A stretch of DNA of 64,000 bases from Salidesulfovibrio onnuriiensis. GTDB lineage: Bacteria > Desulfobacterota > Desulfovibrionia > Desulfovibrionales > Desulfovibrionaceae. The notes beneath the pieces are model-generated. The model was given only the letters and a program-made list of their open reading frames with translations. It was not told the origin of the DNA and did no database searches. Position 1 is the stretch's first letter. Every line of letters begins with the position of its first letter. The stretch spans positions 1,409,001 through 1,473,000 of the forward strand of contig NZ_CP040751.1 in assembly GCF_008001235.1 (NCBI RefSeq). The letters are read 5' to 3'. Made by a program: the position numbers and the translations under genes. This document shows positions 1 through 64,000 of this stretch, piece after piece.

Positions 1-1524
1 TGCATCAAGCACCGGTTCACCACCCTCATGGCCTCCTTCGGGCTGCTCGGGCTCACGGTCTTTTTGTTCGTGGTGGTGCCCAAGGGGTTCCTGCCCAGCG
101 ACGACCAGGGCTTTTTCATGGGCTTTGTGCAGGCGCGGCAGGGTATTTCCTACGCCGCCATGGAAAAGAAGCAGAAACAGCTCATACCCATGTTCGCGGG
201 CCAGCCGGCCATGGAGGGCCAGATCCAGATCATCGGCGTGCCCGAGAGCAACCAGGGCATGGCCATCGGCATCCTCAAGCCCCAAAGCCAGAGGAAGACG
301 GGCGTGGACGAAACCATTGCGGCCCTGCGCGGGCCGTCCAACTCGGTGCCGGGCATGGCCTGCTATCTGGTCAACCCGCCCATGATCCAGATCGGCGGCA
401 AGCAGGCCAAGGGCGACTACCTGTTCACGCTGCTTTCTGCGGATTCGAAACAGCTGTACAAGAGCGCCGAGGCCTTCGAGGAAGAGCTGCGGGGCAACAA
501 TCTGCTCATGGGCGTGACCAGCGATCTGCAGGTCAGCAGTCCGCAGGTGGAAATCAACATCGACCGCGACATGGCCTCCAGCCTTGGGGTGAGCGTCAGC
601 GAGATCGAGAACGCCCTGTTCACGGCCTTTGGAGAGCGCAAGGTTTCCACCATCTATGCCTCCATCGACGAGTACAAGGTCATCATGCAGCTCAAGCCCG
701 AATTCCAGGTCAACATGGACGCCCTGCACATGCTTTACGTGCGCGCGGATTCCGGGGACCTGGTGCGGCTGGACGCCGTGTGCTCCATCGAGGAGGGGGT
801 GGGGCCGCAGACCATCAACCACACGGGCCAGCTCGAGTCCGTATCCTATTCCTTCAGCGGGGTCCCGGGCACCTCCATGGACCAGATCACCCAGGTCGTG
901 GCCGGCATGGCCAAAGAAAAGCTGCCGGATACGATCAGCACCATGTTCGAGGGGGCGGCCGGCGCCTTTGCCGAATCCATGAACAGCCTGTTCTTCCTGC
1001 TGTTCATCGCCATCGTGGCCATCTACATCCTGCTCGGCTCGCTCTATGAATCGTTCATCCACCCCGTGACCATCCTTTCCGGGCTGCCCTCGGCGGCCAT
1101 GGGCGGGCTGCTCACCCTGCTGGTCTTCGGGTATGATCTCGACCTCTACGGCATGGTGGGCCTGATCATGCTCATCGGCATCGTCAAGAAGAACTCCATC
1201 ATGGTGGTGGACTTCGCCATTGCCGAGGAAAAGAAGGGCGTGTCCCCGGAAGAGGCCGCCTTCAACGGAGCGATCATCCGCTTCCGGCCCATCATGATGA
1301 CCACGCTTGCGGCCATCATGGGCGCGCTGCCCATCGCCCTGGGCATGGGGGCCGGGGCCGAGGCCCGCCGTCCCCTGGGCCTTGCAGTGGTGGGAGGGCT
1401 GGCCCTGTCCCAGGTGGTCACCCTGTACCTGACCCCGGTGTTCTATACCTACATGGACGATCTGCAGTCGTGGCTGGACCGCAGCTTCGGCCATGCGGAG
1501 GAAGAGCCGGAACAGGCCGTCTAG
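1..1524 (+). CDS. RND efflux pump inner-membrane subunit, C-terminal part
   Basis: This is the 3' half of a proton-driven RND exporter (HAE1/AcrB type), the inner-membrane subunit that pumps drugs or solutes into a TolC-type tripartite channel. The frame is already open at base 1 and ends at a TAG at 1522-1524, so about 507 residues of a family that usually exceeds 1,000 are present; the true start lies outside the window. Visible marks are a membrane helix at the very start, the porter-domain motif PSDDQGFF just after it, and a final bundle of helices from about residue 325 that includes LGSLYESF and GIVKKNSIMVVDFA, both typical of the second RND repeat. The C-terminus is a short acidic tail. 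The partner adaptor, if linked, would lie upstream. Substrate cannot be told. Confidence 0.93.
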   Translation, partial: CIKHRFTTLMASFGLLGLTVFLFVVVPKGFLPSDDQGFFMGFVQARQGISYAAMEKKQKQLIPMFAGQPAMEGQIQIIGVPESNQGMAIGILKPQSQRKTGVDETIAALRGPSNSVPGMACYLVNPPMIQIGGKQAKGDYLFTLLSADSKQLYKSAEAFEEELRGNNLLMGVTSDLQVSSPQVEINIDRDMASSLGVSVSEIENALFTAFGERKVSTIYASIDEYKVIMQLKPEFQVNMDALHMLYVRADSGDLVRLDAVCSIEEGVGPQTINHTGQLESVSYSFSGVPGTSMDQITQVVAGMAKEKLPDTISTMFEGAAGAFAESMNSLFFLLFIAIVAIYILLGSLYESFIHPVTILSGLPSAAMGGLLTLLVFGYDLDLYGMVGLIMLIGIVKKNSIMVVDFAIAEEKKGVSPEEAAFNGAIIRFRPIMMTTLAAIMGALPIALGMGAGAEARRPLGLAVVGGLALSQVVTLYLTPVFYTYMDDLQSWLDRSFGHAEEEPEQAV

Positions 1525-1570
1525 GAAAGGGGAAGGCGGAAGAACGACAATCGTCGGCGATCGTCAGGCG

Positions 1571-1603
1571 AAAAAAAACGGCACCGGAAATCCGGTGCCG
1601 TTT
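1571..1603 (-). terminator. Rho-independent terminator after argC
   Basis: A perfect inverted repeat (ACGGCACCGG / CCGGTGCCGT, four-base loop) lies just past the argC stop. On the minus strand it is followed by a run of eight T, so it should end argC transcription. It may also stop read-through from the RND gene. Confidence 0.85.
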
Positions 1604-1615
1604 CGCGTCTGTCGT

Positions 1616-2671
1616 CTAGGGCATCATGGGCGCCGTGGGCAGCCCGGTGGCAAGGGGCAGCCCGCACATGAGGTTGGCGTTGGCCAGCGCCTGGCCGGAA
1701 GCGCCCCTGCAGAGGTTGTCGATGGCCGAAACAATGACCAGCCGGTGGGTGCGCGGGTCCACCACCAGACCGATGTCGCAGAAGATGGTGCCGCGCACGA
1801 AACGGGTCTCGGGAAGCTGGCCCTTGGGCAGCACGCGCACATGGGGCTTGCCCGCGTAGAATTTCGTGTAGGCCGCGTGGATGGCGTCCAGGTCCGCGTC
1901 CCCGGCGAGCTTGGTGTAGATGGTGGACAGGATGCCCCGGTCGATGGGCAGCAGGTGGGTGCTGAAGGACAGGGTGACGTCCGCGCCCGCCAGCTTGGAA
2001 ACCTCCTGCTCGATCTCCGGGGTGTGCCGGTGCGTGGGCAGGCCGTAGGCCTTGAAGGAGTCGTGGACCTCGCAGAACAGGGTGCCCACCTTGGCTCCCC
2101 GGCCCGCGCCCGAGGTGCCGGACTTGGAGTCGATGACGATGTCCTCGGTGGAGACGAAATTGTTTTTCAGGGCCGGGGCCAGGCCCAGTATGGCCGAGGT
2201 GGGGTAGCAGCCCGGGTTGGCGATGAGCCGCGCGTCCCTGATCTTGTCCTCGTAAAGCTCGGGCAGGCCGTAGACGGCCTCGGCCAGCAGTTCGGACCGG
2301 GTGTGCTCGGTGGCGTACCAGTGCTCGTATGTGGCCTTGTCCTCAATGCGGAAGTCCGCGGAAAGGTCCACCACCTTGACGCCTTCCTTGAGCAGGTCGT
2401 CGGCGATCTCCATGGCCGTCTTGTGCGGCACGGCCAGGAAGACGATGTCGCAGGCCTCGGCCAGTTCGCGGGCGTCCGGCTGGGTGATGACCAGTTCGCC
2501 TATCTTGATGCCGTTGAGAAAGGGATAGATTTCGGCCAGTGTTTTCCCGGCCTCCGAGCGCGAGGTGGCCCGCACCAGTTCCATGGACGGATGCTGGGTC
2601 ATGAGCCGCGCCAGTTCCATGCCCGTGTAGCCGGTGACGCCCACGAGGCCTGCGGTAAAGGTCTTGCCCAT
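1616..2671 (-). CDS. argC: N-acetyl-gamma-glutamyl-phosphate reductase
   Basis: ArgC catalyses the third step of arginine biosynthesis, NADPH-dependent reduction of N-acetylglutamyl phosphate to the semialdehyde, in the cytoplasm. The 351-residue length is usual for the family. The N-terminus has the nucleotide-binding GxxGYTG motif (VGVTGYTG, residues 10-17), and the catalytic cysteine sits in NPGCYPT at C155. The C-terminal half carries the expected HTPEIEQE stretch. The ATG follows the stop of the upstream small gene by one base, so the two are co-transcribed. No other arginine genes are in view. Confidence 0.96.
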   Translation of the reverse strand: MGKTFTAGLVGVTGYTGMELARLMTQHPSMELVRATSRSEAGKTLAEIYPFLNGIKIGELVITQPDARELAEACDIVFLAVPHKTAMEIADDLLKEGVKVVDLSADFRIEDKATYEHWYATEHTRSELLAEAVYGLPELYEDKIRDARLIANPGCYPTSAILGLAPALKNNFVSTEDIVIDSKSGTSGAGRGAKVGTLFCEVHDSFKAYGLPTHRHTPEIEQEVSKLAGADVTLSFSTHLLPIDRGILSTIYTKLAGDADLDAIHAAYTKFYAGKPHVRVLPKGQLPETRFVRGTIFCDIGLVVDPRTHRLVIVSAIDNLCRGASGQALANANLMCGLPLATGLPTAPMMP

Positions 2672-2672
2672 C

Positions 2673-2960
2673 TTATTTCCCGGCCTTGTTCACGTAGCTC
2701 ATGCGCAGGCTGTAGAGCAGGTCGCAGAGCAGCTTGCTTTCGTTGTCGTCCAGGCCCTTCTCGAATTTCTGCTGCAGCATGCCGAGCACGTCTATGGTGT
2801 GCTTGGCCAGGTGCGGCTGGAATTCGATCTTGCCGCTGGAGGGGTCCGGGGCTTCGCCCAGGGCCACCATGGCGGAGGAGCTCAGGGAGTAGATGAAGGT
2901 GGAAAAACTCATTTCCGGAAGGGGCATGTCCTTCATGGGGTTTTCTTTGCAATCGGCCAT
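2673..2960 (-). CDS. DUF1844-like small protein
   Basis: A 95-residue cytoplasmic protein of the DUF1844 type, function unknown. I chose the ATG at 2960 (MADCKENP) rather than in-frame starts up to 2987, because AAGGAG lies eight bases before it. The centre reads FSTFIYSLSSSAMVALGE followed by a helical segment around LLCDLLYSLR, which is how I recognise the family. It is the first gene of a two-gene unit with argC (one-base gap), an arrangement that I infer to be conserved in related bacteria but cannot verify here. Confidence 0.72.
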   Translation of the reverse strand: MADCKENPMKDMPLPEMSFSTFIYSLSSSAMVALGEAPDPSSGKIEFQPHLAKHTIDVLGMLQQKFEKGLDDNESKLLCDLLYSLRMSYVNKAGK

Positions 2961-3046
2961 GCGGGTATCTCCTTGTGGATTCGTCACGGGTATTCAGAAA
3001 GTGTTAAGGCGTGCGGGCTCCGGAGTCAATGGCCCGGAATGCAAAA

Positions 3047-3085
3047 GGATCGGCCCCGGCGGCAAGGCAATGCCTCCGGGGCCGG
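3047..3085 (-). terminator. Possible terminator after dehydrogenase gene
   Basis: Inverted repeat GGCCCCGG (3052-3059) / CCGGGGCC (3076-3083) lies about 20 bases past the stop of the 3104-3955 gene. On the minus strand it is followed by a short CCTTTT tract, so it is a plausible but weak terminator. Confidence 0.5.
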
Positions 3086-3103
3086 ACAGGACTGCTTTGC
3101 CGG

Positions 3104-3955
3104 CTAGAGCAGCTTGAACACGGCGGCGAAGTCCTCGTCGCCCAGCCCTTCGGACATGCCGTGGTTGTACTGGATGCCCGCGGCCGTGGCGCAGGGGAAG
3201 TCCGTGGCCAGCTTTTCCGCGGTTTCGGAAACAAGGTTGAGGTCCTTGGACATCTGGCGGAACGGGAACTGGCCCGGGAACTTGCCGCGCAGGAACATGT
3301 CCTTCTTGTCCGAAAATATCTCGCAGCTCATGGGGCCGGAAAGGATCGCCTCGAAGATGGAATCGCGCTTGAGGTTGCCCTCGATGCCGAAGCGGACCGC
3401 CTCGGAGAGGCCTTCCATCATGACCCCGGCCAGCAGGTTGACGGCCACCTTCATCATGGAGCCCTGTCCCGGGTCGCCGCAGTGGATGGTCTTTTTGCCC
3501 AGCACCGAGAAGATCGGATCCAGGAGTTTGAGGGTTTCGTCCTGGCCTGCGGCCAGGATCACCAGCTCGCCCGCCTCGGCGGGCTGGCGTGAACCGGATA
3601 CCGGGGCGTCCACGAAGTCCACTCCCTTGAGCTTGAGCTTGCGTCCCAGCTTCTTGGAGTATTCGGGCAGTACGGTGCTCATGTTCACGAATATCTTGCC
3701 TTCCAGCTCGCGGATGATGCCCCGGACCCCGAAGAGGATGGCGTCCACGGCCTCGTGGTCCGGCACCATGGCAATGACCACGTCGCTGGCCTTGGCCAGT
3801 TTGCGAATGTCGTCGGTGCGCTCGGCCCCGTCCTTGACCAGTTGCTTGTCCCTGCCGGGCGCGCGGTTGTAGACCGTGAGGCTGTAGCCGGCTGCGAGCA
3901 GGTTGGCGGCCATGGGCTGGCCCATGATGCCCAGTCCGATGAATCCGATGTTCAT
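3104..3955 (-). CDS. NAD(P)-dependent beta-hydroxyacid dehydrogenase (HIBADH family)
   Basis: A 283-residue cytoplasmic oxidoreductase of the 3-hydroxyisobutyrate / tartronate semialdehyde / glyoxylate reductase family. The Rossmann motif GFIGLGIMGQPMA opens the protein. The substrate-binding loop DAPVSGSRQPAEAG is near residue 115, and the catalytic-lysine helix (GSMMKVAVNLL) is near 165. The ATG at 3955 is preferred over a GTG six bases upstream because AAGGAAG lies at the right distance. The gene stands alone. The exact substrate (succinic semialdehyde, glyoxylate or hydroxyisobutyrate) cannot be decided from sequence. Confidence 0.87.
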   Translation of the reverse strand: MNIGFIGLGIMGQPMAANLLAAGYSLTVYNRAPGRDKQLVKDGAERTDDIRKLAKASDVVIAMVPDHEAVDAILFGVRGIIRELEGKIFVNMSTVLPEYSKKLGRKLKLKGVDFVDAPVSGSRQPAEAGELVILAAGQDETLKLLDPIFSVLGKKTIHCGDPGQGSMMKVAVNLLAGVMMEGLSEAVRFGIEGNLKRDSIFEAILSGPMSCEIFSDKKDMFLRGKFPGQFPFRQMSKDLNLVSETAEKLATDFPCATAAGIQYNHGMSEGLGDEDFAAVFKLL

Positions 3956-4119
3956 AAGCACTTCCTTGTTTTGCCTTTTCTACCAGAAAAACGGCCAAGA
4001 GGTGAAGTGGCAAGGTGCCCGGAATCCGGGGCGTGATATTTTGCAATCAATGCTTAAGCGCACGGGCCTTCTGGGGTATTGTGGTGGCATGGACTCATTC
4101 ATCCAGACAGGGGAGTCGG

Positions 4120-4968
4120 ATGCCGAGAACGATGCTGGTTGCCGTTTTGCTGGTCGGGGTCGTTTTTGCGGCCTTGGCGCGGGCGGACGAGAAGGAACTC
4201 GTCTGGTGCTGCTTTGATGCGCCGCCCATGTACATCCTCAGCGAACCGCTCAAGGGCACGGGGTACGTGGACAAGTTCCAGGACGCCCTGTTTGCGGCCA
4301 TGGACGGGTATGCGCACAGGACGATGGAATGCAACATCGCCCGGACACTGGAGGCCATGTTCAAGACGACCAACACCTGCAACGCCGTGCTGCTGTATAC
4401 CGAGGATCGGGACGAGTTCGTGCACTACAGCGAGCCCATCATCGGGCTCATGCCCAACCGCCTTCTCGTTCTTTCCGAGAATATCGATCTCGTGAAACCC
4501 TTTCTGACCGAACAGGGGGTGGATCTCGGCAGGCTGCTGCGGGAATCCGGCCTTTCGGTGGGGGTGCTGTATGGCCGGTCCTATGGGCACTACATCGACA
4601 GGCATCTGGAGCAGGCGGAGGACATGAGCACCGTGCAGTGGTTTGCCCAGTCCACGCTCGGGGTCCGGCAGCTCCTGGGCAAACGCCTGGATGCGCTTCT
4701 GGCCTACGCCCACGAGGTGGTCTACTACATGCGCACATTTAGAATCGATGCGGAAATAAAGAGCTTCCCCATTATCGGAGAAACGCTGATCAACGCGCAC
4801 GTTGGCTGTTCGGATTCAAGACTGGGCCGGGAGGCAGTTACGGAAATCAACCGGCTGCTGGATGGCGGGCTTCGCGGCGTCTACCTGAGGTCGTATCTCG
4901 AATGGGCGGACGAGGATGCGCGCCAGAAGGTCCGGGACCATGTGGCCGGTTGGCCGGGGGTGGAATGA
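4120..4968 (+). CDS. Periplasmic solute-binding-like protein, copy 1
   Basis: A 282-residue exported protein resembling the bacterial extracellular solute-binding (PBPb/TIGR02285-like) family. A Sec signal peptide (residues 1 to about 19, ending in ALARA) is visible. The ATG at 4120 is chosen because GGGGAG precedes it and it starts the signal peptide; longer in-frame starts add an implausible leader. Conserved cysteines (WCC, MEC, NTC, HVGC) could form disulfides in the periplasm. It overlaps the start of a paralogue (ATGA overlap at 4965-4968), so the pair is one transcriptional unit. No permease or ATPase is adjacent, so a sensory or orphan binding role is possible. Ligand unknown. Confidence 0.72.
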   Translation: MPRTMLVAVLLVGVVFAALARADEKELVWCCFDAPPMYILSEPLKGTGYVDKFQDALFAAMDGYAHRTMECNIARTLEAMFKTTNTCNAVLLYTEDRDEFVHYSEPIIGLMPNRLLVLSENIDLVKPFLTEQGVDLGRLLRESGLSVGVLYGRSYGHYIDRHLEQAEDMSTVQWFAQSTLGVRQLLGKRLDALLAYAHEVVYYMRTFRIDAEIKSFPIIGETLINAHVGCSDSRLGREAVTEINRLLDGGLRGVYLRSYLEWADEDARQKVRDHVAGWPGVE

Positions 4969-5816
4969 TGTGGAGAGTGAGATTCTTTCTTTTGTTCATT
5001 GCGGCGGTGGCCGCCTTCGCGCATCCCGTGTGCGCTGAGGACAAACTTCATTGGACGCGGCTGGACATGCCGCCCATCAACATCGTGCGCGATCCGCTCA
5101 AGGACCAGGGTTACGCGGACAAGTTTCTGGCCGACTTCCTGCCGGTCATGAAGGGGTTCGAGCATCATGTCTTCGTGTGCAGCGTAGCCCGGACCCTGGA
5201 ATTGATCAGCGAGACTCCCAATACCTGCAACATGACCCTGCTGTACCAGAAGAAACGGGATCAGTACGTGCATTACAGCGACGCCATCATGGGGCTTGTT
5301 CCCAACCGGGTGCTGGTGGTGGCGGGCAACGAGGGCATGGTCCTTCCCTATCTTTCCGAGGAAGGCGTGGACCTTGCGCGGCTCATGCGCGACTCCAATC
5401 TCTTGGTGGGGCTCATCAACGGCCGGGCCTATGGCGAGTTCATCGATACCCAGCTGGAGGCGGCCAAGCCATTCAAGAACGTCGCGTTCCTGCCCAAGTC
5501 CGTGCTCGGCGCGCGGCAGCTTTTCGCCGGGCGTGTGGACGTGCTGGTGGCCTACGTGCACGAGGCCCTGTACTACAAGAAAACGCAGAACATCCTTGAG
5601 GATGTGGTCAGCTTTCCCATCAAGGGGGAACAGCTGGTGGACATGTACATGGGCTGTTCGGATTCCCCGGAGGGCCGCAGGGCCGTGGCCGAGATCAACC
5701 GGCTGCTGGATGGCGGCATGCGTGGGGTCTTCCTTAATCACTACCTGGAATGGGTGGACAAGGGCTCGCAAAAGGACGTGCTTCGTCATGTGTCCGGCTG
5801 GAGCGGTGTGGAGTGA
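4965..5816 (+). CDS. Periplasmic solute-binding-like protein, copy 2
   Basis: A second exported PBPb-like protein of 283 residues, clearly a tandem paralogue of the gene just upstream. Both share the order DMPP/DAPP...PLK...GY.DKF, a SVARTLE/NIARTLE stretch with the NTC cysteine, HYSD/HYSEPI, PNR and the tail EINRLLDGG followed by YLEW. The signal peptide ends near VCAED. Two adjacent ATGs (4965, 4968) are possible starts; the upstream gene's TGA overlaps the first. Its 3' end overlaps the convergent gene at 5734 by 83 bases. Function and ligand are not known; the two copies may bind different ligands or form a heteromer. Confidence 0.72.
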   Translation: MMWRVRFFLLFIAAVAAFAHPVCAEDKLHWTRLDMPPINIVRDPLKDQGYADKFLADFLPVMKGFEHHVFVCSVARTLELISETPNTCNMTLLYQKKRDQYVHYSDAIMGLVPNRVLVVAGNEGMVLPYLSEEGVDLARLMRDSNLLVGLINGRAYGEFIDTQLEAAKPFKNVAFLPKSVLGARQLFAGRVDVLVAYVHEALYYKKTQNILEDVVSFPIKGEQLVDMYMGCSDSPEGRRAVAEINRLLDGGMRGVFLNHYLEWVDKGSQKDVLRHVSGWSGVE

Positions 5817-6585
5817 CTGGAATGGCCGGGACGGCTGGAGGAGACAGTCGGTGGTTCCCTCTATTCGGAAATTTGTATTCGGTCAGAACGACTTCATAGT
5901 TTTCGTCTTCGGACCTGATTATTTCCCTGACCATAAACCAGTATCCGTTGTCATCCCGAGTCATCCATTTTCGGCTTTTGGCCGAACCGGTATCCTGCTC
6001 GAGAATCACACAGGGGAAGGCCATGTCCGCGATCCTGACGGTCTCGTCCCCCTCCTTTCGCAGTATTGTTCGCACCACCTCCAGTTCCCCCAGGCTGAAC
6101 ATGCGGTAGTCGACTGGCTTAGCCGGGGAGATTGTGTCCAGGGGCAGGTATTGGCTGGTGAAGTCCATAGCGTCCGCCTTGAGGGCGCTTTCAAGGATTG
6201 TTTTCCCGTTTTCCTTGAAGTGGATGTCGAGGTCACCTTGGCGGCGGCGCACCCGAATGGCATATGTGTCTTCCGCTTTCAACTGCGCATCGTATTGCCA
6301 GAGACTGCCGTCCCGGGAAAAGAGAGCATTCTCGTTGCTCGTGATCTGGTGGTTGCCCGCTTGGCGTATGGCCATGGATTTCCGTTCCGCCAGAACCTCC
6401 AGTCCTTCATGGATGGCAGGAGTTCGCCATACTTGCAGTGTGCCGAACTCCTGCCCCCCGGCCGTAAGGCGATAGGAAAAGGAGATGGCATTCCCCGTAT
6501 CCGCGGCCAGCCCCGGAACCGGGAGCAGGGCAAGCAGGGCCAGGAACATGGTCGTGAACAGCAACATAGGTCGTGATGTGGGCAT
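5734..6585 (-). CDS. Exported protein of unknown function
   Basis: A 283-residue protein with a clear signal peptide (MLLFTTMFLALLALLP, cleavage near GLAAD). The rest is beta-rich and begins ISFSYRLTAGGQEFG, somewhat like DUF6134-type secreted proteins; I cannot assign a function. The ATG at 6585 is picked because GAGGAGG lies six bases upstream; an in-frame start at 6615 lacks such a site. The last 40 or so residues (rich in Pro and Ser after FPNRG) run into the convergent gene ending at 5816. That tail may be a read-through extension caused by loss of the original stop. Confidence 0.6.
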   Translation of the reverse strand: MPTSRPMLLFTTMFLALLALLPVPGLAADTGNAISFSYRLTAGGQEFGTLQVWRTPAIHEGLEVLAERKSMAIRQAGNHQITSNENALFSRDGSLWQYDAQLKAEDTYAIRVRRRQGDLDIHFKENGKTILESALKADAMDFTSQYLPLDTISPAKPVDYRMFSLGELEVVRTILRKEGDETVRIADMAFPCVILEQDTGSAKSRKWMTRDDNGYWFMVREIIRSEDENYEVVLTEYKFPNRGNHRLSPPAVPAIPVTPHRSSRTHDEARPFASPCPPIPGSD

Positions 6586-6686
6586 GAATCCTCCTCGGGG
6601 TTGGTTCATGACCACATTTCTAGGGCCTGCCCAAAAGGTTTGTCCAATTAAGGAGTGTTAAAGAGTGTGAGAATGTGTGAACGCCG

Positions 6687-7538
6687 TCAATTCCCCACCA
6701 GAGCCAGCACGTTGCCGTAGACGATGCGGCAGGCCCGCAGGGCGTGCAGCCCGGCATTGAGCAGGGCCAGTTCCAGGGATTTGAACTGTTCCACGCTTCC
6801 GAAATATTTGTCCTCGAGGCTTTGCCTGTAGGCCTTGTAGTACTCGGGGATGCATTCCAGTTCCTCGTTGCCGAGGTCCACATAGAGCATGGGAAATTCC
6901 CCCTGAAGTCCGGCCAGCTCGTTGATGGGCCGCAGCGTGGATACCAGGAACGGCCCCGGGCTTTCATCGTCCGCGAGGTGCGCGGCCAGTTCCGGGTCCC
7001 GGGCCTTCACCGCGTCGGCGAATTTCCTGAGAATACGGTCCGCCAGACGGTGGTCGTAGGTTTCCAGGGAAAGGGCGTGACCTTCCTCGGTGGTGACGAC
7101 CGGAACGTAGAAGGAGTTGAGGCGGGCCGGGTCCCGGTCGGCCATGTCCTCGCCCGGCCGGACGTTCCCGAGATAGGAGAAGAGCAGCTTCAGCTTTTCG
7201 CATCCCGTTTTCGAGGCGCAGTTCCGGGTATCCCAGCGGTAGAGCACGTATGTGTACATGCCGTAGCCGGGATGTTCGCAGCCCAGGCCGGGCAGGGCGT
7301 TTCGCACGTGTCCCTCGGGCCTTTCTCCGGGTGTTGCGGATTCATGGCCGTTGGCCGATTCCGCGGGTGCCGAAGGCCCTTCGTGGCCGTTTTTCGCGGC
7401 GTGTTCGTCCCTGCCGTCTTCCCAAGAAAGATGAATCCCGCCCAGGAATTCCCGGAACCTGTCGGTGCCGTGGGGAATCATGATGGCCGCCGCCAGCATC
7501 AGCAGGGCTATCCAGGGTATTCTGTCTCTCCACTTCAT
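6687..7538 (-). CDS. Hypothetical membrane-anchored protein
   Basis: A 283-residue protein with an N-terminal hydrophobic segment (WIALLMLAAAIMI) that is a signal anchor or uncleaved signal, then a low-complexity His/Glu/Ser-rich stretch, then a folded domain with paired cysteines (LGCEHPGYG, NCASKTGCEK). The domain is helix-rich toward the C-terminus. I do not recognise the family. The start ATG at 7538 overlaps the stop of the small upstream membrane gene by an ATGA junction, so they are translationally coupled and probably work together at the envelope. Confidence 0.6.
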   Translation of the reverse strand: MKWRDRIPWIALLMLAAAIMIPHGTDRFREFLGGIHLSWEDGRDEHAAKNGHEGPSAPAESANGHESATPGERPEGHVRNALPGLGCEHPGYGMYTYVLYRWDTRNCASKTGCEKLKLLFSYLGNVRPGEDMADRDPARLNSFYVPVVTTEEGHALSLETYDHRLADRILRKFADAVKARDPELAAHLADDESPGPFLVSTLRPINELAGLQGEFPMLYVDLGNEELECIPEYYKAYRQSLEDKYFGSVEQFKSLELALLNAGLHALRACRIVYGNVLALVGN

Positions 7539-7744
7539 TGGCCGCGCCTCCGTTTCAGGATCCGGGCCACCCCCCATGTGACGGCGGCCCCGGCCACACC
7601 TATCCCGGCGGCAAGCCGTCCCGCTGTCTGGTCCGTGAGTGTGGTGTAGCGCCATTCCAGCAGGAAAAAGGCCAGCAGCCCGTAGCCCAGTGCGGCCAGG
7701 GCGAATCTTCCGGAGTTGCCGAACAGGATGTCCTTGAGTTTCAT
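7535..7744 (-). CDS. Small two-helix membrane protein
   Basis: A 69-residue protein with two hydrophobic helices (about 13-31 and 42-61) and a basic tail ending RILKRRRGQ, suggesting a hairpin with both ends in the cytoplasm. The ATG at 7744 has CAGGAAG upstream; longer in-frame extensions into the AT-rich intergenic DNA are not credible. It overlaps the next gene by four bases. Family unknown. Confidence 0.55.
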   Translation of the reverse strand: MKLKDILFGNSGRFALAALGYGLLAFFLLEWRYTTLTDQTAGRLAAGIGVAGAAVTWGVARILKRRRGQ

Positions 7745-8102
7745 GCTTCCTGTATAGCATGCCGTGTTTTGGGTGTGCTTTATAATTCCGCGCCGATTCT
7801 TGTTCGGAGCAGCGTGTCTCCATATTGATTCGGCTCCTAATATGTGTTGGTATTTTACGATTTTATCAAAAAACAATTGCAAAAATGACCATTCGTTCAA
7901 AAATGAAACAAAAATTTGCAAAAAATGAAATTTTGTTGCATAGAGAGGGCCATCTTTCAACAGGGTGTAAGAGTGATTGGTACGAAAAGAAAAATGGTTC
8001 TGGTGCAACCTTTCGGAATACTGCCGGAAATAGGGTTGAGCTGCTGTTCTGGTGTCGTGTCGTGCTGTTTCACCGCTGCATCCATAATAAAGCGAGGAGA
8101 GC
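7745..8102. other. AT-rich divergent intergenic region
   Basis: This 358-base stretch between the divergent membrane gene pair and the POT transporter is much richer in A and T than its surroundings, especially 7840-7945, and must hold both promoters. I see no RNA gene and no convincing protein gene. The POT ribosome site (GAGGAGAGC) is at its right edge. Confidence 0.5.
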
Positions 8103-9746
8103 ATGGCTACATCAGTACCTAATGCAAACTCGGAAACTTTTCTGGGCCACCCGAAAGGCCTGTTCATATTGTTTGCAACCGAAATGTGGGAGCGCTTTTC
8201 CTACTATGGAATGCGCGCGCTGCTCATTTTCTACCTCACGAAGCACTTCCTGTTTCGTGACGGCGAAGCCAGCCTGATCTACGGCGCATACACCGCGCTC
8301 GTCTATCTGATGCCGGTTCTCGGCGGCATCCTCTCCGACAAATACCTTGGCCCCCGCAAGGCGGTGACCTATGGCGCGCTACTGCTGGTGCTGGGCCACT
8401 TCGGCATGGCCTTCGAGGGCCCGCCGAGCATCATCGACGGCGAGGTGCTCGTTCGCAGCGGCTTCCACCTGCAGACCTTCTTCCTGAGCCTGGCCTTCAT
8501 CGCCACGGGTGTCGGCTTCCTCAAGGCCAACATCTCCACCATGGTGGGCGGCCTGTACAAGCAGGGCGACGCACGCCGCGACGGCGGGTTCACCATTTTC
8601 TACATGGGCATCAACATGGGGGCGCTGGTTTCCTCGCTGCTGTGTGGCTGGCTCGGCGAAACCTACGGCTGGTCCTACGGTTTCGGCGCTGCCGGTGTCG
8701 GCATGCTGCTCGGCCTGGCCACCTTCTCCATGGGCCGCAAGCACCTGGGCTTCACCGGCGAACCCCGCGACCCGCGCCGCCTGGCCGAAAAGGTCATGGG
8801 CCTGAGCCGCGAGATCTGGGTGTACCTGGCCGGTTTCGGTCTGGTGGGCCTGAGCTTCATCCTGCTGCGCATGGACCAGATCGTGGGCTCGGTCTGGGGC
8901 GAGTTCACTCCGGTGGGCGTCATCCTGCTGCTCTTTAGCTTTGTCATGATCGGTTCCGTCATCATCTACGCCCTGAAGAAGTGTGACCCGGTGGAGCGCG
9001 ACCGCCTGTTCGTGGCCGCGGCCCTGATTTTCTTCTCCGTGGTCTTTTTCGCCCTGTTCGAGCAGGCCGGGTCTTCCTTGAGCCTGTTCACGGACCGCGC
9101 CGTGGACCGCGCCGGCATTCCGGCGTCCATGTTCCAGTCCCTGAACCCCATCTTCATCATCCTGCTGGGTCCGGTGTTCGGCTGGGTCTGGGTGACCCTG
9201 GGCAAGCGCGGCCTGGAGCCCAGCACCCCGGTGAAGTTCTCCATGGGCATCCTGCTCGTGGGTATCGGCTTCCTGGCTCTGGTGGCGGGCATCAAGTTCT
9301 CGGGTTCGTCCACCGCCCTGGTCGGCGCCTACTGGATCGTGCTGCTCTACCTGCTGCACACCATGGGCGAGCTCTGCCTCAGCCCGGTGGGCCTGTCCAT
9401 GATCACCAAGCTCTCTCCCGCCCGCATCGTGGGCATGATGATGGGCGTCTGGTTCCTGGCCACCTCCTTTGCCAACTACATAGCGGGCCTCATCGCCAGC
9501 ATGACCGGCTCCGTGGACGGCGGCAGCGTGTTCGAGAACATGGAGCTGGCCAAGGCCAACTACGTGGAAGTCTACAGCAAGGTCGGTTTCCTGGCCTGCG
9601 GCATCGGCGTGTTCGTGCTGCTCGTCTCCCCGCTGCTGCGCAAGGGCATGCACGAGGGAGCCACCATGGTCTTCGAGAAGGACGTGGTGGAGGAGCTCGA
9701 AGAGGAACTCGAGTCCGCAGACCGTTTCCCGGGCAAGCAGAATTAG
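8103..9746 (+). CDS. POT family proton-dependent oligopeptide transporter
   Basis: A 547-residue inner-membrane symporter of the POT/PTR2 family (DtpT/YdgR type) that imports di- and tripeptides with protons. The family signature ExxERFxYYG appears early as EMWERFSYYGMRA (about residues 27-39). The first helices are followed by GGILSDKYLGPRKA and later by LLHTMGELCLSPVGLSM, both typical. At least twelve hydrophobic segments are present. The C-terminal tail is acidic and charged (VVEELEEELES). The start has GAGGAGAGC before it. It is monocistronic, followed by a strong terminator. Confidence 0.95.
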   Translation: MATSVPNANSETFLGHPKGLFILFATEMWERFSYYGMRALLIFYLTKHFLFRDGEASLIYGAYTALVYLMPVLGGILSDKYLGPRKAVTYGALLLVLGHFGMAFEGPPSIIDGEVLVRSGFHLQTFFLSLAFIATGVGFLKANISTMVGGLYKQGDARRDGGFTIFYMGINMGALVSSLLCGWLGETYGWSYGFGAAGVGMLLGLATFSMGRKHLGFTGEPRDPRRLAEKVMGLSREIWVYLAGFGLVGLSFILLRMDQIVGSVWGEFTPVGVILLLFSFVMIGSVIIYALKKCDPVERDRLFVAAALIFFSVVFFALFEQAGSSLSLFTDRAVDRAGIPASMFQSLNPIFIILLGPVFGWVWVTLGKRGLEPSTPVKFSMGILLVGIGFLALVAGIKFSGSSTALVGAYWIVLLYLLHTMGELCLSPVGLSMITKLSPARIVGMMMGVWFLATSFANYIAGLIASMTGSVDGGSVFENMELAKANYVEVYSKVGFLACGIGVFVLLVSPLLRKGMHEGATMVFEKDVVEELEEELESADRFPGKQN

Positions 9747-9777
9747 GCTGCCCCGCGGATATATCAATAATATAAGC

Positions 9778-9815
9778 AAAAGCCCCCGGCCGCATACGCT
9801 GTCGGGGGCTTTTTT
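9778..9815. terminator. Bidirectional Rho-independent terminator
   Basis: Perfect stem AAAAGCCCCCG / CGGGGGCTTTT with a 14-base loop and T runs on both strands. It lies between the converging POT transporter and copper-homeostasis genes and can serve both. Confidence 0.9.
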
Positions 9816-9826
9816 GCGATCGGCCC

Positions 9827-10561
9827 TTATCTGCCGAACAAGGCCTTGATCTTTTCCAGCTTGCCCTTGTCCGTGACCTGGTATTCCAGGTCCGAGGACG
9901 AACCGCCCAGGGAGAGTCTGGTCCCGGAAAAGCGGTTGCGCTTGCCCGAGGCCGAGAAATGCAGGTCGCGCACGCCGGTCTGCTCCACGATCCAGGCCGC
10001 GTTGTCCGGGGAAACGCCGCTTCCGGCCATGATGGAAATCCGGTCGCCATGGCGCTGCATGATCCGGCTGATGCCTTCGGTTCCCTTGAGGGCGGTATCG
10101 GCCTGTCCCGAGGTCAGGATGCGGTCCACGCCCAGGTCGATGAGGGTTTCGACGGCGGCATCGTAATCCCTGGCAAAGTCCACGGCGCGATGGAAGGTCA
10201 CTTCCAGGTCGCGCGCCTTGGCGGCCTTGCAGAGCTTTTCCGTGGCCAGGGCGTTGACGCGGAACGAATCGTCCAGCACGCCGATGACCACGCCGTGCGC
10301 GCCCAGGTCCGCGTAATACCCCACCTCGTCCACCATGGCCGCCACGTCGGCGTCGTCAAAGCAGAAATCGCCGGGCCGGGGGCGGATCATGGCGTGCAGC
10401 CCCATGCCGGTTTCTTGCGCCGCATACCGGACCAGGGCCGGGGACGGGGAAAGCCCGCCCAGGGCCAGGGCGGCGCACAGCTCCAGGCGGTCGATGCCGC
10501 CGGACGCGGCCACGGTGCGTACGGATTCGATATTGTCGAGGCAGACTTCCAAAGTGATCAT
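9827..10561 (-). CDS. cutC: Copper homeostasis protein CutC (TIM barrel)
   Basis: A 244-residue cytoplasmic TIM-barrel protein of the CutC family linked to copper tolerance; it is not the choline lyase of the same symbol found further on. Family marks are LEVCLDNIESV near the N-terminus, GGIDRLELCAALALGGLSPS, the MIRPRPGDFC motif, LEVTFHRAVD and ILTSGQ. The ATG at 10561 follows CAGGAGCC; in-frame ATGs upstream lack a site. The biochemical activity of the family is unsettled. The gene stands alone, divergent from the 10726 gene. Confidence 0.92.
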   Translation of the reverse strand: MITLEVCLDNIESVRTVAASGGIDRLELCAALALGGLSPSPALVRYAAQETGMGLHAMIRPRPGDFCFDDADVAAMVDEVGYYADLGAHGVVIGVLDDSFRVNALATEKLCKAAKARDLEVTFHRAVDFARDYDAAVETLIDLGVDRILTSGQADTALKGTEGISRIMQRHGDRISIMAGSGVSPDNAAWIVEQTGVRDLHFSASGKRNRFSGTRLSLGGSSSDLEYQVTDKGKLEKIKALFGR

Positions 10562-10725
10562 GTTCGGCTCCTGCGGTTGCGTGGATGATGAAAAGCGTTT
10601 CGCCTGCATACCAGATGCCCGTGTCCGAAACCCACTATTTTGAGTTAATTTGGTCAATTGAATATCTCCCCGGTTTCATGCTAACAGGTGGAGAAACATG
10701 AAACCTTTCCCGGCTGGGAGTGTTT

Positions 10726-11085
10726 ATGAGCAAGCTCAAGGATCTTTTTGAAGGGTGCAACTGGAAGAACAAGACCCTGGGGGGCTGGCCAGAGAACAAG
10801 GAAGAGATTCTCTACCAGTGGAGCGAATACGAGTACGAATTCGCCAGCGTCTTTTTCAAGGATACCGGCGCCATGATCCTTACGGACGAGGACCCTGTGG
10901 TGGAGCGCCATCTCTACTATTCCACCAGTCCCAAGGGCGTCCCTGTCCTGTGCGTTACCCAGCGGGAAAAGCCCTTTGACGTCAAGGCGGCGGCCGAGGG
11001 CCTGGCCATGATGCTCGACGTGTCCAAGGTCCAGGAATCATTGAATCGAGTCACCAAGAAGCACAAAGCGAAAGAACAGGTATGA
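10726..11085 (+). CDS. Hypothetical protein, 119 residues
   Basis: A small soluble protein that I do not recognise. It has a mixed helix/strand pattern (SKLKDLFEGCNWKNKT, then FASVFFKDTGAMI) and a basic C-terminus (VTKKHKAKEQV). The ATG at 10726 has GGGAG five bases upstream. Its stop overlaps the start of the acetyltransferase gene (ATGA at 11082-11085), so the two are coupled, and it could be a partner or substrate of that enzyme. Confidence 0.65.
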   Translation: MSKLKDLFEGCNWKNKTLGGWPENKEEILYQWSEYEYEFASVFFKDTGAMILTDEDPVVERHLYYSTSPKGVPVLCVTQREKPFDVKAAAEGLAMMLDVSKVQESLNRVTKKHKAKEQV

Positions 11086-11540
11086 ACGACGTTCGAATCC
11101 GGAGCATGTTCGCTGGCGAGGAGGGGCAGGTAAGCGAACTGGTGCTCAAAGTTTTCATGAAGTATGTGGCCCCTGGATACCCCGGAAGCGGTGTGGCGGA
11201 ATTCCGCAAGTACGCCAGCCCCGAAGCGCTGGCCGAGCGGGCCGAGGAGGGAAACATGATCCTCCTGGCCGAGATGGACTACGAGCCCGTGGGCATGATC
11301 GAGGTCCGCGAGGAAAGCCATATCTGCTTTTTCTTCGTGGACGGGGAGCATCAGGGCAAGGGGACCGGGTCGGCCCTGCTGCGCGAGGCCATTGCCCTGT
11401 GCAACGGCCCGGATCACCTGACCGTCAACTCGTCGCCCAATTCCGTGCAGGTGTACGAGCATCTCGGCTTCACGGCCACGGATACGGAGCAGGAAAAGAA
11501 CGGCATTCGCTATACGCCCATGCGGCTGGACCTGGGTTGA
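11082..11540 (+). CDS. GNAT family N-acetyltransferase
   Basis: A 152-residue cytoplasmic acetyltransferase. The acetyl-CoA-binding motif A is visible as FFVDGEHQGKGTGSALLREA (about residues 84-103) with the expected Q/RxxGxG/A core, and the C-terminal half has the usual YEHLGF segment (VQVYEHLGFTATDTE). The acceptor cannot be predicted; small GNATs may acetylate proteins, amines or antibiotics. It is translationally coupled to the hypothetical gene before it. Confidence 0.88.
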   Translation: MNDVRIRSMFAGEEGQVSELVLKVFMKYVAPGYPGSGVAEFRKYASPEALAERAEEGNMILLAEMDYEPVGMIEVREESHICFFFVDGEHQGKGTGSALLREAIALCNGPDHLTVNSSPNSVQVYEHLGFTATDTEQEKNGIRYTPMRLDLG

Positions 11541-11581
11541 TCTGATCCGTCCTTGATTCTTTTTTTTCAGCGTGCATAATG

Positions 11582-11615
11582 AAGACAGGCGAAGTGGTCC
11601 TTTGCCTGTCTTTTT
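11582..11615 (+). terminator. Rho-independent terminator after GNAT gene
   Basis: Stem AAGACAGGC / GCCTGTCTT with a 13-base loop and TTTTT, 40 bases past the acetyltransferase stop. It separates that unit from the flavoprotein gene at 11657. Confidence 0.8.
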
Positions 11616-11656
11616 ATGGCCTGCACCCATCCATACCACTATGTGAAGGAGCTTCC

Positions 11657-13321
11657 ATGAATCCGCAGTACGAGCAGCAGAACAGGAAGGACGACGGCTG
11701 GTTCCTGCCCGAGGAGGCGCGCAAGCAGCTGGAGGAGCATTTCAAGGACCTCAAGGGAACGGTCACCCTGAGCGTGTTCAACCAGGAAGGCGAGAACGAT
11801 CCCTTCAACGAATATGTGGACAAGTTCCTGGGCGACCTGGTCCGGTTGAGCGACAAGATCACCGTGGAGCATTTCGACCTGGAAAGCCCCGAGGCGGAAG
11901 CCCTGGGCGTGGAGACCTCGCCCGTGATCATGTTCAACCGGGACACCTATGACATCCGTTTCATGGGCGCTCCCCTGGGCGAGGAGGGCAAGTCCTTTCT
12001 CACGGCCCTGTTCCTGGTCTCCCTGGGTCAGAGCGGCCTTTCCGGGACATCGCGCGGCATCATGGCCGAGCTGGACGAGGAACGCACGGTCCAGGTGTTC
12101 GTCAATCCCACCTGTCCCTACTGCCCGGGCCAGGTCATCAATGCGGTGCGCGCCGCCGTGGAACGGCCAGAACTCGTTCGCGTCCGGTGTGTGGAGACCG
12201 GCGAGAACCCCGAGCTGTCTATGCATTTCAAGGTCGGCTCCGTGCCCCATACGGAAATCTTCGGGCCCGATGACGGCCGCCACACCATGCTGGGCTACAT
12301 GCCCGAGGAACGGTTCGTCATCGAGATGGCCACCCTCAAGGACGCGGAACAACTGGCCCACGAAATGGGCGCGCACCCCGGCGGCGGGCACGAGGCCGCA
12401 GCCGAGGTCGATGTCGTCATCGTGGGTGCGGGGCCTGCCGGGCTTACCGCGGGCATTTACGCCGAGCGCGCGGGCCTGCGCGCCGTTGTCTTGGAAAAGG
12501 GGCTTATCGGGGGCCAGGTCGCGCTGACGCCCATGGTCGAGAACTATCCCGGCTTCCCCACCGTGCCCGGCAAGCAGCTCATGGACATCATGAGCCAGCA
12601 CGCCCGAGAATACGTGAACATCATGGAGGGCGAGGAGGTCTCGGAGGTCAAGATCGGCCGCAACATCGAGGTCTTCACCAACCGGGGGGCCTATGTGGCC
12701 CAGGGGCTGATCATCGCCACGGGCGCGACCTGGAGCCAGCTCGGCGCGCCCGGCGAACAGGAATTTTTCGGCAAGGGCGTCAACTACTGCGCTTCCTGCG
12801 ACGGCTACCTGTTCAAGAAAAAGAAGGTGGTCATCGTGGGTGGCGGCAATACCGCGCTCACCGATGCGCTGCATCTCAAGAACCTGGGCGTGGACGTGAC
12901 CCTGGTGCACCGCCGCGACGCCTTCCGGGGCGAAAAACGGCTGCAGGATTCCGTGAAACGCGAAAACATTCCCGTGATCTGGAATACCATGGTGGAGGAG
13001 ATCACGGGCGAGGACGGGCATGTCACGGCCGTGAAGCTGCGCAACATCAAGGACGACGCCATCACCGAAATGCCCGTGGACGGTGTGTTCATCGCCATCG
13101 GCCAGCGCGCCAACACCGAGCTGGCCCGCATGGTGGGACTGACCCTCACCGCGCAGGGGTACGTCCAGGTGGATGCGGGCATGCGCACCAACATCCCGCG
13201 CATCTATGCGGCGGGCGACATCACCGGCGGCGTGCAGCAGATCGTCACGGCCATCGGCGAAGGGTCCGTGGCCGCCATGTCCGCCTTCGAGGATCTCAGC
13301 GATCCGTATTGGAAGAAATAA
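11657..13321 (+). CDS. Thioredoxin-reductase-like flavoprotein with N-terminal thioredoxin folds
   Basis: A 554-residue fusion with the architecture of AhpF-type disulfide reductases. Residues 1 to about 235 form two thioredoxin/glutaredoxin-like folds, the second with a CPYC pair (C153, C156). From about 250 comes a thioredoxin reductase domain with FAD motif GAGPAGLTAG, the redox pair CASC (C378, C381), the NAD(P)H-binding GGGNTALTDAL and the late AAGDITGG motif. It likely passes electrons from NAD(P)H through FAD to the N-terminal CPYC and on to a peroxiredoxin or protein disulfide. The ATG at 11657 has AAGGAG upstream. No ahpC-like gene is adjacent, so the partner is unknown. Confidence 0.88.
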   Translation: MNPQYEQQNRKDDGWFLPEEARKQLEEHFKDLKGTVTLSVFNQEGENDPFNEYVDKFLGDLVRLSDKITVEHFDLESPEAEALGVETSPVIMFNRDTYDIRFMGAPLGEEGKSFLTALFLVSLGQSGLSGTSRGIMAELDEERTVQVFVNPTCPYCPGQVINAVRAAVERPELVRVRCVETGENPELSMHFKVGSVPHTEIFGPDDGRHTMLGYMPEERFVIEMATLKDAEQLAHEMGAHPGGGHEAAAEVDVVIVGAGPAGLTAGIYAERAGLRAVVLEKGLIGGQVALTPMVENYPGFPTVPGKQLMDIMSQHAREYVNIMEGEEVSEVKIGRNIEVFTNRGAYVAQGLIIATGATWSQLGAPGEQEFFGKGVNYCASCDGYLFKKKKVVIVGGGNTALTDALHLKNLGVDVTLVHRRDAFRGEKRLQDSVKRENIPVIWNTMVEEITGEDGHVTAVKLRNIKDDAITEMPVDGVFIAIGQRANTELARMVGLTLTAQGYVQVDAGMRTNIPRIYAAGDITGGVQQIVTAIGEGSVAAMSAFEDLSDPYWKK

Positions 13322-13361
13322 ACCTTCCCCTCCCCTTCAACCCTTCAAAACATAGTGAACA

Positions 13362-13398
13362 AAACCGCCCGACGGCTTGCAGAGCCGTCGGGCGGTTT
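13362..13398 (+). terminator. Strong Rho-independent terminator
   Basis: A 16-base perfect stem (AAACCGCCCGACGGCT and its complement) with a five-base loop, 40 bases after the flavoprotein stop. It can also serve the convergent gene ending at 13460. Confidence 0.88.
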
Positions 13399-13459
13399 CT
13401 GTCGACAAGTCCAGGGATTGCAAAGGGGAGTATCACCATTGCCCATCTAAGGCGTTCTC

Positions 13460-14281
13460 TCATTCCAGAGGAGCCAGCTTCCACTTGACGCGCAGATCGC
13501 GAATGGTGCCGTCCTCCAGCATCTCCCGCATGGAGCGGTCCAGCGCCCGCAGCTTGAGGCAGGCCTGCGGGTCGCTCCTGCGGGCAATGGCGTATTCCAG
13601 CCCATTGTGAAAGACCGGCAGCTTGCGGAGCTGGTCCGTAATCTCCATCTGGCGGGCCACATAGTCCCAGTTGGCCTCGTACCCGGCAAAGGCCTGCACG
13701 CGCCCGGAAAGCAGCATGCCGAACCCCAGCTCGATGCTGTTGACCTCGTACTTGCGAAGCTGGTCCGGCTGGATGGCTTCCCATTCGTCGCCGTAGCTGA
13801 ATCCGCGCTGCACGGCCACGTTCATGAACGGAAGGCGGTCCAGCCCGGCCCACTCAAGCGTGCTGTCCTTGCGCACGTAGAGCAGGGCTCTTGAATCGTT
13901 GACCGGAACTTTTCCGAAAGTGAATATCTTCTCGCGCGACGGCGTCTTGGTGGCCGGGAAAAGGAGGTCGTATTCGCCCTGCATTGTCGCCCTGTAGGCG
14001 CGCTTCCAGGGAGCCACCGACAGCTCTATGGAAAACCCCGCCCGGTGCAGGGCCTCGCGGATGATGTCCCAGCTGTATCCCTGGAAGTGCAGGGAATCCT
14101 CGCCCGGGGTGAGAAGCTCCCTGTGGACGGACTTGAGGGCGGGGATGGTGAAGCAATAGGGGGCGTACCCGAACAGGGTCACCACCCGCGCCACGGGCTG
14201 CTCGGCGCGCGCCAGACAGGGCGCGGCAAGAAGCAGCAGCAGGCACAGGCCCGGGATCCCCCTTCGCAGTTTCGCAAACAT
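13460..14281 (-). CDS. Periplasmic PBPb-type solute-binding protein
   Basis: A 273-residue exported binding protein of the amino-acid ABC / PBPb type. The signal peptide (about residues 1-26, cleavage near ARAE) is clear. Typical family stretches follow: FQGYSWDIIREALHRAGF, APWKRAYRATMQGEYDLLFP and TKTPSREKIFTFG. It starts 44 bases after the metal-binding protein gene on the same strand, so the two may share a transcript. No permease is next to it. Ligand unknown. Confidence 0.78.
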   Translation of the reverse strand: MFAKLRRGIPGLCLLLLLAAPCLARAEQPVARVVTLFGYAPYCFTIPALKSVHRELLTPGEDSLHFQGYSWDIIREALHRAGFSIELSVAPWKRAYRATMQGEYDLLFPATKTPSREKIFTFGKVPVNDSRALLYVRKDSTLEWAGLDRLPFMNVAVQRGFSYGDEWEAIQPDQLRKYEVNSIELGFGMLLSGRVQAFAGYEANWDYVARQMEITDQLRKLPVFHNGLEYAIARRSDPQACLKLRALDRSMREMLEDGTIRDLRVKWKLAPLE

Positions 14282-14325
14282 GCCTCACCATACCCCATGG
14301 TGGAGGTCTGCGTCCACAGCGCCGA

Positions 14326-15204
14326 CTATTTCACGAGCGCCTTTCGGAAGGTTTCCGCCACGCGCAGCAGGTTCTCCGGCCAGTCGTATGCCAGGGGGTC
14401 GGCCTTGACCACCTGCCCGTCTATGGCCTCGGCAATGGTGCGGGCCGAGCGCTCCGAGAGCTGCGGCTGCACGAAGATGACCTTGATGTGGTGCTCCCTG
14501 GCGTGCTCGATGAGTTCGCCGAGCTGCCGGGGGCCGGGGGCCTTGCCTTCGCTCTCCACGGGAATTTGCACCAGGTGGTAGGTGCGGGCAAAATAGCCCC
14601 AGGCGGGATGGTAGACCATGAATTCGGCATGCTCCGGCACCCCGGCGAGTGTCTTCTGGATCTCCTGATGCAGGGCGTCCACCCGGCCCACGAAGGCGTT
14701 ATGGTTCCTGCGGTAGGCGGCCTCGTTACCGGGGTCGATCTCGACAAGCCCGGCCAGGATGTTCCCGGCAACCTGTTTCACCAGCAGCGGCGAGGTCCAG
14801 ATGTGCGGGTCCAGGCCCTGATGCCCATGCCCTTCGTGGTGCACTTCGGCCTCGTCGTGGGCGTGCGCCTGCATGGGAACCTTGCTGACGCCGTTGTCCA
14901 GGGGGAAGACGCGCAGGTTCGGATTGGCGCTTTTGAAGCGGGGTATCCAGTTCTTTTCCAGGCCGATGCCGATGGCGAAGAGCGCGTCCGCCTTGGCAAT
15001 GGTCCGCATCTGGCTCGGTTTGGGCTCATAGGTGTGCGGGTCGGCTCCGGCCTCCACCAGGGCCGTGACCTCCACGTCCTGGCCCCCGATCTGTTCCACG
15101 AAGTACTTCACGGGCATGATGCCCACCACGGCGGTGACCTTGGCGGCGGCCGGGGCGGCAGTGAGAGCAATGGCCAGCAGGGCCGTGATCAGTAGGCGAA
15201 TCAT
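14326..15204 (-). CDS. znuA: Zinc/manganese ABC transporter substrate-binding protein
   Basis: A 292-residue periplasmic metal-binding protein (cluster A-I, ZnuA/AdcA type). After a signal peptide (cleavage near APAAAK), the protein has VGIMPVKYFVEQIGG, a DPHTYEPKPSQM metal-ligand segment, a histidine-rich loop (HAHDEAEVHHEGHGH) characteristic of zinc binders, DPHIWTSP, and late FVQPQLSERSA. Of two possible ATGs, 15204 is preferred since AAGGAG lies seven bases upstream, while it would be too close to the ATG at 15210. ZnuB and ZnuC genes are not adjacent, which is unusual. It could supply a permease encoded elsewhere. Confidence 0.88.
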   Translation of the reverse strand: MIRLLITALLAIALTAAPAAAKVTAVVGIMPVKYFVEQIGGQDVEVTALVEAGADPHTYEPKPSQMRTIAKADALFAIGIGLEKNWIPRFKSANPNLRVFPLDNGVSKVPMQAHAHDEAEVHHEGHGHQGLDPHIWTSPLLVKQVAGNILAGLVEIDPGNEAAYRRNHNAFVGRVDALHQEIQKTLAGVPEHAEFMVYHPAWGYFARTYHLVQIPVESEGKAPGPRQLGELIEHAREHHIKVIFVQPQLSERSARTIAEAIDGQVVKADPLAYDWPENLLRVAETFRKALVK

Positions 15205-15312
15205 ATGCATGCTCCTTGTATGTATGCGTTGTGGTTCAGGGCATATAAGCACAAATTCAGGCACAGGACAGCAGGAAATGGATATTTCCTGCGCATTGGG
15301 CCGCCCAAAGAA

Positions 15313-15336
15313 AAAGGCCCGCAAATGCGGGCCTTT
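15313..15336 (-). terminator. Rho-independent terminator after MerR-type regulator
   Basis: Perfect stem AAAGGCCCGCA / TGCGGGCCTTT followed on the minus strand by a T run. It sits 21 bases past the regulator stop and separates it from the znuA-like gene. Confidence 0.87.
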
Positions 15337-15356
15337 CGTATTGCTGTGTTCCGGGC

Positions 15357-16226
15357 TTACTGCACCCGGGACTCACTTTTTTCCTTGGCTCCGGGGCGGG
15401 AGGCCTTGATGAGTATCTCGGTGACGTACTTGGACGCGTTGCTGGTGGTCCAGTAGTCGGTGACGTACCGCTCGTAGACCTCGTCGCTCAGGGCGTAGCC
15501 CTTGTCCTTGGCCCAGCGGGCGATCTTCTTGTAGGTCTCGTGGATCTGCTCGTGCGGGCCGATGTGGTAGCAGGAGACCATCATCTGGCCGCCGAAGCGG
15601 AAGGTGTTTTCCTCGCGCAGGGGCATGAGGGTCTTCTGCAGGATCTTGATGGGCTGCTCTCGGTCCTCCAGCCTGTCCTCCATGGAGGAGAACTGGATGA
15701 TCACCGGGCCCGTGATTTCGTTTTCCACGGATTCCACGAAGTTGGTGAACTCGATGTTGATGATGGAATCCTTGATGTCATTCTCATAGGTCTGGTCCAG
15801 GAAAAGGAGCTTGGAGGTATCCACATACTTGACCGACACCTCGCGGATGTCGTTGTCGATGACGGTTTCCGCCTCCAGGATCAGGTCGTACCAGTCCTTG
15901 ACCGAAACGTATTTTCTGCGGATCAGTTCCTGCTCGGCTTCCAGTTCCTTGATCTTGGACAGGAACGAGCGCTGGATGGAACGGTACACGTTGGTGCCGT
16001 GGCCCTCGATGAATTCCTTCATCTCTTCGAGGGTGAAGCCCATCTGCTTGTAATATTTGATGACCGGAACCGCGAGCAGCGCGTCGTAGGTGTAGTAGCG
16101 GTAGTTGTTGTAGTCGTGCCGCTGTGACGGGATGAGATTGATTTTGTCGTAATACCGAAGGGCCTTCTTCGAGATATTACAGATCTTGCTCATATCTCCG
16201 ATGAAATAACGAGTCTTATTTTTCAT
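15357..16226 (-). CDS. MerR family regulator with GyrI-like effector domain
   Basis: A 289-residue activator/repressor with an N-terminal MerR winged helix (YFIGDMSKICNISKKALRYYDK, then the NNYRYYTYDAL wing), a long coiled-coil dimerisation helix (about 85-115), and a C-terminal GyrI-like ligand domain, the plan of BmrR-type regulators. Such domains often bind hydrophobic cations, so choline, a quaternary amine, is a reasonable inferred effector. The ATG at 16226 has AGGGAG seven bases upstream. MerR proteins act on promoters with 19-20 base spacers; exactly such promoters occur at 18016-18046 and 18529-18560, so this is the likely regulator of the cut locus. The effector remains inferred. 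Confidence 0.87.
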   Translation of the reverse strand: MKNKTRYFIGDMSKICNISKKALRYYDKINLIPSQRHDYNNYRYYTYDALLAVPVIKYYKQMGFTLEEMKEFIEGHGTNVYRSIQRSFLSKIKELEAEQELIRRKYVSVKDWYDLILEAETVIDNDIREVSVKYVDTSKLLFLDQTYENDIKDSIINIEFTNFVESVENEITGPVIIQFSSMEDRLEDREQPIKILQKTLMPLREENTFRFGGQMMVSCYHIGPHEQIHETYKKIARWAKDKGYALSDEVYERYVTDYWTTSNASKYVTEILIKASRPGAKEKSESRVQ

Positions 16227-16463
16227 GGCCACACTCCCTTGGGTCGTTCAGGCTTTCGGCCGCCCGCCCCACACGGGTTTTGGCCGAAGCACGATTTCAT
16301 TCGGTTGTGAATCGCACGCCTGAAGTCCGCCCGAATGCACCATGTTGTCTGAAAAAACAAGAAAGTGGCAGTCTTAGCCGTGGCGATCGATACCGATATC
16401 TCTTAAGCGCTATTGATGTATAGTTTTCTTTTCTCTTTCTACCCTATGCGATTGTCAAGAAAG

Positions 16464-16494
16464 AGGGGAGCGTCCCTTTTGGAACGGCTCCCCT
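16464..16494 (-). terminator. Probable terminator after transporter unit
   Basis: Stem AGGGGAGC / GCTCCCCT, 28 bases after the stop of the 88-residue gene, followed on the minus strand by CTCTTTCTT. A weak T-run makes this probable rather than certain. Confidence 0.6.
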
Positions 16495-16522
16495 TATATA
16501 TTCAGGATCCTAAACGGTCAAC

Positions 16523-16789
16523 CTAGCCCCTGATGTACTTGTTGATCGTGGCCGCGCCTTCTTCGTGGGCGCGGTAGTACACCCGCAGCTCGTTGCTGCC
16601 GTCCAGGTCGAAGCGGGTTTCCTCGATGAGGCCGTTTGCTTCGGCGGTCATGAGCGCTTCGATGATGGCCTGCTTCTTGAAGGCCTTGTAGTGTCCGTAC
16701 TGTCCCTTGAGGGCGTCGATGACGCAGTCTGCGCAGGCTTCTTCGACCTTGGTGAACAGCTTCAGGATAGCGTAGTTAAGAGGTACCAT
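16523..16789 (-). CDS. Small hypothetical protein of the cut locus
   Basis: An 88-residue soluble protein beginning MVPLNYAILKLF. The fold looks like a small winged helix: helices around EEACADCVIDALKGQYGHYKAFKKQAIIEALMTAEANGLIEE followed by two strands (RFDLDGSNELRVYYRA), but I cannot name the family. Its ATG directly abuts the stop of the DMT transporter gene (no gap), so both are made from the same message. By position it may regulate or assist the transporter. Confidence 0.7.
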   Translation of the reverse strand: MVPLNYAILKLFTKVEEACADCVIDALKGQYGHYKAFKKQAIIEALMTAEANGLIEETRFDLDGSNELRVYYRAHEEGAATINKYIRG

Positions 16790-17869
16790 TTATGCCTCCT
16801 GCTTTTTGAAGAGATCCATGGGGTTCATGGAGATGAAGAAGATACCGATGACCATGACCACGGCTGCGGCCCAGGCGATGGGAGCCATGTTCCAGCCTTC
16901 GCCGCCCATGGCGACGCCGAGGACGAGCCAGCAGACGAACGGTACCCAGAAGGAGAAGGTTCCGTTGCAGGCCATGCCCAGGGCGGCGCCGCACATGGCG
17001 TTGCCCTTGTACCAGTACATGAAGGTCAGGTACGCGGCCAGGCCGGCTGCCAGGAACCAGGGCATTGCCGCTGCGTCGGTGAAGGACTGGGCGACCATGG
17101 AAACGGTGTCGGCACCGGAGATCAGGCCGAACAGGGGCACGAGGATGAACAGGTTGGAAAGGCCGGAGGTCACCTGGCGGATGGTGATGCCGATTTCCGG
17201 GTCGATCATGGAGGTGCCGTAGCCGCAGACGCAGCCTTCGATACCCCAGGCAACCGCGGCCAGGAAGCCGAAGAGGATGCCCAGCATCGGGTTGGTGCCG
17301 CCTTCCACGTTCAGGGCGTCAGCGCCGATCATGAGGGAGGCGCCGAAGCAGATGGCGATACCGAACAGCATGCGGGAGTTCAGTTCCTGCTTGAACCAGA
17401 TGCGGCCCAGGATTGCGCCCACTGCCGGGCACAGGGCAGCGATGGGGCCGACAATGGCGCCCGCCAGCTGCAGGCCGACAACGTAGGAGGTGGATGCGAT
17501 CGGACCGCCGATCAGGGCCGCGGTGACCATGACCAGGCCGGGCTTGGTCTTGATGGAGCGGAAAAAGTCGCCGAGCCTGCCGCGGAAAGTTGCGAAGCCC
17601 AGGGCCCACACGGCGGAACAGGTGTCGGTGGTGGCTGCGCCGAGTGCGGCGAGCAGGTAGGTCACGGCAAAGGCGGACAGTCCGGATTCAGCGCCGTACC
17701 AGGTCAGCCAGATGCCTTCGGACATGCCCTGGGTCATGAAGGCGGTGTAGAAACCGTAGAGCAGGCCGGACATCAGGGCAATGAGAATGCCCTTGGTCTT
17801 AAAGCTGGCAACCAGCTTCTGTTTTGCAGCGACGGCTGCCGGGTTCACTGCAATGGATGCGTTCCCCAT
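16790..17869 (-). CDS. DMT superfamily (EamA-like) transporter
   Basis: A 359-residue inner-membrane protein with about ten hydrophobic helices in two repeats, as in the drug/metabolite transporter superfamily (GILIALMSGLLYGFYTAFM near the start, GILFGFLAAVAWGIEG at the start of the second half). The ATG at 17869 has GAGGAGACG upstream. It is divergent from the choline-utilisation operon and is read from a promoter (18016-18046) nearly identical to the operon's own MerR-type promoter. By that link it is a candidate for choline uptake or for export of trimethylamine or another pathway product. DMT proteins carry many substrates, so this is inference. Confidence 0.82.
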   Translation of the reverse strand: MGNASIAVNPAAVAAKQKLVASFKTKGILIALMSGLLYGFYTAFMTQGMSEGIWLTWYGAESGLSAFAVTYLLAALGAATTDTCSAVWALGFATFRGRLGDFFRSIKTKPGLVMVTAALIGGPIASTSYVVGLQLAGAIVGPIAALCPAVGAILGRIWFKQELNSRMLFGIAICFGASLMIGADALNVEGGTNPMLGILFGFLAAVAWGIEGCVCGYGTSMIDPEIGITIRQVTSGLSNLFILVPLFGLISGADTVSMVAQSFTDAAAMPWFLAAGLAAYLTFMYWYKGNAMCGAALGMACNGTFSFWVPFVCWLVLGVAMGGEGWNMAPIAWAAAVVMVIGIFFISMNPMDLFKKQEA

Positions 17870-18015
17870 GGTCGTCTCCTCACACTTTAAAAGATGAATA
17901 CGTAAACACTTCCTCACGATACATTCGCGCCCAGAGGTCAGAATGAACGCGAAGCACTCCTATAGACTTGAGCCGGGGCAGCCTTCCCATGCGGGGGAAG
18001 GGTGACCCTATTGAA

Positions 18016-18046
18016 AATGTACCCCTTCCCTTAAGGGGAAGGTCAA
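18016..18046 (-). promoter_or_regulatory. MerR-type promoter/operator for the transporter unit
   Basis: Read on the minus strand: -35 TTGACC (18041-18046), a 19-base spacer (18022-18040) filled by an imperfect dyad around CCCTTAAGGG, and -10 TACATT (18016-18021). A 19-base spacer with an internal dyad is the hallmark of promoters activated by MerR proteins. The -35 and left half (TTGACCTTCCCC) are identical to the promoter at 18529. Confidence 0.72.
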
Positions 18047-18528
18047 TGTGAAAACTGTCACTTGTTTCGAACAATGCCTGGGATCAGCGGAAAAGCGGGG
18101 GGAGAAGCAGGGATTTGTCCTTCGAAATGGCGGTATTGCCGTTTTCTGTCCAGTGTGGCGTTTTTTTGCGTTTTTCAGGCACGGCTCCCTATACCCCTTT
18201 TGCCCGGGAATGCAAGTCTATCGGCAAGGCGATAGCGGGGCCGGGGCATTGGGCGGCCTTGGAAGCACCGGGGTTCCCGTCTGGGAAATATGACAAAAAC
18301 GTTACGGAAACAAACTGTTATCCCGTGTCGAACCTTGGCAGCGTTTCCGACCCTCCAGGTCTTTGCTCCACCAAGCCTTCCCCCGGGGCCAATATCGGAA
18401 AACCTGTGCTTGCCAGTATTGATTCCCAATAAAAGCATCCCTTTGCCTGCAATGGGCTGACTCTGTGCATAAAAGTGCAATCAGCACGGTGTGTTACATT
18501 CTTCACAAACCTTTTTTGCAAAAGTGTA

Positions 18529-18560
18529 TTGACCTTCCCCCTTGGTGGAGGGGCTAGGGT
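18529..18560 (+). promoter_or_regulatory. MerR-type promoter/operator for the cut operon
   Basis: Plus strand: -35 TTGACC (18529-18534), then a 19- or 20-base spacer with an imperfect dyad (CCTTCCCCC...GGAGGGG), and -10 CTAGGG or TAGGGT (ending 18559-18560). The first twelve bases match the divergent transporter promoter exactly. It lies about 100 bases before the first shell gene. Confidence 0.72.
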
Positions 18561-18656
18561 GAAAATCGGATGTGAACAAGGAACTGTTCCTGGGTTCGCT
18601 CCGGAAGGCAGTAACGCTTTTGAACTGAAGCATCAGCTCAATGAATGGGAGATCAC

Positions 18657-19271
18657 ATGAGGTATCAAGGCGAAGAGGCTCTGGGCCTTATCGAAACTCT
18701 TGGAATGGTTCCGGCCATCGGTGGCGCGGACGCAATGCTCAAAACCGCTGACGTGGAACTCGTTTCCTACGAAAACGTCGGATCCACTCTGGTCTGCGTC
18801 ATGGTCAAGGGCGACGTGGCCGCTGTCGAGGCATCCGTTTCCGCAGGCGCCAGCGCAGCTTCCGAAGTGGGCAAGCTGACCGCAAAGAACGTCATGCCCC
18901 GCCCCATCCGCGGCGTCGGCGACATCGTTTGCGTGCACGGCGTTGAAGAGGGCCCGGCCAACGAATCCGGCCAGCGTCCCCGCGCAATGGGTCTCATCGA
19001 AACCTTCGGCATCGTTTTTGTTCTCGAAGCCGCAGACGCCATGATGAAGACCGCCGACGTGGAACTCATCGGCTACGAAAACGTGGCATCCGGTTATATT
19101 TCCGTGCTGGTCCAGGGCGATGTGGCCGCATGTAAGGCCGCCGTCGAAGCCGGTGTGAAGGCCGTGGAGGCAATGCACGCGGAAGTCTACAGCTCCCTGG
19201 TCATTCCGACTCCGCACCCGGACCTGGAAAAGATCACCAAGATCTACGCCATCGAAAACCTGCTGCCCTAG
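18657..19271 (+). CDS. BMC-T shell protein (tandem BMC domains)
   Basis: A 204-residue trimeric shell protein with two BMC domains: residues 6-85 (ALGLIETLGMVPAIGGADAMLKTADV) and about 108-190 (AMGLIETFGIVFVLEAADAMMKTADV). Three copies form a pseudohexamer tile in the microcompartment facet, with a pore for substrate or cofactors. The ATG at 18657 has GGGAG upstream; an in-frame ATG at 18645 has none. It is the first gene of the choline operon, directly after the MerR-type promoter. Unlike the other two BMC-T proteins here, it lacks the Cys-Pro/Ser-Gly pore motif of PduT. Confidence 0.93.
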   Translation: MRYQGEEALGLIETLGMVPAIGGADAMLKTADVELVSYENVGSTLVCVMVKGDVAAVEASVSAGASAASEVGKLTAKNVMPRPIRGVGDIVCVHGVEEGPANESGQRPRAMGLIETFGIVFVLEAADAMMKTADVELIGYENVASGYISVLVQGDVAACKAAVEAGVKAVEAMHAEVYSSLVIPTPHPDLEKITKIYAIENLLP

Positions 19272-19344
19272 TTTCGCCATGAAGGTGGAAACAGGGGCAA
19301 CCGGACAAGGTGATCACGCACAGAAACCGGAAAAGGGGTAGCCA

Positions 19345-20847
19345 ATGATTATCGACAACGATCTGCTCTCCATCCAGCAAGCCAGGATCCTGGCGGAAAA
19401 CGCATTCGAGGCCCAGAAGACGCTGGCCGCGTTTCCCCAGGAAAAACTGGACGCGATTGTCGAGCGCGTGGCCGAGGCCGTGGAGGAGCAAGCCCAGGCC
19501 CTTGCGGTCATGTCCGTTGACGAGACCGACAGCGGCATTTGGCAGGACAAGTGTGTCAAGAACCGGTTCGTCTGCGAGCACGTCCGAAACCACCTGCGCG
19601 GCATGCGCTGTGTGGGCGTTATCGGCGAGGATTCGCAGAAACGGCTCATGGACATCGGCGTTCCCGTCGGGGTCATTGCCGCGGCCAGTCCCGTGACCAG
19701 TCCGGTTTCCACCACAGTCTACAAGACCCTGATAGCCATCAAATCAGGAAACGCCATCGTCTTTTCCCCCCATCCCCGGGCCATGAAGAGCATCTGCCGC
19801 GTTCTGGACATCATGATCGATGCCGCCCAGTCCGCGGGCCTGCCCGAGGGATGCCTCTCCTACCTGGGCACCGTGACCAAAAGCGGTACCCGGGAACTCA
19901 TGAGCCATCCGGCGGTTTCGCTGGTCATGGTTTCCGGCGTCCCCGGCATGCTCCGGGTTGCGCAGGGCACGGGAAAACCCGTCATCTACGGGGGAACAGG
20001 CAACGGTCCGGCCTTTATCGAGCGCTCTGCGGACATCAAGCAGGCCGTCAAGGACATCATCAGCAGCAAGACCTTCGACAACGGCATGGCCCCTTCGGCC
20101 GAGCAGTCCATTGTCGTGGATTCCTGCATTGCCGACGATGTGGTTCGGGTCCTCAAGGACAACGGCGCCTATTTCATGTCCGAGTCCGAGTCGCTCAAGC
20201 TCGCCGACCTCTTCTTCAGCCCGGACGGGCTGCGCAAGAAGGGCACGGTGGGCGTGCCCGCGGCCACCCTGGCCAAAAGGGCCGGATTCGAGGTTCCCGG
20301 AAGCGTCAAGGTGCTGGTCGCCCGGCGCAAGTACGTTTCCGAAACCGACCCCTACTCCCGGGAACTCCTTTCCCCGGTGCTCGCCCTCTACGTGGAGGCC
20401 GACTGGATGCACGCCTGCGAAAAGTGCATCGAGCTGCTGCTGCACGAAAGGAACTCCCACACCCTGGTCATACATTCCGGCGACGAAGAGGTTATCCGCC
20501 AGTTCGCCCTCAAAAAGCCCGTGGGCAGGTTGCTGGTCAATACGCCGGCCACCTTCGGCGGCATGGGGGCCACCACCAACCTCTTCCCGTCCATGACATT
20601 GGGCAGCGGCTCCGCAGGCCGCGGCATCACCTCGGACAATGTTTCCCCCAAGAATCTCATCTACGTGAGGAAGGTGGGCTACGGCGTCCGGAAAATGGAT
20701 GGCGCGCAGTGTGCGGCAGTGAACGAGGAAACGGCCTGCCACGAAGGCAGCGCAAAGATGGAAGATAACGATTCGAGAACGTTGCAGGCTCTGCAGCAGA
20801 TCTTGAAGGAAGCGATCGACGTCATGAAAGATCCTGCGGATCGATAA
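19345..20847 (+). CDS. Aldehyde dehydrogenase homologue lacking the catalytic cysteine
   Basis: A 500-residue member of the CoA-acylating aldehyde dehydrogenase family, collinear with the 479-residue copy at 25099. The family's active-site segment FDNGxxCASEQ reads FDNGMAPSAEQ here: proline (P250) stands where the other copy has C247. Without the nucleophile it should not oxidise aldehyde, so a structural, regulatory or CutC-assisting role is more likely. The nucleotide-binding glycine region is also altered (IYGGTGN versus GVGAGN). A C-terminal extension forms a short amphipathic helix (LQALQQILKEAIDVM), like peptides that direct cargo into microcompartments. Its TAA is at 20845-20847, just before cutC. 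Confidence 0.88.
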   Translation: MIIDNDLLSIQQARILAENAFEAQKTLAAFPQEKLDAIVERVAEAVEEQAQALAVMSVDETDSGIWQDKCVKNRFVCEHVRNHLRGMRCVGVIGEDSQKRLMDIGVPVGVIAAASPVTSPVSTTVYKTLIAIKSGNAIVFSPHPRAMKSICRVLDIMIDAAQSAGLPEGCLSYLGTVTKSGTRELMSHPAVSLVMVSGVPGMLRVAQGTGKPVIYGGTGNGPAFIERSADIKQAVKDIISSKTFDNGMAPSAEQSIVVDSCIADDVVRVLKDNGAYFMSESESLKLADLFFSPDGLRKKGTVGVPAATLAKRAGFEVPGSVKVLVARRKYVSETDPYSRELLSPVLALYVEADWMHACEKCIELLLHERNSHTLVIHSGDEEVIRQFALKKPVGRLLVNTPATFGGMGATTNLFPSMTLGSGSAGRGITSDNVSPKNLIYVRKVGYGVRKMDGAQCAAVNEETACHEGSAKMEDNDSRTLQALQQILKEAIDVMKDPADR

Positions 20848-20877
20848 ATGACGAATCCCTTACATGGAGGAAGCAAA

Positions 20878-23418
20878 GTGGATCTTCACGCATTTTCAAA
20901 CAAGCTTGCTGAGGCAACGAAAAATCTGAGCCCCGAGGAACGCGCCTCGCTGAGGAAGATTTTCGAGGGAGTCTCCGCAGAGGTATTCAATAGCAAACAC
21001 GAGGAATCCCATCCCGTGTGCACCGATGGCTGCGGCGTCCCCGACGGCCCCACCGAGCGCCACGCGAAGCTCAAGACGAACTTCCTGAAGGTTGTTCCCA
21101 GCGTGAGCATTCACCGTGCCCGCACCATCACCAAGGTTGCCAAGGAAAACCCGGGCCTGCCGCCCATCCTGCTGCGTTCCAAGGCCTTCAAGACCGCCTG
21201 CGAAACCGCACCGCTGGTCATCCAGGACTACGAACTCATCGTGGGCGCGCCCAACGGCGCTCCGCGCGCGGGCGCATTCTCCCCGGATATCGAATGGCGC
21301 TGGATGAAGGACGAACTGGACACCATCGCCGACCGTCCGCAGGACCCCTTCTACATCTCCGAAGAAGACAAGAAGGAACTGCGCGAAGAGGTCTTCCCGT
21401 TCTGGGAAAACAAGTCCGTGGACGAACACTGCGAAGCCCAGTACCGCGAAGCGGGCCTGTGGGAAATGTCCGGCGAGTCCTACGTTTCCGACTGCTCCTA
21501 CCATGCGGTCAACGGCGGCGGCGACTCCAACCCGGGCTATGACGTCATCCTGATGAAGAAGGGCATGCTGGACATTCAGGCCGAGGCCGAAGCCAAGCTG
21601 GAAGCCCTGGATTACGCCAACCCCGAAGACATCGACAAGATCTACTTCTACAAGTCCATCATCGAGACCGCCGAAGGCGTCATGATCTACGCCAAGCGCA
21701 TGTCCGAATACGCAGCCGAGCTGGCCGCCAAGGAAACCGATCCCAAGCGCAAGGCCGAACTGCAGAAGATCTCCGAGGTCAACGCCCATGTTCCGGCCCA
21801 CGCTCCCACCACCTTCTGGGAAGCCATCCAGGCCGTGTTCACCATCGAATCCCTGCTGACCCTGGAAGAAAACCAGACCGGCATGTCCATCGGCCGCGTG
21901 GACCAGTACATGTACGAGTTCTTCAAGGCCGACCTCGCAGCCGGACGCCTGACCGAGTACGAAGCCTTTGACCTGGCCGGCTGCATGCTCATCAAGATGT
22001 CCGAAATGATGTGGCTGACCTCCGAGGCGGGGGCAAAGTTCTTCGCCGGCTACCAGCCCTTCGTGAACATGTGCGTGGGCGGCGTGACCCGTGAGGGCAA
22101 GGACGCCACCAACGACCTGACCTACCTGCTCATGGACGCCGTGCGCCACGTGAAGATCTACCAGCCCTCGCTGGCCACCCGCGTGCACGTCAAGTCCCCG
22201 CAGAAGTACCTGAAGAAGATTGTGGACGTCATCCGTTCCGGCATGGGTTTCCCGGCCGTGCACTTCGACGACGCCCACATCAAGATGATGCTGTCCAAGG
22301 GCGTGAGCATCGAAGACGCCCGCGACTACTGCCTCATGGGCTGCGTCGAACCCCAGAAGGCCGGCCGCCTCTACCAGTGGACCTCCACCGGTTACACCCA
22401 GTGGCCCATCTGCATCGAAACCGCCCTCAACCACGGCGTGCCCCTGTGGTACGGCAAGCAGGTCACCCCGGATCCGGGCGACATCTGCCAGTTCGACACC
22501 TACGAAAAGTTCGAGGATGCCGTTAAGGACCAGATCAAGTGGGTCACCGAGAAGACCAGCATCGCCACGGTCATCTCCCAGCGCGTCCACCGCGACCATG
22601 CTCCGAAGCCGCTCATGTCCATCATGTACGAAGGCTGCATGGAAAAGGGCAAGGACGTTTCCGCCGGCGGCGCCATGTACAACTTCGGTCCCGGCGTGAT
22701 CTGGAGCGGTCTGGCCACCTACGTGGACTCCATGGCCGCCATCAAGAAGCTGGTCTACGACGACAAGAAGTACACCCTGCAGCAGCTCAACGAAGCCCTG
22801 GTGGCCGAGTTCAAGGGCTACGACGAGATCAAGAAGGACTGCCTGGCGGCTCCCAAGTACGGCAACGACGACGACTACGCCGACATGATCGCCGCTGACC
22901 TGGTGCACTTCACCGAGGTCGAGCACCGCAAGTACAAGACCCTGTACTCCGTGCTCAGCCATGGCACCCTGTCCATCTCCAACAACACCCCGTTCGGCCA
23001 GCTGCTGGGCGCATCCGCCAACGGCCGCGACGCCTGGATGCCGCTTTCCGACGGCATCAGCCCGACCCAGGGTGCGGACTACAAGGGCCCCACGGCCATC
23101 ATCAAGTCCGTTTCCAAGATGGCCAACGACAACATGAACATCGGCATGGTGCACAACTTCAAGCTCATGTCCGGTCTTCTGGAAAACCCGGAAGGGGAGA
23201 ACGGCCTCATCACCCTGATCCGTACCGCTTGCATGCTCGGTAACGGTGAGATGCAGTTCAACTACCTGGACAACGAGACTCTTCTCGATGCCCAGAAGCA
23301 CCCCGAAAAGTACCGCGACCTTGTGGTCCGCGTGGCAGGCTACTCCGCCTTCTTCGTGGAACTCTGCAAGGACGTGCAGGACGAGATCATCAGCAGAACC
23401 ATGCTGCATGAGATATAG
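20878..23418 (+). CDS. cutC: Choline trimethylamine-lyase (glycyl radical enzyme)
   Basis: CutC cleaves choline to trimethylamine and acetaldehyde by glycyl-radical chemistry inside the microcompartment. I set the start at GTG 20878, seven bases after GGAGG, giving 846 residues; the ATG at 20848 would add ten residues without a ribosome site. With this start the key residues fall at the positions known for the Desulfovibrio alaskensis enzyme: Y208, D216, C489 and E491 (GCVEPQK), and the radical glycine G821 in RVAGYSAFF. The N-terminal helical extension (about 1-50) precedes the catalytic barrel and may aid encapsulation. It is activated by CutD, encoded next. This gene is unrelated to the copper-linked cutC at 9827. 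Confidence 0.97.
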
Positions 23419-23472
23419 CCGCCAGTAAGCCGGCCCGGGATTTGAGCAACCAGAAACAACAGAGAGAACACC

Positions 23473-24402
23473 GTGATCGAGAGAAAAGCGCACATATTCA
23501 ATATCCAGAAATACAACATGTATGACGGACCGGGTGTGAGAACGCTGGTGTTTTTCAAGGGGTGCCCCCTGCGTTGCGAATGGTGCTCGAATCCCGAGGG
23601 CCAGCTCCGGCGCTTCCAGGTGCTGTTCAAGCAGAACCAATGTGTTAATTGCGGTGCCTGCGTCGAGGTCTGTCCGGTGGACGTCCATCGGATGAACCCG
23701 GCAGGTCAACACATTGTTGCGCAGGACGTGGAATGCGTCGGCTGTCGGAAATGCGAAAAGGCCTGTCCCGAATCCGCTTTGGCCGTGGTCGGGGAAGTAC
23801 AGTCCATCTCTGAGATTCTGGAGGTCATCGAGGAGGACAGGCCTTTTTACGAAACTTCCGGCGGCGGCGTGACCCTGGGCGGCGGCGAAGTGCTGGCCCA
23901 GCCTGATGCGGCGGCAAGCCTGCTCCAGGCCTGCAGGCAGCGGGGCATCAACACCGCCATCGAGACCTGCGGCTACGCCCGGCCCGAGACCATCGAGAAG
24001 GTGGCCGACTACGTGGATCTCTTCCTGTACGACGTCAAGCACATGAATTCGGACAGGCATCATGAGATCACGGGCGTGCGCAATGAAATGATCCTGGAAA
24101 ACCTCAAGTGGCTGCTGGAGAACCGCTACAACGTGAAGATCCGCATGCCGCTCCTCAAGGGCGTCAACGACGGCGAGACGGAGATCCTCCAGCTGGTCGA
24201 ATTCCTGAAGCCCTATCAGGACCTCAAGAATTTCAAGGGAGTGGATCTGCTCCCGTATCACAAGATGGGCGTGAACAAGTACGCGCAGCTGGGTTGGGAA
24301 TATCCCATCGAGGGAGATCCCAAGCTGAGCGATGCCGACCTCGAGCGCATCGAGCAGGGCATCAAGAAATACAATTTTCCGGTTTCCGTGGTCCGGCACT
24401 AG
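23473..24402 (+). CDS. cutD: CutC activating enzyme (radical SAM)
   Basis: A 309-residue radical-SAM activase that places the glycyl radical on CutC using S-adenosylmethionine and a reduced 4Fe-4S cluster. The cluster motif CxxxCxxC is C31, C35, C38 (CPLRCEWC). A ferredoxin-like insert follows with two more 4Fe-4S motifs: C57/C60/C63/C67 and C88/C91/C94/C98. The SAM-binding GGGE is near residue 136. Translation starts at GTG 23473. It sits 54 bases after cutC, the usual pairing for glycyl radical enzymes. Confidence 0.96.
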   Translation: MIERKAHIFNIQKYNMYDGPGVRTLVFFKGCPLRCEWCSNPEGQLRRFQVLFKQNQCVNCGACVEVCPVDVHRMNPAGQHIVAQDVECVGCRKCEKACPESALAVVGEVQSISEILEVIEEDRPFYETSGGGVTLGGGEVLAQPDAAASLLQACRQRGINTAIETCGYARPETIEKVADYVDLFLYDVKHMNSDRHHEITGVRNEMILENLKWLLENRYNVKIRMPLLKGVNDGETEILQLVEFLKPYQDLKNFKGVDLLPYHKMGVNKYAQLGWEYPIEGDPKLSDADLERIEQGIKKYNFPVSVVRH

Positions 24403-24449
24403 GCGGGACCAGCGAATAGGCACCTGAAACGATCTGGGGGAAGGACGTT

Positions 24450-25094
24450 ATGGCAGCAATTGGATTCATAGAGACAAAGGGCCTGGTGGCCGCCATCGAG
24501 GCGGCGGACGCCATGCTCAAGGCGGCGGATGTCCGCCTGCTGGAACGAACTCAGGTGGGCAGCGGCCTGGTGACCATCACCGTGGCCGGGGAAGTTTCCG
24601 CCGTGAAGGCCTCGGTGGACGCCGGCGTCTGCGCCATCAAGCGCATCGAGGGCGCATGCCTGGTTTCCCAGCATGTCATCCCCCGTCCGGACGCGGAGGT
24701 TTCCGCCATCATCGCCACGGAACCCGGCCAGGCTGAAGCCGCACCGGCGGAAGAGGCCCCGGTGGTTGAAGAGCCGGCCATGGCGGAGCCCGAAGTCGTC
24801 GAGCCCGAGACCGTTGCCGAGCCTGAAGCGCCGGTGGTCGAGGAAGCTCCGGTCGAGGACGTTGCGGCGGATGAAGAGCCTGCGGAAGAAGCTCCGGTGG
24901 AAGCCGAGCCCGTGAAGGCGGCTCCGGCCGAGCGGCACAATATTTCGCAGTTAAAGAAAATGAAGGTCGGCAGATTGCGTCAGATTGCACGGTCCCTGAG
25001 CGGTCTTCCCATGACCCGCGACGAGATCAAATCGGCCAAGAAGAAAGACCTGATTGAAGTTATTGTTAATGCATACAGGCAGATAGAGGAGTAG
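24450..25094 (+). CDS. BMC-H shell protein with linker and Rho_N/SAP-like tail
   Basis: A 214-residue composite shell protein. Residues 1-88 are a canonical BMC-H domain (GFIETKGLVAAIEAADAMLKAADV). Residues about 92-160 form an acidic, Pro/Ala/Glu/Val-rich linker. The last 50 residues are a small helical domain (ISQLKKMKVGRLRQIARSL...KKKDLIEVIVNAYR) that resembles the Rho N-terminal or SAP fold, a nucleic-acid-binding type. EutK of the ethanolamine compartment is a known precedent for a BMC-H with a nucleic-acid-binding-like tail. The tail could bind RNA/DNA, cargo or the cytoplasmic face. It lies between cutD and the active aldehyde dehydrogenase, with GGAAGG before the start. Confidence 0.88.
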   Translation: MAAIGFIETKGLVAAIEAADAMLKAADVRLLERTQVGSGLVTITVAGEVSAVKASVDAGVCAIKRIEGACLVSQHVIPRPDAEVSAIIATEPGQAEAAPAEEAPVVEEPAMAEPEVVEPETVAEPEAPVVEEAPVEDVAADEEPAEEAPVEAEPVKAAPAERHNISQLKKMKVGRLRQIARSLSGLPMTRDEIKSAKKKDLIEVIVNAYRQIEE

Positions 25095-25098
25095 TTCA

Positions 25099-26538
25099 AT
25101 GGTAGACAAGGATTTATTGTCCATGCAGGAAGCCCGTTCCCTGGTTCGCGCCGCAAAAAAGGCCCAGGCCGATTTTGCCCAGTACGACCAGGAACACGTG
25201 GACGCCATCGTCAAGGCCATCGCCGAGGAAGCTGTTGCCCATGCCGAGTGCCTGGCTGAGCTGGCTGTGGAAGAGACCGGTTTCGGCAAGGTCCAGGACA
25301 AGAAGGTCAAGAACATTCTGGCCAGCGAAAAGCTCATCGAGGCCACCAAGGACATGAAGACCATTGGTGTGCTCCATGAGGACAAGGCCCACAAGGTGGT
25401 GGAAATCGCCGTGCCCATGGGTGTCATTGCAGGGATCATTCCCTCCACCAACCCCACGTCCACGACCATCTACAAGTCCATCATTTCCCTGAAGTCCGGC
25501 AACGCCATCGTCTTCACCCCGCACCCGAGCGCCAAGAAGTGCATCGGCAAGACCGTGGAAATGATCCGCGGCGTGCTCAAGAAGTGCGGCGTGTGCGAAG
25601 ACATGGTCTCCGTCATGAGCGTGCCCACCATCCAGGGCAGCGGCGAACTCATGAAGGTGGCCGACCTGATCCTGGCCACCGGCGGCCCGGGCATGGTCAA
25701 GGCCGCTTACAGCTCCGGCACCCCGGCCCTGGGCGTGGGCGCAGGCAACGTGCCCGCCTACATTGAGCGCAGCGCCGACATCGAGGACGCCATCACCAAG
25801 ATCATGGCTTCCAAGACCTTTGACAACGGCACTGTCTGCGCTTCCGAGCAGTCCATCATCACGGACGCCTGTATCGCCGACAAGGTCAAGGCCACCCTCA
25901 TGGCGCAGGGCGGCTACTTCCTGGAAGGCGAAAAGCTGGACAAGGTCAAGGCCGTCATGGAACGCGGCAACGGTTCCATGAACCCGGACATTGTGGGACG
26001 CAGCGCCGAGTACATCGCCAAGCTGGCCGGCATCGAGGTCCCGCACGGCACCCGCCTGCTGGTCTCCACCGAAAAGGGCGTCGGTCCCAAGTACCCCTTC
26101 TCCAAGGAAAAGCTGACCCAGCTTCTGGCCTTCTACGTGGTCGAGGGCTGGCATGAAGCCTGCGAGCTGTGCCACGCACTGCTGGAAAACGGCGGCGTGG
26201 GCCACTCCCTGTCCATCCACTCCCACAATGAAGACGTCATCCGCGAGTTCGGCATGAAGAAGCCGGTCTCCAGGATGCTGGTGAACACCCCGTCCACCCA
26301 CGGCGCGGTGGGCCTCTCCACTTCGCTGTTTCCGTCCCTCACCCTGGGCTGCGGCGCAGTGGGCGGCAGCGCCACTTCCGACAACGTCACTCCGCTGAAC
26401 CTCATGAACGTGCGTCGTATCGCCTACGATCTGGGCACCACGACCTGCCAGAAGGCTCCGGAAAAGACGGAAGGAACCAATCTCGACGTGCAGGCCATCA
26501 CCGCCATGATCGTCGAGCAACTGAAACAGATGGCTTAA
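25099..26538 (+). CDS. CoA-acylating acetaldehyde dehydrogenase
   Basis: A 479-residue enzyme that oxidises acetaldehyde released by CutC to acetyl-CoA with NAD+ and CoA inside the compartment. The catalytic cysteine is C247 in FDNGTVCASEQ. The cofactor-binding glycine region (GVGAGN) and IIPSTNPTSTTIYK are intact. The C-terminus ends with a linker and amphipathic helix (LDVQAITAMIVEQLKQMA), a likely encapsulation peptide. GAGGAG lies before the ATG, four bases after the stop of the BMC-H gene. This is the active partner of the cysteine-less homologue at 19345. Confidence 0.94.
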   Translation: MVDKDLLSMQEARSLVRAAKKAQADFAQYDQEHVDAIVKAIAEEAVAHAECLAELAVEETGFGKVQDKKVKNILASEKLIEATKDMKTIGVLHEDKAHKVVEIAVPMGVIAGIIPSTNPTSTTIYKSIISLKSGNAIVFTPHPSAKKCIGKTVEMIRGVLKKCGVCEDMVSVMSVPTIQGSGELMKVADLILATGGPGMVKAAYSSGTPALGVGAGNVPAYIERSADIEDAITKIMASKTFDNGTVCASEQSIITDACIADKVKATLMAQGGYFLEGEKLDKVKAVMERGNGSMNPDIVGRSAEYIAKLAGIEVPHGTRLLVSTEKGVGPKYPFSKEKLTQLLAFYVVEGWHEACELCHALLENGGVGHSLSIHSHNEDVIREFGMKKPVSRMLVNTPSTHGAVGLSTSLFPSLTLGCGAVGGSATSDNVTPLNLMNVRRIAYDLGTTTCQKAPEKTEGTNLDVQAITAMIVEQLKQMA

Positions 26539-26599
26539 TCCCGGCGAGGGATGTTGGTGGCTTAACTAGCCGAATATAAAACATTTAAAGGAGAATAAC

Positions 26600-26881
26600 A
26601 TGTCCCTGAACGCACTCGGAATGATCGAGACCAAAGGCCTGGTCGGCGCTGTCGAAGCAGCTGACGCAATGGTGAAGGCAGCTAACGTGACCCTGGTGGG
26701 CAAGTCCCAGGTGGGCGGCGGTCTGGTGACCGTCATGGTTCGCGGCGATGTGGGCGCAGTCAAGGCTGCCGTCGACGCCGGCGCTGCAGCCGCCAAGAAC
26801 GTGGGCGAACTGATCAGTGTTCACGTGATTCCCCGCCCGCACGGCGAAGTGGAAACCATCCTGCCTTCCGCACAGGGTTAA
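26600..26881 (+). CDS. BMC-H hexameric shell protein
   Basis: A 93-residue single-domain BMC protein, the main facet tile of the shell. It starts [27 protein letters not shown] and has the pore-loop and helix pattern of PduA-like proteins, ending [15 protein letters not shown] strong ribosome site (AAAGGAGA) precedes it, fitting high expression. It is almost identical to the 89-residue copy at 30364. A stable hairpin (26944-26974) follows in the message. Confidence 0.95.
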
Positions 26882-26943
26882 TAGGAAAAGCACTCCCGGG
26901 ACACTGAGGATGCTGGGCATCCGGGCACGGCGTCCTGGGCCGA

Positions 26944-26974
26944 GGAGCGGAGGGGGAAACTCCTCCTCCGCTCC
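26944..26974 (+). other. Intra-operon stem-loop after BMC-H gene
   Basis: Ten-base perfect stem GGAGCGGAGG / CCTCCGCTCC with an 11-base loop, between the BMC-H gene and pduL. There is no T-run, so it is more likely an mRNA-stabilising or processing element than a terminator. Confidence 0.65.
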
Positions 26975-27019
26975 GATCCCGAACCGGAATTGAAATAACA
27001 ACCTGCAAGCGAAGCAAGC

Positions 27020-27694
27020 ATGAACGATAAAGCCATCAACGATATTTTGGGTGGGGTCATCCAGACGGTCCTGGACCAGCTGAAGGACACGACCCCGGCG
27101 GCAGCACCGGCCTGTGCCGGCTCCGACGACACCATCCCGGTGGAGCTGTCCGCGCGCCACGTGCATCTGAGCGAAGCCGACGCCATGGAACTCTTCGGCC
27201 ATCCGTTGACCCCGGTTCGCGACCTTTCCCAGCCGGGCCAGTTCCTGGCCGAGGAGCGCGTTCGCCTCATCGGTCCCAAGGGAGTCATGGACAACGTGGC
27301 CGTGCTCGGTCCGTCCCGCAGCAGCTCCCAGGTTGAGATTTCCAAGACCGACGCCCGCATCCTGGGCGTGAACGCCCCGGTGCGCCAGTCCGGCGACGTC
27401 GAAGGCACCCCGGGCATTGTCCTGGCCTCCCAGACCGGCATCGTGGGCATGGAAGAGGGCGTCATCGTGGCCGCCCGCCACATCCACATGTCCCCGGAAG
27501 ACGCCAGGCGCCTCTGTGTTTCCGACAAGGAAAAGGTCTGCGTGCGCCTGGATTCCGAGCGCCCCGTGATTCTGGAGGACGTGCTGGTTCGCGTGAACCC
27601 CGAGTTCAAGCTGGCCATGCACATCGACCCGGACGAAGGCAACGGCTCCGGCTGGACCTCCAAGGTCACCGGCCGCATCGTGCCCAAGCACTAG
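27020..27694 (+). CDS. pduL: PduL-type phosphate acyltransferase
   Basis: A 224-residue zinc enzyme that converts acetyl-CoA and phosphate to acetyl-phosphate and CoA, recycling CoA within the compartment. Metal-binding histidines appear in two repeats, ARHVHLS (H47, H49) and ARHIHMS (H154, H156), with another candidate in AMHIDPDEGN. The first 22 residues (AINDILGGVIQTVLDQLKD) form an amphipathic helix typical of PduL encapsulation peptides. The ribosome site is weak (CGAAGCAAGC), possibly lowering its output relative to shell genes. Confidence 0.94.
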   Translation: MNDKAINDILGGVIQTVLDQLKDTTPAAAPACAGSDDTIPVELSARHVHLSEADAMELFGHPLTPVRDLSQPGQFLAEERVRLIGPKGVMDNVAVLGPSRSSSQVEISKTDARILGVNAPVRQSGDVEGTPGIVLASQTGIVGMEEGVIVAARHIHMSPEDARRLCVSDKEKVCVRLDSERPVILEDVLVRVNPEFKLAMHIDPDEGNGSGWTSKVTGRIVPKH

Positions 27695-27706
27695 ACGGAG
27701 AGAACA

Positions 27707-28525
27707 ATGGACTTTGCAGCCGTGGACCGACAGATCAGCGCCCTCGAGGCCTGCCTGGAAAACACCGTTCCCGTGAAAGCCGATGAAAAGCTTCACGTGG
27801 GCGTGGATCTCGGCACCGCCTACATCGTGGTGGTGGTCCTCAACAGCGCCAAGGAACCCGTGGCCTGCGCCATGGAGTTTGCCCAGGTCATCAAGGACGG
27901 CCTGGTGGTGGACTATATCGGCGCCACCCGCATTGTCCGCAAGCTCGTGGATCAGCTCGGCGACCGTCTCGGCCGCGAGCTGACCCACGCGGCCATTGCC
28001 GTGCCTCCGGGCACCGGCGACAAGGACTGCAAGACCCACAAGTACGTGGTGGAGGGCGCGGGCCTGGAAGTGACCGGCACCTTGGACGAACCCACCGCGG
28101 CCAACGCGGTGCTCGGCCTGGAGAACGGCGTCATCGTGGATATCGGCGGCGGCACCACCGGCCTTTCCGTGCTGGAGAACGGCGAAGTCACCTACGTGGC
28201 CGACGAGGCCACGGGCGGCACCCACGTCTCCCTGGTGCTGGCGGGCAACTACGACATCGATTTCAAGGAAGCCGAGGCGCTCAAGAAGCAGCCCGAGCGC
28301 CAGGCCGAAGTGCTCAACGTGGTCCGCCCGGTGGTTCAGAAGATGGCCTCCATCGTCAAGCGGCACATCGAGGGGCGCAACGTCTCCGCCATCCACGTGG
28401 TGGGCGGGACCTGCTGCCTCAAGGACATGGAAAAAGTCATGGAAAAGGAACTGGGCATCCCGGTGCACAAGCCGGCCAACCCCTTCCTTGTCACCCCGTT
28501 GGGCATTGCCCTGAACTGCGCCTAG
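27707..28525 (+). CDS. eutJ: EutJ-like actin/Hsp70-fold chaperone
   Basis: A 272-residue member of the EutJ family, an ASKHA (actin/Hsp70 fold) ATP-binding protein found in microcompartment operons and thought to assist assembly or enzyme maintenance. Phosphate-1 motif VGVDLGTAYIVVVV is near residues 27-40, and the phosphate-2 motif VIVDIGGGTTGLSV near 138-151. The adenosine motif VVGGTCCLKDME is near the C-terminus. It is read 12 bases after pduL. Its exact job in the choline compartment is not known. Confidence 0.92.
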   Translation: MDFAAVDRQISALEACLENTVPVKADEKLHVGVDLGTAYIVVVVLNSAKEPVACAMEFAQVIKDGLVVDYIGATRIVRKLVDQLGDRLGRELTHAAIAVPPGTGDKDCKTHKYVVEGAGLEVTGTLDEPTAANAVLGLENGVIVDIGGGTTGLSVLENGEVTYVADEATGGTHVSLVLAGNYDIDFKEAEALKKQPERQAEVLNVVRPVVQKMASIVKRHIEGRNVSAIHVVGGTCCLKDMEKVMEKELGIPVHKPANPFLVTPLGIALNCA

Positions 28526-28536
28526 GAGAACCGAAC

Positions 28537-29136
28537 ATGGACATGAACGAACTGGCCCGCACCATAGCCGAGGAAGTCCTGAGACAGCTCAGGCGCGACC
28601 GGGCCGAGCAGCACGCCGGGGAATGCGCCCTGGTGCTGGCCGAGCGCGACTGCCTCCTGGCCGACAAGGTTCATGCCTGCCTGGGTGATGAATACGAACT
28701 TTTCTTTTTCGGCGAAGACATGCACGACCGGACGCCCTGCCGATACATTCTGCCCACACTCTCTTGTGCCGCGCTGGCTGAACTCGCCACCGGCGGTGCG
28801 TCCGGATCTTTTTCCTTCGCTGTCCTGAAACTGCTGCTGCAGGGCCGGGAAGTGGAGGTGCTCGAGTTTGAATACAAAGCCTACGCCGAGACGGCGCCGG
28901 GCCCGCTTTACAGCATGTACGAGTCCCATGCTGCAACGGTTGCGGGCTTCGGGCTCAAGGCTTTCCGGCCCAAGCAGCCGGATACGGTCAGGTTCCGGGA
29001 CACCCTGGTGACCGAGGCCGTGGTTCGGGAGGCGGCGGGAGCGTCCGTGCTCATGGTGCCCGCCAAGGCCCTGGTCACGCCCCAGGCATACGAGGTGTCC
29101 AAGGACCTGAATCTCACCATTCAGAAATGTTTATGA
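28537..29136 (+). CDS. Microcompartment-associated protein (TIGR02536-like)
   Basis: A 199-residue protein found, as far as I recall, only in microcompartment loci and sometimes labelled ethanolamine utilisation protein (TIGR02536). The N-terminal helix (MNELARTIAEEVLRQLRRD) is amphipathic, like encapsulation peptides. The middle looks like a flavoprotein-type alpha/beta domain, and the end (MVPAKALVTPQAYEVSKDLNLTI) resembles the short motif near the N-terminus of EutT/EutQ-type proteins. AGGAG precedes the ATG. Catalytic activity is not known; a cargo or assembly role is inferred. Confidence 0.7.
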   Translation: MDMNELARTIAEEVLRQLRRDRAEQHAGECALVLAERDCLLADKVHACLGDEYELFFFGEDMHDRTPCRYILPTLSCAALAELATGGASGSFSFAVLKLLLQGREVEVLEFEYKAYAETAPGPLYSMYESHAATVAGFGLKAFRPKQPDTVRFRDTLVTEAVVREAAGASVLMVPAKALVTPQAYEVSKDLNLTIQKCL

Positions 29137-29148
29137 GGATGTTGGCGT

Positions 29149-29415
29149 ATGATGATCGGTAAAGTGATCGGCAATGTCTGGGCCACGCGCAAGGAAGATT
29201 CCCTGTGCGGGCTGAAGCTCATGGTGGTGCAGCGGCTGGACGCAGCCAACGGCGGCGCCAAGGAGAGCTTCGTGGCAGTGGATTGCGTGAGCGCGGGTAT
29301 CGGCGAGGAAGTGCTCGTGGCCACGGGCAGCTCCGCCCGCAAGGCGCTCAGGAATCAGGAAGCCCCGGTTGATGCGGCCATCGTCGGCATCATCGACGGC
29401 TGCGAAGAAGGCTAG
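29149..29415 (+). CDS. BMC-P pentameric vertex protein (EutN/CcmL family)
   Basis: An 88-residue protein that caps the twelve vertices of the shell as a pentamer. It begins MMIGKVIGNVWATRKEDSLCGLKLMVVQ, the standard EutN/CcmL opening, and has FVAVDCVSAGIGEEVLVATGSSAR and the closing AAIVGIIDG. It is the only BMC-P gene in the locus, enough for a closed shell. Either of the two first ATGs could be used. Confidence 0.95.
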   Translation: MMIGKVIGNVWATRKEDSLCGLKLMVVQRLDAANGGAKESFVAVDCVSAGIGEEVLVATGSSARKALRNQEAPVDAAIVGIIDGCEEG

Positions 29416-29432
29416 GGCGCAAGGAGTTTCTC

Positions 29433-29981
29433 GTGGATACCCTGGGTGTTGTCGAATGCAGGAGCATCGCCGCCGGCGTGGAAGTGGCGGACGGCATGAT
29501 GAAGGTGGCCGACGTGGAGCTGGTCCGGGCCGCCACCATCTGCTCGGGCCGGTACATGATCTACGTTTCGGGCGACCGCGCGGCCGTGGCCACCTCGGTG
29601 CGCCATGCCGAGGAATCGGGCCGAGGCCTCAAGGGCAGCTTCGTCATCTCCAATGTCTCGCCCCAGGTCATGGCCGTGCTGCGCAAGGAAAGCGTTCTCC
29701 CGGAACCCGGGGCGCTGGGCGTCATCGAATGCCGCTGCGTTTCCGCGGGGATCTCGGCGGCGGACGCTGCCGTGAAGCGCTCGGCCATCACCCTGGCCCG
29801 TCTCGTGACCGGGCAGGGCATCAACGGCAAATCGTATTTCGTCATCAGCGGCGACGTGGCCTCGGTGCGTGAAGCGACCGAGGTGGCAAAGGCCGCTTTG
29901 GACAAGGATCTTATTGAGGCGGTTGTAATCCCCAGACCGGACGCCTCGGTCGTAAAAGCTCTCGTAAGGGGGGTGAGGTAA
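29433..29981 (+). CDS. BMC-T shell protein, PduT-like
   Basis: A 182-residue tandem-domain shell protein (BMC 1: residues 3-85; BMC 2: about 93-175). The first pore loop reads ATICSGRYMIYVSGD, with C37 at the place of PduT Cys38, which holds a 4Fe-4S cluster in the trimer pore. It may carry electrons through the shell to or from the PduS-like protein at 31992. Translation starts at GTG 29433 with AAGGAG upstream. The overlap of function with the second PduT-like gene (33331) is unclear. Confidence 0.9.
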   Translation: MDTLGVVECRSIAAGVEVADGMMKVADVELVRAATICSGRYMIYVSGDRAAVATSVRHAEESGRGLKGSFVISNVSPQVMAVLRKESVLPEPGALGVIECRCVSAGISAADAAVKRSAITLARLVTGQGINGKSYFVISGDVASVREATEVAKAALDKDLIEAVVIPRPDASVVKALVRGVR

Positions 29982-29984
29982 GCA

Positions 29985-30332
29985 ATGAAAAAGAAACTCG
30001 TGGAAGTGGGCAATCTGGACCCCTACATCTGCCTGGACAGCAAGAAGTTCTACATGGACGACAACATGATCCTGACGCCTGGCGCCAGGGACGAGCTGAG
30101 CCGCAGGGGCATCGCCATCGTCTGCGGAGCCAAGCCGGAAGCGGCCTATGCCTCCAAGGAAGAACACGCGCACGACGCGGCCTGCACCCCCGCGGAACAC
30201 GGCTGCAACGGCGTGGAAGACCTGCTTGTCGCCGTGGCCGCCATGGTCAAGACCGAGTTCGGCGTCGAAGACCCCGAAGTGCTCAAGGCCATCAGCTGCG
30301 AAGCCGTGAAAACCATCAAGGAAAATATTTAG
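29985..30332 (+). CDS. Small microcompartment-locus protein, EutT N-terminus-like
   Basis: A 115-residue protein of unknown function. The segment MILTPGARDELSRRGIAIV resembles the N-terminal motif of EutT/EutQ proteins, but no adenosyltransferase domain follows. A Cys/His-containing linker (HAHDAACTPAEHGC) could bind metal. The C-terminal helix (VEDLLVAVAAMVKTEF, VLKAISCEAVKTIKENI) is amphipathic and may contact shell or cargo. GAGGTAAG precedes the ATG, and the gene directly follows a PduT-like shell gene. Confidence 0.62.
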   Translation: MKKKLVEVGNLDPYICLDSKKFYMDDNMILTPGARDELSRRGIAIVCGAKPEAAYASKEEHAHDAACTPAEHGCNGVEDLLVAVAAMVKTEFGVEDPEVLKAISCEAVKTIKENI

Positions 30333-30363
30333 GCACAAGAGAACCTAATAAAAGGAGAATGTC

Positions 30364-30633
30364 ATGATGAATGCATTGGGTATGATCGAAACCCGTGGAC
30401 TGGTGGGCGCAGTCGAGGCTGCCGACGCCATGGTCAAGGCCGCCAACGTTGAACTGGTTGGCCGCGAACAGGTGGGCGGCGGTCTGGTGACCGTCATGGT
30501 CCGTGGCGACGTGGGCGCAGTCAAGGCCGCTGTCGACGCCGGCGCAGCCGCTGCCAAGAACGTGGGCGAGCTGATCAGCGTGCACGTGATCCCCCGTCCG
30601 CACAACGAAGTGGAAATGATTCTTCCCAAATAA
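30364..30633 (+). CDS. BMC-H hexameric shell protein, second copy
   Basis: An 89-residue BMC-H tile, nearly identical to the copy at 26600 (differences are mostly at the two ends and a few surface positions such as VELVGREQ versus VTLVGKSQ). It has an AAAGGAGA ribosome site and is followed by a long imperfect hairpin (30694-30755). A recent duplication, or gene conversion between the two copies, is likely. The pair would allow mixed hexamers or simply higher dose. Confidence 0.95.
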
Positions 30634-30693
30634 GGGAAACAGCGTGACGCGGCCATATGCTCCCTTTGGTCCGCGTCTTCAAGCGCATTGGTC

Positions 30694-30755
30694 CTGAAAG
30701 GGGACTGGGCCGGAGAGCCCACCCCGCACCCCGGGTTCTCCGGTCCACCTTTCAG
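30694..30755 (+). other. Intra-operon long stem-loop after second BMC-H gene
   Basis: Outer stem CTGAAAG / CTTTCAG (30694-30700, 30749-30755) with an inner stem CCGGAGA / TCTCCGG around a GC-rich loop. It lacks a T-run. Position and type mirror the hairpin after the other BMC-H gene, suggesting an mRNA-stability or processing role. Confidence 0.62.
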
Positions 30756-30845
30756 CGCCAGGCAGGGAGCCAAATTTCCGCCGGTGAAACAACGTCTGGC
30801 AAAGTGATCGAAGACAACACGTTTTAATATAGATTGGAGAATCCG

Positions 30846-31955
30846 GTGACACAGTTCTACGGAAAAACAAAAATCTGCTACGGCGAAGATTCCCTGGAAA
30901 CCCTGGAGCACATCCCGGCAAAGCAGGCCTTCATCGTGACCGACCCGTTCATGGTCAAGGTCGGTTTCGCGGACCGCGTCAAGAGCCATCTGGACCGCGC
31001 GGGCATCCCCCACCGCACCTTCGACGGCGTCGAGCCCGACCCGTCCCTGGAGACCGTGACCACGGGCACCAAGCTGTTCCTGCAGGACCAGGCCGACCTG
31101 ATCATCGCCCTGGGCGGCGGTTCGCCCATCGACGCCGCAAAGGCCATTTCCTTCTTTGCGCACAAGGCCTGCGAGGACAAGCCCAAGCCCACCCTGGTGG
31201 CCATCCCGACCACCAGCGGCACCGGCTCCGAAGTGACCGCCATCTCCGTGGTCACGGACAAGGTCAACGAGGTCAAGATTCCGCTCAACGACGAGCTGCT
31301 GATTCCGGACATGGCCATCCTGGACCCGCGCTTTACCCGTTCGCTGCCGCCCCACGTGACGGCCGCCACGGGCATGGACGTGCTCACCCACGCCATCGAG
31401 GCTTACACCTCGCGCCAGTCCAACGCCTTCACCTCCATCTACGCCAAGTACGCCATCCGCTACGTGTTCCAGTACCTGTACCGCGCATACAGGAACGGCG
31501 ACGACATGGAAGCCAGGAAGCGCATGCTGCTCGGCTCCTGCATGGCGGGCATGGCCTTCAACAACAGCGGCCTGGGCATCACCCACAGCGTGGCCCACAG
31601 CCTGGGCGGCATCTTCCACGTGCCCCACGGCCTGGCCAATGCCGTGGTCCTGCCGCACGCCATCCGGTTCAACAGCTTTGACGCCGGCATCCGCTATCAG
31701 GAGATCGCCCAGATGCTGCACATGCCTGCGGAAACCGTGGAAGAGGGCACCGAGAGCCTGATCTCGGCCGTGTGCGAACTGAACGATTCCATGGGCATCC
31801 CCACCCAGATCCGGGGACTGAAGATCGAGGAAACAACCTTCCGCGAGCACATGGACGTCATGGCCAAGAATGTTTTGGAAGACATCTGCACCGAAGGCAA
31901 CCCGAGACGGCCGTCCCGCGGCGACGTCAAGTTGCTTCTGGAGCAGGCCTGGTAA
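30846..31955 (+). CDS. Iron-containing alcohol dehydrogenase
   Basis: A 369-residue type III alcohol dehydrogenase that reduces acetaldehyde to ethanol and so regenerates NAD+ for the aldehyde dehydrogenase inside the compartment. NAD-binding GGGSPIDAAK is near residue 90, and metal ligands lie in MDVLTHAIEAY, THSVAHSLGG and HVPHGLANA. The start is GTG 30846 with GGAGA six bases upstream; upstream in-frame codons lack a site. The C-terminus ends VKLLLEQAW. Confidence 0.94.
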   Translation: MTQFYGKTKICYGEDSLETLEHIPAKQAFIVTDPFMVKVGFADRVKSHLDRAGIPHRTFDGVEPDPSLETVTTGTKLFLQDQADLIIALGGGSPIDAAKAISFFAHKACEDKPKPTLVAIPTTSGTGSEVTAISVVTDKVNEVKIPLNDELLIPDMAILDPRFTRSLPPHVTAATGMDVLTHAIEAYTSRQSNAFTSIYAKYAIRYVFQYLYRAYRNGDDMEARKRMLLGSCMAGMAFNNSGLGITHSVAHSLGGIFHVPHGLANAVVLPHAIRFNSFDAGIRYQEIAQMLHMPAETVEEGTESLISAVCELNDSMGIPTQIRGLKIEETTFREHMDVMAKNVLEDICTEGNPRRPSRGDVKLLLEQAW

Positions 31956-31991
31956 GAACCCCGACTTGTTCTTTTTCTGAAGGGGAAAACA

Positions 31992-33317
31992 ATGCAAGAG
32001 CAGATTGTAGCGAAGATAAGGGAAGCCGGCGTCGTGGGCGCCGGCGGCGCAGGGCTGCCCACCCATGTGAAGGCGGGCGCCACCGTGGAGACGGTGCTGG
32101 TCAACGGCGCCTCCTGCGAGCCCCTGCTCATGAGCGACCCGTATCTCCTGGAAGCGGAGATCGACATGGTTGTTCGCGGGCTGGAATACATCATGGACTG
32201 TGTGGGCGCCAAGCGCGGCGTCATCTGCCTCAAGGGCAAGCACGGGAAGGCCATGGAAGTGGTGCGCGAGCGAGTGTCCAGGGACGGCTCCGGCCGTCTG
32301 GAGGCCTTTGAGCTCGGCGACTTCTACCCGGCGGGCGACGAGCAGGTGCTCGTGCGCGAGGTGCTGGGCAAGACCATTCCCGAGCGCGGCCTGCCCCTGC
32401 AGGTTGGCGCGGTGGTCAGCAACGTGGAGTCGCTCCTGAACGTGGCCCTGGCCATGGACGGCAAGCCCGTGACCCATCGCTACGTCACCGTCACCGGCGA
32501 GGTGAAGACCCCCATGGTGGTCAAGGTGCCCGTGGGCACCCTGGTCCGGGACGTGCTCGCCTTCGCGGGCGGTCCCACCATTGCCGACTACAAGGTCGTG
32601 GACGGCGGTCCCATGATGGGCCGCGTGCTGCCGGATACCGAGCAGTCCGTGACCAAGACCACCTCCGGCCTGATCGTGCTGCCGCCCGAACACAACGTGG
32701 TGGCCCCCAAGATCATGGACCCCGAGCGCATCCGCCGCATCACCAACACCATCTGCTGTCAGTGTTCGCGGTGTACGGACCTGTGCCCGCGCAACCTGCT
32801 GGGCCATTCCCTGCACCCCCACAAGCTCATGCGCGTGCTCGAGTCCCAGATCATGGAGACCGAGGTGGCCAAGGAGGCCCTGCTCTGTTCCGAATGCGGC
32901 CTGTGCGAGAAGTTCGCCTGTCCCATGGGCGTGTCTCCCCGCGAGGTCAACGCCCAGATCAAGAAGGTGCTCATGGCTAACCGCGTCGCCTGGGAAGCCG
33001 GGGACAAGGAATACCGGGCCAACCCGTTCCGGGAAAGCCGCGCCGTGCCCACCAAGCGCCTCATCCAGCGCCTGGACCTGGTCAGGTACGACGGCCATCC
33101 GGCCTTTGCGGGCGAAATGAGCTCCTCCCTGGTGCGCATCCCGCTGCACCAGCACATCGGCGCTCCGTCCCAATGTGTCGTTTCCGTGGGCGACCACGTG
33201 AGCAAGGGCGACCTGCTCGGCGAAGTGCCCGAGGGCGCCATGGCCGCCCGGGTCCACTCCAGCATCGACGGCGTGGTCGAGTCCATTGCCGACGGCAAAG
33301 TAACCATCAAGGCTTAA
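31992..33317 (+). CDS. PduS/RnfC-like Fe-S flavoprotein
   Basis: A 441-residue redox protein with an N-terminal RnfC-type NADH/FMN domain (IREAGVVGAGGAGLPTHVKA), an SLBB domain, two 4Fe-4S motifs (ICCQCSRCTDLCPR and CSECGLCEKFACP) and a C-terminal biotinyl-like hammerhead (VSVGDHVSKGDLLGEVPEGA). In propanediol compartments PduS reduces cobalamin and pairs with PduT in the shell. This locus is B12-independent, so here it more likely passes electrons to or from the interior for NAD+ recycling or CutD reduction (inference). It lies directly before a PduT-like gene. Confidence 0.9.
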   Translation: MQEQIVAKIREAGVVGAGGAGLPTHVKAGATVETVLVNGASCEPLLMSDPYLLEAEIDMVVRGLEYIMDCVGAKRGVICLKGKHGKAMEVVRERVSRDGSGRLEAFELGDFYPAGDEQVLVREVLGKTIPERGLPLQVGAVVSNVESLLNVALAMDGKPVTHRYVTVTGEVKTPMVVKVPVGTLVRDVLAFAGGPTIADYKVVDGGPMMGRVLPDTEQSVTKTTSGLIVLPPEHNVVAPKIMDPERIRRITNTICCQCSRCTDLCPRNLLGHSLHPHKLMRVLESQIMETEVAKEALLCSECGLCEKFACPMGVSPREVNAQIKKVLMANRVAWEAGDKEYRANPFRESRAVPTKRLIQRLDLVRYDGHPAFAGEMSSSLVRIPLHQHIGAPSQCVVSVGDHVSKGDLLGEVPEGAMAARVHSSIDGVVESIADGKVTIKA

Positions 33318-33330
33318 GGGGAGATATACC

Positions 33331-33882
33331 ATGAAATTGCGCACTATCGGTTGCGTCGAACTCAACAGCGTTGCCCAGGGCATGCACGTGGCCGACGAAA
33401 TGATCAAGGCCGCCGAAGTGAAACTGGTCATGGCCCGTCCCATCTGTCCCGGCCGGTACATCGTCATCATCACCGGCGATGTGGGTGCCGTGAAGTCCTC
33501 CGTGGAAACCGGCTGCTACATCGGCGGCGACATGGTCGTGGACTGGTTCGTTATCCCCAGCGTGCACCCGGACGTGGTCCCGGCCCTCACCGGCACCACG
33601 GTTGCCCCGCGCATCGACGCTCTCGGCGTCATCGAGACCTGCACCACCGCCTCCTGTATCCTGGCGGCCGACGCCGCCGCCAAGTCCGGTTCGGTCTACC
33701 TGCTGGAGATCCGCACCGCGTCCGGCCTGGCCGGCAAGTCCTTCGTGACCATGACCGGCGACGTGGCCTCGGTGAATTCCTCCGTGGAAGCGGGCGTCAA
33801 GGGCGTGGGCGAGGCCGGTCCTGTCCACAGCCACGTGGTCATCCCGTCCCCGAGCGAAGAACTCAAGAACCAGCTGCTGTAG
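33331..33882 (+). CDS. BMC-T shell protein, PduT-like, second copy
   Basis: A 183-residue tandem BMC protein. The first pore loop reads ARPICPGRYIVIITGD with C39 matching the Fe-S-ligating PduT Cys38; the second domain begins ALGVIETCTTASCILAADAAAKS. The pore cluster could relay electrons across the shell. It starts 14 bases after the PduS-like gene, the expected electron-transfer partner, and has GGGGAGA upstream. It is distinct in sequence from the other PduT-like gene at 29433. Confidence 0.92.
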   Translation: MKLRTIGCVELNSVAQGMHVADEMIKAAEVKLVMARPICPGRYIVIITGDVGAVKSSVETGCYIGGDMVVDWFVIPSVHPDVVPALTGTTVAPRIDALGVIETCTTASCILAADAAAKSGSVYLLEIRTASGLAGKSFVTMTGDVASVNSSVEAGVKGVGEAGPVHSHVVIPSPSEELKNQLL

Positions 33883-33915
33883 GCTGGCTCTAAACGCCTT
33901 TTTGAGGAGTTGAAC

Positions 33916-34275
33916 ATGCCGTACCATTCTGACGAACCGAAACAGCGGGTCATCCAGGAATATGTTCCGGGCAAGCAGGTCACGCTCGCGCATGTGATCG
34001 CCAGCCCCCAGAAAGGCATCTACCTGAAGCTAGGCCTGGATAACGACACGGCCGGAGCCATCGGCATCATGACCATCACCCCCAGCGAGGGCGTGATCAT
34101 CGCCGCGGACGTGGCCACCAAGGCCGCCGCCGTGGACATCGGGTTTCTGGACCGCTTCGGCGGCTCCCTGCTGTTCACGGGCGACGTGGCCAGCGTGGAG
34201 GCCTCGCTTCGGGCCGTTCTCGACTACTTCGAAAACACGCTTCACTACACCTCGGTGGAGCTGACCCGTTCCTAG
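33916..34275 (+). CDS. PduU/EutS-like BMC-H shell protein
   Basis: A 119-residue circularly permuted BMC-H protein. [21 protein letters not shown] at the N-terminus forms the small beta-barrel that plugs the hexamer pore in PduU and EutS; the BMC core follows ([25 protein letters not shown]). The ATG at 33916 has GAGGAG upstream. Proteins of this type are minor facet components and may bind a cargo or EutP-type partner; a EutP-like gene follows directly. Confidence 0.93.
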
Positions 34276-34291
34276 GAACACTGGCGCGGCC

Positions 34292-34714
34292 ATGAAGAAG
34301 ATGATGTTCATCGGAGAAACCCGGGTGGGGAAGAGCAGCCTGATCAGGGCGCTCTCGGGCGAGGAGTTTTCCTCCCACCGGGCCATGGCCGTGGAATACT
34401 TCGGGCAGTACATCAACACCCCGGGGGAATTCCTGGAGAACAGCTGGTTTTACAACGCGCTCATCACTTCTTCTGCTGACTGCGACATCCTCGCCATGGT
34501 ACAAGACGCCACCCGCAGCAGCAGTCTTTTTCCTCCCCTGTTCGCGCCCATCTTCAACCGCAAGGTTGTGGGCGTGATCACCAAGGTGGACGATCCGGCA
34601 GCCAACACCGAACGGGCAGAGCGGTTCCTCAACAGTGCCGGTGCCCGTGAAGTCGTCCACACAAGTGTCAGAACCGGAACAGGACTCGATACGCTCCGGG
34701 AGATGCTACGGTAG
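34292..34714 (+). CDS. EutP/PduV-like small GTPase
   Basis: A 140-residue Ras-fold protein of the EutP/PduV family. P-loop GETRVGKSS is near residues 8-16, and the guanine motif appears as ITKVDDP (T/NKxD). PduV localises to the outside of the compartment, where it may affect movement or partition; some EutP proteins show acetate kinase activity, which would use the acetyl-phosphate from PduL. The ribosome site is weak. It is the last gene of the operon, followed by a strong terminator. Confidence 0.9.
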   Translation: MKKMMFIGETRVGKSSLIRALSGEEFSSHRAMAVEYFGQYINTPGEFLENSWFYNALITSSADCDILAMVQDATRSSSLFPPLFAPIFNRKVVGVITKVDDPAANTERAERFLNSAGAREVVHTSVRTGTGLDTLREMLR

Positions 34715-34758
34715 CCTCCAAACACCAGCTCCAGAAATGGGGAGGAAAAAGAAAATGG

Positions 34759-34788
34759 AAAGGCCCGCGTTATGCGGGCCTTTTTGTT
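34759..34788 (+). terminator. Rho-independent terminator of the cut operon
   Basis: Perfect stem AAAGGCCCGC / GCGGGCCTTT with a five-base loop followed by TTTTTGTTTTT, 44 bases after the EutP-like stop. It closes the roughly 16 kb operon. Confidence 0.92.
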
Positions 34789-34823
34789 TTTGGGCTCATC
34801 GTTCGCCGTTGCTGCTCTGTGGT

Positions 34824-35405
34824 CTAAAACGGTATGCCGTTTGTCGTTCTCATGATGGTTTTGTCCACATTGGATTTCTTTTCCCATTCGGCGAAGTCCT
34901 CCAAAATATTTTTCGCACCTGCCCCTGTTATTTCCGCTCCCGGATTGTCAAACTGGACATAGGCACACTCATTGTAAAGTTTCTTGAACTCCATGGTTTC
35001 TACCTTTGCAGGTTCGGCGGGATGGAAAGTATACCAGTACATAACCACTATGAGTCCGGCCAGGTGTGGTTCAATTTCGACATAATATACCTTTCCCGCC
35101 TCCAGTTCAGCATCCATAAAGCGTGAAAGGGTTCCAAAGCTTTGGAAACTGTGTTTTCCTGGTTCGGTTACATAGGCAATTTTTTCATTGGCAGTCAGAG
35201 TCCCCACCATACGTACTGTTCCGTTTTGAAGATCGTAAATTCGTGAAGGGTGGTATGTTGCCCAGTTGGAGGGGCGCATAAAGACAACAACAGCCTTGTC
35301 TGAGTCTACAAGATACTGGTCAATGTTGCCGCCGATTTTTTTCATATGGGATGCGCAGCCGCCTAAGAGTACAAGTGAAATGAGAAAGAGTAGCACTTTT
35401 TTCAT
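34824..35405 (-). CDS. Lipoprotein of unknown function
   Basis: A 193-residue exported lipoprotein. The signal peptide MKKVLLFLISLVLLGGC ends in a lipobox (LGGC, acylated Cys17). The mature part reads VFMRPSNWATYHPSRIYDLQNG and later YYVEIEPHLAG, which resembles the DUF2846-like class of outer-membrane-facing lipoproteins that bind or display small domains; I cannot give a function. The ATG at 35405 has a GGTGGGG site. Base composition is lower in GC than the flanking operons, suggesting a separate origin. Confidence 0.7.
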   Translation of the reverse strand: MKKVLLFLISLVLLGGCASHMKKIGGNIDQYLVDSDKAVVVFMRPSNWATYHPSRIYDLQNGTVRMVGTLTANEKIAYVTEPGKHSFQSFGTLSRFMDAELEAGKVYYVEIEPHLAGLIVVMYWYTFHPAEPAKVETMEFKKLYNECAYVQFDNPGAEITGAGAKNILEDFAEWEKKSNVDKTIMRTTNGIPF

Positions 35406-35976
35406 ATTCCCCACCCATGTTTGATTGTTCAAGTAATATTGATTTATGCAGGGCTTCCTACATTCAGGTTGGTGTCCCGTCAATGAAGGAAAAATATATG
35501 AAATATATGCTCATAGGTCGCTTTCAGGTTTCGCCCTGAAGGCGACTTACTTTTTTGCTGGCGCAGAAAAAAGTAAGCAAAAACTGCGCTTGCTCTTGTC
35601 CGACCCGCGGACGCCCTCAGCAAGAGCAGCAAAATCGCCCTTCGGGAAATTCAGATTCGCTTCGCTCAGTTGAATTTCTGATCCTCCGGACTATTTGAGC
35701 AGCTCTAGGCTTCGGCCTATTGAGCGGGGTGCGAGTGTCCTCATTTTCCTGTGGCTCCCACCAAATATGTACCACCTGTTAGTTGGCAGTTAGGACATTC
35801 GGCAATCGTTCGCCGCCTCCCTTGCTCCCTCTCCTTAAACTGGTTCTCAAAACAGGTAGCGTGTTCGTACTCCGGATATTGGCCGGAGGCCATTGTCGCC
35901 TTTCCGCACCGCCTTGATTCAATTCACATATGAATAGTATGTACTGGTAAATCTCAACCGCTCCAAAGGACCACGC
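35406..35976. repeat. Hairpin-rich intergenic element
   Basis: This 571-base gap has no credible gene. From about 35515 to 35720 it holds a run of imperfect inverted repeats. One pairs TTACTTTTTT with AAAAAAGTAAG (35548-35580). Others are a CTTGCTCTTG / CAAGAGCAG arrangement, and GAAATTCA / TGAATTTC (35647-35680). Such clusters are typical of dispersed intergenic repeats in proteobacteria; whether this one recurs in the genome cannot be seen here. From about 35720 to the ATG at 35977 I see only a possible promoter for the acetyltransferase. Confidence 0.5.
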
Positions 35977-36777
35977 ATGGACACCTTCGACTCTGCCGCC
36001 TATCTCCGGAAACTGAACCTGTCTGACCCTGTCGAGCCAACGGTCGACACCCTGCGCGCCCTCCAGCACGCCCAGTTCCACACCATCCCCTTCGAGAACT
36101 TCGATATCCACCTGGGTCGGGGCGTCGACCTCGACCCGGAGCACCAATTCGACAAGCTCGTGCACCTTCCCCGGGGCGGCTACTGCTTCGAGCTCAACGG
36201 CCTGTTCCTCCGGGCGTTGCGTGCCTTCGGTTTTGAGGCCCGCGCGCTGCTGGCCCGGGTCCACCTGACAGGCACGCCTTCCGGCCGGGGGCACCAGATC
36301 TCACTGATCGAAACGGATGGGCGGCAGTGGATCGCGGACGTTGGCTTCGGCAAGGACACCCCGCGCGGCCCCATGCCGCTGGAGCTGGGCGCGGTGCGGA
36401 AATTCAACGGGGTGGAGTACCGCCTGGGCGACGGCGGGGTCTTCGGGACCATGCTCCAGAAATTCACGGAAGGCGAATGGCGCAACCTCTACAGCTTTGA
36501 CATGGAGCACGTCTGCCCGGCCGACATCGACTACGGCAACCACTATGTCTCCACCAGCCCGCGCACCTTCTTCACCCAGGCCCGCGTGGCCATGCGCCCG
36601 CTCGAGGACGGCATGATCACCCTGTACAACCATCGGCTGACCGTGACCCGCCACAACCGGGAAGAGAAACACGAGCTTCCCGAAGGGCAGGGGTATCTGG
36701 ACGCCCTGAAGACGCACTTCGGCATTGAACTCGACGCACCGTATGCGGCGTTGAAGCCGGTTGCGCGGGAAGGATGA
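35977..36777 (+). CDS. nat: Arylamine N-acetyltransferase
   Basis: A 266-residue cytoplasmic NAT that transfers acetyl from acetyl-CoA to arylamines or hydrazines. The catalytic triad is visible: C70 in RGGYCFELN, H106 in GRGHQ, and D121 in DVGFG. The N-terminal FHTIPFENFD is also diagnostic. The ATG at 35977 has AAAGGA upstream. It stands alone between the repeat element and the dihydroxyacetone kinase genes. Confidence 0.95.
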   Translation: MDTFDSAAYLRKLNLSDPVEPTVDTLRALQHAQFHTIPFENFDIHLGRGVDLDPEHQFDKLVHLPRGGYCFELNGLFLRALRAFGFEARALLARVHLTGTPSGRGHQISLIETDGRQWIADVGFGKDTPRGPMPLELGAVRKFNGVEYRLGDGGVFGTMLQKFTEGEWRNLYSFDMEHVCPADIDYGNHYVSTSPRTFFTQARVAMRPLEDGMITLYNHRLTVTRHNREEKHELPEGQGYLDALKTHFGIELDAPYAALKPVAREG

Positions 36778-37031
36778 ACCGACCCTCCAGCCCCGGGAGC
36801 TTGCCGTGCTGAATTGTTTTCGGTTTCCCTTTTCGCCGCCCAGAAACGGCTGCCCTAAATCCTATGGCACCGGAAGGTCGGAGCTTTTTATTTTCGCAAA
36901 CGAACATTTTCGCCGGGCGCAAAGAACTTTGTGGTGCAAAAACATAATTTAGTGTTCATTTGTCGACATTCTCCGTGATTTATCCTAATTTCGGACAGCG
37001 AATCGAAAACCTGAACCCAAGGGATGCTCGA

Positions 37032-38090
37032 ATGAAGAAACTGATCAATGAAGTGGAAAACGTGGTCAAGGAACAGCTCGAAGGCATGGCGCTCGCCCAT
37101 CCTGAACTGACTGTCAAAATCGATCCCCATTACATTACCCGCTCGGATTCTCCGGTGAAGGGCAAGGTCGCCATCGTTTCCGGCGGCGGCTCGGGCCACG
37201 AGCCCATGCACGGCGGTTTCGTGGGCAAGGGCATGCTCGACGGCGCCTGCCCGGGCGAGGTCTTCACCTCCCCGACCCCGGACCAGATGTACGAGTGCGC
37301 CAAGGCCGTGGACAGCGGCGCGGGCGTCCTGTTCATCGTCAAGAACTACACCGGCGACGTCATGAACTTCGAGGCGGCAGCCGAACTGGCCGCCAGCGAA
37401 GGCATCAAGGTTCAGAACATCCTCATCGACGACGACGTGGCCGTAAAGGACAGCCTCTACACCGCGGGCCGCCGTGGCGTGGGCACCACCGTGCTGGCCG
37501 AAAAGATCGTGGGCGCTGCCGCCGAGGCCGGCTACAGCCTGGAGCAGTGCTCCGACCTGTGCCGCAAGGTGAACCAGTACGGCCGCTCCTTTGGCGTGGC
37601 CCTGACCTCCTGCACCGTTCCCGCCGCTGGCAAGCCGACTTTCGAACTGGGCGAGGGCGAAGTGGAAATGGGCATCGGCATCCATGGCGAGCCCGGAACC
37701 CACCGCATGCCCATCAAGTCCGCCGACGAGATGACCCAGTACGCCGCAGAACAGATCATCGATGACCCGGCCTACACCCGCACCGTGCGCGAGTGGGACG
37801 GCGAGCAGTGGGCGGACAAGCAGCTCACGGACGAACCGTTCAAGAGCGGCGACAAGGTCATCGCCTTTGTCAACAGCATGGGCGGCACCCCGGTTTCCGA
37901 ACTCTACGCCGTGTACAGGAAGCTGGACGAAGTCTGCAAGGCCAAGGGCCTGACCATTGTCCGCAACCTCGTCGGCCCCTACATCACCTCCCTGGAAATG
38001 CAGGGCTTCTCCATCACCCTGCTCAAGGTGGATGACGAGATGCTCAAGTTCTGGGACGCCCCGGCCTCCACTCCCGGCTTTGTCCGCTAG
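37032..38090 (+). CDS. dhaK: PEP-dependent dihydroxyacetone kinase, DhaK subunit
   Basis: A 352-residue substrate-binding subunit that attaches dihydroxyacetone covalently to a histidine and holds it for phosphorylation by DhaL. The covalent histidine is H218 in GIGIHGEPG, and D109 (NYTGDVMNF) matches the second active-site residue. The [10 protein letters not shown] loop is intact. The ATG at 37032 follows AAGGGA; the longer frame from 36960 is not preferred. It heads a dha unit, but a terminator-like hairpin separates it from dhaL. Confidence 0.96.
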
Positions 38091-38117
38091 GGCGCCGGGA
38101 CCAAAAAACGACCAACC

Positions 38118-38152
38118 CACGGGCGCGGGCAACCGCGCCGCGCCCGTGTTTT
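38118..38152 (+). terminator. Terminator-like hairpin between dhaK and dhaL
   Basis: Stem CACGGGCGCGG / CCGCGCCCGTG with a nine-base loop followed by TTTT. It could reduce read-through, setting dhaK above dhaL in amount, or stabilise the dhaK message. Confidence 0.6.
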
Positions 38153-38250
38153 CCCATCTCTGAACGGTTGACGCGGGGCAGGCCCTGTGTTCATCATCTT
38201 CAACAAGAAGACAACGCCCGCAACGGGTCAACCTCCCAAGGAGCAATACA

Positions 38251-38883
<633 letters not shown>

Positions 38884-38957
38884 CTGAACGACCTTACAGC
38901 GCTCCGGGGGCCTCCCTCGGAGCGCTTTCCTTTGAACCGTTTCTGGAGCTACCGTAA

Positions 38958-41444
38958 ATGATAGGACTCGTAATCGTTTCCCACAGCCAGACCCTGGCCC
39001 AGGGCGTGCTGGAGCTTGCCGGGCAGATGACCCAGGGCAAGGTGGTCATGGAGGCCGCGGGCGGCATCGACGACCCGGACAACCCCATCGGCACCGACCC
39101 CATGAAGGTCATGGCCTCCATCGAATCCGTGGCCGCAGCCGCCGAGGACGGCGTGCTGGTGATCATGGACCTGGGCAGCGCGCTCATGAGCGCCGAGACC
39201 GCCCTGGATTTCCTGCCCGACGAGGTCAGGGAAAAGGTCATGCTCTGCTCCGCGCCCGTGGTGGAGGGCACCATGGCCGCCGCCGTGCAGGCCTCGGTGG
39301 GGGCGTCCCTGGCCGAAGCCGCCGCAGAGGCCGGTTCCGCCCTGAACGTCAAGATCCAGCAGCTGGCCCCCATAACCGGGGAAACCGTGGCCGCGGCCGC
39401 TCCGGTTCAGGAAGCCGAGGCCGAGGGGGAGGCGCTGAGCGCCGATTTTCTGATCGTCAACAAGCTGGGCCTGCACGCGCGCCCGGCCGCCAACCTGGTG
39501 GCCACTGCGGGCAGGTTCAAGAGCAGCGTGCGCATCAGCCGCAACGGTGACACCGCCTCGGCCAAGAGCATCAACCAGGTGGCCCTGCTGGCCGTGCAGA
39601 ACGGCGAGACCATCACGGTCACGGTTGCGGGCCCGGACGCCGCCGATGCGCTGGAGGCCATCACCGCCCTGCATGCCGACAACTTCGGCGAGCGGGACGA
39701 GGACGTCATGGTCGCCGAAACAGCCAAACCCGCCCAGCCCGTCGCGGACGGCGTCATTGCGGGCGCGCCCGGCTCGGGCGGCTATGCCGTGGGCCCGGCC
39801 CATGTGCACCGGGCCAGCCTGCCGGAAGTGGAGCGCAGGAATATCGACGATTCCGCGCAGGAGACCGCCAGGCTGGACCGGGCGATTAACGATGCCTTAT
39901 CGGACATCAAGGCCCTGCAGCGCGAGACCGAGAAGAGCTCGGGCAAGGCCAGCGCCGCCATTTTCGACGCCCACGCCCTGATTCTTCAGGACCAGGACAT
40001 GCGCGACAAGGCCGCCGGGCTCATTGCCGGGGACAAGGTCAACGCGGAGTTTGCCTGGCTTTCGGTCATGGAAGCGATGGCCGACAACTACCGGGGCCTG
40101 AACGACGCCTACATGCAGGCCCGTGCCGCCGACGTCGTGGACTGCGGCGGGCGCGTGTTGCGCCTGCTCACAGGCGACGACACCCCGGCCCTGGCGCTGG
40201 ACCGCGAGTCCATCATCGTGGCCCACGACCTGACGCCCTCGGATGTGGCCGGGCTGGACGCGGACAAGGTGCTGGGCATCGTCACCGAGATCGGAGGCGT
40301 CACCTCCCACGCGGCCATTCTGTCCCGCTCCATGGGCATCCCGGCCGTGATCGGCGCGGGCGAGGCAGTTCAGCTCATCAGGGACGGCGGTTCCATTGCC
40401 CTGGACGGGTTCGAGGGCATGGTCTGGCCCGAGCCGGATCAGGCCGTCATGGACGAGGTCGCGTCCAAGCGCGCGGCCTGGCTGGCCAAGCGCGAGGAGG
40501 AAAAGGCCCGGGGGGCCGCTCCCGCCACCACCACGGACGGGCACACCGTCCAGGTCTGGGGCAACATCGGCCTGCCTGCGGACGCGGCGCGCGTGCGCGA
40601 GTTCGGCGGCGAGGGCGTCGGCCTGTTCCGCACCGAGTTCCTGTTCCAGGACCGCGCCGAGGCGCCGGGCGAGGAAGAGCAGTTCGAGGCCTATGTGCAG
40701 GCCGCGAGGGCCCTTGGCGGGCAGCCGGTCATCATCCGTACCCTGGACATCGGCGGGGACAAGCCCGTGAAGTATCTTTCCACCACCAAGGAGGACAACC
40801 CGTTCCTGGGCGAGCGGGGCATCCGTTTCTGCATGGCCCGCCCCGAGCTGTTCCGCATTCAGCTCCGCGCCCTGCTGCGGGCCGCCAGCCAGGAGAACAT
40901 CTGGATCATGTACCCCATGATCTCGGACGTCTTGGAGCTGGACACCGCGCTGGGCTTCCAGGAGAAGATCCGCGAGGAACTGGCCGCAGAGGGCGTGCCC
41001 GTGGCCGACGAGGTCAAGACCGGCATCATGATCGAGGTGCCGTCCGCCGTGGCCGTGGCCGACAAGCTGGCCCGGCGCTGCGACTTCTTCAGCATCGGCA
41101 CCAACGACCTGACCCAGTACGTTATGGCCGCGGACCGGGGCAACGCCTCGGTGGCCGCCCTGTGCGACAACCTCAACCCGGCCGTGCTGCGCATGATCAG
41201 GATGACCTGCGAAGCGGGCAGGGCCGCGGGCATCGAGGTGGGCATGTGCGGCGAACTGGCGGGCAACGCCAAGGCCGCGCCCCTGCTGCTGGGCCTCGGG
41301 CTGGACGAGCTGAGCATGAACGCCCCGGCCATTCCCGGCGTCAAGGAGGCCGTCCGTGCCGTGGGCATGGATGCGTGCCGCGCCCTGGCCGAAAAGGCCC
41401 TGGCCTGCGAGTCCTCCGCAGGGGTGCGCGACCTGCTCGTCTGA
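38958..41444 (+). CDS. dhaM: DhaM-HPr-Enzyme I fusion phosphotransferase
   Basis: An 828-residue chain that contains the whole phosphate relay from PEP to DhaL. The order is an EIIA-mannose-like DhaM domain (about 1-135, H9 in VSHSQ), a linker, an HPr domain (about 162-250, H173 in LGLHARPAA), and Enzyme I (about 265-828, H451 in TSHAAILSRS). The C-terminal PEP-binding barrel includes IMIEVPSAV and GTNDLTQY. In E. coli these are separate or partly fused; here one protein can take PEP phosphate through H451, H173 and H9. The dha unit is independent of the sugar PTS by sequence. A strong terminator follows. Confidence 0.95.
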   Translation: MIGLVIVSHSQTLAQGVLELAGQMTQGKVVMEAAGGIDDPDNPIGTDPMKVMASIESVAAAAEDGVLVIMDLGSALMSAETALDFLPDEVREKVMLCSAPVVEGTMAAAVQASVGASLAEAAAEAGSALNVKIQQLAPITGETVAAAAPVQEAEAEGEALSADFLIVNKLGLHARPAANLVATAGRFKSSVRISRNGDTASAKSINQVALLAVQNGETITVTVAGPDAADALEAITALHADNFGERDEDVMVAETAKPAQPVADGVIAGAPGSGGYAVGPAHVHRASLPEVERRNIDDSAQETARLDRAINDALSDIKALQRETEKSSGKASAAIFDAHALILQDQDMRDKAAGLIAGDKVNAEFAWLSVMEAMADNYRGLNDAYMQARAADVVDCGGRVLRLLTGDDTPALALDRESIIVAHDLTPSDVAGLDADKVLGIVTEIGGVTSHAAILSRSMGIPAVIGAGEAVQLIRDGGSIALDGFEGMVWPEPDQAVMDEVASKRAAWLAKREEEKARGAAPATTTDGHTVQVWGNIGLPADAARVREFGGEGVGLFRTEFLFQDRAEAPGEEEQFEAYVQAARALGGQPVIIRTLDIGGDKPVKYLSTTKEDNPFLGERGIRFCMARPELFRIQLRALLRAASQENIWIMYPMISDVLELDTALGFQEKIREELAAEGVPVADEVKTGIMIEVPSAVAVADKLARRCDFFSIGTNDLTQYVMAADRGNASVAALCDNLNPAVLRMIRMTCEAGRAAGIEVGMCGELAGNAKAAPLLLGLGLDELSMNAPAIPGVKEAVRAVGMDACRALAEKALACESSAGVRDLLV

Positions 41445-41469
41445 GCACCGTGTTGCCTTGTATGAATGC

Positions 41470-41500
41470 AAAGGGCCACTCCGATGGGGTGGCCCTTTTT
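41470..41500 (+). terminator. Rho-independent terminator after dhaM
   Basis: Stem AAGGGCCAC / GTGGCCCTT with a nine-base loop and TTTTTT, 27 bases past the dhaM fusion stop. Confidence 0.88.
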
Positions 41501-41589
41501 TGATGGCTTGGAGAAGGCGCTCGCCTCAGCGGCTGGGCCGCATCGGATGAGCCGTTGGAGACTTGTCGGCCTTGGGGCCGGGAACCGTT

Positions 41590-42789
41590 CTATTGTGCTT
41601 CAAGATATTCCCGGCAGAGCTCGCGCCACGCCTCCAGGCGCCCGTCCAGTCCCGATTCCTCCAGCAGCTCCATATCCATGGACGCCGAAACATAGCCCGA
41701 TGTCCAGACAGCCAGCTCATGCTGGATGGCATTGGCGACGTGGACCACGAGAGCCGTGGTCAGGCCCTTTCCGCATTTCCGGGGGGTGTGATGGCAGTGC
41801 ACGCCCCGGACGATGCTGTCCTTGAATCCCCAGGTCCCGAGAAGATAGGAGCCGATTTCCGCGTGGCTTACCTTCAGTTCATGCTGTTCCAGGTCGTAGA
41901 TGGGGCCGCCCTCGGTCCTGACGGTCTCCAGCACCGAACCATAGACGTCGTAAAGCTGCGTCAGCAGGACGAGTTTGCCGACATCATGGAGTATGCCGCC
42001 GACAAAGCAGCTTTCGATGAATTCCTTGTCCATGCCTTCTTCCGTGGCGATCACCTTGGCGAAGTATCCGGTCTGGAGGCTGTGCTGCCACAACTTGTCG
42101 ACCGAGTAGTCCCGCACGTTGGGCAGTTCGAAACTGCCGAGGAGCTTGACGCCCAGGATCAATCCCTTGAGGGAATCCAGGCCGAGCAGCACAACGGCGT
42201 GCGCGGGGGAAATGACACGCTCGTAGAAACCGAAGAACGCCGAGTTGACGACCTTCAGCAGGGTGGCGGAGAGTCCCACATCTTTTTCCACGAGCTTGCC
42301 GACCCATTTCAGGTCCGGTTCCGGTTTCTGCAGTTCCTTGGTGACGCTGAGGTATATTTCGGGAATGACCGGCAACGATTTCAGGCGAACGATGATCTCC
42401 CGGATGGCGTCGTTGCTCATGATGTCGTCCAGGTCGACAAGGCGCTGGAGCGTATCGATCAGCATGGCGCTGGAGCACGGCTTACTGAGGAACTGATGCG
42501 CGAATTTGGCGGACTTGAACAGGCACTGCATGTCCGAATAGCCTGAAAGGATCACCCTGATGGTCCGGGGCTGGATGTCTCGAACCTTCTCGAAGAACTC
42601 CGCGCCATCCATGCCGGGCATCCGGATATCCGCAACCACGACGTCGAACCGTTCCTCGGACAACAACTTCAGGCCAGCTTCCGCGTTGCGTTCGTAGCTG
42701 CCTTTCCATTCCCGGCGCTTCAGGTGAATCATGGCCCTGAAGCTGTCCAGAATGTTCTGATCGTCATCTATAAACAGTATTCTCTTCAT
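41590..42789 (-). CDS. Response regulator with HDOD output domain
   Basis: A 399-residue protein: receiver domain (1-120; acidic start ILFIDDDQN, phosphoacceptor Asp in VVVADIRMPGMDG, Lys in FLSKP) followed by an HDOD domain (about 130-340; LPVIPEIYLSVTKEL, ISPAHAVVLLG, ESCFVGGILHDVGKLVL). HDOD outputs are linked to control of motility, c-di-GMP or stress signalling, and usually do not bind DNA. It lies 14 bases after the histidine kinase gene and is its probable partner. Confidence 0.9.
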   Translation of the reverse strand: MKRILFIDDDQNILDSFRAMIHLKRREWKGSYERNAEAGLKLLSEERFDVVVADIRMPGMDGAEFFEKVRDIQPRTIRVILSGYSDMQCLFKSAKFAHQFLSKPCSSAMLIDTLQRLVDLDDIMSNDAIREIIVRLKSLPVIPEIYLSVTKELQKPEPDLKWVGKLVEKDVGLSATLLKVVNSAFFGFYERVISPAHAVVLLGLDSLKGLILGVKLLGSFELPNVRDYSVDKLWQHSLQTGYFAKVIATEEGMDKEFIESCFVGGILHDVGKLVLLTQLYDVYGSVLETVRTEGGPIYDLEQHELKVSHAEIGSYLLGTWGFKDSIVRGVHCHHTPRKCGKGLTTALVVHVANAIQHELAVWTSGYVSASMDMELLEESGLDGRLEAWRELCREYLEAQ

Positions 42790-42803
42790 GGGAGTCGCCT
42801 GGG

Positions 42804-44978
42804 TTAATAGGGTAGCGAAATGATGAAGGTCGATCCTTCCCCGGGTTTCGATCTGACGTCGATGCTGCCGCCATGCCGCTCGACGATGATGTCATGGGCG
42901 ATTGCCAGCCCCTGTCCCGTGCCCTTGCCGACGTCCTTTGTGGTGAAGAAGGGATCGAAGATCTTGTCCCTGTTTTCCGGCGCAATGCCGCATCCCGTGT
43001 CGCTTATCGATATGGTGACAAAGCGGGCGCCGTTGCGCGTCGATATCCTGATGGTGCCCTTTTCCCCGGAATTGCCGACCACATCCTCGATGGCGTGGGC
43101 CGCATTGACCAGGATGTTCAGGAAAACCTGATTGATATCCCCCGCGAGACAGGGCACCGGCGGAAGCGGTTCAAAGTCCGTTTCGATCTCTGCGACGTAC
43201 TTCCACTCGTTTTTTGCCACGGTGATGGTGTTTTCAAGGGACTGATTGAGATCGACCGCGGTTTTCCCCTCGCTGCCGGGGTGGGAGAACTGCTTCATGG
43301 CCCGGACGATCGTGGCCACCCGGTCCGTGCCGTCCAGGGCCCGGGCGCACGCCTTCGGCAGTTCTCGCATCACGAATTCCAGGTCTGCGTCGTCGCTGGT
43401 CTCCTCTATGGTCTTGAGCAGGTCTCCGTGGCTCCCCTCGTCCCGGCATTGGCGCACCAGTTCGTCCTTGGTCTCCATGACGGCGGCCACATCCTCGAAC
43501 GCCTCCTGGACAAAGTGCACGCTGTCCCCGATGTACTGGACCGGAGTATTGATCTCGTGCGCGATGCCGGACGCCAGTTCGCCGATGGACTCCAGCTTCT
43601 GGGCGATGCTCAGCCGCCGTTCCAGGTTCTTCCGTTCGGTAATGTCGAAGAGGATGACGCCGATGTGCTTTCTGCCGCCGACCTCCACGGACACGAGATG
43701 CCTGGCGATGGGGAAGGTGTGCCCGTCCTTTCCGTGGATCACTCCCTCCACAAAGGGGTCTTGGTCCGCGTTTTCGGGGCACAGCAGATCGGGCATGCCG
43801 CCCGGCAGGCCTTCGAACAGCTCCCGGCACGAGTCCCATGCGAGCTTGCCGGGGACGATGTTGAGCATGGACAGCGCCCTGTCGTTGTGGTTGATGATGT
43901 GTCCCGTGTCGGGATCGATGATGAAAAAGGCCGCCCCGATGCCTTCCAGCAGCGTGGTCACCAGCTGCTCCGCCTCCTGGGCGGCCGCCTCGGCCTCGCG
44001 CCTTTCCCTGTTTTCCACGGAGAGCTGCGCTGTCCTCATTTTCAAATCAGCGGTCTGTTTTTCCACTTCCTGCTCGAGCGCCTTGCTTATGGCCTGGAGC
44101 TTGGCATGGGGAACGATGAGAATCTGCCTCCCCACCAACTGGATGACCGCGGAGAGGGTCACGGTCCCGATGATGAGCGCTATGATCAGGATGGAGACGA
44201 GGTACTCGACCCGTTTTTCGATGACCTGCCGACTCACCGACTGCCGCAGCTCGATGCCCGGAAAGCGCGTCTTCACCCGCAGGGTCAGGGCCGGCTCCTG
44301 GACCGAGCCGTGGGAGATGATCGATCCTCCGTCGGTGATGATGGACAGGCGGGTCATTTCGTTTCCGGCTATGGGAAGGGCTTCCTTGGACACGGGGATG
44401 TAGGCGGTCAGGACGCCTTCCGGCAGCCCGTTGTAGTTCACGGGGACGCTGAGACGCCAGAAACTGCTGCCCGGACCGCTCTTGGCGAACATGACGATGT
44501 CGACCATGAAGCGTTTCTTCTGTTCGACCAGGTCCGTGAAGTCCTGCCCCTTCAGTAGGTAAATGGCGGTCTTGGCGTCGGAATAGATGGGGTTGCCGTC
44601 GTAGTCCTGAAGGCAGAAATAGGCCTCCTCCTTGAGCATGGTCAGGGCGTCGATGAAATCCACCACATCGGCGCGCTGGGCAAAGGGGTTCATCACGCCG
44701 GCGACGAACACCGGAAGCTTGGCGTAGTCCTCAAGCAGCGCCAGCCTGTCGTTCAGGTAGTTCTCGAGGGCATGCTCGCGGCCCTCCAGCTGGACCTTGA
44801 CGCTTTCCAGCTGCATCCGCTTCATTTCCCCGCCGATGAACCGGACGATGATGATGACGCCTATGGTCACCTGAATGGCCAGAAAACCGAGCAGAAGCAG
44901 ATTGAACAGCTTGGCAAAGGACATCCCCTTGTCTTCAAGCTGCCTTTCGGTCTGATCAGCGGGCGAGGATGATTTCAT
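42804..44978 (-). CDS. Membrane sensor histidine kinase
   Basis: A 724-residue kinase. TM1 is at about 15-35 (LLLLGFLAIQVTIGVIII). A periplasmic sensor region of about 230 residues (likely dCache-like) is followed by TM2 (VSILIIALIIGTVTLSAVI), a coiled coil (AISKALEQEVEKQTADL), a PAS domain, HisKA with the phosphorylated His in ASGIAHEINTP, and HATPase_c with N box and DTGCGI / GTGQGLA glycine boxes. I set the start at ATG 44978, six bases after GGAG; it overlaps the stop of the binding-protein gene upstream by 23 bases. The gene order binding protein, kinase, regulator suggests that the binding protein presents a ligand to this sensor. Confidence 0.9.
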   Translation of the reverse strand: MKSSSPADQTERQLEDKGMSFAKLFNLLLLGFLAIQVTIGVIIIVRFIGGEMKRMQLESVKVQLEGREHALENYLNDRLALLEDYAKLPVFVAGVMNPFAQRADVVDFIDALTMLKEEAYFCLQDYDGNPIYSDAKTAIYLLKGQDFTDLVEQKKRFMVDIVMFAKSGPGSSFWRLSVPVNYNGLPEGVLTAYIPVSKEALPIAGNEMTRLSIITDGGSIISHGSVQEPALTLRVKTRFPGIELRQSVSRQVIEKRVEYLVSILIIALIIGTVTLSAVIQLVGRQILIVPHAKLQAISKALEQEVEKQTADLKMRTAQLSVENRERREAEAAAQEAEQLVTTLLEGIGAAFFIIDPDTGHIINHNDRALSMLNIVPGKLAWDSCRELFEGLPGGMPDLLCPENADQDPFVEGVIHGKDGHTFPIARHLVSVEVGGRKHIGVILFDITERKNLERRLSIAQKLESIGELASGIAHEINTPVQYIGDSVHFVQEAFEDVAAVMETKDELVRQCRDEGSHGDLLKTIEETSDDADLEFVMRELPKACARALDGTDRVATIVRAMKQFSHPGSEGKTAVDLNQSLENTITVAKNEWKYVAEIETDFEPLPPVPCLAGDINQVFLNILVNAAHAIEDVVGNSGEKGTIRISTRNGARFVTISISDTGCGIAPENRDKIFDPFFTTKDVGKGTGQGLAIAHDIIVERHGGSIDVRSKPGEGSTFIISLPY

Positions 44979-46179
44979 CATTGTCTCCATAATGGCCGAA
45001 CGCGTAGTCCGCTGCCCCGAGGGCCTCATGGGCGTCCCTGTCGCCCGGGGCATGCGGCCGGAAGGGCGGGGCGTAGAGCTTGATGAGTCCCTGTACGGGC
45101 GTCTTGAGGTTCTCGAGGGCGATGCGCACCCTGTCCCGGTTGGCCCGCATGTCTTCCCCGAGCGGTCCGGCCTGGACAACCGCCGCGGCCAGGATGCGGG
45201 TCAGGTCGTAGGCGTGTATGAACCCCGTGGGGGCCTGGATGTCCCCCCGCGTTTCGATGTCCGGAAACAGGCGGGCCGCCGACTGGAAGACCCGGTTGGG
45301 GAACGGGGCGTCTCCCATGTCCAGGAAGGAAAATCTGGTCTGGATGAATTCAAGGTCCAGCCCCTCGCGCATGGAGCGATTCACGACCTTCGGAAAATTG
45401 CCGCCGGTGATGCCCCAATGGCTGATGACCGGCAACCGCAGGTGGGGCGGCAAATCGTGCATGGCCCTGCACAGGACCTTGGCTTCGGGCGCGTTGGCCA
45501 CCAGGAAGATGACGTCGGCCCCGGCCTTTTGGGCCTCCCGGATCAATATCTTGGCCCCGGTTTCCCGGAGGCCCCATTTGAACGTTGCAATGCTGACCGG
45601 CTTGAGGCCGCGTGCGGCCAGGCTCTCCGTGATGGTCTTCTGGTTCGACTGCCCCCAGCCGGTATTCTCCAGGATCAGGGCCGGATGCGTGAGCCCTCTT
45701 GCGTCGACGGCCCTGCCGACAAGGAATTCCCCGGCCTTGCTGTCGTCCACGGACAGTCTGAATATCCAGTTTTTGTCCTTGGGCGTGCGTGTTATGGGAC
45801 CTGCCGCGGCCCAGGGGTCGAGAACAAGAATGCCGTTGTCGTTTATGAACCGCCGGTGGGCCAGGAGCGGCGGCGAGTGCATGCCGCAGAAAAGCGCGAG
45901 CGCGTCCGAGTCCGACAGGAATTGCTTCAGGTTTCGCAGGCTGCGGGCTGAATTGCCCCGGTGGTCCAGCACGACGAGCTCGACAGGTTTCCCCGCCAAC
46001 CGGTTGCCGGTTTCGCTCAAGGCCGTCTGGATTCCGCGGACTATCGCCGTGGAGGATTCCGGGGAGGAAGACAGGTCGGCATCGACATACAGGGCGATGC
46101 GATCCCCCGAGGCCGCCGTTTCCGGGCAGAGCGCCAGCGTCATGAGCATGAGCAGGCAGAGTTGCATGATGGTCCGCAT
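44956..46179 (-). CDS. Periplasmic binding protein (branched amino-acid type)
   Basis: A 407-residue exported protein of the type I periplasmic binding family (LivJ/AmiC-like). Signal peptide: about 1-23 (LALCPETAAS). DRIALYVDADL opens the first lobe, and LSVDDSKAGEFLVGRAVD, ALILENTGWGQSNQKT and AGADVIFLVANAPEAK are typical of the fold. No transporter genes are adjacent; instead it overlaps a sensor kinase gene, so it most likely acts as a ligand receptor for that kinase. AAGGA precedes the ATG. Ligand unknown. Confidence 0.85.
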   Translation of the reverse strand: MRTIMQLCLLMLMTLALCPETAASGDRIALYVDADLSSSPESSTAIVRGIQTALSETGNRLAGKPVELVVLDHRGNSARSLRNLKQFLSDSDALALFCGMHSPPLLAHRRFINDNGILVLDPWAAAGPITRTPKDKNWIFRLSVDDSKAGEFLVGRAVDARGLTHPALILENTGWGQSNQKTITESLAARGLKPVSIATFKWGLRETGAKILIREAQKAGADVIFLVANAPEAKVLCRAMHDLPPHLRLPVISHWGITGGNFPKVVNRSMREGLDLEFIQTRFSFLDMGDAPFPNRVFQSAARLFPDIETRGDIQAPTGFIHAYDLTRILAAAVVQAGPLGEDMRANRDRVRIALENLKTPVQGLIKLYAPPFRPHAPGDRDAHEALGAADYAFGHYGDNDEIILAR

Positions 46180-46350
46180 GGTCCTTCATCCTTGGCTGAG
46201 GGTATACATGAAAATCAGTAGCACACTCTCCGCGCGGTTGAAACTGCTTGATTCCATTAGCTGATTCTGTTTTTTTTATTTATAGAGAACCCCGGCGCCC
46301 ATGCAACCGTCTCCTTGCATGCCCGACAACCTGCGTTTTCCGGAGGGACG

Positions 46351-47169
46351 ATGGCGACGAAAGTGCTTTTGGTGGACGATGAAACACGCCTTCTGGATTC
46401 ATTGAGCCTGACGCTCAGGAAGTTCGAGGTGGTGGCGGAATCCGACCCCCTCCAGGCCCTGAAGCGGGTGAAGGAGGATGACTTCGCCGTGGTCATCTCC
46501 GACATGCGCATGCCCGGGATGGACGGCATCGAGCTGTTGCGGGCCATTTCCCATGAAGCCCCCAACACGGTCCGCATCATGCTCACCGGCCATGGAGACA
46601 TGGACGTGGCCATGTCCGCCATCAACACCGGCGGGGTCTTCAAGTTCATGACCAAGCCCGTGGAAGCGCGGGAAATGCGGGAGACCGTGGCCCAGGCCCT
46701 TGTCGAACACGAGAGGCTGCTGCAGACCGCCTCCCTGCAGGAGGCGGCCCTTCACGACGAACTGACGGGCCTTCCGAACCGGACGCTGTTCATGGACCGC
46801 TGCAAGGTCGCCATTGCCAACGCCAAGCGCAAGAAGAGCAATCTCGCGTTTTTCTTCATCGACCTTGACGGCTTCAAGGCGGTCAATGACACGTACGGGC
46901 ACGATGCCGGGGATGAGGTGCTGAAGGAGACGAGCCAGCGGCTCCTATGCCGCCTCCGGGAAAACGACACGGCGGCGCGTTTTGGCGGGGACGAGTTCGT
47001 GGTCCTGCTTTCGGATCTGGTTTCCACGGAAGCGGCGCACGCCATTGCCGAGGAACTGATCTCCCTCATCGGCGAACCCGTGGCCTGGAAGGACCGGGCC
47101 CTGCGCGTGGGCGCCAGCCTTGGCGTGGGCTATTTCCCCCTGCACGGCACACCGTGGAAAGTGTCATGA
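46351..47169 (+). CDS. Response regulator with GGDEF domain, 3' frameshifted
   Basis: A receiver domain (1-120; LLVDDETRLLDS, Asp in VVISDMRMPGMDG, Lys in FMTKPV) followed by a diguanylate cyclase domain with intact active site FGGDEFVV and substrate-binding DLDGFKAVND. It should make c-di-GMP. The 272-residue frame ends early (GTPWKVS). The missing end of the GGDEF domain continues in the next frame as VESVMIAADAAMYKAKQRGG to a stop at 47240, so a one-base deletion near 47150 is likely. The last helix may be lost in the actual protein, or the deletion may be a sequencing error. GGAGGGACG precedes the ATG. It is divergent from the receptor/kinase genes. Confidence 0.85.
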   Translation: MATKVLLVDDETRLLDSLSLTLRKFEVVAESDPLQALKRVKEDDFAVVISDMRMPGMDGIELLRAISHEAPNTVRIMLTGHGDMDVAMSAINTGGVFKFMTKPVEAREMRETVAQALVEHERLLQTASLQEAALHDELTGLPNRTLFMDRCKVAIANAKRKKSNLAFFFIDLDGFKAVNDTYGHDAGDEVLKETSQRLLCRLRENDTAARFGGDEFVVLLSDLVSTEAAHAIAEELISLIGEPVAWKDRALRVGASLGVGYFPLHGTPWKVS

Positions 47170-47304
47170 TCGCCGCGGACGCCGCAATGTACAAGGCAAA
47201 GCAGCGTGGTGGGCATTGCATTGAGATCGCCGAAGGGTGACGCTTTTTCCGCAACGATATTGATCCGCCTGTTCGGCCCGCCCCGTTTTTGCGCCTGTCT
47301 GCCT

Positions 47305-48642
47305 TTACCGCTCCCGGAACGACTGTTCCAGGGACAGGTAGATGGGCTTGAGGAAGTAGCCTATCAGTGTCTTGTCGCCGGTCTTGATGTCCGCCTGTAC
47401 GGTCATGCCCGGCAGAATGGGGTGCCTGGTCTTCCCCCTGGTCAGGTGACTGCTCTTCAGGCTGACGATGCCCTTGTAGTAGACCCTGCCGCCCTCATCC
47501 ACGATGGTGGTGGGCGAAATGTCCGAGAGCACGCCCTCGGCCCCTCCGTACCGTGAATAGTCATAGGCCGTGAGCTTGACCGTGGCGGGCTGGCCCACCT
47601 GGACATGCCCCACGTCCCGCGAGGAGATCTTGACCTCGGCCACGAGCTTGTTGCCCTTGGGCACCAGTTCCATGACCGTTTCGCCCGGCTTGACCACTTC
47701 CCCCGGGGAATTGACCTGGAAGTTGTGCACCACGCCGTCCTCGGGCGCCTTTATGGAAAGCTGGGAAACATCCATGCCCAGACGCTTGATGACCTCCTGG
47801 ATTTCCGAGGCCTCGGTCTCCACGGTGGCAAGCTCGGCCATCCAGTCCTCCATGGCGTCTTCCCGCACTTTGATGAGCCGGTTCTTGCTCTCCGTGAGCT
47901 TCTCGTTCACCTGGATTCGGCGCACCGGTATCTGGTTCAGGTATTCCTGTATTTGCAGGAAATGACGCTTGATGCCGAAGAATTCGGTCTTGCCCACCAG
48001 TTCCCTTTCGAACAGGTCCGCATAGGTTTCGTATTCTTCGCGGGTCAGCTCATACTGTTCCTTGAGTGTCTTTTCTCGGTTGGCCAGTTCCTTGAGCTCA
48101 GCCTGATACTGCTTGATCTGGTTTGTGAGGATGGCCCTGGTCACGTTCATGGATTCGATCTTCTGGGCGTGCAGCCGCGCCTGCTGGGCCGCCAGTTCGG
48201 CATACCGCTCCTCGATGTTCGAATAGTCCGGCTTGCGGCCGCCGATGTGGGCCTGGAGCCGCTCCTTGCGCAGGGCCAGAGACGCCTGGCGGGCGCGGTA
48301 CTGGTCCAGGTTGGAAACCGAAACCGTGGGGTCCATGGCAATGAGCTCCTGCCCCTTTTTCACGGCCTGGCCTTCCTGCACCAGGATCCGTGCGACCACG
48401 CCGCCGTCTTCGCTCTGGATGCGTTTGACACGACCCGAAGGGATGATCTTTCCGCTGGCGATGGAAACCTCGTCGATGCGCGTCAGGGACGCCCAGACAA
48501 TGAAGGCCACGATGACCATGGTCAGGGTGAGGATGACGGACCGGACCAGGCGGGGCACCCCGGTTTCCTCCAGGAGCAGCGCCTGGGAGAGGTGCAGGGA
48601 ATCCTTGCGGCTGACTCGTATCTTTCCGGTGTTTTCCTTCAT
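47305..48642 (-). CDS. HlyD-type membrane fusion protein of type I secretion
   Basis: A 445-residue adaptor that links the ABC exporter to a TolC-type outer-membrane channel. It has a short cytoplasmic N-terminus, one TM helix (ILTLTMVIVAFIVWASLT), a lipoyl-like strand set (SGKIIPSGRVKRIQSEDGGVV), a long coiled coil (about 120-290) and the C-terminal half of the lipoyl domain and barrel (IKAPEDGVVHNFQVNSPGEVV). It is the last gene of the minus-strand secretion unit. No tolC homologue is in the window. Confidence 0.92.
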   Translation of the reverse strand: MKENTGKIRVSRKDSLHLSQALLLEETGVPRLVRSVILTLTMVIVAFIVWASLTRIDEVSIASGKIIPSGRVKRIQSEDGGVVARILVQEGQAVKKGQELIAMDPTVSVSNLDQYRARQASLALRKERLQAHIGGRKPDYSNIEERYAELAAQQARLHAQKIESMNVTRAILTNQIKQYQAELKELANREKTLKEQYELTREEYETYADLFERELVGKTEFFGIKRHFLQIQEYLNQIPVRRIQVNEKLTESKNRLIKVREDAMEDWMAELATVETEASEIQEVIKRLGMDVSQLSIKAPEDGVVHNFQVNSPGEVVKPGETVMELVPKGNKLVAEVKISSRDVGHVQVGQPATVKLTAYDYSRYGGAEGVLSDISPTTIVDEGGRVYYKGIVSLKSSHLTRGKTRHPILPGMTVQADIKTGDKTLIGYFLKPIYLSLEQSFRER

Positions 48643-48655
48643 GGCTGTGTCCTCG

Positions 48656-49360
48656 TCAGCATTGGTATTCTTGGGGGAGGTGTTGGAGAATCACTTCGGC
48701 CGGTCCGAACATGCGCACGCGGCCCTTTTCCATCCAGAGCACCTTGTCGGCTTCCTTGAGGTAGGGCCCGTGGTTGGTGACCATGATGATGGTCGTTCTG
48801 CCGCGAAGTTCCTCGAACATGTCGAGCATGATTTCGCGGTCCTCGAATTCGGGCCGTTCCATGACTTCGTCCAGGAGCAGGAGCGGGGCCGGACGGATCA
48901 GGGTTCGCGCCAGGCTGAGCTTCTTGAGGAAGGACAGGGGCATTTTCTTGAGCTGGTAGTCGCCGATACGGGTGTCCAGGCCGTCGGGCAGGGCGTCGAT
49001 TGCGTTCAGCACCCCGGCCCGAAGGCAGGCGTCGCGCACCTCGCCGTCCGGGGCCAGGGGATTGGTCAGGCGCAGGTTCTGGGCGATGGTGCCGTAAAAG
49101 AACTGCGGGGTCTGTGGTGCGTAGCCGATGGAGCGCCGCAGGGAGATCGGGTCCATCTGGCGGAGGTTGGTGTGGTCCAGGGTGATCCTGCCCGCCTGGG
49201 GCCGGTAGAGGCCCAGGATGAGCTTGAGAATGGAGGATTTGCCCGCGCCGTCGTGACCTGCGATGGCGAGCACCTCGCCGTGGGAAACCGAGAAGCTGAC
49301 GCCCAGCAGGGCCGGGTGGGCGTCGCTCATGTAGCGGATGGAAACCTGTGAGAAGGACAC
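48656..49360 (-). CDS. Type I secretion ABC protein 1, ATPase half (split by frameshift)
   Basis: A 234-residue ATP-binding domain that continues the 49327-50766 gene in another frame. Walker A is intact (GHDGAGKSS), Walker B has the catalytic Glu (LLLLDEVME), and an H-loop His is present (VTNHGPYL). The signature LSGGQ is replaced by LSFLK, so this half can bind ATP but cannot complete the opposite site. Residues SFSQVSIRYMSDAHPAL are what a normal exporter would have right after the membrane domain. A one-base loss in a G-run (49363-49366) separates the two. If the frameshift is real, this half might be made by re-initiation at GTG 49358-49360, but the site is poor. Confidence 0.82.
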   Translation of the reverse strand: MSFSQVSIRYMSDAHPALLGVSFSVSHGEVLAIAGHDGAGKSSILKLILGLYRPQAGRITLDHTNLRQMDPISLRRSIGYAPQTPQFFYGTIAQNLRLTNPLAPDGEVRDACLRAGVLNAIDALPDGLDTRIGDYQLKKMPLSFLKKLSLARTLIRPAPLLLLDEVMERPEFEDREIMLDMFEELRGRTTIIMVTNHGPYLKEADKVLWMEKGRVRMFGPAEVILQHLPQEYQC

Positions 49361-50766
49361 CTCCCCTGGAGCTGCTTGTTGAACGTCAGCAGGGACTCTG
49401 TGTGCTGCTCGATATCCAGGTTCATGAGCCTGTCCACCTGTCCTATGCTCTTACTGATGCGCTCCACCTGCAGCATGACCACGAAGCCGGAGCGCAGCGG
49501 GGCCAGGATGCGCCAGACCAGGATCATGCAGGCCACCAGCGCGCCCATGGTCATCTGCTGCGCCAGCACGTTGTGCACGGAAACCGCCATGGTGGAGACG
49601 CCCGCGCCCATGATGAAGGTGTTTGTCAGCACGTTGATCTGGGAGGCGAGTTGCGCGGCGCGGTAGGAGTTGGCCGCGCACTCGGCGGAAAGTTGGCGGT
49701 AGCGGTCCTCCCATTTCACCGGGGTGCTGGTCAGCTTGATGCCCCGCATTTTGGTCAGCATTTCCATGACCAGTTCCTGGCGAGCCGCGCCCACCTTGGC
49801 CACCTGCTCGTTGGTGCGTTTGACCAGGGGCATGTAGATTATGGCCATGACCCCGAACAGGGCGATGGCCGCCAGGGGAACGAAGACCACGGAGCCGCCC
49901 AGGACCCACATGGCCAGCACCAGCAGCAGGATGAAGGGGATATCCAGCAGGGCCACGAAGGCCTGGCCCGAAAAGAAATCCCGCACCGTGTCGAAATCCT
50001 TGATGCGCGACGCCTGCGCCCCGATGGAAGCGGACTCGGTATAAGCCGGGGGCAGGTAGAGGATGCGCCGGAATACCTCGTTTCCCACGATGTTGCCCAT
50101 CCTCGCGCCGATGAAGCTGAGGATGCCCGAGCGGATCAGGCGCAGGCCGAAATCGCTTAGGATGAAGACCAGCACGCCGGTGACGATATAGGCCAGGGTC
50201 CGGTTGTTGTGGAAAAAGGGCATCTGGTCGTAGATGGTCATGACAAAGAGCGGCATGGTCAGCGCCAGGACGCTCAGGAGAAAGGAGATGAGCAGGCCGT
50301 GGCGCAGGGTTTTGGCGAACCGGTTCATGACCTTGCGGAACCAGCCTTGCTGGGGCCGGTACAGGGAGTGACCGCGCGAATCCACCTGGTCGAAGAAGAA
50401 GGCCGTGCCCGTGCGGGTGTCCGGCTGTATCTCCTGGTATGCCCTGGTGTCGGAATCAAAGGCCAGCAGGCTGGAAACGTCACTCTTGACCAGTACCAGG
50501 GCATGGCCGTCCGCATCGACGAACAGGCAGGGCAGCATACGCGGGTCCAGGGCCTGCATGTCGGTTTCCAGGGAGCGGCTGCCGAACTTGAGGTTGGCCA
50601 TGACGTTCAGCAGGTCCGAAAGATCCACGTCCCCGGTCAGGTGCGGCATGGCTTCGGCGAGATGCATGTCGCTGCCCCGCCAGCCCAGCGCGTCGAGCAG
50701 GGGCGGGATGCAGGGCGCGAGTCCGCCCGGCATGACGAATGCTGATGCCGTTGCCGCCTGTTGCAT
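49327..50766 (-). CDS. Type I secretion ABC protein 1, N-terminal and membrane half
   Basis: A 479-residue product with an N-terminal C39-like domain that lacks a clear peptidase Cys (residues about 5-120), then a transmembrane domain of six helices (LLISFLLSVLALTMPLFVMTIYD, VALLDIPFILLLVLAMWVLGG and others). The frame ends soon after KQLQG with an unrelated tail, exactly where the ATPase domain should begin; that domain is found in the next frame at 48656-49360. The two together match a LapB/LssB-type exporter. Two ATGs are possible, 50769 and 50766; the second is better spaced from GGAGG. It overlaps the hemerythrin stop. Confidence 0.8.
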   Translation of the reverse strand: MQQAATASAFVMPGGLAPCIPPLLDALGWRGSDMHLAEAMPHLTGDVDLSDLLNVMANLKFGSRSLETDMQALDPRMLPCLFVDADGHALVLVKSDVSSLLAFDSDTRAYQEIQPDTRTGTAFFFDQVDSRGHSLYRPQQGWFRKVMNRFAKTLRHGLLISFLLSVLALTMPLFVMTIYDQMPFFHNNRTLAYIVTGVLVFILSDFGLRLIRSGILSFIGARMGNIVGNEVFRRILYLPPAYTESASIGAQASRIKDFDTVRDFFSGQAFVALLDIPFILLLVLAMWVLGGSVVFVPLAAIALFGVMAIIYMPLVKRTNEQVAKVGAARQELVMEMLTKMRGIKLTSTPVKWEDRYRQLSAECAANSYRAAQLASQINVLTNTFIMGAGVSTMAVSVHNVLAQQMTMGALVACMILVWRILAPLRSGFVVMLQVERISKSIGQVDRLMNLDIEQHTESLLTFNKQLQGRCPSHRFPSAT

Positions 50767-51278
50767 CATGCCTCCAGCCGCATGTTCTCGGTCTTGCCGA
50801 GCACGAAGGTCTTGTAGTCCACCACGTTGATGTGGTTGACCCACCAGTCCAGTATGGACAGCTTCAGGCCTGAAACCATCTGGAGCCGGCCCTGTTGGAA
50901 ATTATCGTAATGCTCCTCGATCATGCCCAGGAACATGCCGTGCTGTTCCAGGTGCTGGCCCAGCATGGGGCTTTTCATGGAGCGCATGATGCGTTCCTCG
51001 CGCTGGAAGTGGATGTGCGCGTAGTCAAGCAGCTGTTTGAAGATGTCGTCCCCTTTGTGCAGATTCTCGAAGGACGTGTCCCGGTTGTTCAGGGCCTGGA
51101 TGATCAGGTTCAGGGCCAGGGCGTACTGGGTGAATTTGCGGTGGTCCTCGTCCACGGCGCGGATGCCGATTTTGCGCACGATGCCGGCCACATCGGGCCA
51201 GATCCGGGCGGATTGGAGCACCCATCTGGTCCAGGCCAGCTCGTTTCTGGATGTGGTTCCCTGCTGTGTCAGAAGCAT
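50766..51278 (-). CDS. Bacteriohemerythrin-like protein
   Basis: A 170-residue non-heme di-iron protein. Iron ligands of the four-helix hemerythrin fold are visible in order: a His in DEDHRKF, His and Glu in AHIHFQREE, His in LEQHGMFLGMIEEH, and His and Asp in WVNHINVVDYKTF. Such proteins bind O2 or NO. Its start overlaps the upstream ABC gene and its stop overlaps the downstream one, so it is tightly built into the secretion operon. An oxygen- or NO-sensing or protective role for the exporter is possible, but there is no precedent known to me. Confidence 0.9.
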   Translation of the reverse strand: MLLTQQGTTSRNELAWTRWVLQSARIWPDVAGIVRKIGIRAVDEDHRKFTQYALALNLIIQALNNRDTSFENLHKGDDIFKQLLDYAHIHFQREERIMRSMKSPMLGQHLEQHGMFLGMIEEHYDNFQQGRLQMVSGLKLSILDWWVNHINVVDYKTFVLGKTENMRLEA

Positions 51279-52963
51279 TGTTCGGCCTCCATTTTCACGA
51301 GCCTGCCGTCGGCGAGCCGGTAGACGGAATCCGCCATGGTCAGGATGCGCGGATTGGCCGTGGCCATGACGATGGTGCAGTTGCCCTTGAGTTTTCCCAG
51401 AAGCCAGAGAAACAGGTTGTCGCTGTCCGTATCCATGGCGTCGTTGGCCCGGTCCAGGAGCAGGATCCTGGGCCTGATGGTCAGGGCCCGGGCCAGGCAG
51501 ATGCGCTGGATCACCCCGGTGGAGAGGAATTCGTAGAGCCGGTTGCCCACCTGCGTTTCGTAGCCCAGGGGGAGTTCGGAAAGCACGTCTTCGAGCTGGA
51601 GCAGGGCGGCCGCGTCCAGGGCCGCGTCCCGGTGCGCGGGGTTGAACAGGGTCAGGTTGTCGAAGATGGTGCCGTTGAAGAGGGTTCCCTGCTGCGGGAT
51701 GTATTCCATGCGTCCCTTGTAGTTGTTGTGGCAGATGTCCGCGAGGTAGCTGTCGTCGATGAAGACGTTGCCCTGGGTCGGCGGGAGCAGGCCGTAGAGC
51801 AGGTTGAGCAGGGTGGTGGTCCCTCGGCTGCCCTGGGTGTGCAGGCAGACCATTTCCCTCGGGGCGATATCCAGGTCCAGGCCGTTGATGAGCTGGGGGG
51901 ATTTCTCGTCATAGCGGAAGCCCAGGTCTCGCGCCCTGATGCCTCCCTGGATTTCGTCGGGCAGGCACTGCGAGGAAATATCGGATTCCTCACGCAGGTC
52001 GGCGATGGCCTTGATCTGCTCCTGGGCGATGCGGATGTCGGCATGGCGGACCCAGAAGGTGGCCAGGCTGCGGAAGGGCTGGAAGAAGCGGCCGCTGAGC
52101 AGGGTGCAGGCCGCCAGGCTGCCGAGGGTCATGTGTCCGCCGATGGCCAGGCTGCCGCCCACGAACAGGACCCCGAACAGGATCATCTGCGAGAACATGT
52201 TGCCCAGGCTCACGGGCAGGTTGCCGATGAAGATGACGTCGTAGTCGCTCTTGGCCGCCTCGGCCTCCAAGCGTTCGTGGCGGCGGAGCATGGATTCCTC
52301 CAGGGTGACGGCCTTGATGGTGTGGATGCCGCCGAGGGCCTCCACCAGGAAGTTGTATCTGCGGTCGCTCAGCTCCTTCTGCTGCAGCCGGTTGACGCTG
52401 TAGCTCTTGCGGATGAAGGAAATGACAACAAAGAAGAGCGCCGCCATGCAGGCAAGATAGGCCGCCACCTGCCAGCCCCCCAGAAAGCCCACCACGGCCA
52501 GGAAGAGCAGGGCGAAGGGCAGGTCGAGCATGAGCAGGAAGGCCTGGCCCGCATAAAAGGTGCGCAGGGTGTTGACCGCGCGCAGGCGGTCCAGGTGCAC
52601 GCCGGCTCCGTCCAGTTCGAAATCCTCGAGGTAGCAGTTGAGCCAGCGTTGCACGCAGGCGTGGCCGAGGGCGTGTTCGAACCGGGCGGACATCCAGTTG
52701 GTGATGGTGCTGCGGCAGAGCCTGAGCACGGATTCCAGCACCAGGGCGCAGAAAAAACCGATCACCAGCCAGAGCAGGGTGTTGGTGGCCTGGGTGGGGA
52801 CGATGCGGTCATAGACCTGCATGAGCACGATGGGCAGGGCCAGGGCCAGGGTGTTGATGCCCATGGAGGCGAGGAAAAGATCCAGGGAACTGCCCATGAG
52901 CTGGGGCAGGCTGCGCAGGTCCCGCATGAATCCCTTTTGTTCCCGGAAGTACGATAAGTCCAT
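51269..52963 (-). CDS. Type I secretion ABC protein 2, degenerate ATPase
   Basis: A 564-residue exporter half with six TM helices and an ATPase domain but no C39 domain. Its nucleotide site is damaged: Walker A reads GSRGTTT (no Lys), the Walker B Glu is replaced (LLLDRAND) and the H-loop His is missing (ATANPRI). In contrast, the signature is fairly kept (LSTGVIQRICLARAL). ABC protein 1 has the opposite pattern, so the two very likely form a heterodimer with one active site. The ATG at 52963 heads the gene; its stop overlaps the hemerythrin start by ten bases. Confidence 0.9.
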   Translation of the reverse strand: MDLSYFREQKGFMRDLRSLPQLMGSSLDLFLASMGINTLALALPIVLMQVYDRIVPTQATNTLLWLVIGFFCALVLESVLRLCRSTITNWMSARFEHALGHACVQRWLNCYLEDFELDGAGVHLDRLRAVNTLRTFYAGQAFLLMLDLPFALLFLAVVGFLGGWQVAAYLACMAALFFVVISFIRKSYSVNRLQQKELSDRRYNFLVEALGGIHTIKAVTLEESMLRRHERLEAEAAKSDYDVIFIGNLPVSLGNMFSQMILFGVLFVGGSLAIGGHMTLGSLAACTLLSGRFFQPFRSLATFWVRHADIRIAQEQIKAIADLREESDISSQCLPDEIQGGIRARDLGFRYDEKSPQLINGLDLDIAPREMVCLHTQGSRGTTTLLNLLYGLLPPTQGNVFIDDSYLADICHNNYKGRMEYIPQQGTLFNGTIFDNLTLFNPAHRDAALDAAALLQLEDVLSELPLGYETQVGNRLYEFLSTGVIQRICLARALTIRPRILLLDRANDAMDTDSDNLFLWLLGKLKGNCTIVMATANPRILTMADSVYRLADGRLVKMEAEQCF

Positions 52964-53035
52964 TCCATCCTCGCCCGGTTCAGGTGGAGTTTAGTCCAAC
53001 CATACAGGAATACACGTTTTCCGGCGATGATAATT

Positions 53036-53072
53036 GAAACGCCCGCTCCCACTCGGGAAAGCGGGCGTCTGG
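53036..53072 (-). terminator. Terminator after acidic repeat protein gene
   Basis: Stem ACGCCCGCT / AGCGGGCGT, followed on the minus strand by TTTCAATT. Ten bases past the repeat-protein stop, it likely reduces read-through into the ABC genes. Confidence 0.7.
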
Positions 53073-53080
53073 AATCGTTG

Positions 53081-54715
53081 CTACCAGTCGGATTGGTCCG
53101 GGAAATCCTCGGCATCCTGGTCAAAGGCTTCCAGGGTGTCGTCTCCCTGCGGGCCCCCGTCGTCCGCGTCGTCCTGCTTGCCGACTCCCTTGCCCTTGCC
53201 TTGGGCCTGGGGTTCCTCCTCGACCTGTTCCGCCCAGCCGTTGGTGTCCGTTTCTGCGGGGCCGGTCGGCGGTTCTTCGTTTTCCGTGATGTCGGTCCAG
53301 CTTCCCTGGCCTGCGGCGTCGCCTTCGTCGTCCATAAGGAAGAAGTCCGTTTCCTGGGCGTCGTCCCCAGCGTCCTCTCCTGCCCCTATGACCCGTTCGT
53401 CATAGTGTGGCTGGTCCTCGGTGACGCCCGGAGGGGCTTCGTCCAGTCCGTTCCCGATGCCCATGTTTCCCTTGGGACCGCCCTGGTCGGCGCTGTCATC
53501 GGCGGCGGCCACGTCGTCGGTCTCCTGGTCTCCCGCCTTGCCCTGGTCCGGGCCTTCCTCGACCTGTCCCCATCGGTTGCCGGGTTGTTCCTCCGTACTC
53601 TGGGAGTTTTCTTCGGTTGTAGGTTCTACAGGCGACTCTTCGTTCTGTTCCCCAGCGTCCTCTCCTGCCCCTATGACCCGTTCGTCATAGTGTGGCTGGT
53701 CCTCGGTGACGCCCGGAGGGGCTTCGTCCAGTCCGTTCCCGATGCCCATGTTTCCCTTTGGGCCGCCCTGGTCGACGCCTTCATCGGAAGGCGGGGCATT
53801 GTCCTCGTCAGAGGGCAATGCGTCGTCCGGCTCCGGCTCGGGCTCAGGAGTGGGCGTCACTTCCGGCTCCGGCTCGGGCTCAGGAGTGGGCGTCACTTCC
53901 GGCTCCGGCTCGGGCTCAGGAGTGGGCGTCACTTCCGGCTCCGGCTCGGGCTCAGGAGTGGGCGTCACTTCCGGCTCCGGCTCGGGCTCAGGAGTGGGCG
54001 TCACTTCCGGCTCCGGCTCGGGCTCAGGAGTGGGCGTCACTTCCGGCTCCGGCTCGGGCTCAGGAGTGGGCGTCACTTCCGGCTCCGGCTCGGGCTCAGG
54101 AGTGGGCGTCACTTCCGGCTCCGGCTCGGGCTCAGGAGTGGGCGTCACTTCCGGCTCCGGCTCGGGCTCAGGAGTGGGCGTTATTGTTTGAGGTTCGGAA
54201 ACAGCATCTGGCCCCTGCACGGGAGGTGCGGGACTTTCCGGTGTGGTGGCCGTTTGTTGCTGCGCTGTCGTGTCTTCGACAGCAGTTCCGGCGGGAGGCG
54301 TTGCTTCCTCCGGCGGAGCGCCTGGAGTATATGTTCGTCCCGGTGAAACGGCCTGTCCTGTTTCCGGGCCAACAGTACGGCTTGCATCCTGTGCGGTTTC
54401 GTCAGGCGTGGATTGTTCTGCTCCGGTTTTCTCTTCGGCTGTTCCCGCAGCAGAGGGGACTTCCCCCGTGGGCTGTGATTCGGAGGTAGGTTGTTGGCCG
54501 GGCCTTGGTGCGTCCGTCTCCCCTTGAGCGGCTTCCTCACGGGGTCTTCCCGTCAGGACCGTGCCCGCCAGATCGGAAGCTTCGAGTCCCTCTCCTTCGA
54601 CATGCCGGACTTCGTCCTGCTCCTCTGCGGAAAGATCCCGCTCCTCTCCATCCTGGAGAACGGTCATTTCGTCGAGCTCTTGCTGTTCCTGATCGGTTTT
54701 CTTTTCGTCGGCCAT
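53081..54715 (-). CDS. Acidic repeat protein, candidate type I secretion substrate
   Basis: A 544-residue, highly acidic, mostly disordered protein with no signal peptide. Ten tandem 12-residue repeats ([12 protein letters not shown]) occupy the centre (about residues 177-296). Two 40-residue repeats ([20 protein letters not shown]...) follow, and a third GGPQG segment is near the C-terminus. The GNGxDxxPPG motif resembles segments found in RTX adhesins exported by type I systems. It lies directly upstream of the ABC/HlyD genes on the same strand, the usual place for a secretion substrate. No glycine-rich calcium repeats or clear C-terminal signal are seen, so export is inferred. Confidence 0.75.
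53364..53489. repeat. 126-base direct repeat, copy 1
   Basis: This segment recurs almost exactly 285 bases to the right (53649-53774), with about two mismatches. It encodes the [19 protein letters not shown] units of the acidic repeat protein. Confidence 0.85.
53649..53774. repeat. 126-base direct repeat, copy 2
   Basis: Second copy of the segment at 53364-53489. Near-identity at DNA level points to recent duplication or gene conversion within the gene. Confidence 0.85.
53829..54188. repeat. 36-base tandem repeat, ten copies
   Basis: Ten head-to-tail copies of a 36-base unit starting GGCTCCGGCTCGGGCTCAGG, all but the last identical, inside the acidic repeat gene. The identity suggests copy-number variation by slippage. 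There are no spacers, so it is not a CRISPR array. Confidence 0.95.
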
Positions 54716-55175
54716 GAATCTTCCTCCCCCGGTAAAGGGTTCTCACATCATCAGGCCACTGAGAGTGCATAATCAGGATCGGATGAACTGGCTGGTCCGG
54801 CAATTATTACTGATGTGGTAATTATTACTATAAGGATCTATGTTCAAAATTCAAGCAAAAGAAAAGGCCATGCATAAAAAACACGGCCTTCTTGTTTTCT
54901 GGCGGAAGCGTATAGGAGCCTGTAGTCGTGGTGTGCTGACAGCCTGCCTATCACAGCGTCATCGTTGACGATTCGTCCTGTTCTCTGTTGTTATCGTCAT
55001 GGTCAGAATGACCAAAAATCGTCCGCTTTTCAAGTCCTCAGCTTATTATTGGGCGGTTTCATGTCGGAGTCTTGACATAGAGGGCCATTTCGCCTCTCAT
55101 GGTGAAAACTGAATTTCATCCAAGGAGGACGACATGCCATATCCATAAGTTACACCTTTAATATGGAGGCATGTT
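54716..55175. other. Intergenic boundary region with small leader frame
   Basis: This 460-base gap has no recognisable gene and marks the step to lower-GC DNA. It holds two direct AATTATTACT repeats (54802-54811, 54820-54829) just upstream of the acidic repeat gene, a weak hairpin (54864-54890), and near 55072 a TTGACA. A perfect ribosome site (AAGGAGG) precedes a four-codon frame, ATG to TAA at 55134-55148 (MPYP), 27 bases before the next gene. Confidence 0.45.
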
Positions 55176-55649
55176 ATGCTCTTTTCTTTTTCGGCCTACC
55201 AGGACCGCACTATTTTCAGGCCAGTCGTCCGGTTCGCAAGACGGTATTTTAACGGCGTCTGCAATCTGATTTACTGGTTTCCGGTTATATGGCGCGATCG
55301 CTGCTTCGACCATCACTACCTTTTCGCCATTCTCCACCACAAACTGGCCAATATGGAGCGCTTTTTCTGGACCGAGAGTCTCGCTGCAAATGCGCACAAG
55401 TACGCTCGCCAGATTCACATTTGCACGCTTGCGCTGGATCGCATCCTCAAAGATGGCTACCTTGCTGAAAAATATGAGGATCATTTCCGCAAGTGGGGGG
55501 ATTTCAGGAACCTCCGAACCGAGAAAGAGCAGGCACTGTACAGGAAGGAACTGCGTGGCCTCATGGAACGCGAGGAAATGCTGATCAAGCAGGATGTCGA
55601 CTACGTGCTTCGCCTCATCGGGAAGCACGGCCGATCTTGGTGGGATTAA
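55176..55649 (+). CDS. Hypothetical phage-like protein
   Basis: A 157-residue soluble protein with ATATGGAGG before the ATG. It is rich in aromatic and basic residues and mostly helical: FRPVVRFARRYFNGV, LHHKLANMERFFWTES, KYARQIHICTLALDRIL and a Glu/Lys-rich coil. The pattern recalls small proteins of large phages, but I do not know a function. It opens the lower-GC island and is followed by a bidirectional terminator. Confidence 0.55.
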   Translation: MLFSFSAYQDRTIFRPVVRFARRYFNGVCNLIYWFPVIWRDRCFDHHYLFAILHHKLANMERFFWTESLAANAHKYARQIHICTLALDRILKDGYLAEKYEDHFRKWGDFRNLRTEKEQALYRKELRGLMEREEMLIKQDVDYVLRLIGKHGRSWWD

Positions 55650-55710
55650 TCTTTGACGCCATGAGGTCTCATTGCATCTCGGGAGCCCATGGCCCAAGCG
55701 CGATACAATG

Positions 55711-55752
55711 AAAAACACCCCTCCCAAAATTTTTGTGAGAGGGGTGTCGCTT
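55711..55752. terminator. Bidirectional terminator
   Basis: Stem ACACCCCTC / GAGGGGTGT (55715-55723, 55739-55747) with A and T tracts at both sides. It lies between the converging hypothetical gene and the HNH gene. Confidence 0.75.
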
Positions 55753-55784
55753 TTCGCGATGCAGAAAAATCCAAGAGGGAGGGG

Positions 55785-56627
55785 TCAGAGCAAATTGGCG
55801 CGCACCTCATTTCCCTCCGCGACGGAAGCCAGCTTCCGCCTGTCGTCAGCTCGATCGAGCACATGCATTCGTCGGTGACAATTCGGACAAAGGGCGACGA
55901 CATTGTGCAAAGCATCATCACCGCCTTTCGACAACCATTCAACATGGTGGACCTCGAGGTATGGCTCCCCAGTCGATTTCTGGAAAGGGGCCGGCTCCCC
56001 GCATAGGTGACAACACCCAGCCGCAATCATTTTCACCAAGGCCGCTACATGAGGATCACGTGAGTATTGCTTAGTAACCGAGCCCCTTGATCCAGGTTTG
56101 CTATTTGCGGCTTTTGCTCTTCGAAGCAGATCACCCGGCGCAAGTTTGGAAGCCTCTTTCTCCCGCCGCTCAAATTGCATCTCCAAAGCTTCATGTGGAG
56201 GTTTTACGACCTCTTCGCCACTTTCGAGCTGAACAGGAAAAACCCATACCTCTCTTTGAATCCCATCAACGTCTGGCTGTTGCTCCTGGTACGGGTCCTC
56301 CACAAGCTTGACCCGTCCTTGATATATGTACTGCTGTGGAACCAGAGCTTCAAAAAGATGGATATCAACACCGTTTGTTGACGATTCAGCAAGGGTCTTG
56401 TTCTGGGCAAAAGCGAGCTCTTGGTCTCCTCGTTGCCCCATGCCTGTATAGTGGAGGACACACTCTTCCCAACGATCATCATAAACCCCTCGGGTTTTGT
56501 CGGATACAATCACGAGGGTGTTTGTTGTAAGACTTCTGCGCATTCCCCCCTGAGGACTGCATCCAAAAATCTCGCGTATAGCCTGATTATTAATGATCTG
56601 TCCGCGGCCGAGACCAGGGTCAAACAT
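55785..56627 (-). CDS. HNH endonuclease with SRA-like N-terminal domain
   Basis: A 280-residue probable restriction-type nuclease. The N-terminal part has DRWEECVLHYTGMGQRGDQ...NKTLAES and YIYQGRVKLVED, which resembles the SRA-like reader domain of ScoMcrA-type enzymes that recognise modified DNA. The C-terminal part is a classic HNH domain with CxxC...VHHVEWLSKGG...NVVALCPNCHRRMH. It may cut DNA with modified bases or phosphorothioate. The ATG at 56627 has GAGAGG upstream and overlaps the NUDIX gene stop by eight bases. Confidence 0.82.
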   Translation of the reverse strand: MFDPGLGRGQIINNQAIREIFGCSPQGGMRRSLTTNTLVIVSDKTRGVYDDRWEECVLHYTGMGQRGDQELAFAQNKTLAESSTNGVDIHLFEALVPQQYIYQGRVKLVEDPYQEQQPDVDGIQREVWVFPVQLESGEEVVKPPHEALEMQFERREKEASKLAPGDLLRRAKAANSKPGSRGSVTKQYSRDPHVAALVKMIAAGCCHLCGEPAPFQKSTGEPYLEVHHVEWLSKGGDDALHNVVALCPNCHRRMHVLDRADDRRKLASVAEGNEVRANLL

Positions 56628-57009
56628 GTAACCTCTCTTTTAGAATCGCTTCGACAGTAGGAACATCCGCTGGAGCCATGTCGTACATCTCGAATTCATG
56701 AGGACCCACCCATTCCATTTGATCGTGGTCCCGGAGCTCAAATTCACCGTCAAGATGCTTCACCCAGTAGCTGATAAGTTCAACAGTGACATGTTCATAT
56801 TCATGGACATGGGTAACCACGTGTGAACCAACAGAAGTCTTCACTCCGAACTCTTCAAAAAGTTCTCGCTCGAGACATTGCTTGGGGTCCTCTCCTGGTT
56901 CTAACTTGCCTCCAGGGAACTCCCAAAGCCCACCGAGATACTTGTCTGTCCGACGAGCTATCAGAATTTTTCCGTCCAACTCAAGAACAGCAGCTGTTAC
57001 TGTAACCAT
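56620..57009 (-). CDS. NUDIX hydrolase, MutT-like
   Basis: A 129-residue pyrophosphohydrolase. The NUDIX box GX5EX7REUXEEXGU is complete, from the GGK near residue 36 to EEFGV near residue 58. By similarity it hydrolyses oxidised or otherwise unwanted nucleoside triphosphates such as 8-oxo-dGTP. The ATG at 57009 has GAGGTAG upstream. It is translationally coupled to the HNH nuclease gene, so its substrate may be related to the modified base which that nuclease recognises (inference). Confidence 0.88.
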   Translation of the reverse strand: MVTVTAAVLELDGKILIARRTDKYLGGLWEFPGGKLEPGEDPKQCLERELFEEFGVKTSVGSHVVTHVHEYEHVTVELISYWVKHLDGEFELRDHDQMEWVGPHEFEMYDMAPADVPTVEAILKERLHV

Positions 57010-57088
57010 AACTACCTCATAATGGGTCTTTACCGTTGAAATAGACCTAGCAGGCTTGACTTCACATCCGCGCTCCTCGTTGTTGCCA

Positions 57089-58018
57089 CTATTCGCCAGC
57101 AGCGTTGAACTCTCGGATGAGTTTCCAAACGAATTCCATCTGCTCATGTTGCAAGAACATGAAGTTGTCGTCAGCCGAATGAAGCTTGCCCAGAAATTCT
57201 TTTTTGGCGTGTAAACTCTCACGGAGCTGATCAAAACGGCCTATCTCAGGCCGGTTCCCAAGCTCTGCCTCAATATCAGCAATTTCTTTCTCGACGGTGT
57301 CAAGAAGCACCCGCTTTACTTCGTGATGGCATTCATGAGTGATGGTTAGTTCCTCAACTGGACAGAAAGGAATCATCTTCCTATTCCACACATCCCAGCG
57401 CTTACCAAGCTTACCCCACGCTTCATAAAACGAGGTATGATGGGTAGACGGTTCGGGCGCACTCATCTTTATTTTGAGCCGCTCAGGAGTTTCAGTAACC
57501 TCCTGAACGCTGACGCAACCATCATGGGTCCGAGGATCGCATCCAATTATCTTTTGCCACCAGGCATTGAGCTGATTCTCCAACACATCGGACGAAAGGT
57601 CATCACCTAAAGAGCCTAGTAGGTGAACAACAGGGATCCCCCGTTGCTTCTCTGGTATCAACCTCCAGAAAAACCAGCTTGCCGGATAACAACTGACCAC
57701 CCTTCGCCTCAGATTACTGATATCACGCTTCCACTGCTTTGGATTTTCAGAAGACCGCCCACGAAAAGACAGAACTATGTAATGGGTAGGATCGCAATGC
57801 GGGCGGAGTTCATTGAGAGCTTTTTGGAGAGACAGTTGGCTTTTTTTTGTGAACCGACTTCGGGCCCTTGCCACAGGCTCTTTTGGAGTGGATTGCTCTT
57901 GCCGACTAGTCCTTTCCGGCTGCTCCCTGCTGTCATCGATAATCGACAGGTAACCGGTTGCAAGCCTTATTGTATATGTCTGCTCATGGTATGGCAGCTT
58001 GATATCCAGATCAGCCAC
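57089..58018 (-). CDS. Rolling-circle Rep-like protein with damaged HUH motif
   Basis: A 309-residue protein resembling the replication-initiator family of rolling-circle plasmids and filamentous phages. The run KRDISNLRRRV...SWFFWRLIPEKQRGIPVVHLLG matches the family's W..E.QKRG.PHFHLL region, but the HUH (HFH) metal site reads VVH. Further on, YEAWGKLGKRWDVWNRKMIPF matches the Y..KY...R.WGV.NR region, with one Tyr kept. Nicking may be impaired. The start is taken as GTG 58018, six bases after GAGG; a GTG at 58051 is possible. It lies between the NUDIX gene and a resolvase on the same strand. Confidence 0.55.
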   Translation of the reverse strand: MADLDIKLPYHEQTYTIRLATGYLSIIDDSREQPERTSRQEQSTPKEPVARARSRFTKKSQLSLQKALNELRPHCDPTHYIVLSFRGRSSENPKQWKRDISNLRRRVVSCYPASWFFWRLIPEKQRGIPVVHLLGSLGDDLSSDVLENQLNAWWQKIIGCDPRTHDGCVSVQEVTETPERLKIKMSAPEPSTHHTSFYEAWGKLGKRWDVWNRKMIPFCPVEELTITHECHHEVKRVLLDTVEKEIADIEAELGNRPEIGRFDQLRESLHAKKEFLGKLHSADDNFMFLQHEQMEFVWKLIREFNAAGE

Positions 58019-58167
58019 AAATGACCTCAAAAAATTAAATAATTTCAACACGTGCCTGGGGATAGTACCATCTACCTATACCACGGGTCAATTATGGCAC
58101 TGTCTAGTTGCTAACTATAAAACATCAAAAAAATGAGTACCAAATTCTGTGGGCATATCGTGGGCAC

Positions 58168-58749
58168 CTAATGATCCATTGGGCTGCCCTCATAGTCCTT
58201 ACTTTCAATTTCCCGCCGGACTCTCTGGACGGTTTTGGTGCTGACTCCAAGTATTTTCGCGATCGATGCATGGCTGGAACCATTGGCCAGCATTTCTCCT
58301 ATGGCATCCCTGTTCGCAGTGGCTGGCCTCCCTTTGTACTTCCCCTCGGCTTTCGCCTTCGCGATCCCGGCCATTTGTCGTTCTCTCCGAAGGTTGGTCT
58401 CAAACTCTGCGAAAACCCCAAGCATTTGTAGGAAGCACCTTCCGGCCGAAGTGTTTGTGTCGATCTTCTGATCCAGGATGACCAGACTGGCCTTCTTTGC
58501 TTCCAATTCCTCGACGATCTGAAGCAGATCAAGGACGTTGCGGGCAAGCCGATCCAATTTTAGGACAACCAGTGTATCTCCTTCACGAATCGTCTGGAGA
58601 ATCGTTTCCAGCCGAGGTCTTCCATTTCTGCTCGATGCCGAAGCCTGTTCCTCGTGGACAAGTGCTTCAGGATACTCTTTGCGGATAGCTTCAACCTGTA
58701 TGGTGGGGTCTTGCTCGTGGGTGCTAACCCTAGCGTAACCGATAATCAT
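58168..58749 (-). CDS. Serine recombinase (resolvase/invertase)
   Basis: A 193-residue site-specific recombinase of the Tn3 resolvase / Pin invertase group. The nucleophile is S9 in IIGYARVST. Conserved LVVLKLDRLARN, MLGVFAEFETNLRRERQ and KYKGRP follow, ending in a HTH (IAKILGVSTKTVQRVRRE). The ATG at 58749 has AAGGAG upstream. It likely belongs to the mobile element that carries the Rep-like gene. The DNA just upstream has candidate crossover sites (58761-58849). Confidence 0.92.
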   Translation of the reverse strand: MIIGYARVSTHEQDPTIQVEAIRKEYPEALVHEEQASASSRNGRPRLETILQTIREGDTLVVLKLDRLARNVLDLLQIVEELEAKKASLVILDQKIDTNTSAGRCFLQMLGVFAEFETNLRRERQMAGIAKAKAEGKYKGRPATANRDAIGEMLANGSSHASIAKILGVSTKTVQRVRREIESKDYEGSPMDH

Positions 58750-58760
58750 GGGCAGACTCC

Positions 58761-58849
58761 TTATGGACATTTAAATCTTAGACTTTGCGTCAGTGTATGG
58801 ACATAAATACAAAAGTCAACCCATAAGTCCATACTGTGTCCACTGGACA
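58761..58849. promoter_or_regulatory. Possible recombination (res) site
   Basis: Upstream of the resolvase are repeated ATGGACAT-type words (58762-58769 and 58797-58804), an inverted pair GTATGGAC / GTCCATAC (58795-58802, 58827-58834), and a TGTCC-ACT-GGACA palindrome (58837-58849). Spaced inverted subsites next to a resolvase gene are typical of res sites, but this is by eye only. Confidence 0.35.
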
Positions 58850-59061
58850 AGTGGGTATACCCGAGTGTCCAAAGGCGCAGAACGCGTTTTGATGCTTGAT
58901 GAAATGTTTGGCGCAGAGGCTTTTTCTGTTGTCCGCAAGCTGAGGCCGCAACGGTTTCTTTATCTTAATGCGATGTTCGTAAATTATTTTCTATACTATA
59001 TTGAAAAGTTTTGTTTGAGCGTGTATTGGATACAGGTCTGCAATTAAAGTAGGAGGTATAA

Positions 59062-59700
59062 TTGAAACCTTATTCGGTCTCGCTCGAAGTATCCGGACGA
59101 ACAGCGATGTTCACGCGTCCAGATACAGGATCGTCTCCCGTGTCCTATCCAGTCCCGACTTACTCAGCGGTCAAAGGTATTTTCGAGACGATTCTGATGT
59201 TGAGGCAGGCATCGGTTGTGCCCACTAAGGTGGAAATTTGCGCGCCGGTTGCCTTTCATTCGTACACCACCAACTATCTCGGTCCTGCAAGGCAGTCTGG
59301 TAAGAATGGTGCACTTCAGATTCCAGCCACCGTTTTGACGGATGTTCGGTACCGATTATACGCCCGAGCTTATCATGATGATCGGCCACTACCGTACAGC
59401 AAAAACGGTAAAGAGGGTGGAAGTCGATGCAGCCATGGCGGTCATGCATACCGAGACATTTTCAACAGACGAATCGATTCGGGGCAAAGCTTCAGAGTTC
59501 CATTTCTGGGGTGGAAGGAGTTCACTGTGGACTACTTTGGGCCTTTTCGAAATGGAACAACGGTTCAGGATGACATTAATCTTTTTATCCCGAGCTTATT
59601 CAAGTCGTTTTGCAAAGATGGACGAGGCAAGGCAACACAGTGGAAGCCTGTCTTTATGAACAATGTGGAGATACGAGGAGGGGTACTGCATTATGTTTGA
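59062..59700 (+). CDS. cas5c: CRISPR Cas5, subtype I-C (Cas5d) type
   Basis: A 212-residue Cas5 protein of the I-C type, which in this subtype also cuts pre-crRNA because Cas6 is absent. YSVSLEVSGRTAMFTRP, VSYPVPTYSAVKGIFETI and YRDIFNRRIDSGQSFRVPFLGWKEF are the typical N-terminal, helical and C-terminal Cas5d segments. Translation starts at TTG 59062, five bases after a perfect AGGAGGT, an unusual start. Its 3' end overlaps cas8 by eight bases. Residues aligned by eye with the known Lys-His cleavage pair seem not conserved; this needs an alignment. Confidence 0.85.
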   Translation: MKPYSVSLEVSGRTAMFTRPDTGSSPVSYPVPTYSAVKGIFETILMLRQASVVPTKVEICAPVAFHSYTTNYLGPARQSGKNGALQIPATVLTDVRYRLYARAYHDDRPLPYSKNGKEGGSRCSHGGHAYRDIFNRRIDSGQSFRVPFLGWKEFTVDYFGPFRNGTTVQDDINLFIPSLFKSFCKDGRGKATQWKPVFMNNVEIRGGVLHYV

Positions 59701-61774
59701 ATTTTTCCAAACTGCGGATGCCCTTGAAAAAGCCGGAATCAATGTTCGGCAGCGCGACGCTTCATTGAAGCCCTGCCCCAATAAGCCCCGGGTAATTGTT
59801 TACCTCAATGAAGATGGGGCACCCGTTGGTTTTGATCTGGCTGAGCGCCCGGGGAATGGAAATGCGATGATAGAGCGCTGGGCTCCAGACAACCACAAGG
59901 CGTTTCCAACATTTGCTGTTGACCCTGTTTTCGTAGCTGAGAGTGCACACCTGAGCTCTCTAAAAAAGGTATTCAAAGACAATGACACATCATCAAAGGT
60001 GATTCGAGGTGCTGTCAATGGACTGAAAGAGTCTGCGGTACCCGCCTGGAGTGAAAGGCTGGCTAAAAAGCTCAACCGTCAATTCACAATGGGTGAAAGC
60101 CTATTGGAGTCGGCGAGTGCGTTGTCCGAAGAGGCCGCTCCATTTATTGAGCTGGTTAGAAGAGCTGCGTTGATCGATTATTATCAATTTCAACAATTTC
60201 TATGCGAGTCGATAATGTCAGGATTGGCGGAGTTCCCTCTCGGTTGGAGGTATCATGTTGATGCGTGTTTTGGGCAAACCGATAAAAGTGTGACACCAAA
60301 TACGTTGTTGGTGTCCTTGGAGCTGGATGACTGGCATGTCTATGCTTATCCAGCAAACAGCCCGGCGATGTTTGACATCCTCAACGATGGAATTCTTGGA
60401 GCATCTGCATCACAAACTGGTGAGGTCGATGCATTTGGCTTACCCCTTGAAGGATATGAAGCTCCAATGCCCAAGATCCTGCTTCCCAAATCAGGCGAAA
60501 AGCCTATGCGGTCTATGTTTTCGGATGTTCCCGCAAACTTCAGATACCACAGGGCTGGGGCTGATTCATTCCCAGTTGGTAGCCAATCTCGTCTGCGTAT
60601 GCTCGCCGCAGCGAAATGGATAACAGCACCGGAGAGGGAGGGTAGAACCTGGGCATTTTTGACTCAGAAGATCAAAGTAGGTCGAAGCGAAATTCAGCCG
60701 ACGATCGTTGTCATCGCGCCACAGGATATGCCCGAAGTACCTCCTGCATTCGGGGCCTTATTTGCTCCCCTTTCAGAAAGGGCCAAGGAAGTGGCCGAAG
60801 TTACCAAGTATGGGGAAGTCGCAAAAATTGTGGCCGATGCGATTAGTGGGGCCTGGCAGGGTGATTTGAGTGTGCCAATCAATGTCTCGGTCATTACATC
60901 TTATGACAAAGGGCGTTACAAACTGCTGATGAGCGAGAGTTACACCGCTGAACACATGCTTGAATCTGCGAGGCGATGGAATGAAGGGTGTGCCAACATA
61001 CCTTTGCTTCGCTATCGGGTACAGGCCAAGAAAAAGGCCTATTCAATCTCCCCTGTCACGCCCGCTCCTTCCGAGATCATATCCTTGCTCTCCAACGTGT
61101 GGCTTCGGTCTGGAACCGAAGTCCGGGCCACGCGTCAAGTAGCGCAGGAGCTTCCAGCTCTTCTGCTTCTCGCTTCTGGACAACAGGAGCACGATATCGC
61201 TGTGGCTTTGTTGACCAAGCATGTGTCGGATCAGGAGGCTGTTCTTATCGCACTGGGGCCAACCCTGTTGCGGAATAGGGAGTTAGTGCTGCCGACAAGC
61301 GACAGGAATGCCTACCATCATCTAGAAATTCTACCGTCCATCCTCGGCTTGTTGCTGCTGAAGGCGGGGCGAAAAATGGAGGAATACATGCAGGATTCTT
61401 ATTTCCTTGTTGGTCGCCTGATGAGTTTGGCTGATACTTTACATGAGCAGTACTGCAAAGGGGTTCGTGGAGGTGATTTGCCATCTTCATTGCTGGGCAA
61501 TTCCCTCATGCGTGTTGCTTTGGCCAACCCTGTTGACGCGTTTGATCAACTCGCTGATCGAATTCTTGTTTATCACTCTTGGGCGCGGACAAATAGAAGT
61601 GAGGAGAGTCGATTGGCCAAATGGACTTTGGGACTTTTTAGTGAGGTGAGTGAGGCCCTGAAGCAGAAAGGCGTTCCAGATATGGTCAACTCAACCGGCA
61701 AGGCTGAGATGCTTCTCGGCTATCTGGCCGGTTTTCCCCGGAAGAACAATAATTCCACCGACACCAACGCATAG
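59693..61774 (+). CDS. cas8c: CRISPR Cas8c (Csd1-like) large subunit
   Basis: A 693-residue Cascade large subunit, longer than the usual 580-620 residues of Csd1. The C-terminal third (HHLEILPSILGLLLLKAG, DSYFLVGRLMSLADTLHEQY, LADRILVYHSW) matches Csd1. The N-terminal MFEFFQTADALEKAGI is divergent. It should recognise the PAM and nucleate target binding. The ATG at 59693 has GAGGAGGGG upstream and overlaps cas5 by eight bases. No Fe-S or nuclease motif is visible. Confidence 0.82.
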   Translation: MFEFFQTADALEKAGINVRQRDASLKPCPNKPRVIVYLNEDGAPVGFDLAERPGNGNAMIERWAPDNHKAFPTFAVDPVFVAESAHLSSLKKVFKDNDTSSKVIRGAVNGLKESAVPAWSERLAKKLNRQFTMGESLLESASALSEEAAPFIELVRRAALIDYYQFQQFLCESIMSGLAEFPLGWRYHVDACFGQTDKSVTPNTLLVSLELDDWHVYAYPANSPAMFDILNDGILGASASQTGEVDAFGLPLEGYEAPMPKILLPKSGEKPMRSMFSDVPANFRYHRAGADSFPVGSQSRLRMLAAAKWITAPEREGRTWAFLTQKIKVGRSEIQPTIVVIAPQDMPEVPPAFGALFAPLSERAKEVAEVTKYGEVAKIVADAISGAWQGDLSVPINVSVITSYDKGRYKLLMSESYTAEHMLESARRWNEGCANIPLLRYRVQAKKKAYSISPVTPAPSEIISLLSNVWLRSGTEVRATRQVAQELPALLLLASGQQEHDIAVALLTKHVSDQEAVLIALGPTLLRNRELVLPTSDRNAYHHLEILPSILGLLLLKAGRKMEEYMQDSYFLVGRLMSLADTLHEQYCKGVRGGDLPSSLLGNSLMRVALANPVDAFDQLADRILVYHSWARTNRSEESRLAKWTLGLFSEVSEALKQKGVPDMVNSTGKAEMLLGYLAGFPRKNNNSTDTNA

Positions 61775-61783
61775 GAGCATGCA

Positions 61784-62668
61784 ATGAGCACAGACAAATA
61801 CCTGAATAAGATTACGGGTCTCCTTTTGATTGAAGCTGTTAACAGCAATCCCAATGGTGATCCGGATCGAGAAAGCGACCCTCGTCATCGTCCCAACGGA
61901 ATTGGTGAAATTAGCCCTGTATCATTCAAGGCGAAGGTTCGTGGACTTGTGGGGGATAAAGAGGGGCCGGTTTGGGGCGAGTTCAGCCACAGAAATGGAT
62001 TGGCAGCTGATAATTTTGAGATACTGGAAAGCAAGGGGAGGAGCATTGGCGAACTTCGTCGTTTGTCTACTGATGATTTGCTTTCGCGGTTCTGGGATGT
62101 CCGTATTTTTGGCACTTCGTTGCTGGAGAAGGAAAAGGGGGAGACCGAGAAGGACGGCGAAACCTATCAGCAGCACATTCATACAGGAGCCCTACAGTTC
62201 GGGACTGGACTTAGCCTTGATCCGGTGAAAATCATTCGGAATACGACGACTATCAAACGTGGCGTACAGGAAGGCAAGGATCGGGGTATGGCTCCTTTGG
62301 CCTATAGGGTTGTGGAGTATGGTCTTTATGCAATGCCGTTTTTTTTGAACCCCACGGTTGCAGGGCGGACCTTGTGCACTGACGAGGACATTCAACTCCT
62401 GCTTGACGTTATCCCTTACGCATACTCACACACGGCCTCTTATATCCGTCCGCATGTGAACATTCGTCATGCATGGGTTGCCGAGCACAAAAATCCGTTG
62501 GGAAGCTGCCCCGATTGGAAGATTCTCGAAGCCCTGACTCCTAAGCGGACTAACCCCAAGGATGCGAATCTGCCGGCAGAGTCCATTGAAGAGTATACTG
62601 TTCCTAGCGGGCTCCCGGAGGAGATTGCTTCGAAATTGGCCGGAATCCGAGATATCGTCAACGAGTAG
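61784..62668 (+). CDS. cas7: CRISPR Cas7 (Csd2/Csh2-like) backbone subunit
   Basis: A 294-residue RNA-binding backbone subunit of Cascade. The N-terminal motif LLIEAVNSNPNGDPDRESDPRHRP is diagnostic of Csd2/Csh2 Cas7 proteins. FWDVRIFGTSL and VHTGAL-like QHIHTGALQFGTGLS follow, with the late YRVVEYGLYAM segment. The ribosome site is TAGGAG, and the gene begins ten bases after cas8 ends. Confidence 0.92.
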   Translation: MSTDKYLNKITGLLLIEAVNSNPNGDPDRESDPRHRPNGIGEISPVSFKAKVRGLVGDKEGPVWGEFSHRNGLAADNFEILESKGRSIGELRRLSTDDLLSRFWDVRIFGTSLLEKEKGETEKDGETYQQHIHTGALQFGTGLSLDPVKIIRNTTTIKRGVQEGKDRGMAPLAYRVVEYGLYAMPFFLNPTVAGRTLCTDEDIQLLLDVIPYAYSHTASYIRPHVNIRHAWVAEHKNPLGSCPDWKILEALTPKRTNPKDANLPAESIEEYTVPSGLPEEIASKLAGIRDIVNE

Positions 62669-62670
62669 CG

Positions 62671-64000
62671 ATGACGTACTACGCACATAGCGGCCGGACG
62701 GCTCAAAAGGGTCGTCCGGCAGTTTCGCCCCACCCTTATGCGGACCACGTCAGGGCTGTAATCAAGCAGGCTGTGCGCTCTGCCACGGAGATGGTGCAAT
62801 ATCTCAATGACGACGAACAACGCGTCTCTTTGGTAAATGCGGTTGAGCAGGCGGCTCGGTTTCACGATCTTGGAAAGCTGGGCAAGCAGAACAACGATAT
62901 GTTGTCTCGGACGTATGGCGAGGACCAGCCCTCACGATTGCCTGTGAACCATGTGGATGCAGGTGTCGCGCATTTGTTGGCCGAAGAGGCCTATGATTCG
63001 GCGTTGTTGACTTGGTCGCATCATAGAGGACTTCCCGACCGTATAGCCGAGACTTGTCGCCATTTCCCGTTTCGTGATGCTGTTATCCGTGAAGAAGTTG
63101 ATAGCGAGTTGACGATTTTGCTGGATCGGCATTTCAAGTGTGTCCCGAATGATGGAAGCCGTTCAGGTGGCACATTGCCATTTGCGGCAAAGGCGTCGCT
63201 GGATTGGAGGTTCGCACTTTCATGTTTGGTCGATGCCGATCATGGCGATACGGCAACACATTTTCATAGTGAACGGATACCTGAATTCCGGCCTACGCTT
63301 CGTGCGGAAGAACGCCTGGCGCGATTGGATCAGTTCATCGAGCGCTTGTCTGCCACAGCCGAACAATGTGAGAGAAATTCCGTTCGGGCCAGTATCTACC
63401 AAAGTGTTCGAAATGCTTCGGCTAACATGGGTGTCGTCGCCTGTGATAGTCCTGTGGGAACCGGAAAAACATTAAGTATTATGGGGCATCTTCTCAAAGT
63501 CGCGGCGGTCAACGGTCTTCGTCGTATATTTGTGGTTTTGCCCTTTACAAACATTATCGATCAGGCGGTGGCGGTGTATCGGGAAGCTCTTGTTCTGGAG
63601 GGCGAAGACCCCGAGCAGGTGGTGAGTGCTCACCATCACCGGGCTGAGTTTGAATCCCCCGAGTCGCGTTCCTTGGCATACTTGTGGCGAGCTCCTATTG
63701 TCGTGGTCACTGCCGTACAGTTTTTCGAAACTATGGCAGCGGCATCCACAGGGGCGCTTCGCAAGTTGCACGAGTTTCCGGGGGCAGCTGTTTTTGTGGA
63801 CGAAGCACATGCGGCCATGCCTGCGGATTTGTGGCTTCCTGCCTGGGGATGGGTCCGGGCCAGTTGTGAGCGGTGGAATTGTCATTGGGTGTTGGCCTCC
63901 GGCTCCCTTACGCGTTTTTGGGAATTGCAGCCTTTTCGGAGTGTCGAGGATTTGCTCGGCATAAGCCACGTTGAGGTTCCTGAGCTTGTGTCGTCCGACG
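62671..64000 (+). CDS. cas3: CRISPR Cas3 helicase-nuclease, 5' part
   Basis: The first 443 residues of Cas3; the gene runs off the right edge. It opens at ATG 62671, two bases after the cas7 stop. The N-terminal HD nuclease has RFHDLGK (H65, D66), NHVDAG and SHHRGLPD. The helicase has Walker A DSPVGTGKT (around residue 265) and the DEAH box FVDEAHAAMP (around 372), then the SGSL motif. In ordinary type I-C loci cas3 comes first, before cas5, so its place after cas7 is unusual. Adaptation genes and array would lie beyond the window. Confidence 0.93.
   Translation, partial: MTYYAHSGRTAQKGRPAVSPHPYADHVRAVIKQAVRSATEMVQYLNDDEQRVSLVNAVEQAARFHDLGKLGKQNNDMLSRTYGEDQPSRLPVNHVDAGVAHLLAEEAYDSALLTWSHHRGLPDRIAETCRHFPFRDAVIREEVDSELTILLDRHFKCVPNDGSRSGGTLPFAAKASLDWRFALSCLVDADHGDTATHFHSERIPEFRPTLRAEERLARLDQFIERLSATAEQCERNSVRASIYQSVRNASANMGVVACDSPVGTGKTLSIMGHLLKVAAVNGLRRIFVVLPFTNIIDQAVAVYREALVLEGEDPEQVVSAHHHRAEFESPESRSLAYLWRAPIVVVTAVQFFETMAAASTGALRKLHEFPGAAVFVDEAHAAMPADLWLPAWGWVRASCERWNCHWVLASGSLTRFWELQPFRSVEDLLGISHVEVPELVSSD

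Follow-up and report, generated by a model that had tools for sequence, protein, structure and literature searches.

The aldehyde dehydrogenase (AldDH) homologue CutB of Salidesulfovibrio onnuriiensis is almost certainly a pseudoenzyme of GRM1 choline-degrading microcompartments, and we see about an even chance that it acts as an encapsulated, non-catalytic adaptor of the choline trimethylamine-lyase CutC. Both the loss of the cysteine and a proposed scaffold role were already in print in 2014. In the parts of Axen 2014 (PMC4207490) used here, every GRM1 locus with two AldDHs has one in which Ser or Pro stands in for the Cys, a scaffold or regulator role is proposed for this Cys-less AldDH, and the Cys-less sequences are left out of the AldDH tree. 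The parts of Sutter 2021 (PMC8217296) used here mark the second AldDH copy of GRM1A and GRM1B as putatively inactive. This inactive AldDH corresponds to CutB in both gene and locus type, and in those parts of both papers the account concerns the cysteine only. Relative to them we add the losses of an Asn and a Gly, a sister relation to the AldDH of GRM2 loci, dN/dS values, a shift of constraint and the retention of CutB without CutF. With these additions the suggestion of 2014 becomes a more precise adaptor hypothesis that can be tested.

Functional papers and reviews still treat CutB as a working acetaldehyde dehydrogenase. A fitness study of D. alaskensis listed Dde_3283, which adjoins cutC (Dde_3282) judged by locus number, among acetaldehyde-processing genes (PMC4215793), and a 2026 review gives CutB/F as two CoA-acylating oxidoreductases (PMC13258700). 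Should CutB prove to be a CutC adaptor, it would contribute to the way in which gut and sediment bacteria package the trimethylamine-forming enzyme, and this packaging could be perturbed with the CutC active site untouched.

The choline locus

The window (the whole stretch of 64,000 nucleotides that was analysed) contains a complete GRM1-type choline utilisation locus at about 18.6-34.7 kb, with these genes:

18645..19271, + strand: two-domain BMC shell protein, immediately 5′ of cutB
19345..20847, + strand: cutB, Cys-less acylating-AldDH homologue, 500 aa
20848..23418, + strand: cutC, choline trimethylamine-lyase, short GRM1 form, 856 aa, likely start GTG 20878
23473..24402, + strand: cutD, radical SAM enzyme activating CutC
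24450..25094, + strand: BMC shell protein
25099..26538, + strand: cutF, second AldDH, catalytic Cys present, above the NCBIfam cut-off
26600..26881, + strand: BMC shell protein
27020..27694, + strand: phosphotransacylase (PTAC, PF06130)
29149..29415, + strand: EutN/CcmL vertex protein
30834..31955, + strand: iron-containing alcohol dehydrogenase (CutO-like)
31992..33317, + strand: PduS/RnfC-like protein

The features that mark the locus as GRM1 are a short CutC, CutD, two-domain BMC shell proteins, PduS-, EutP- and EutJ-like genes, and two AldDHs, one with the Cys and the other with Ser or Pro in its place. The preliminary description had cutB abutting cutC, and the cutC ORF does have its first in-frame ATG (20848) straight after the cutB stop. 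The true start of cutC is likelier to be GTG 20878, because GGAGG precedes it and homologues begin there with MDL. Two other ORFs of the locus (28537-29136, 199 aa; 29985-30332, 115 aa) had no Pfam match; similar sequences occur in the choline locus of L160.

Active-site losses in CutB

The following segments of cutB are referred to below:

19699..19701, + strand: Ser119 codon, where the oxyanion-hole Asn is expected (Asn role: PMC4762007)
19939..19971, + strand: residues 199-209, cofactor-side helix, the most relaxed stretch, with Val199 replacing an invariant Gly
20074..20106, + strand: FDNGMAPSAEQ active-site segment, residues 244-254, Pro250 codon at 20092-20094
20401..20448, + strand: residues 353-368, predicted helix and candidate partner-binding site
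20767..20823, + strand: residues 475-493, C-terminal amphipathic helix, encapsulation-peptide-like, behind a low-confidence linker (459-475)

A proline had been described in place of the nucleophilic cysteine, and the alignment bears this out. Pro250, encoded by CCT, aligns to Cys246 of E. coli AdhE, and the active-site segment of CutF (25099-26538) is FDNGTVCASEQ, with the Cys kept. We rejected a sequencing error at Pro250, as two changes separate CCT from a Cys codon and Cys is absent from every relative in the clade. The proposed alignment of this position across CutBs gave Cys in 0/86 and 0/94 sequences. In the CutB clade (n = 86) the residue is Ser in 53, Pro in 27, Ala in 3 and Thr in 3. 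In a second set of 94 CutBs, which came from whole-genome searches that made no use of peptide patterns and so is free of motif bias, it is Ser in 46, Pro in 44 and Ala in 4. All relatives outside the CutB clade (55/55) have Cys. On the tree, position 250 changed at least seven times inside CutB, so the position drifts, and the Ser of the earliest CutB branch (L074) suggests that Cys to Ser came first. The nucleophile would thus probably have passed from Cys to Ser, and then repeatedly from Ser to Pro, Ala or Thr.

CutB has also lost the oxyanion Asn and part of the nicotinamide site. At position 119, where the Asn with the oxyanion-hole role (Tuck 2016, PMC4762007) is invariant in Cys-type relatives, Ser is found in 82/94 CutBs, including the one in the window, and Asn in only 6/94. 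Position 199, an invariant Gly in Cys-type relatives, is Val in 88/94. Equivalents of His372 (catalytic base) and Glu340 (CoA site) are retained, as aligned to AdhE, and several cofactor-side residues are left (K133, N136, H143, N220, E340 and H372). CutB scored 541.7 bits against the NCBIfam model of acetylating acetaldehyde dehydrogenase (TIGR02518), below the curated cut-off of 620.1, and CutF scored 648.9 bits, above it. Active EutE-type AldDHs (TIGR02518; PDB 3k9d, 5j78) have the fold in common with CutB (Z 54-56) and share the His372 and Glu340 equivalents, whereas CutB has lost their nucleophile, oxyanion Asn and cofactor-site Gly and falls below the family cut-off. With these three residues gone, and the loss ancestral to the clade, the pseudoenzyme status that had been proposed is strongly supported. 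Cys89 of CutB is nearly invariant (85/86 CutBs), and relatives have Thr there.

The gene is full length, as had been stated: its ORF encodes 500 residues, and AlphaFold2 gives a confident model of the acylating-AldDH type (mean pLDDT 88). The best PDB match of the model is Listeria 3k9d (Z 56, 1.8 Å over 452 residues), and in the model and the PDB matches the ALDH fold spans the full length. CutB and CutF have the same fold and 44% identity, and they are the only close relatives of CutB in the source genome; the next match has 25% identity over about 160 residues. The C-terminal amphipathic helix that had been proposed is also supported by the prediction of a helix at 475-493 after the low-confidence linker. 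The hydrophobic moment at residues 478-495 (0.635) ranks among the highest 1-2% within the protein, and the predicted C-terminus resembles an encapsulation peptide in being a terminal amphipathic helix on a flexible linker.

Origin of CutB and selection on its sequence

We built a maximum-likelihood tree of 74 rows with the active-site columns removed. CutB is monophyletic (100/100), and the window CutB groups with other CutBs that lie beside CutC. The single AldDH of GRM2 loci, from Proteus, Photobacterium and Enterobacterales, has the Cys and is also monophyletic (100/100). The two clades are sisters (100/99) inside the EutE-type enzymes. CutF had been called the second copy; that the two are recent duplicates is rejected, as the tree that joins CutB and CutF of proteobacterial GRM1 loci in one clade has a p-AU of 0.0002. 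The stem branches of CutB (0.66) and GRM2 (0.47) are long, and some long-branch attraction is possible. Gene order lends the grouping independent support despite the long stems, because GRM2 loci read BMC-AldDH-EutN-CutO-CutC and the earliest-branching CutB locus (L074) reads BMC-CutB-CutO-CutC. Three other loci (L040, L053, L063) have a gap between CutB and CutC similar in size to that of L074. The sequences thus strongly support tracing CutB to kin of the single active AldDH of GRM2, not to its neighbour CutF. The AldDH of Klebsiella pneumoniae GRM2 (there called CutF; PMC6971018) has about 50% identity to CutB, the same place in the gene order and a similar C-terminal helix, but it keeps the Cys, Asn and Gly and is the sole AldDH of its locus. 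Both locus types occur together in Photobacterium G162, which has a GRM1 locus with CutB and a CutC of 847 aa and a GRM2 locus with a Cys-type AldDH and a CutC of 1137 aa.

Retention of cutB by selection, as the preliminary description had it, is supported by NG86 dN/dS values of 0.04-0.25 in ten close CutB pairs, a range like that of CutF (0.12-0.15 in three of the same pairs). In the two pairs that include the window, the values are 0.14-0.21 for CutB and 0.09-0.26 for CutF.

We compared weighted site variability between CutB and Cys-type relatives in 11-residue windows. The strongest CutB-specific gain of constraint is at residues 353-363 (DWMHACEKCIE), and the clearest loss is at 199-209, beside the nicotinamide site. 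Both shifts were seen separately in proteobacterial and clostridial CutBs, and neither was present in a control comparison of CutF with EutE/GRM2. DWMHACEK was among the peptide patterns that recruited the first loci, and 79/80 of those carry it. We rejected ascertainment bias as the source of the 353-363 result, which held in the 94 CutBs, 16 of which are without the exact peptide. In that set 353-363 ranked first (0/3000 permutations as low) and 199-209 was the most relaxed (p 0.001), with p-values that are indicative, as the permutations shuffle sites without modelling phylogeny. The helix at 353-368 may plausibly be a partner interface, and the constraint at 353-363 gives the scaffold idea of 2014 a concrete stretch of residues.

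CutC as candidate partner, and other readings

A CutC-binding or scaffold role, as had been proposed, is the favoured one, given the adjacency of the genes, the retention of cutB without cutF and the kinship with GRM2. Immediately 3′ of cutB, we found cutC in 77/82 loci. The GRM2 AldDH needs the presence of CutC to co-migrate with shells and moves CutC into larger complexes, and its contact with CutC requires the pseudo-GRE N-terminal extension of CutC (Kalnins 2020, PMC6971018). The window CutC, of the GRM1 form, has no such extension, so a CutB-CutC contact cannot be identical to that of GRM2. The GRM2 extension itself gave similarly weak scores to GRM1 CutC and to its own core.

The compact choline locus of Halodesulfovibrio spirochaetisodalis (L028, 8893-16900) has shell genes, cutB, cutC and cutD; CutF, alcohol dehydrogenase and PTAC are missing from it. 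Its genome (one draft) also yielded no PTAC and no CutF-like AldDH, the best remaining match having 33% identity. The Halodesulfovibrio congener sampled in L025 has both CutF and PTAC. We consider CutC a better candidate for the partner than CutF because of the adjacency, the precedent of the GRM2 AldDH and the keeping of cutB with cutC in H. spirochaetisodalis. One genome, G478, has a short CutC with shell genes and without CutB; CutB is therefore not universally needed, and we dropped the strict rule that a short CutC always comes with CutB. The G478 loci L158 and L161 have two CutC homologues, one beside shell genes without CutB or AldDH and the other reported with an in-frame TAG.

CutB has kept its fold, its place next to cutC and an encapsulation-like tail, and CutF, an AldDH of separate ancestry, would supply the catalysis in GRM1. 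In the adaptor reading, the folded body of CutB would hold CutC, plausibly through the conserved helix at 353-368, and the C-terminal helix may anchor CutB at the shell or in core aggregates. A fuller version, which we put forward only tentatively, is that CutB was the AldDH of an ancestral choline compartment, was displaced by CutF and is now a dedicated CutC adaptor that docks through 353-368. If so, choline compartments would have evolved two dead-enzyme connectors, the pseudo-lyase domain of GRM2 and the pseudo-dehydrogenase of GRM1. Like CutB, the pseudo-GRE extension of GRM2 CutC is a dead enzyme domain in a choline compartment, and co-migration of the AldDH with shells needs it. It differs in being a degenerate lyase fragment fused to CutC, whereas CutB is a separate dead dehydrogenase.

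CutB could instead form mixed oligomers with active CutF, as a regulatory or structural subunit comparable to the dead subunits of other enzyme families. The shared fold and operon, and the identity between the two proteins, are consistent with this, as is the presence of a Cys-type relative in nearly all CutB genomes tested. AldDHs of the family oligomerize; GRM2 CutF, for one, elutes at tetramer size and above (Kalnins 2020, PMC6971018). However, CutB persists in the one genome where no CutF-like AldDH was found, and cutB adjoins cutC rather than cutF, and we regard a mixed oligomer as rather unlikely.

The cofactor-side residues that CutB still has, and the ADP bound in its close structural relative 5j7i, would suit a ligand sensor or a buffer of CoA, adenine nucleotide or acetaldehyde within the compartment. 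This is less likely again, since the nicotinamide side is where CutB is most relaxed and the strongest constraint lies elsewhere. Sequestering of aldehyde, another role that had been suggested, is disfavoured: covalent capture of an aldehyde is impossible with Pro or Ala in place of the nucleophile, and most CutBs no longer have the oxyanion Asn.

That CutB is an enzyme with another nucleophile (such as Ser250 or the CutB-specific Cys89) or another reaction is highly improbable. The retained His372 and Glu340 equivalents and the near invariance of Cys89, which is Thr elsewhere, are in keeping with it, but the residue at 250 drifts between Ser, Pro, Ala and Thr, most CutBs lack the oxyanion Asn, and a related AldDH lost its activity through the equivalent C269A change (Tuck 2016, PMC4762007). 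A decaying relic without function, which the lost catalytic residues might suggest, we reject as scarcely credible in view of the dN/dS values, the full length of all CutBs, their clade-specific conserved helix and the choline induction (about 2^7-fold) of the AldDH gene adjoining the choline lyase in C. ljungdahlii (PMC12016505).

In GRM1 loci of Photobacterium and a relative (L050, at 15673-17677; L150; L151), the CutF ORF is about 667-676 aa long. These long CutFs have an extra C-terminal region, and a further CutF copy of normal length lies in the same region.
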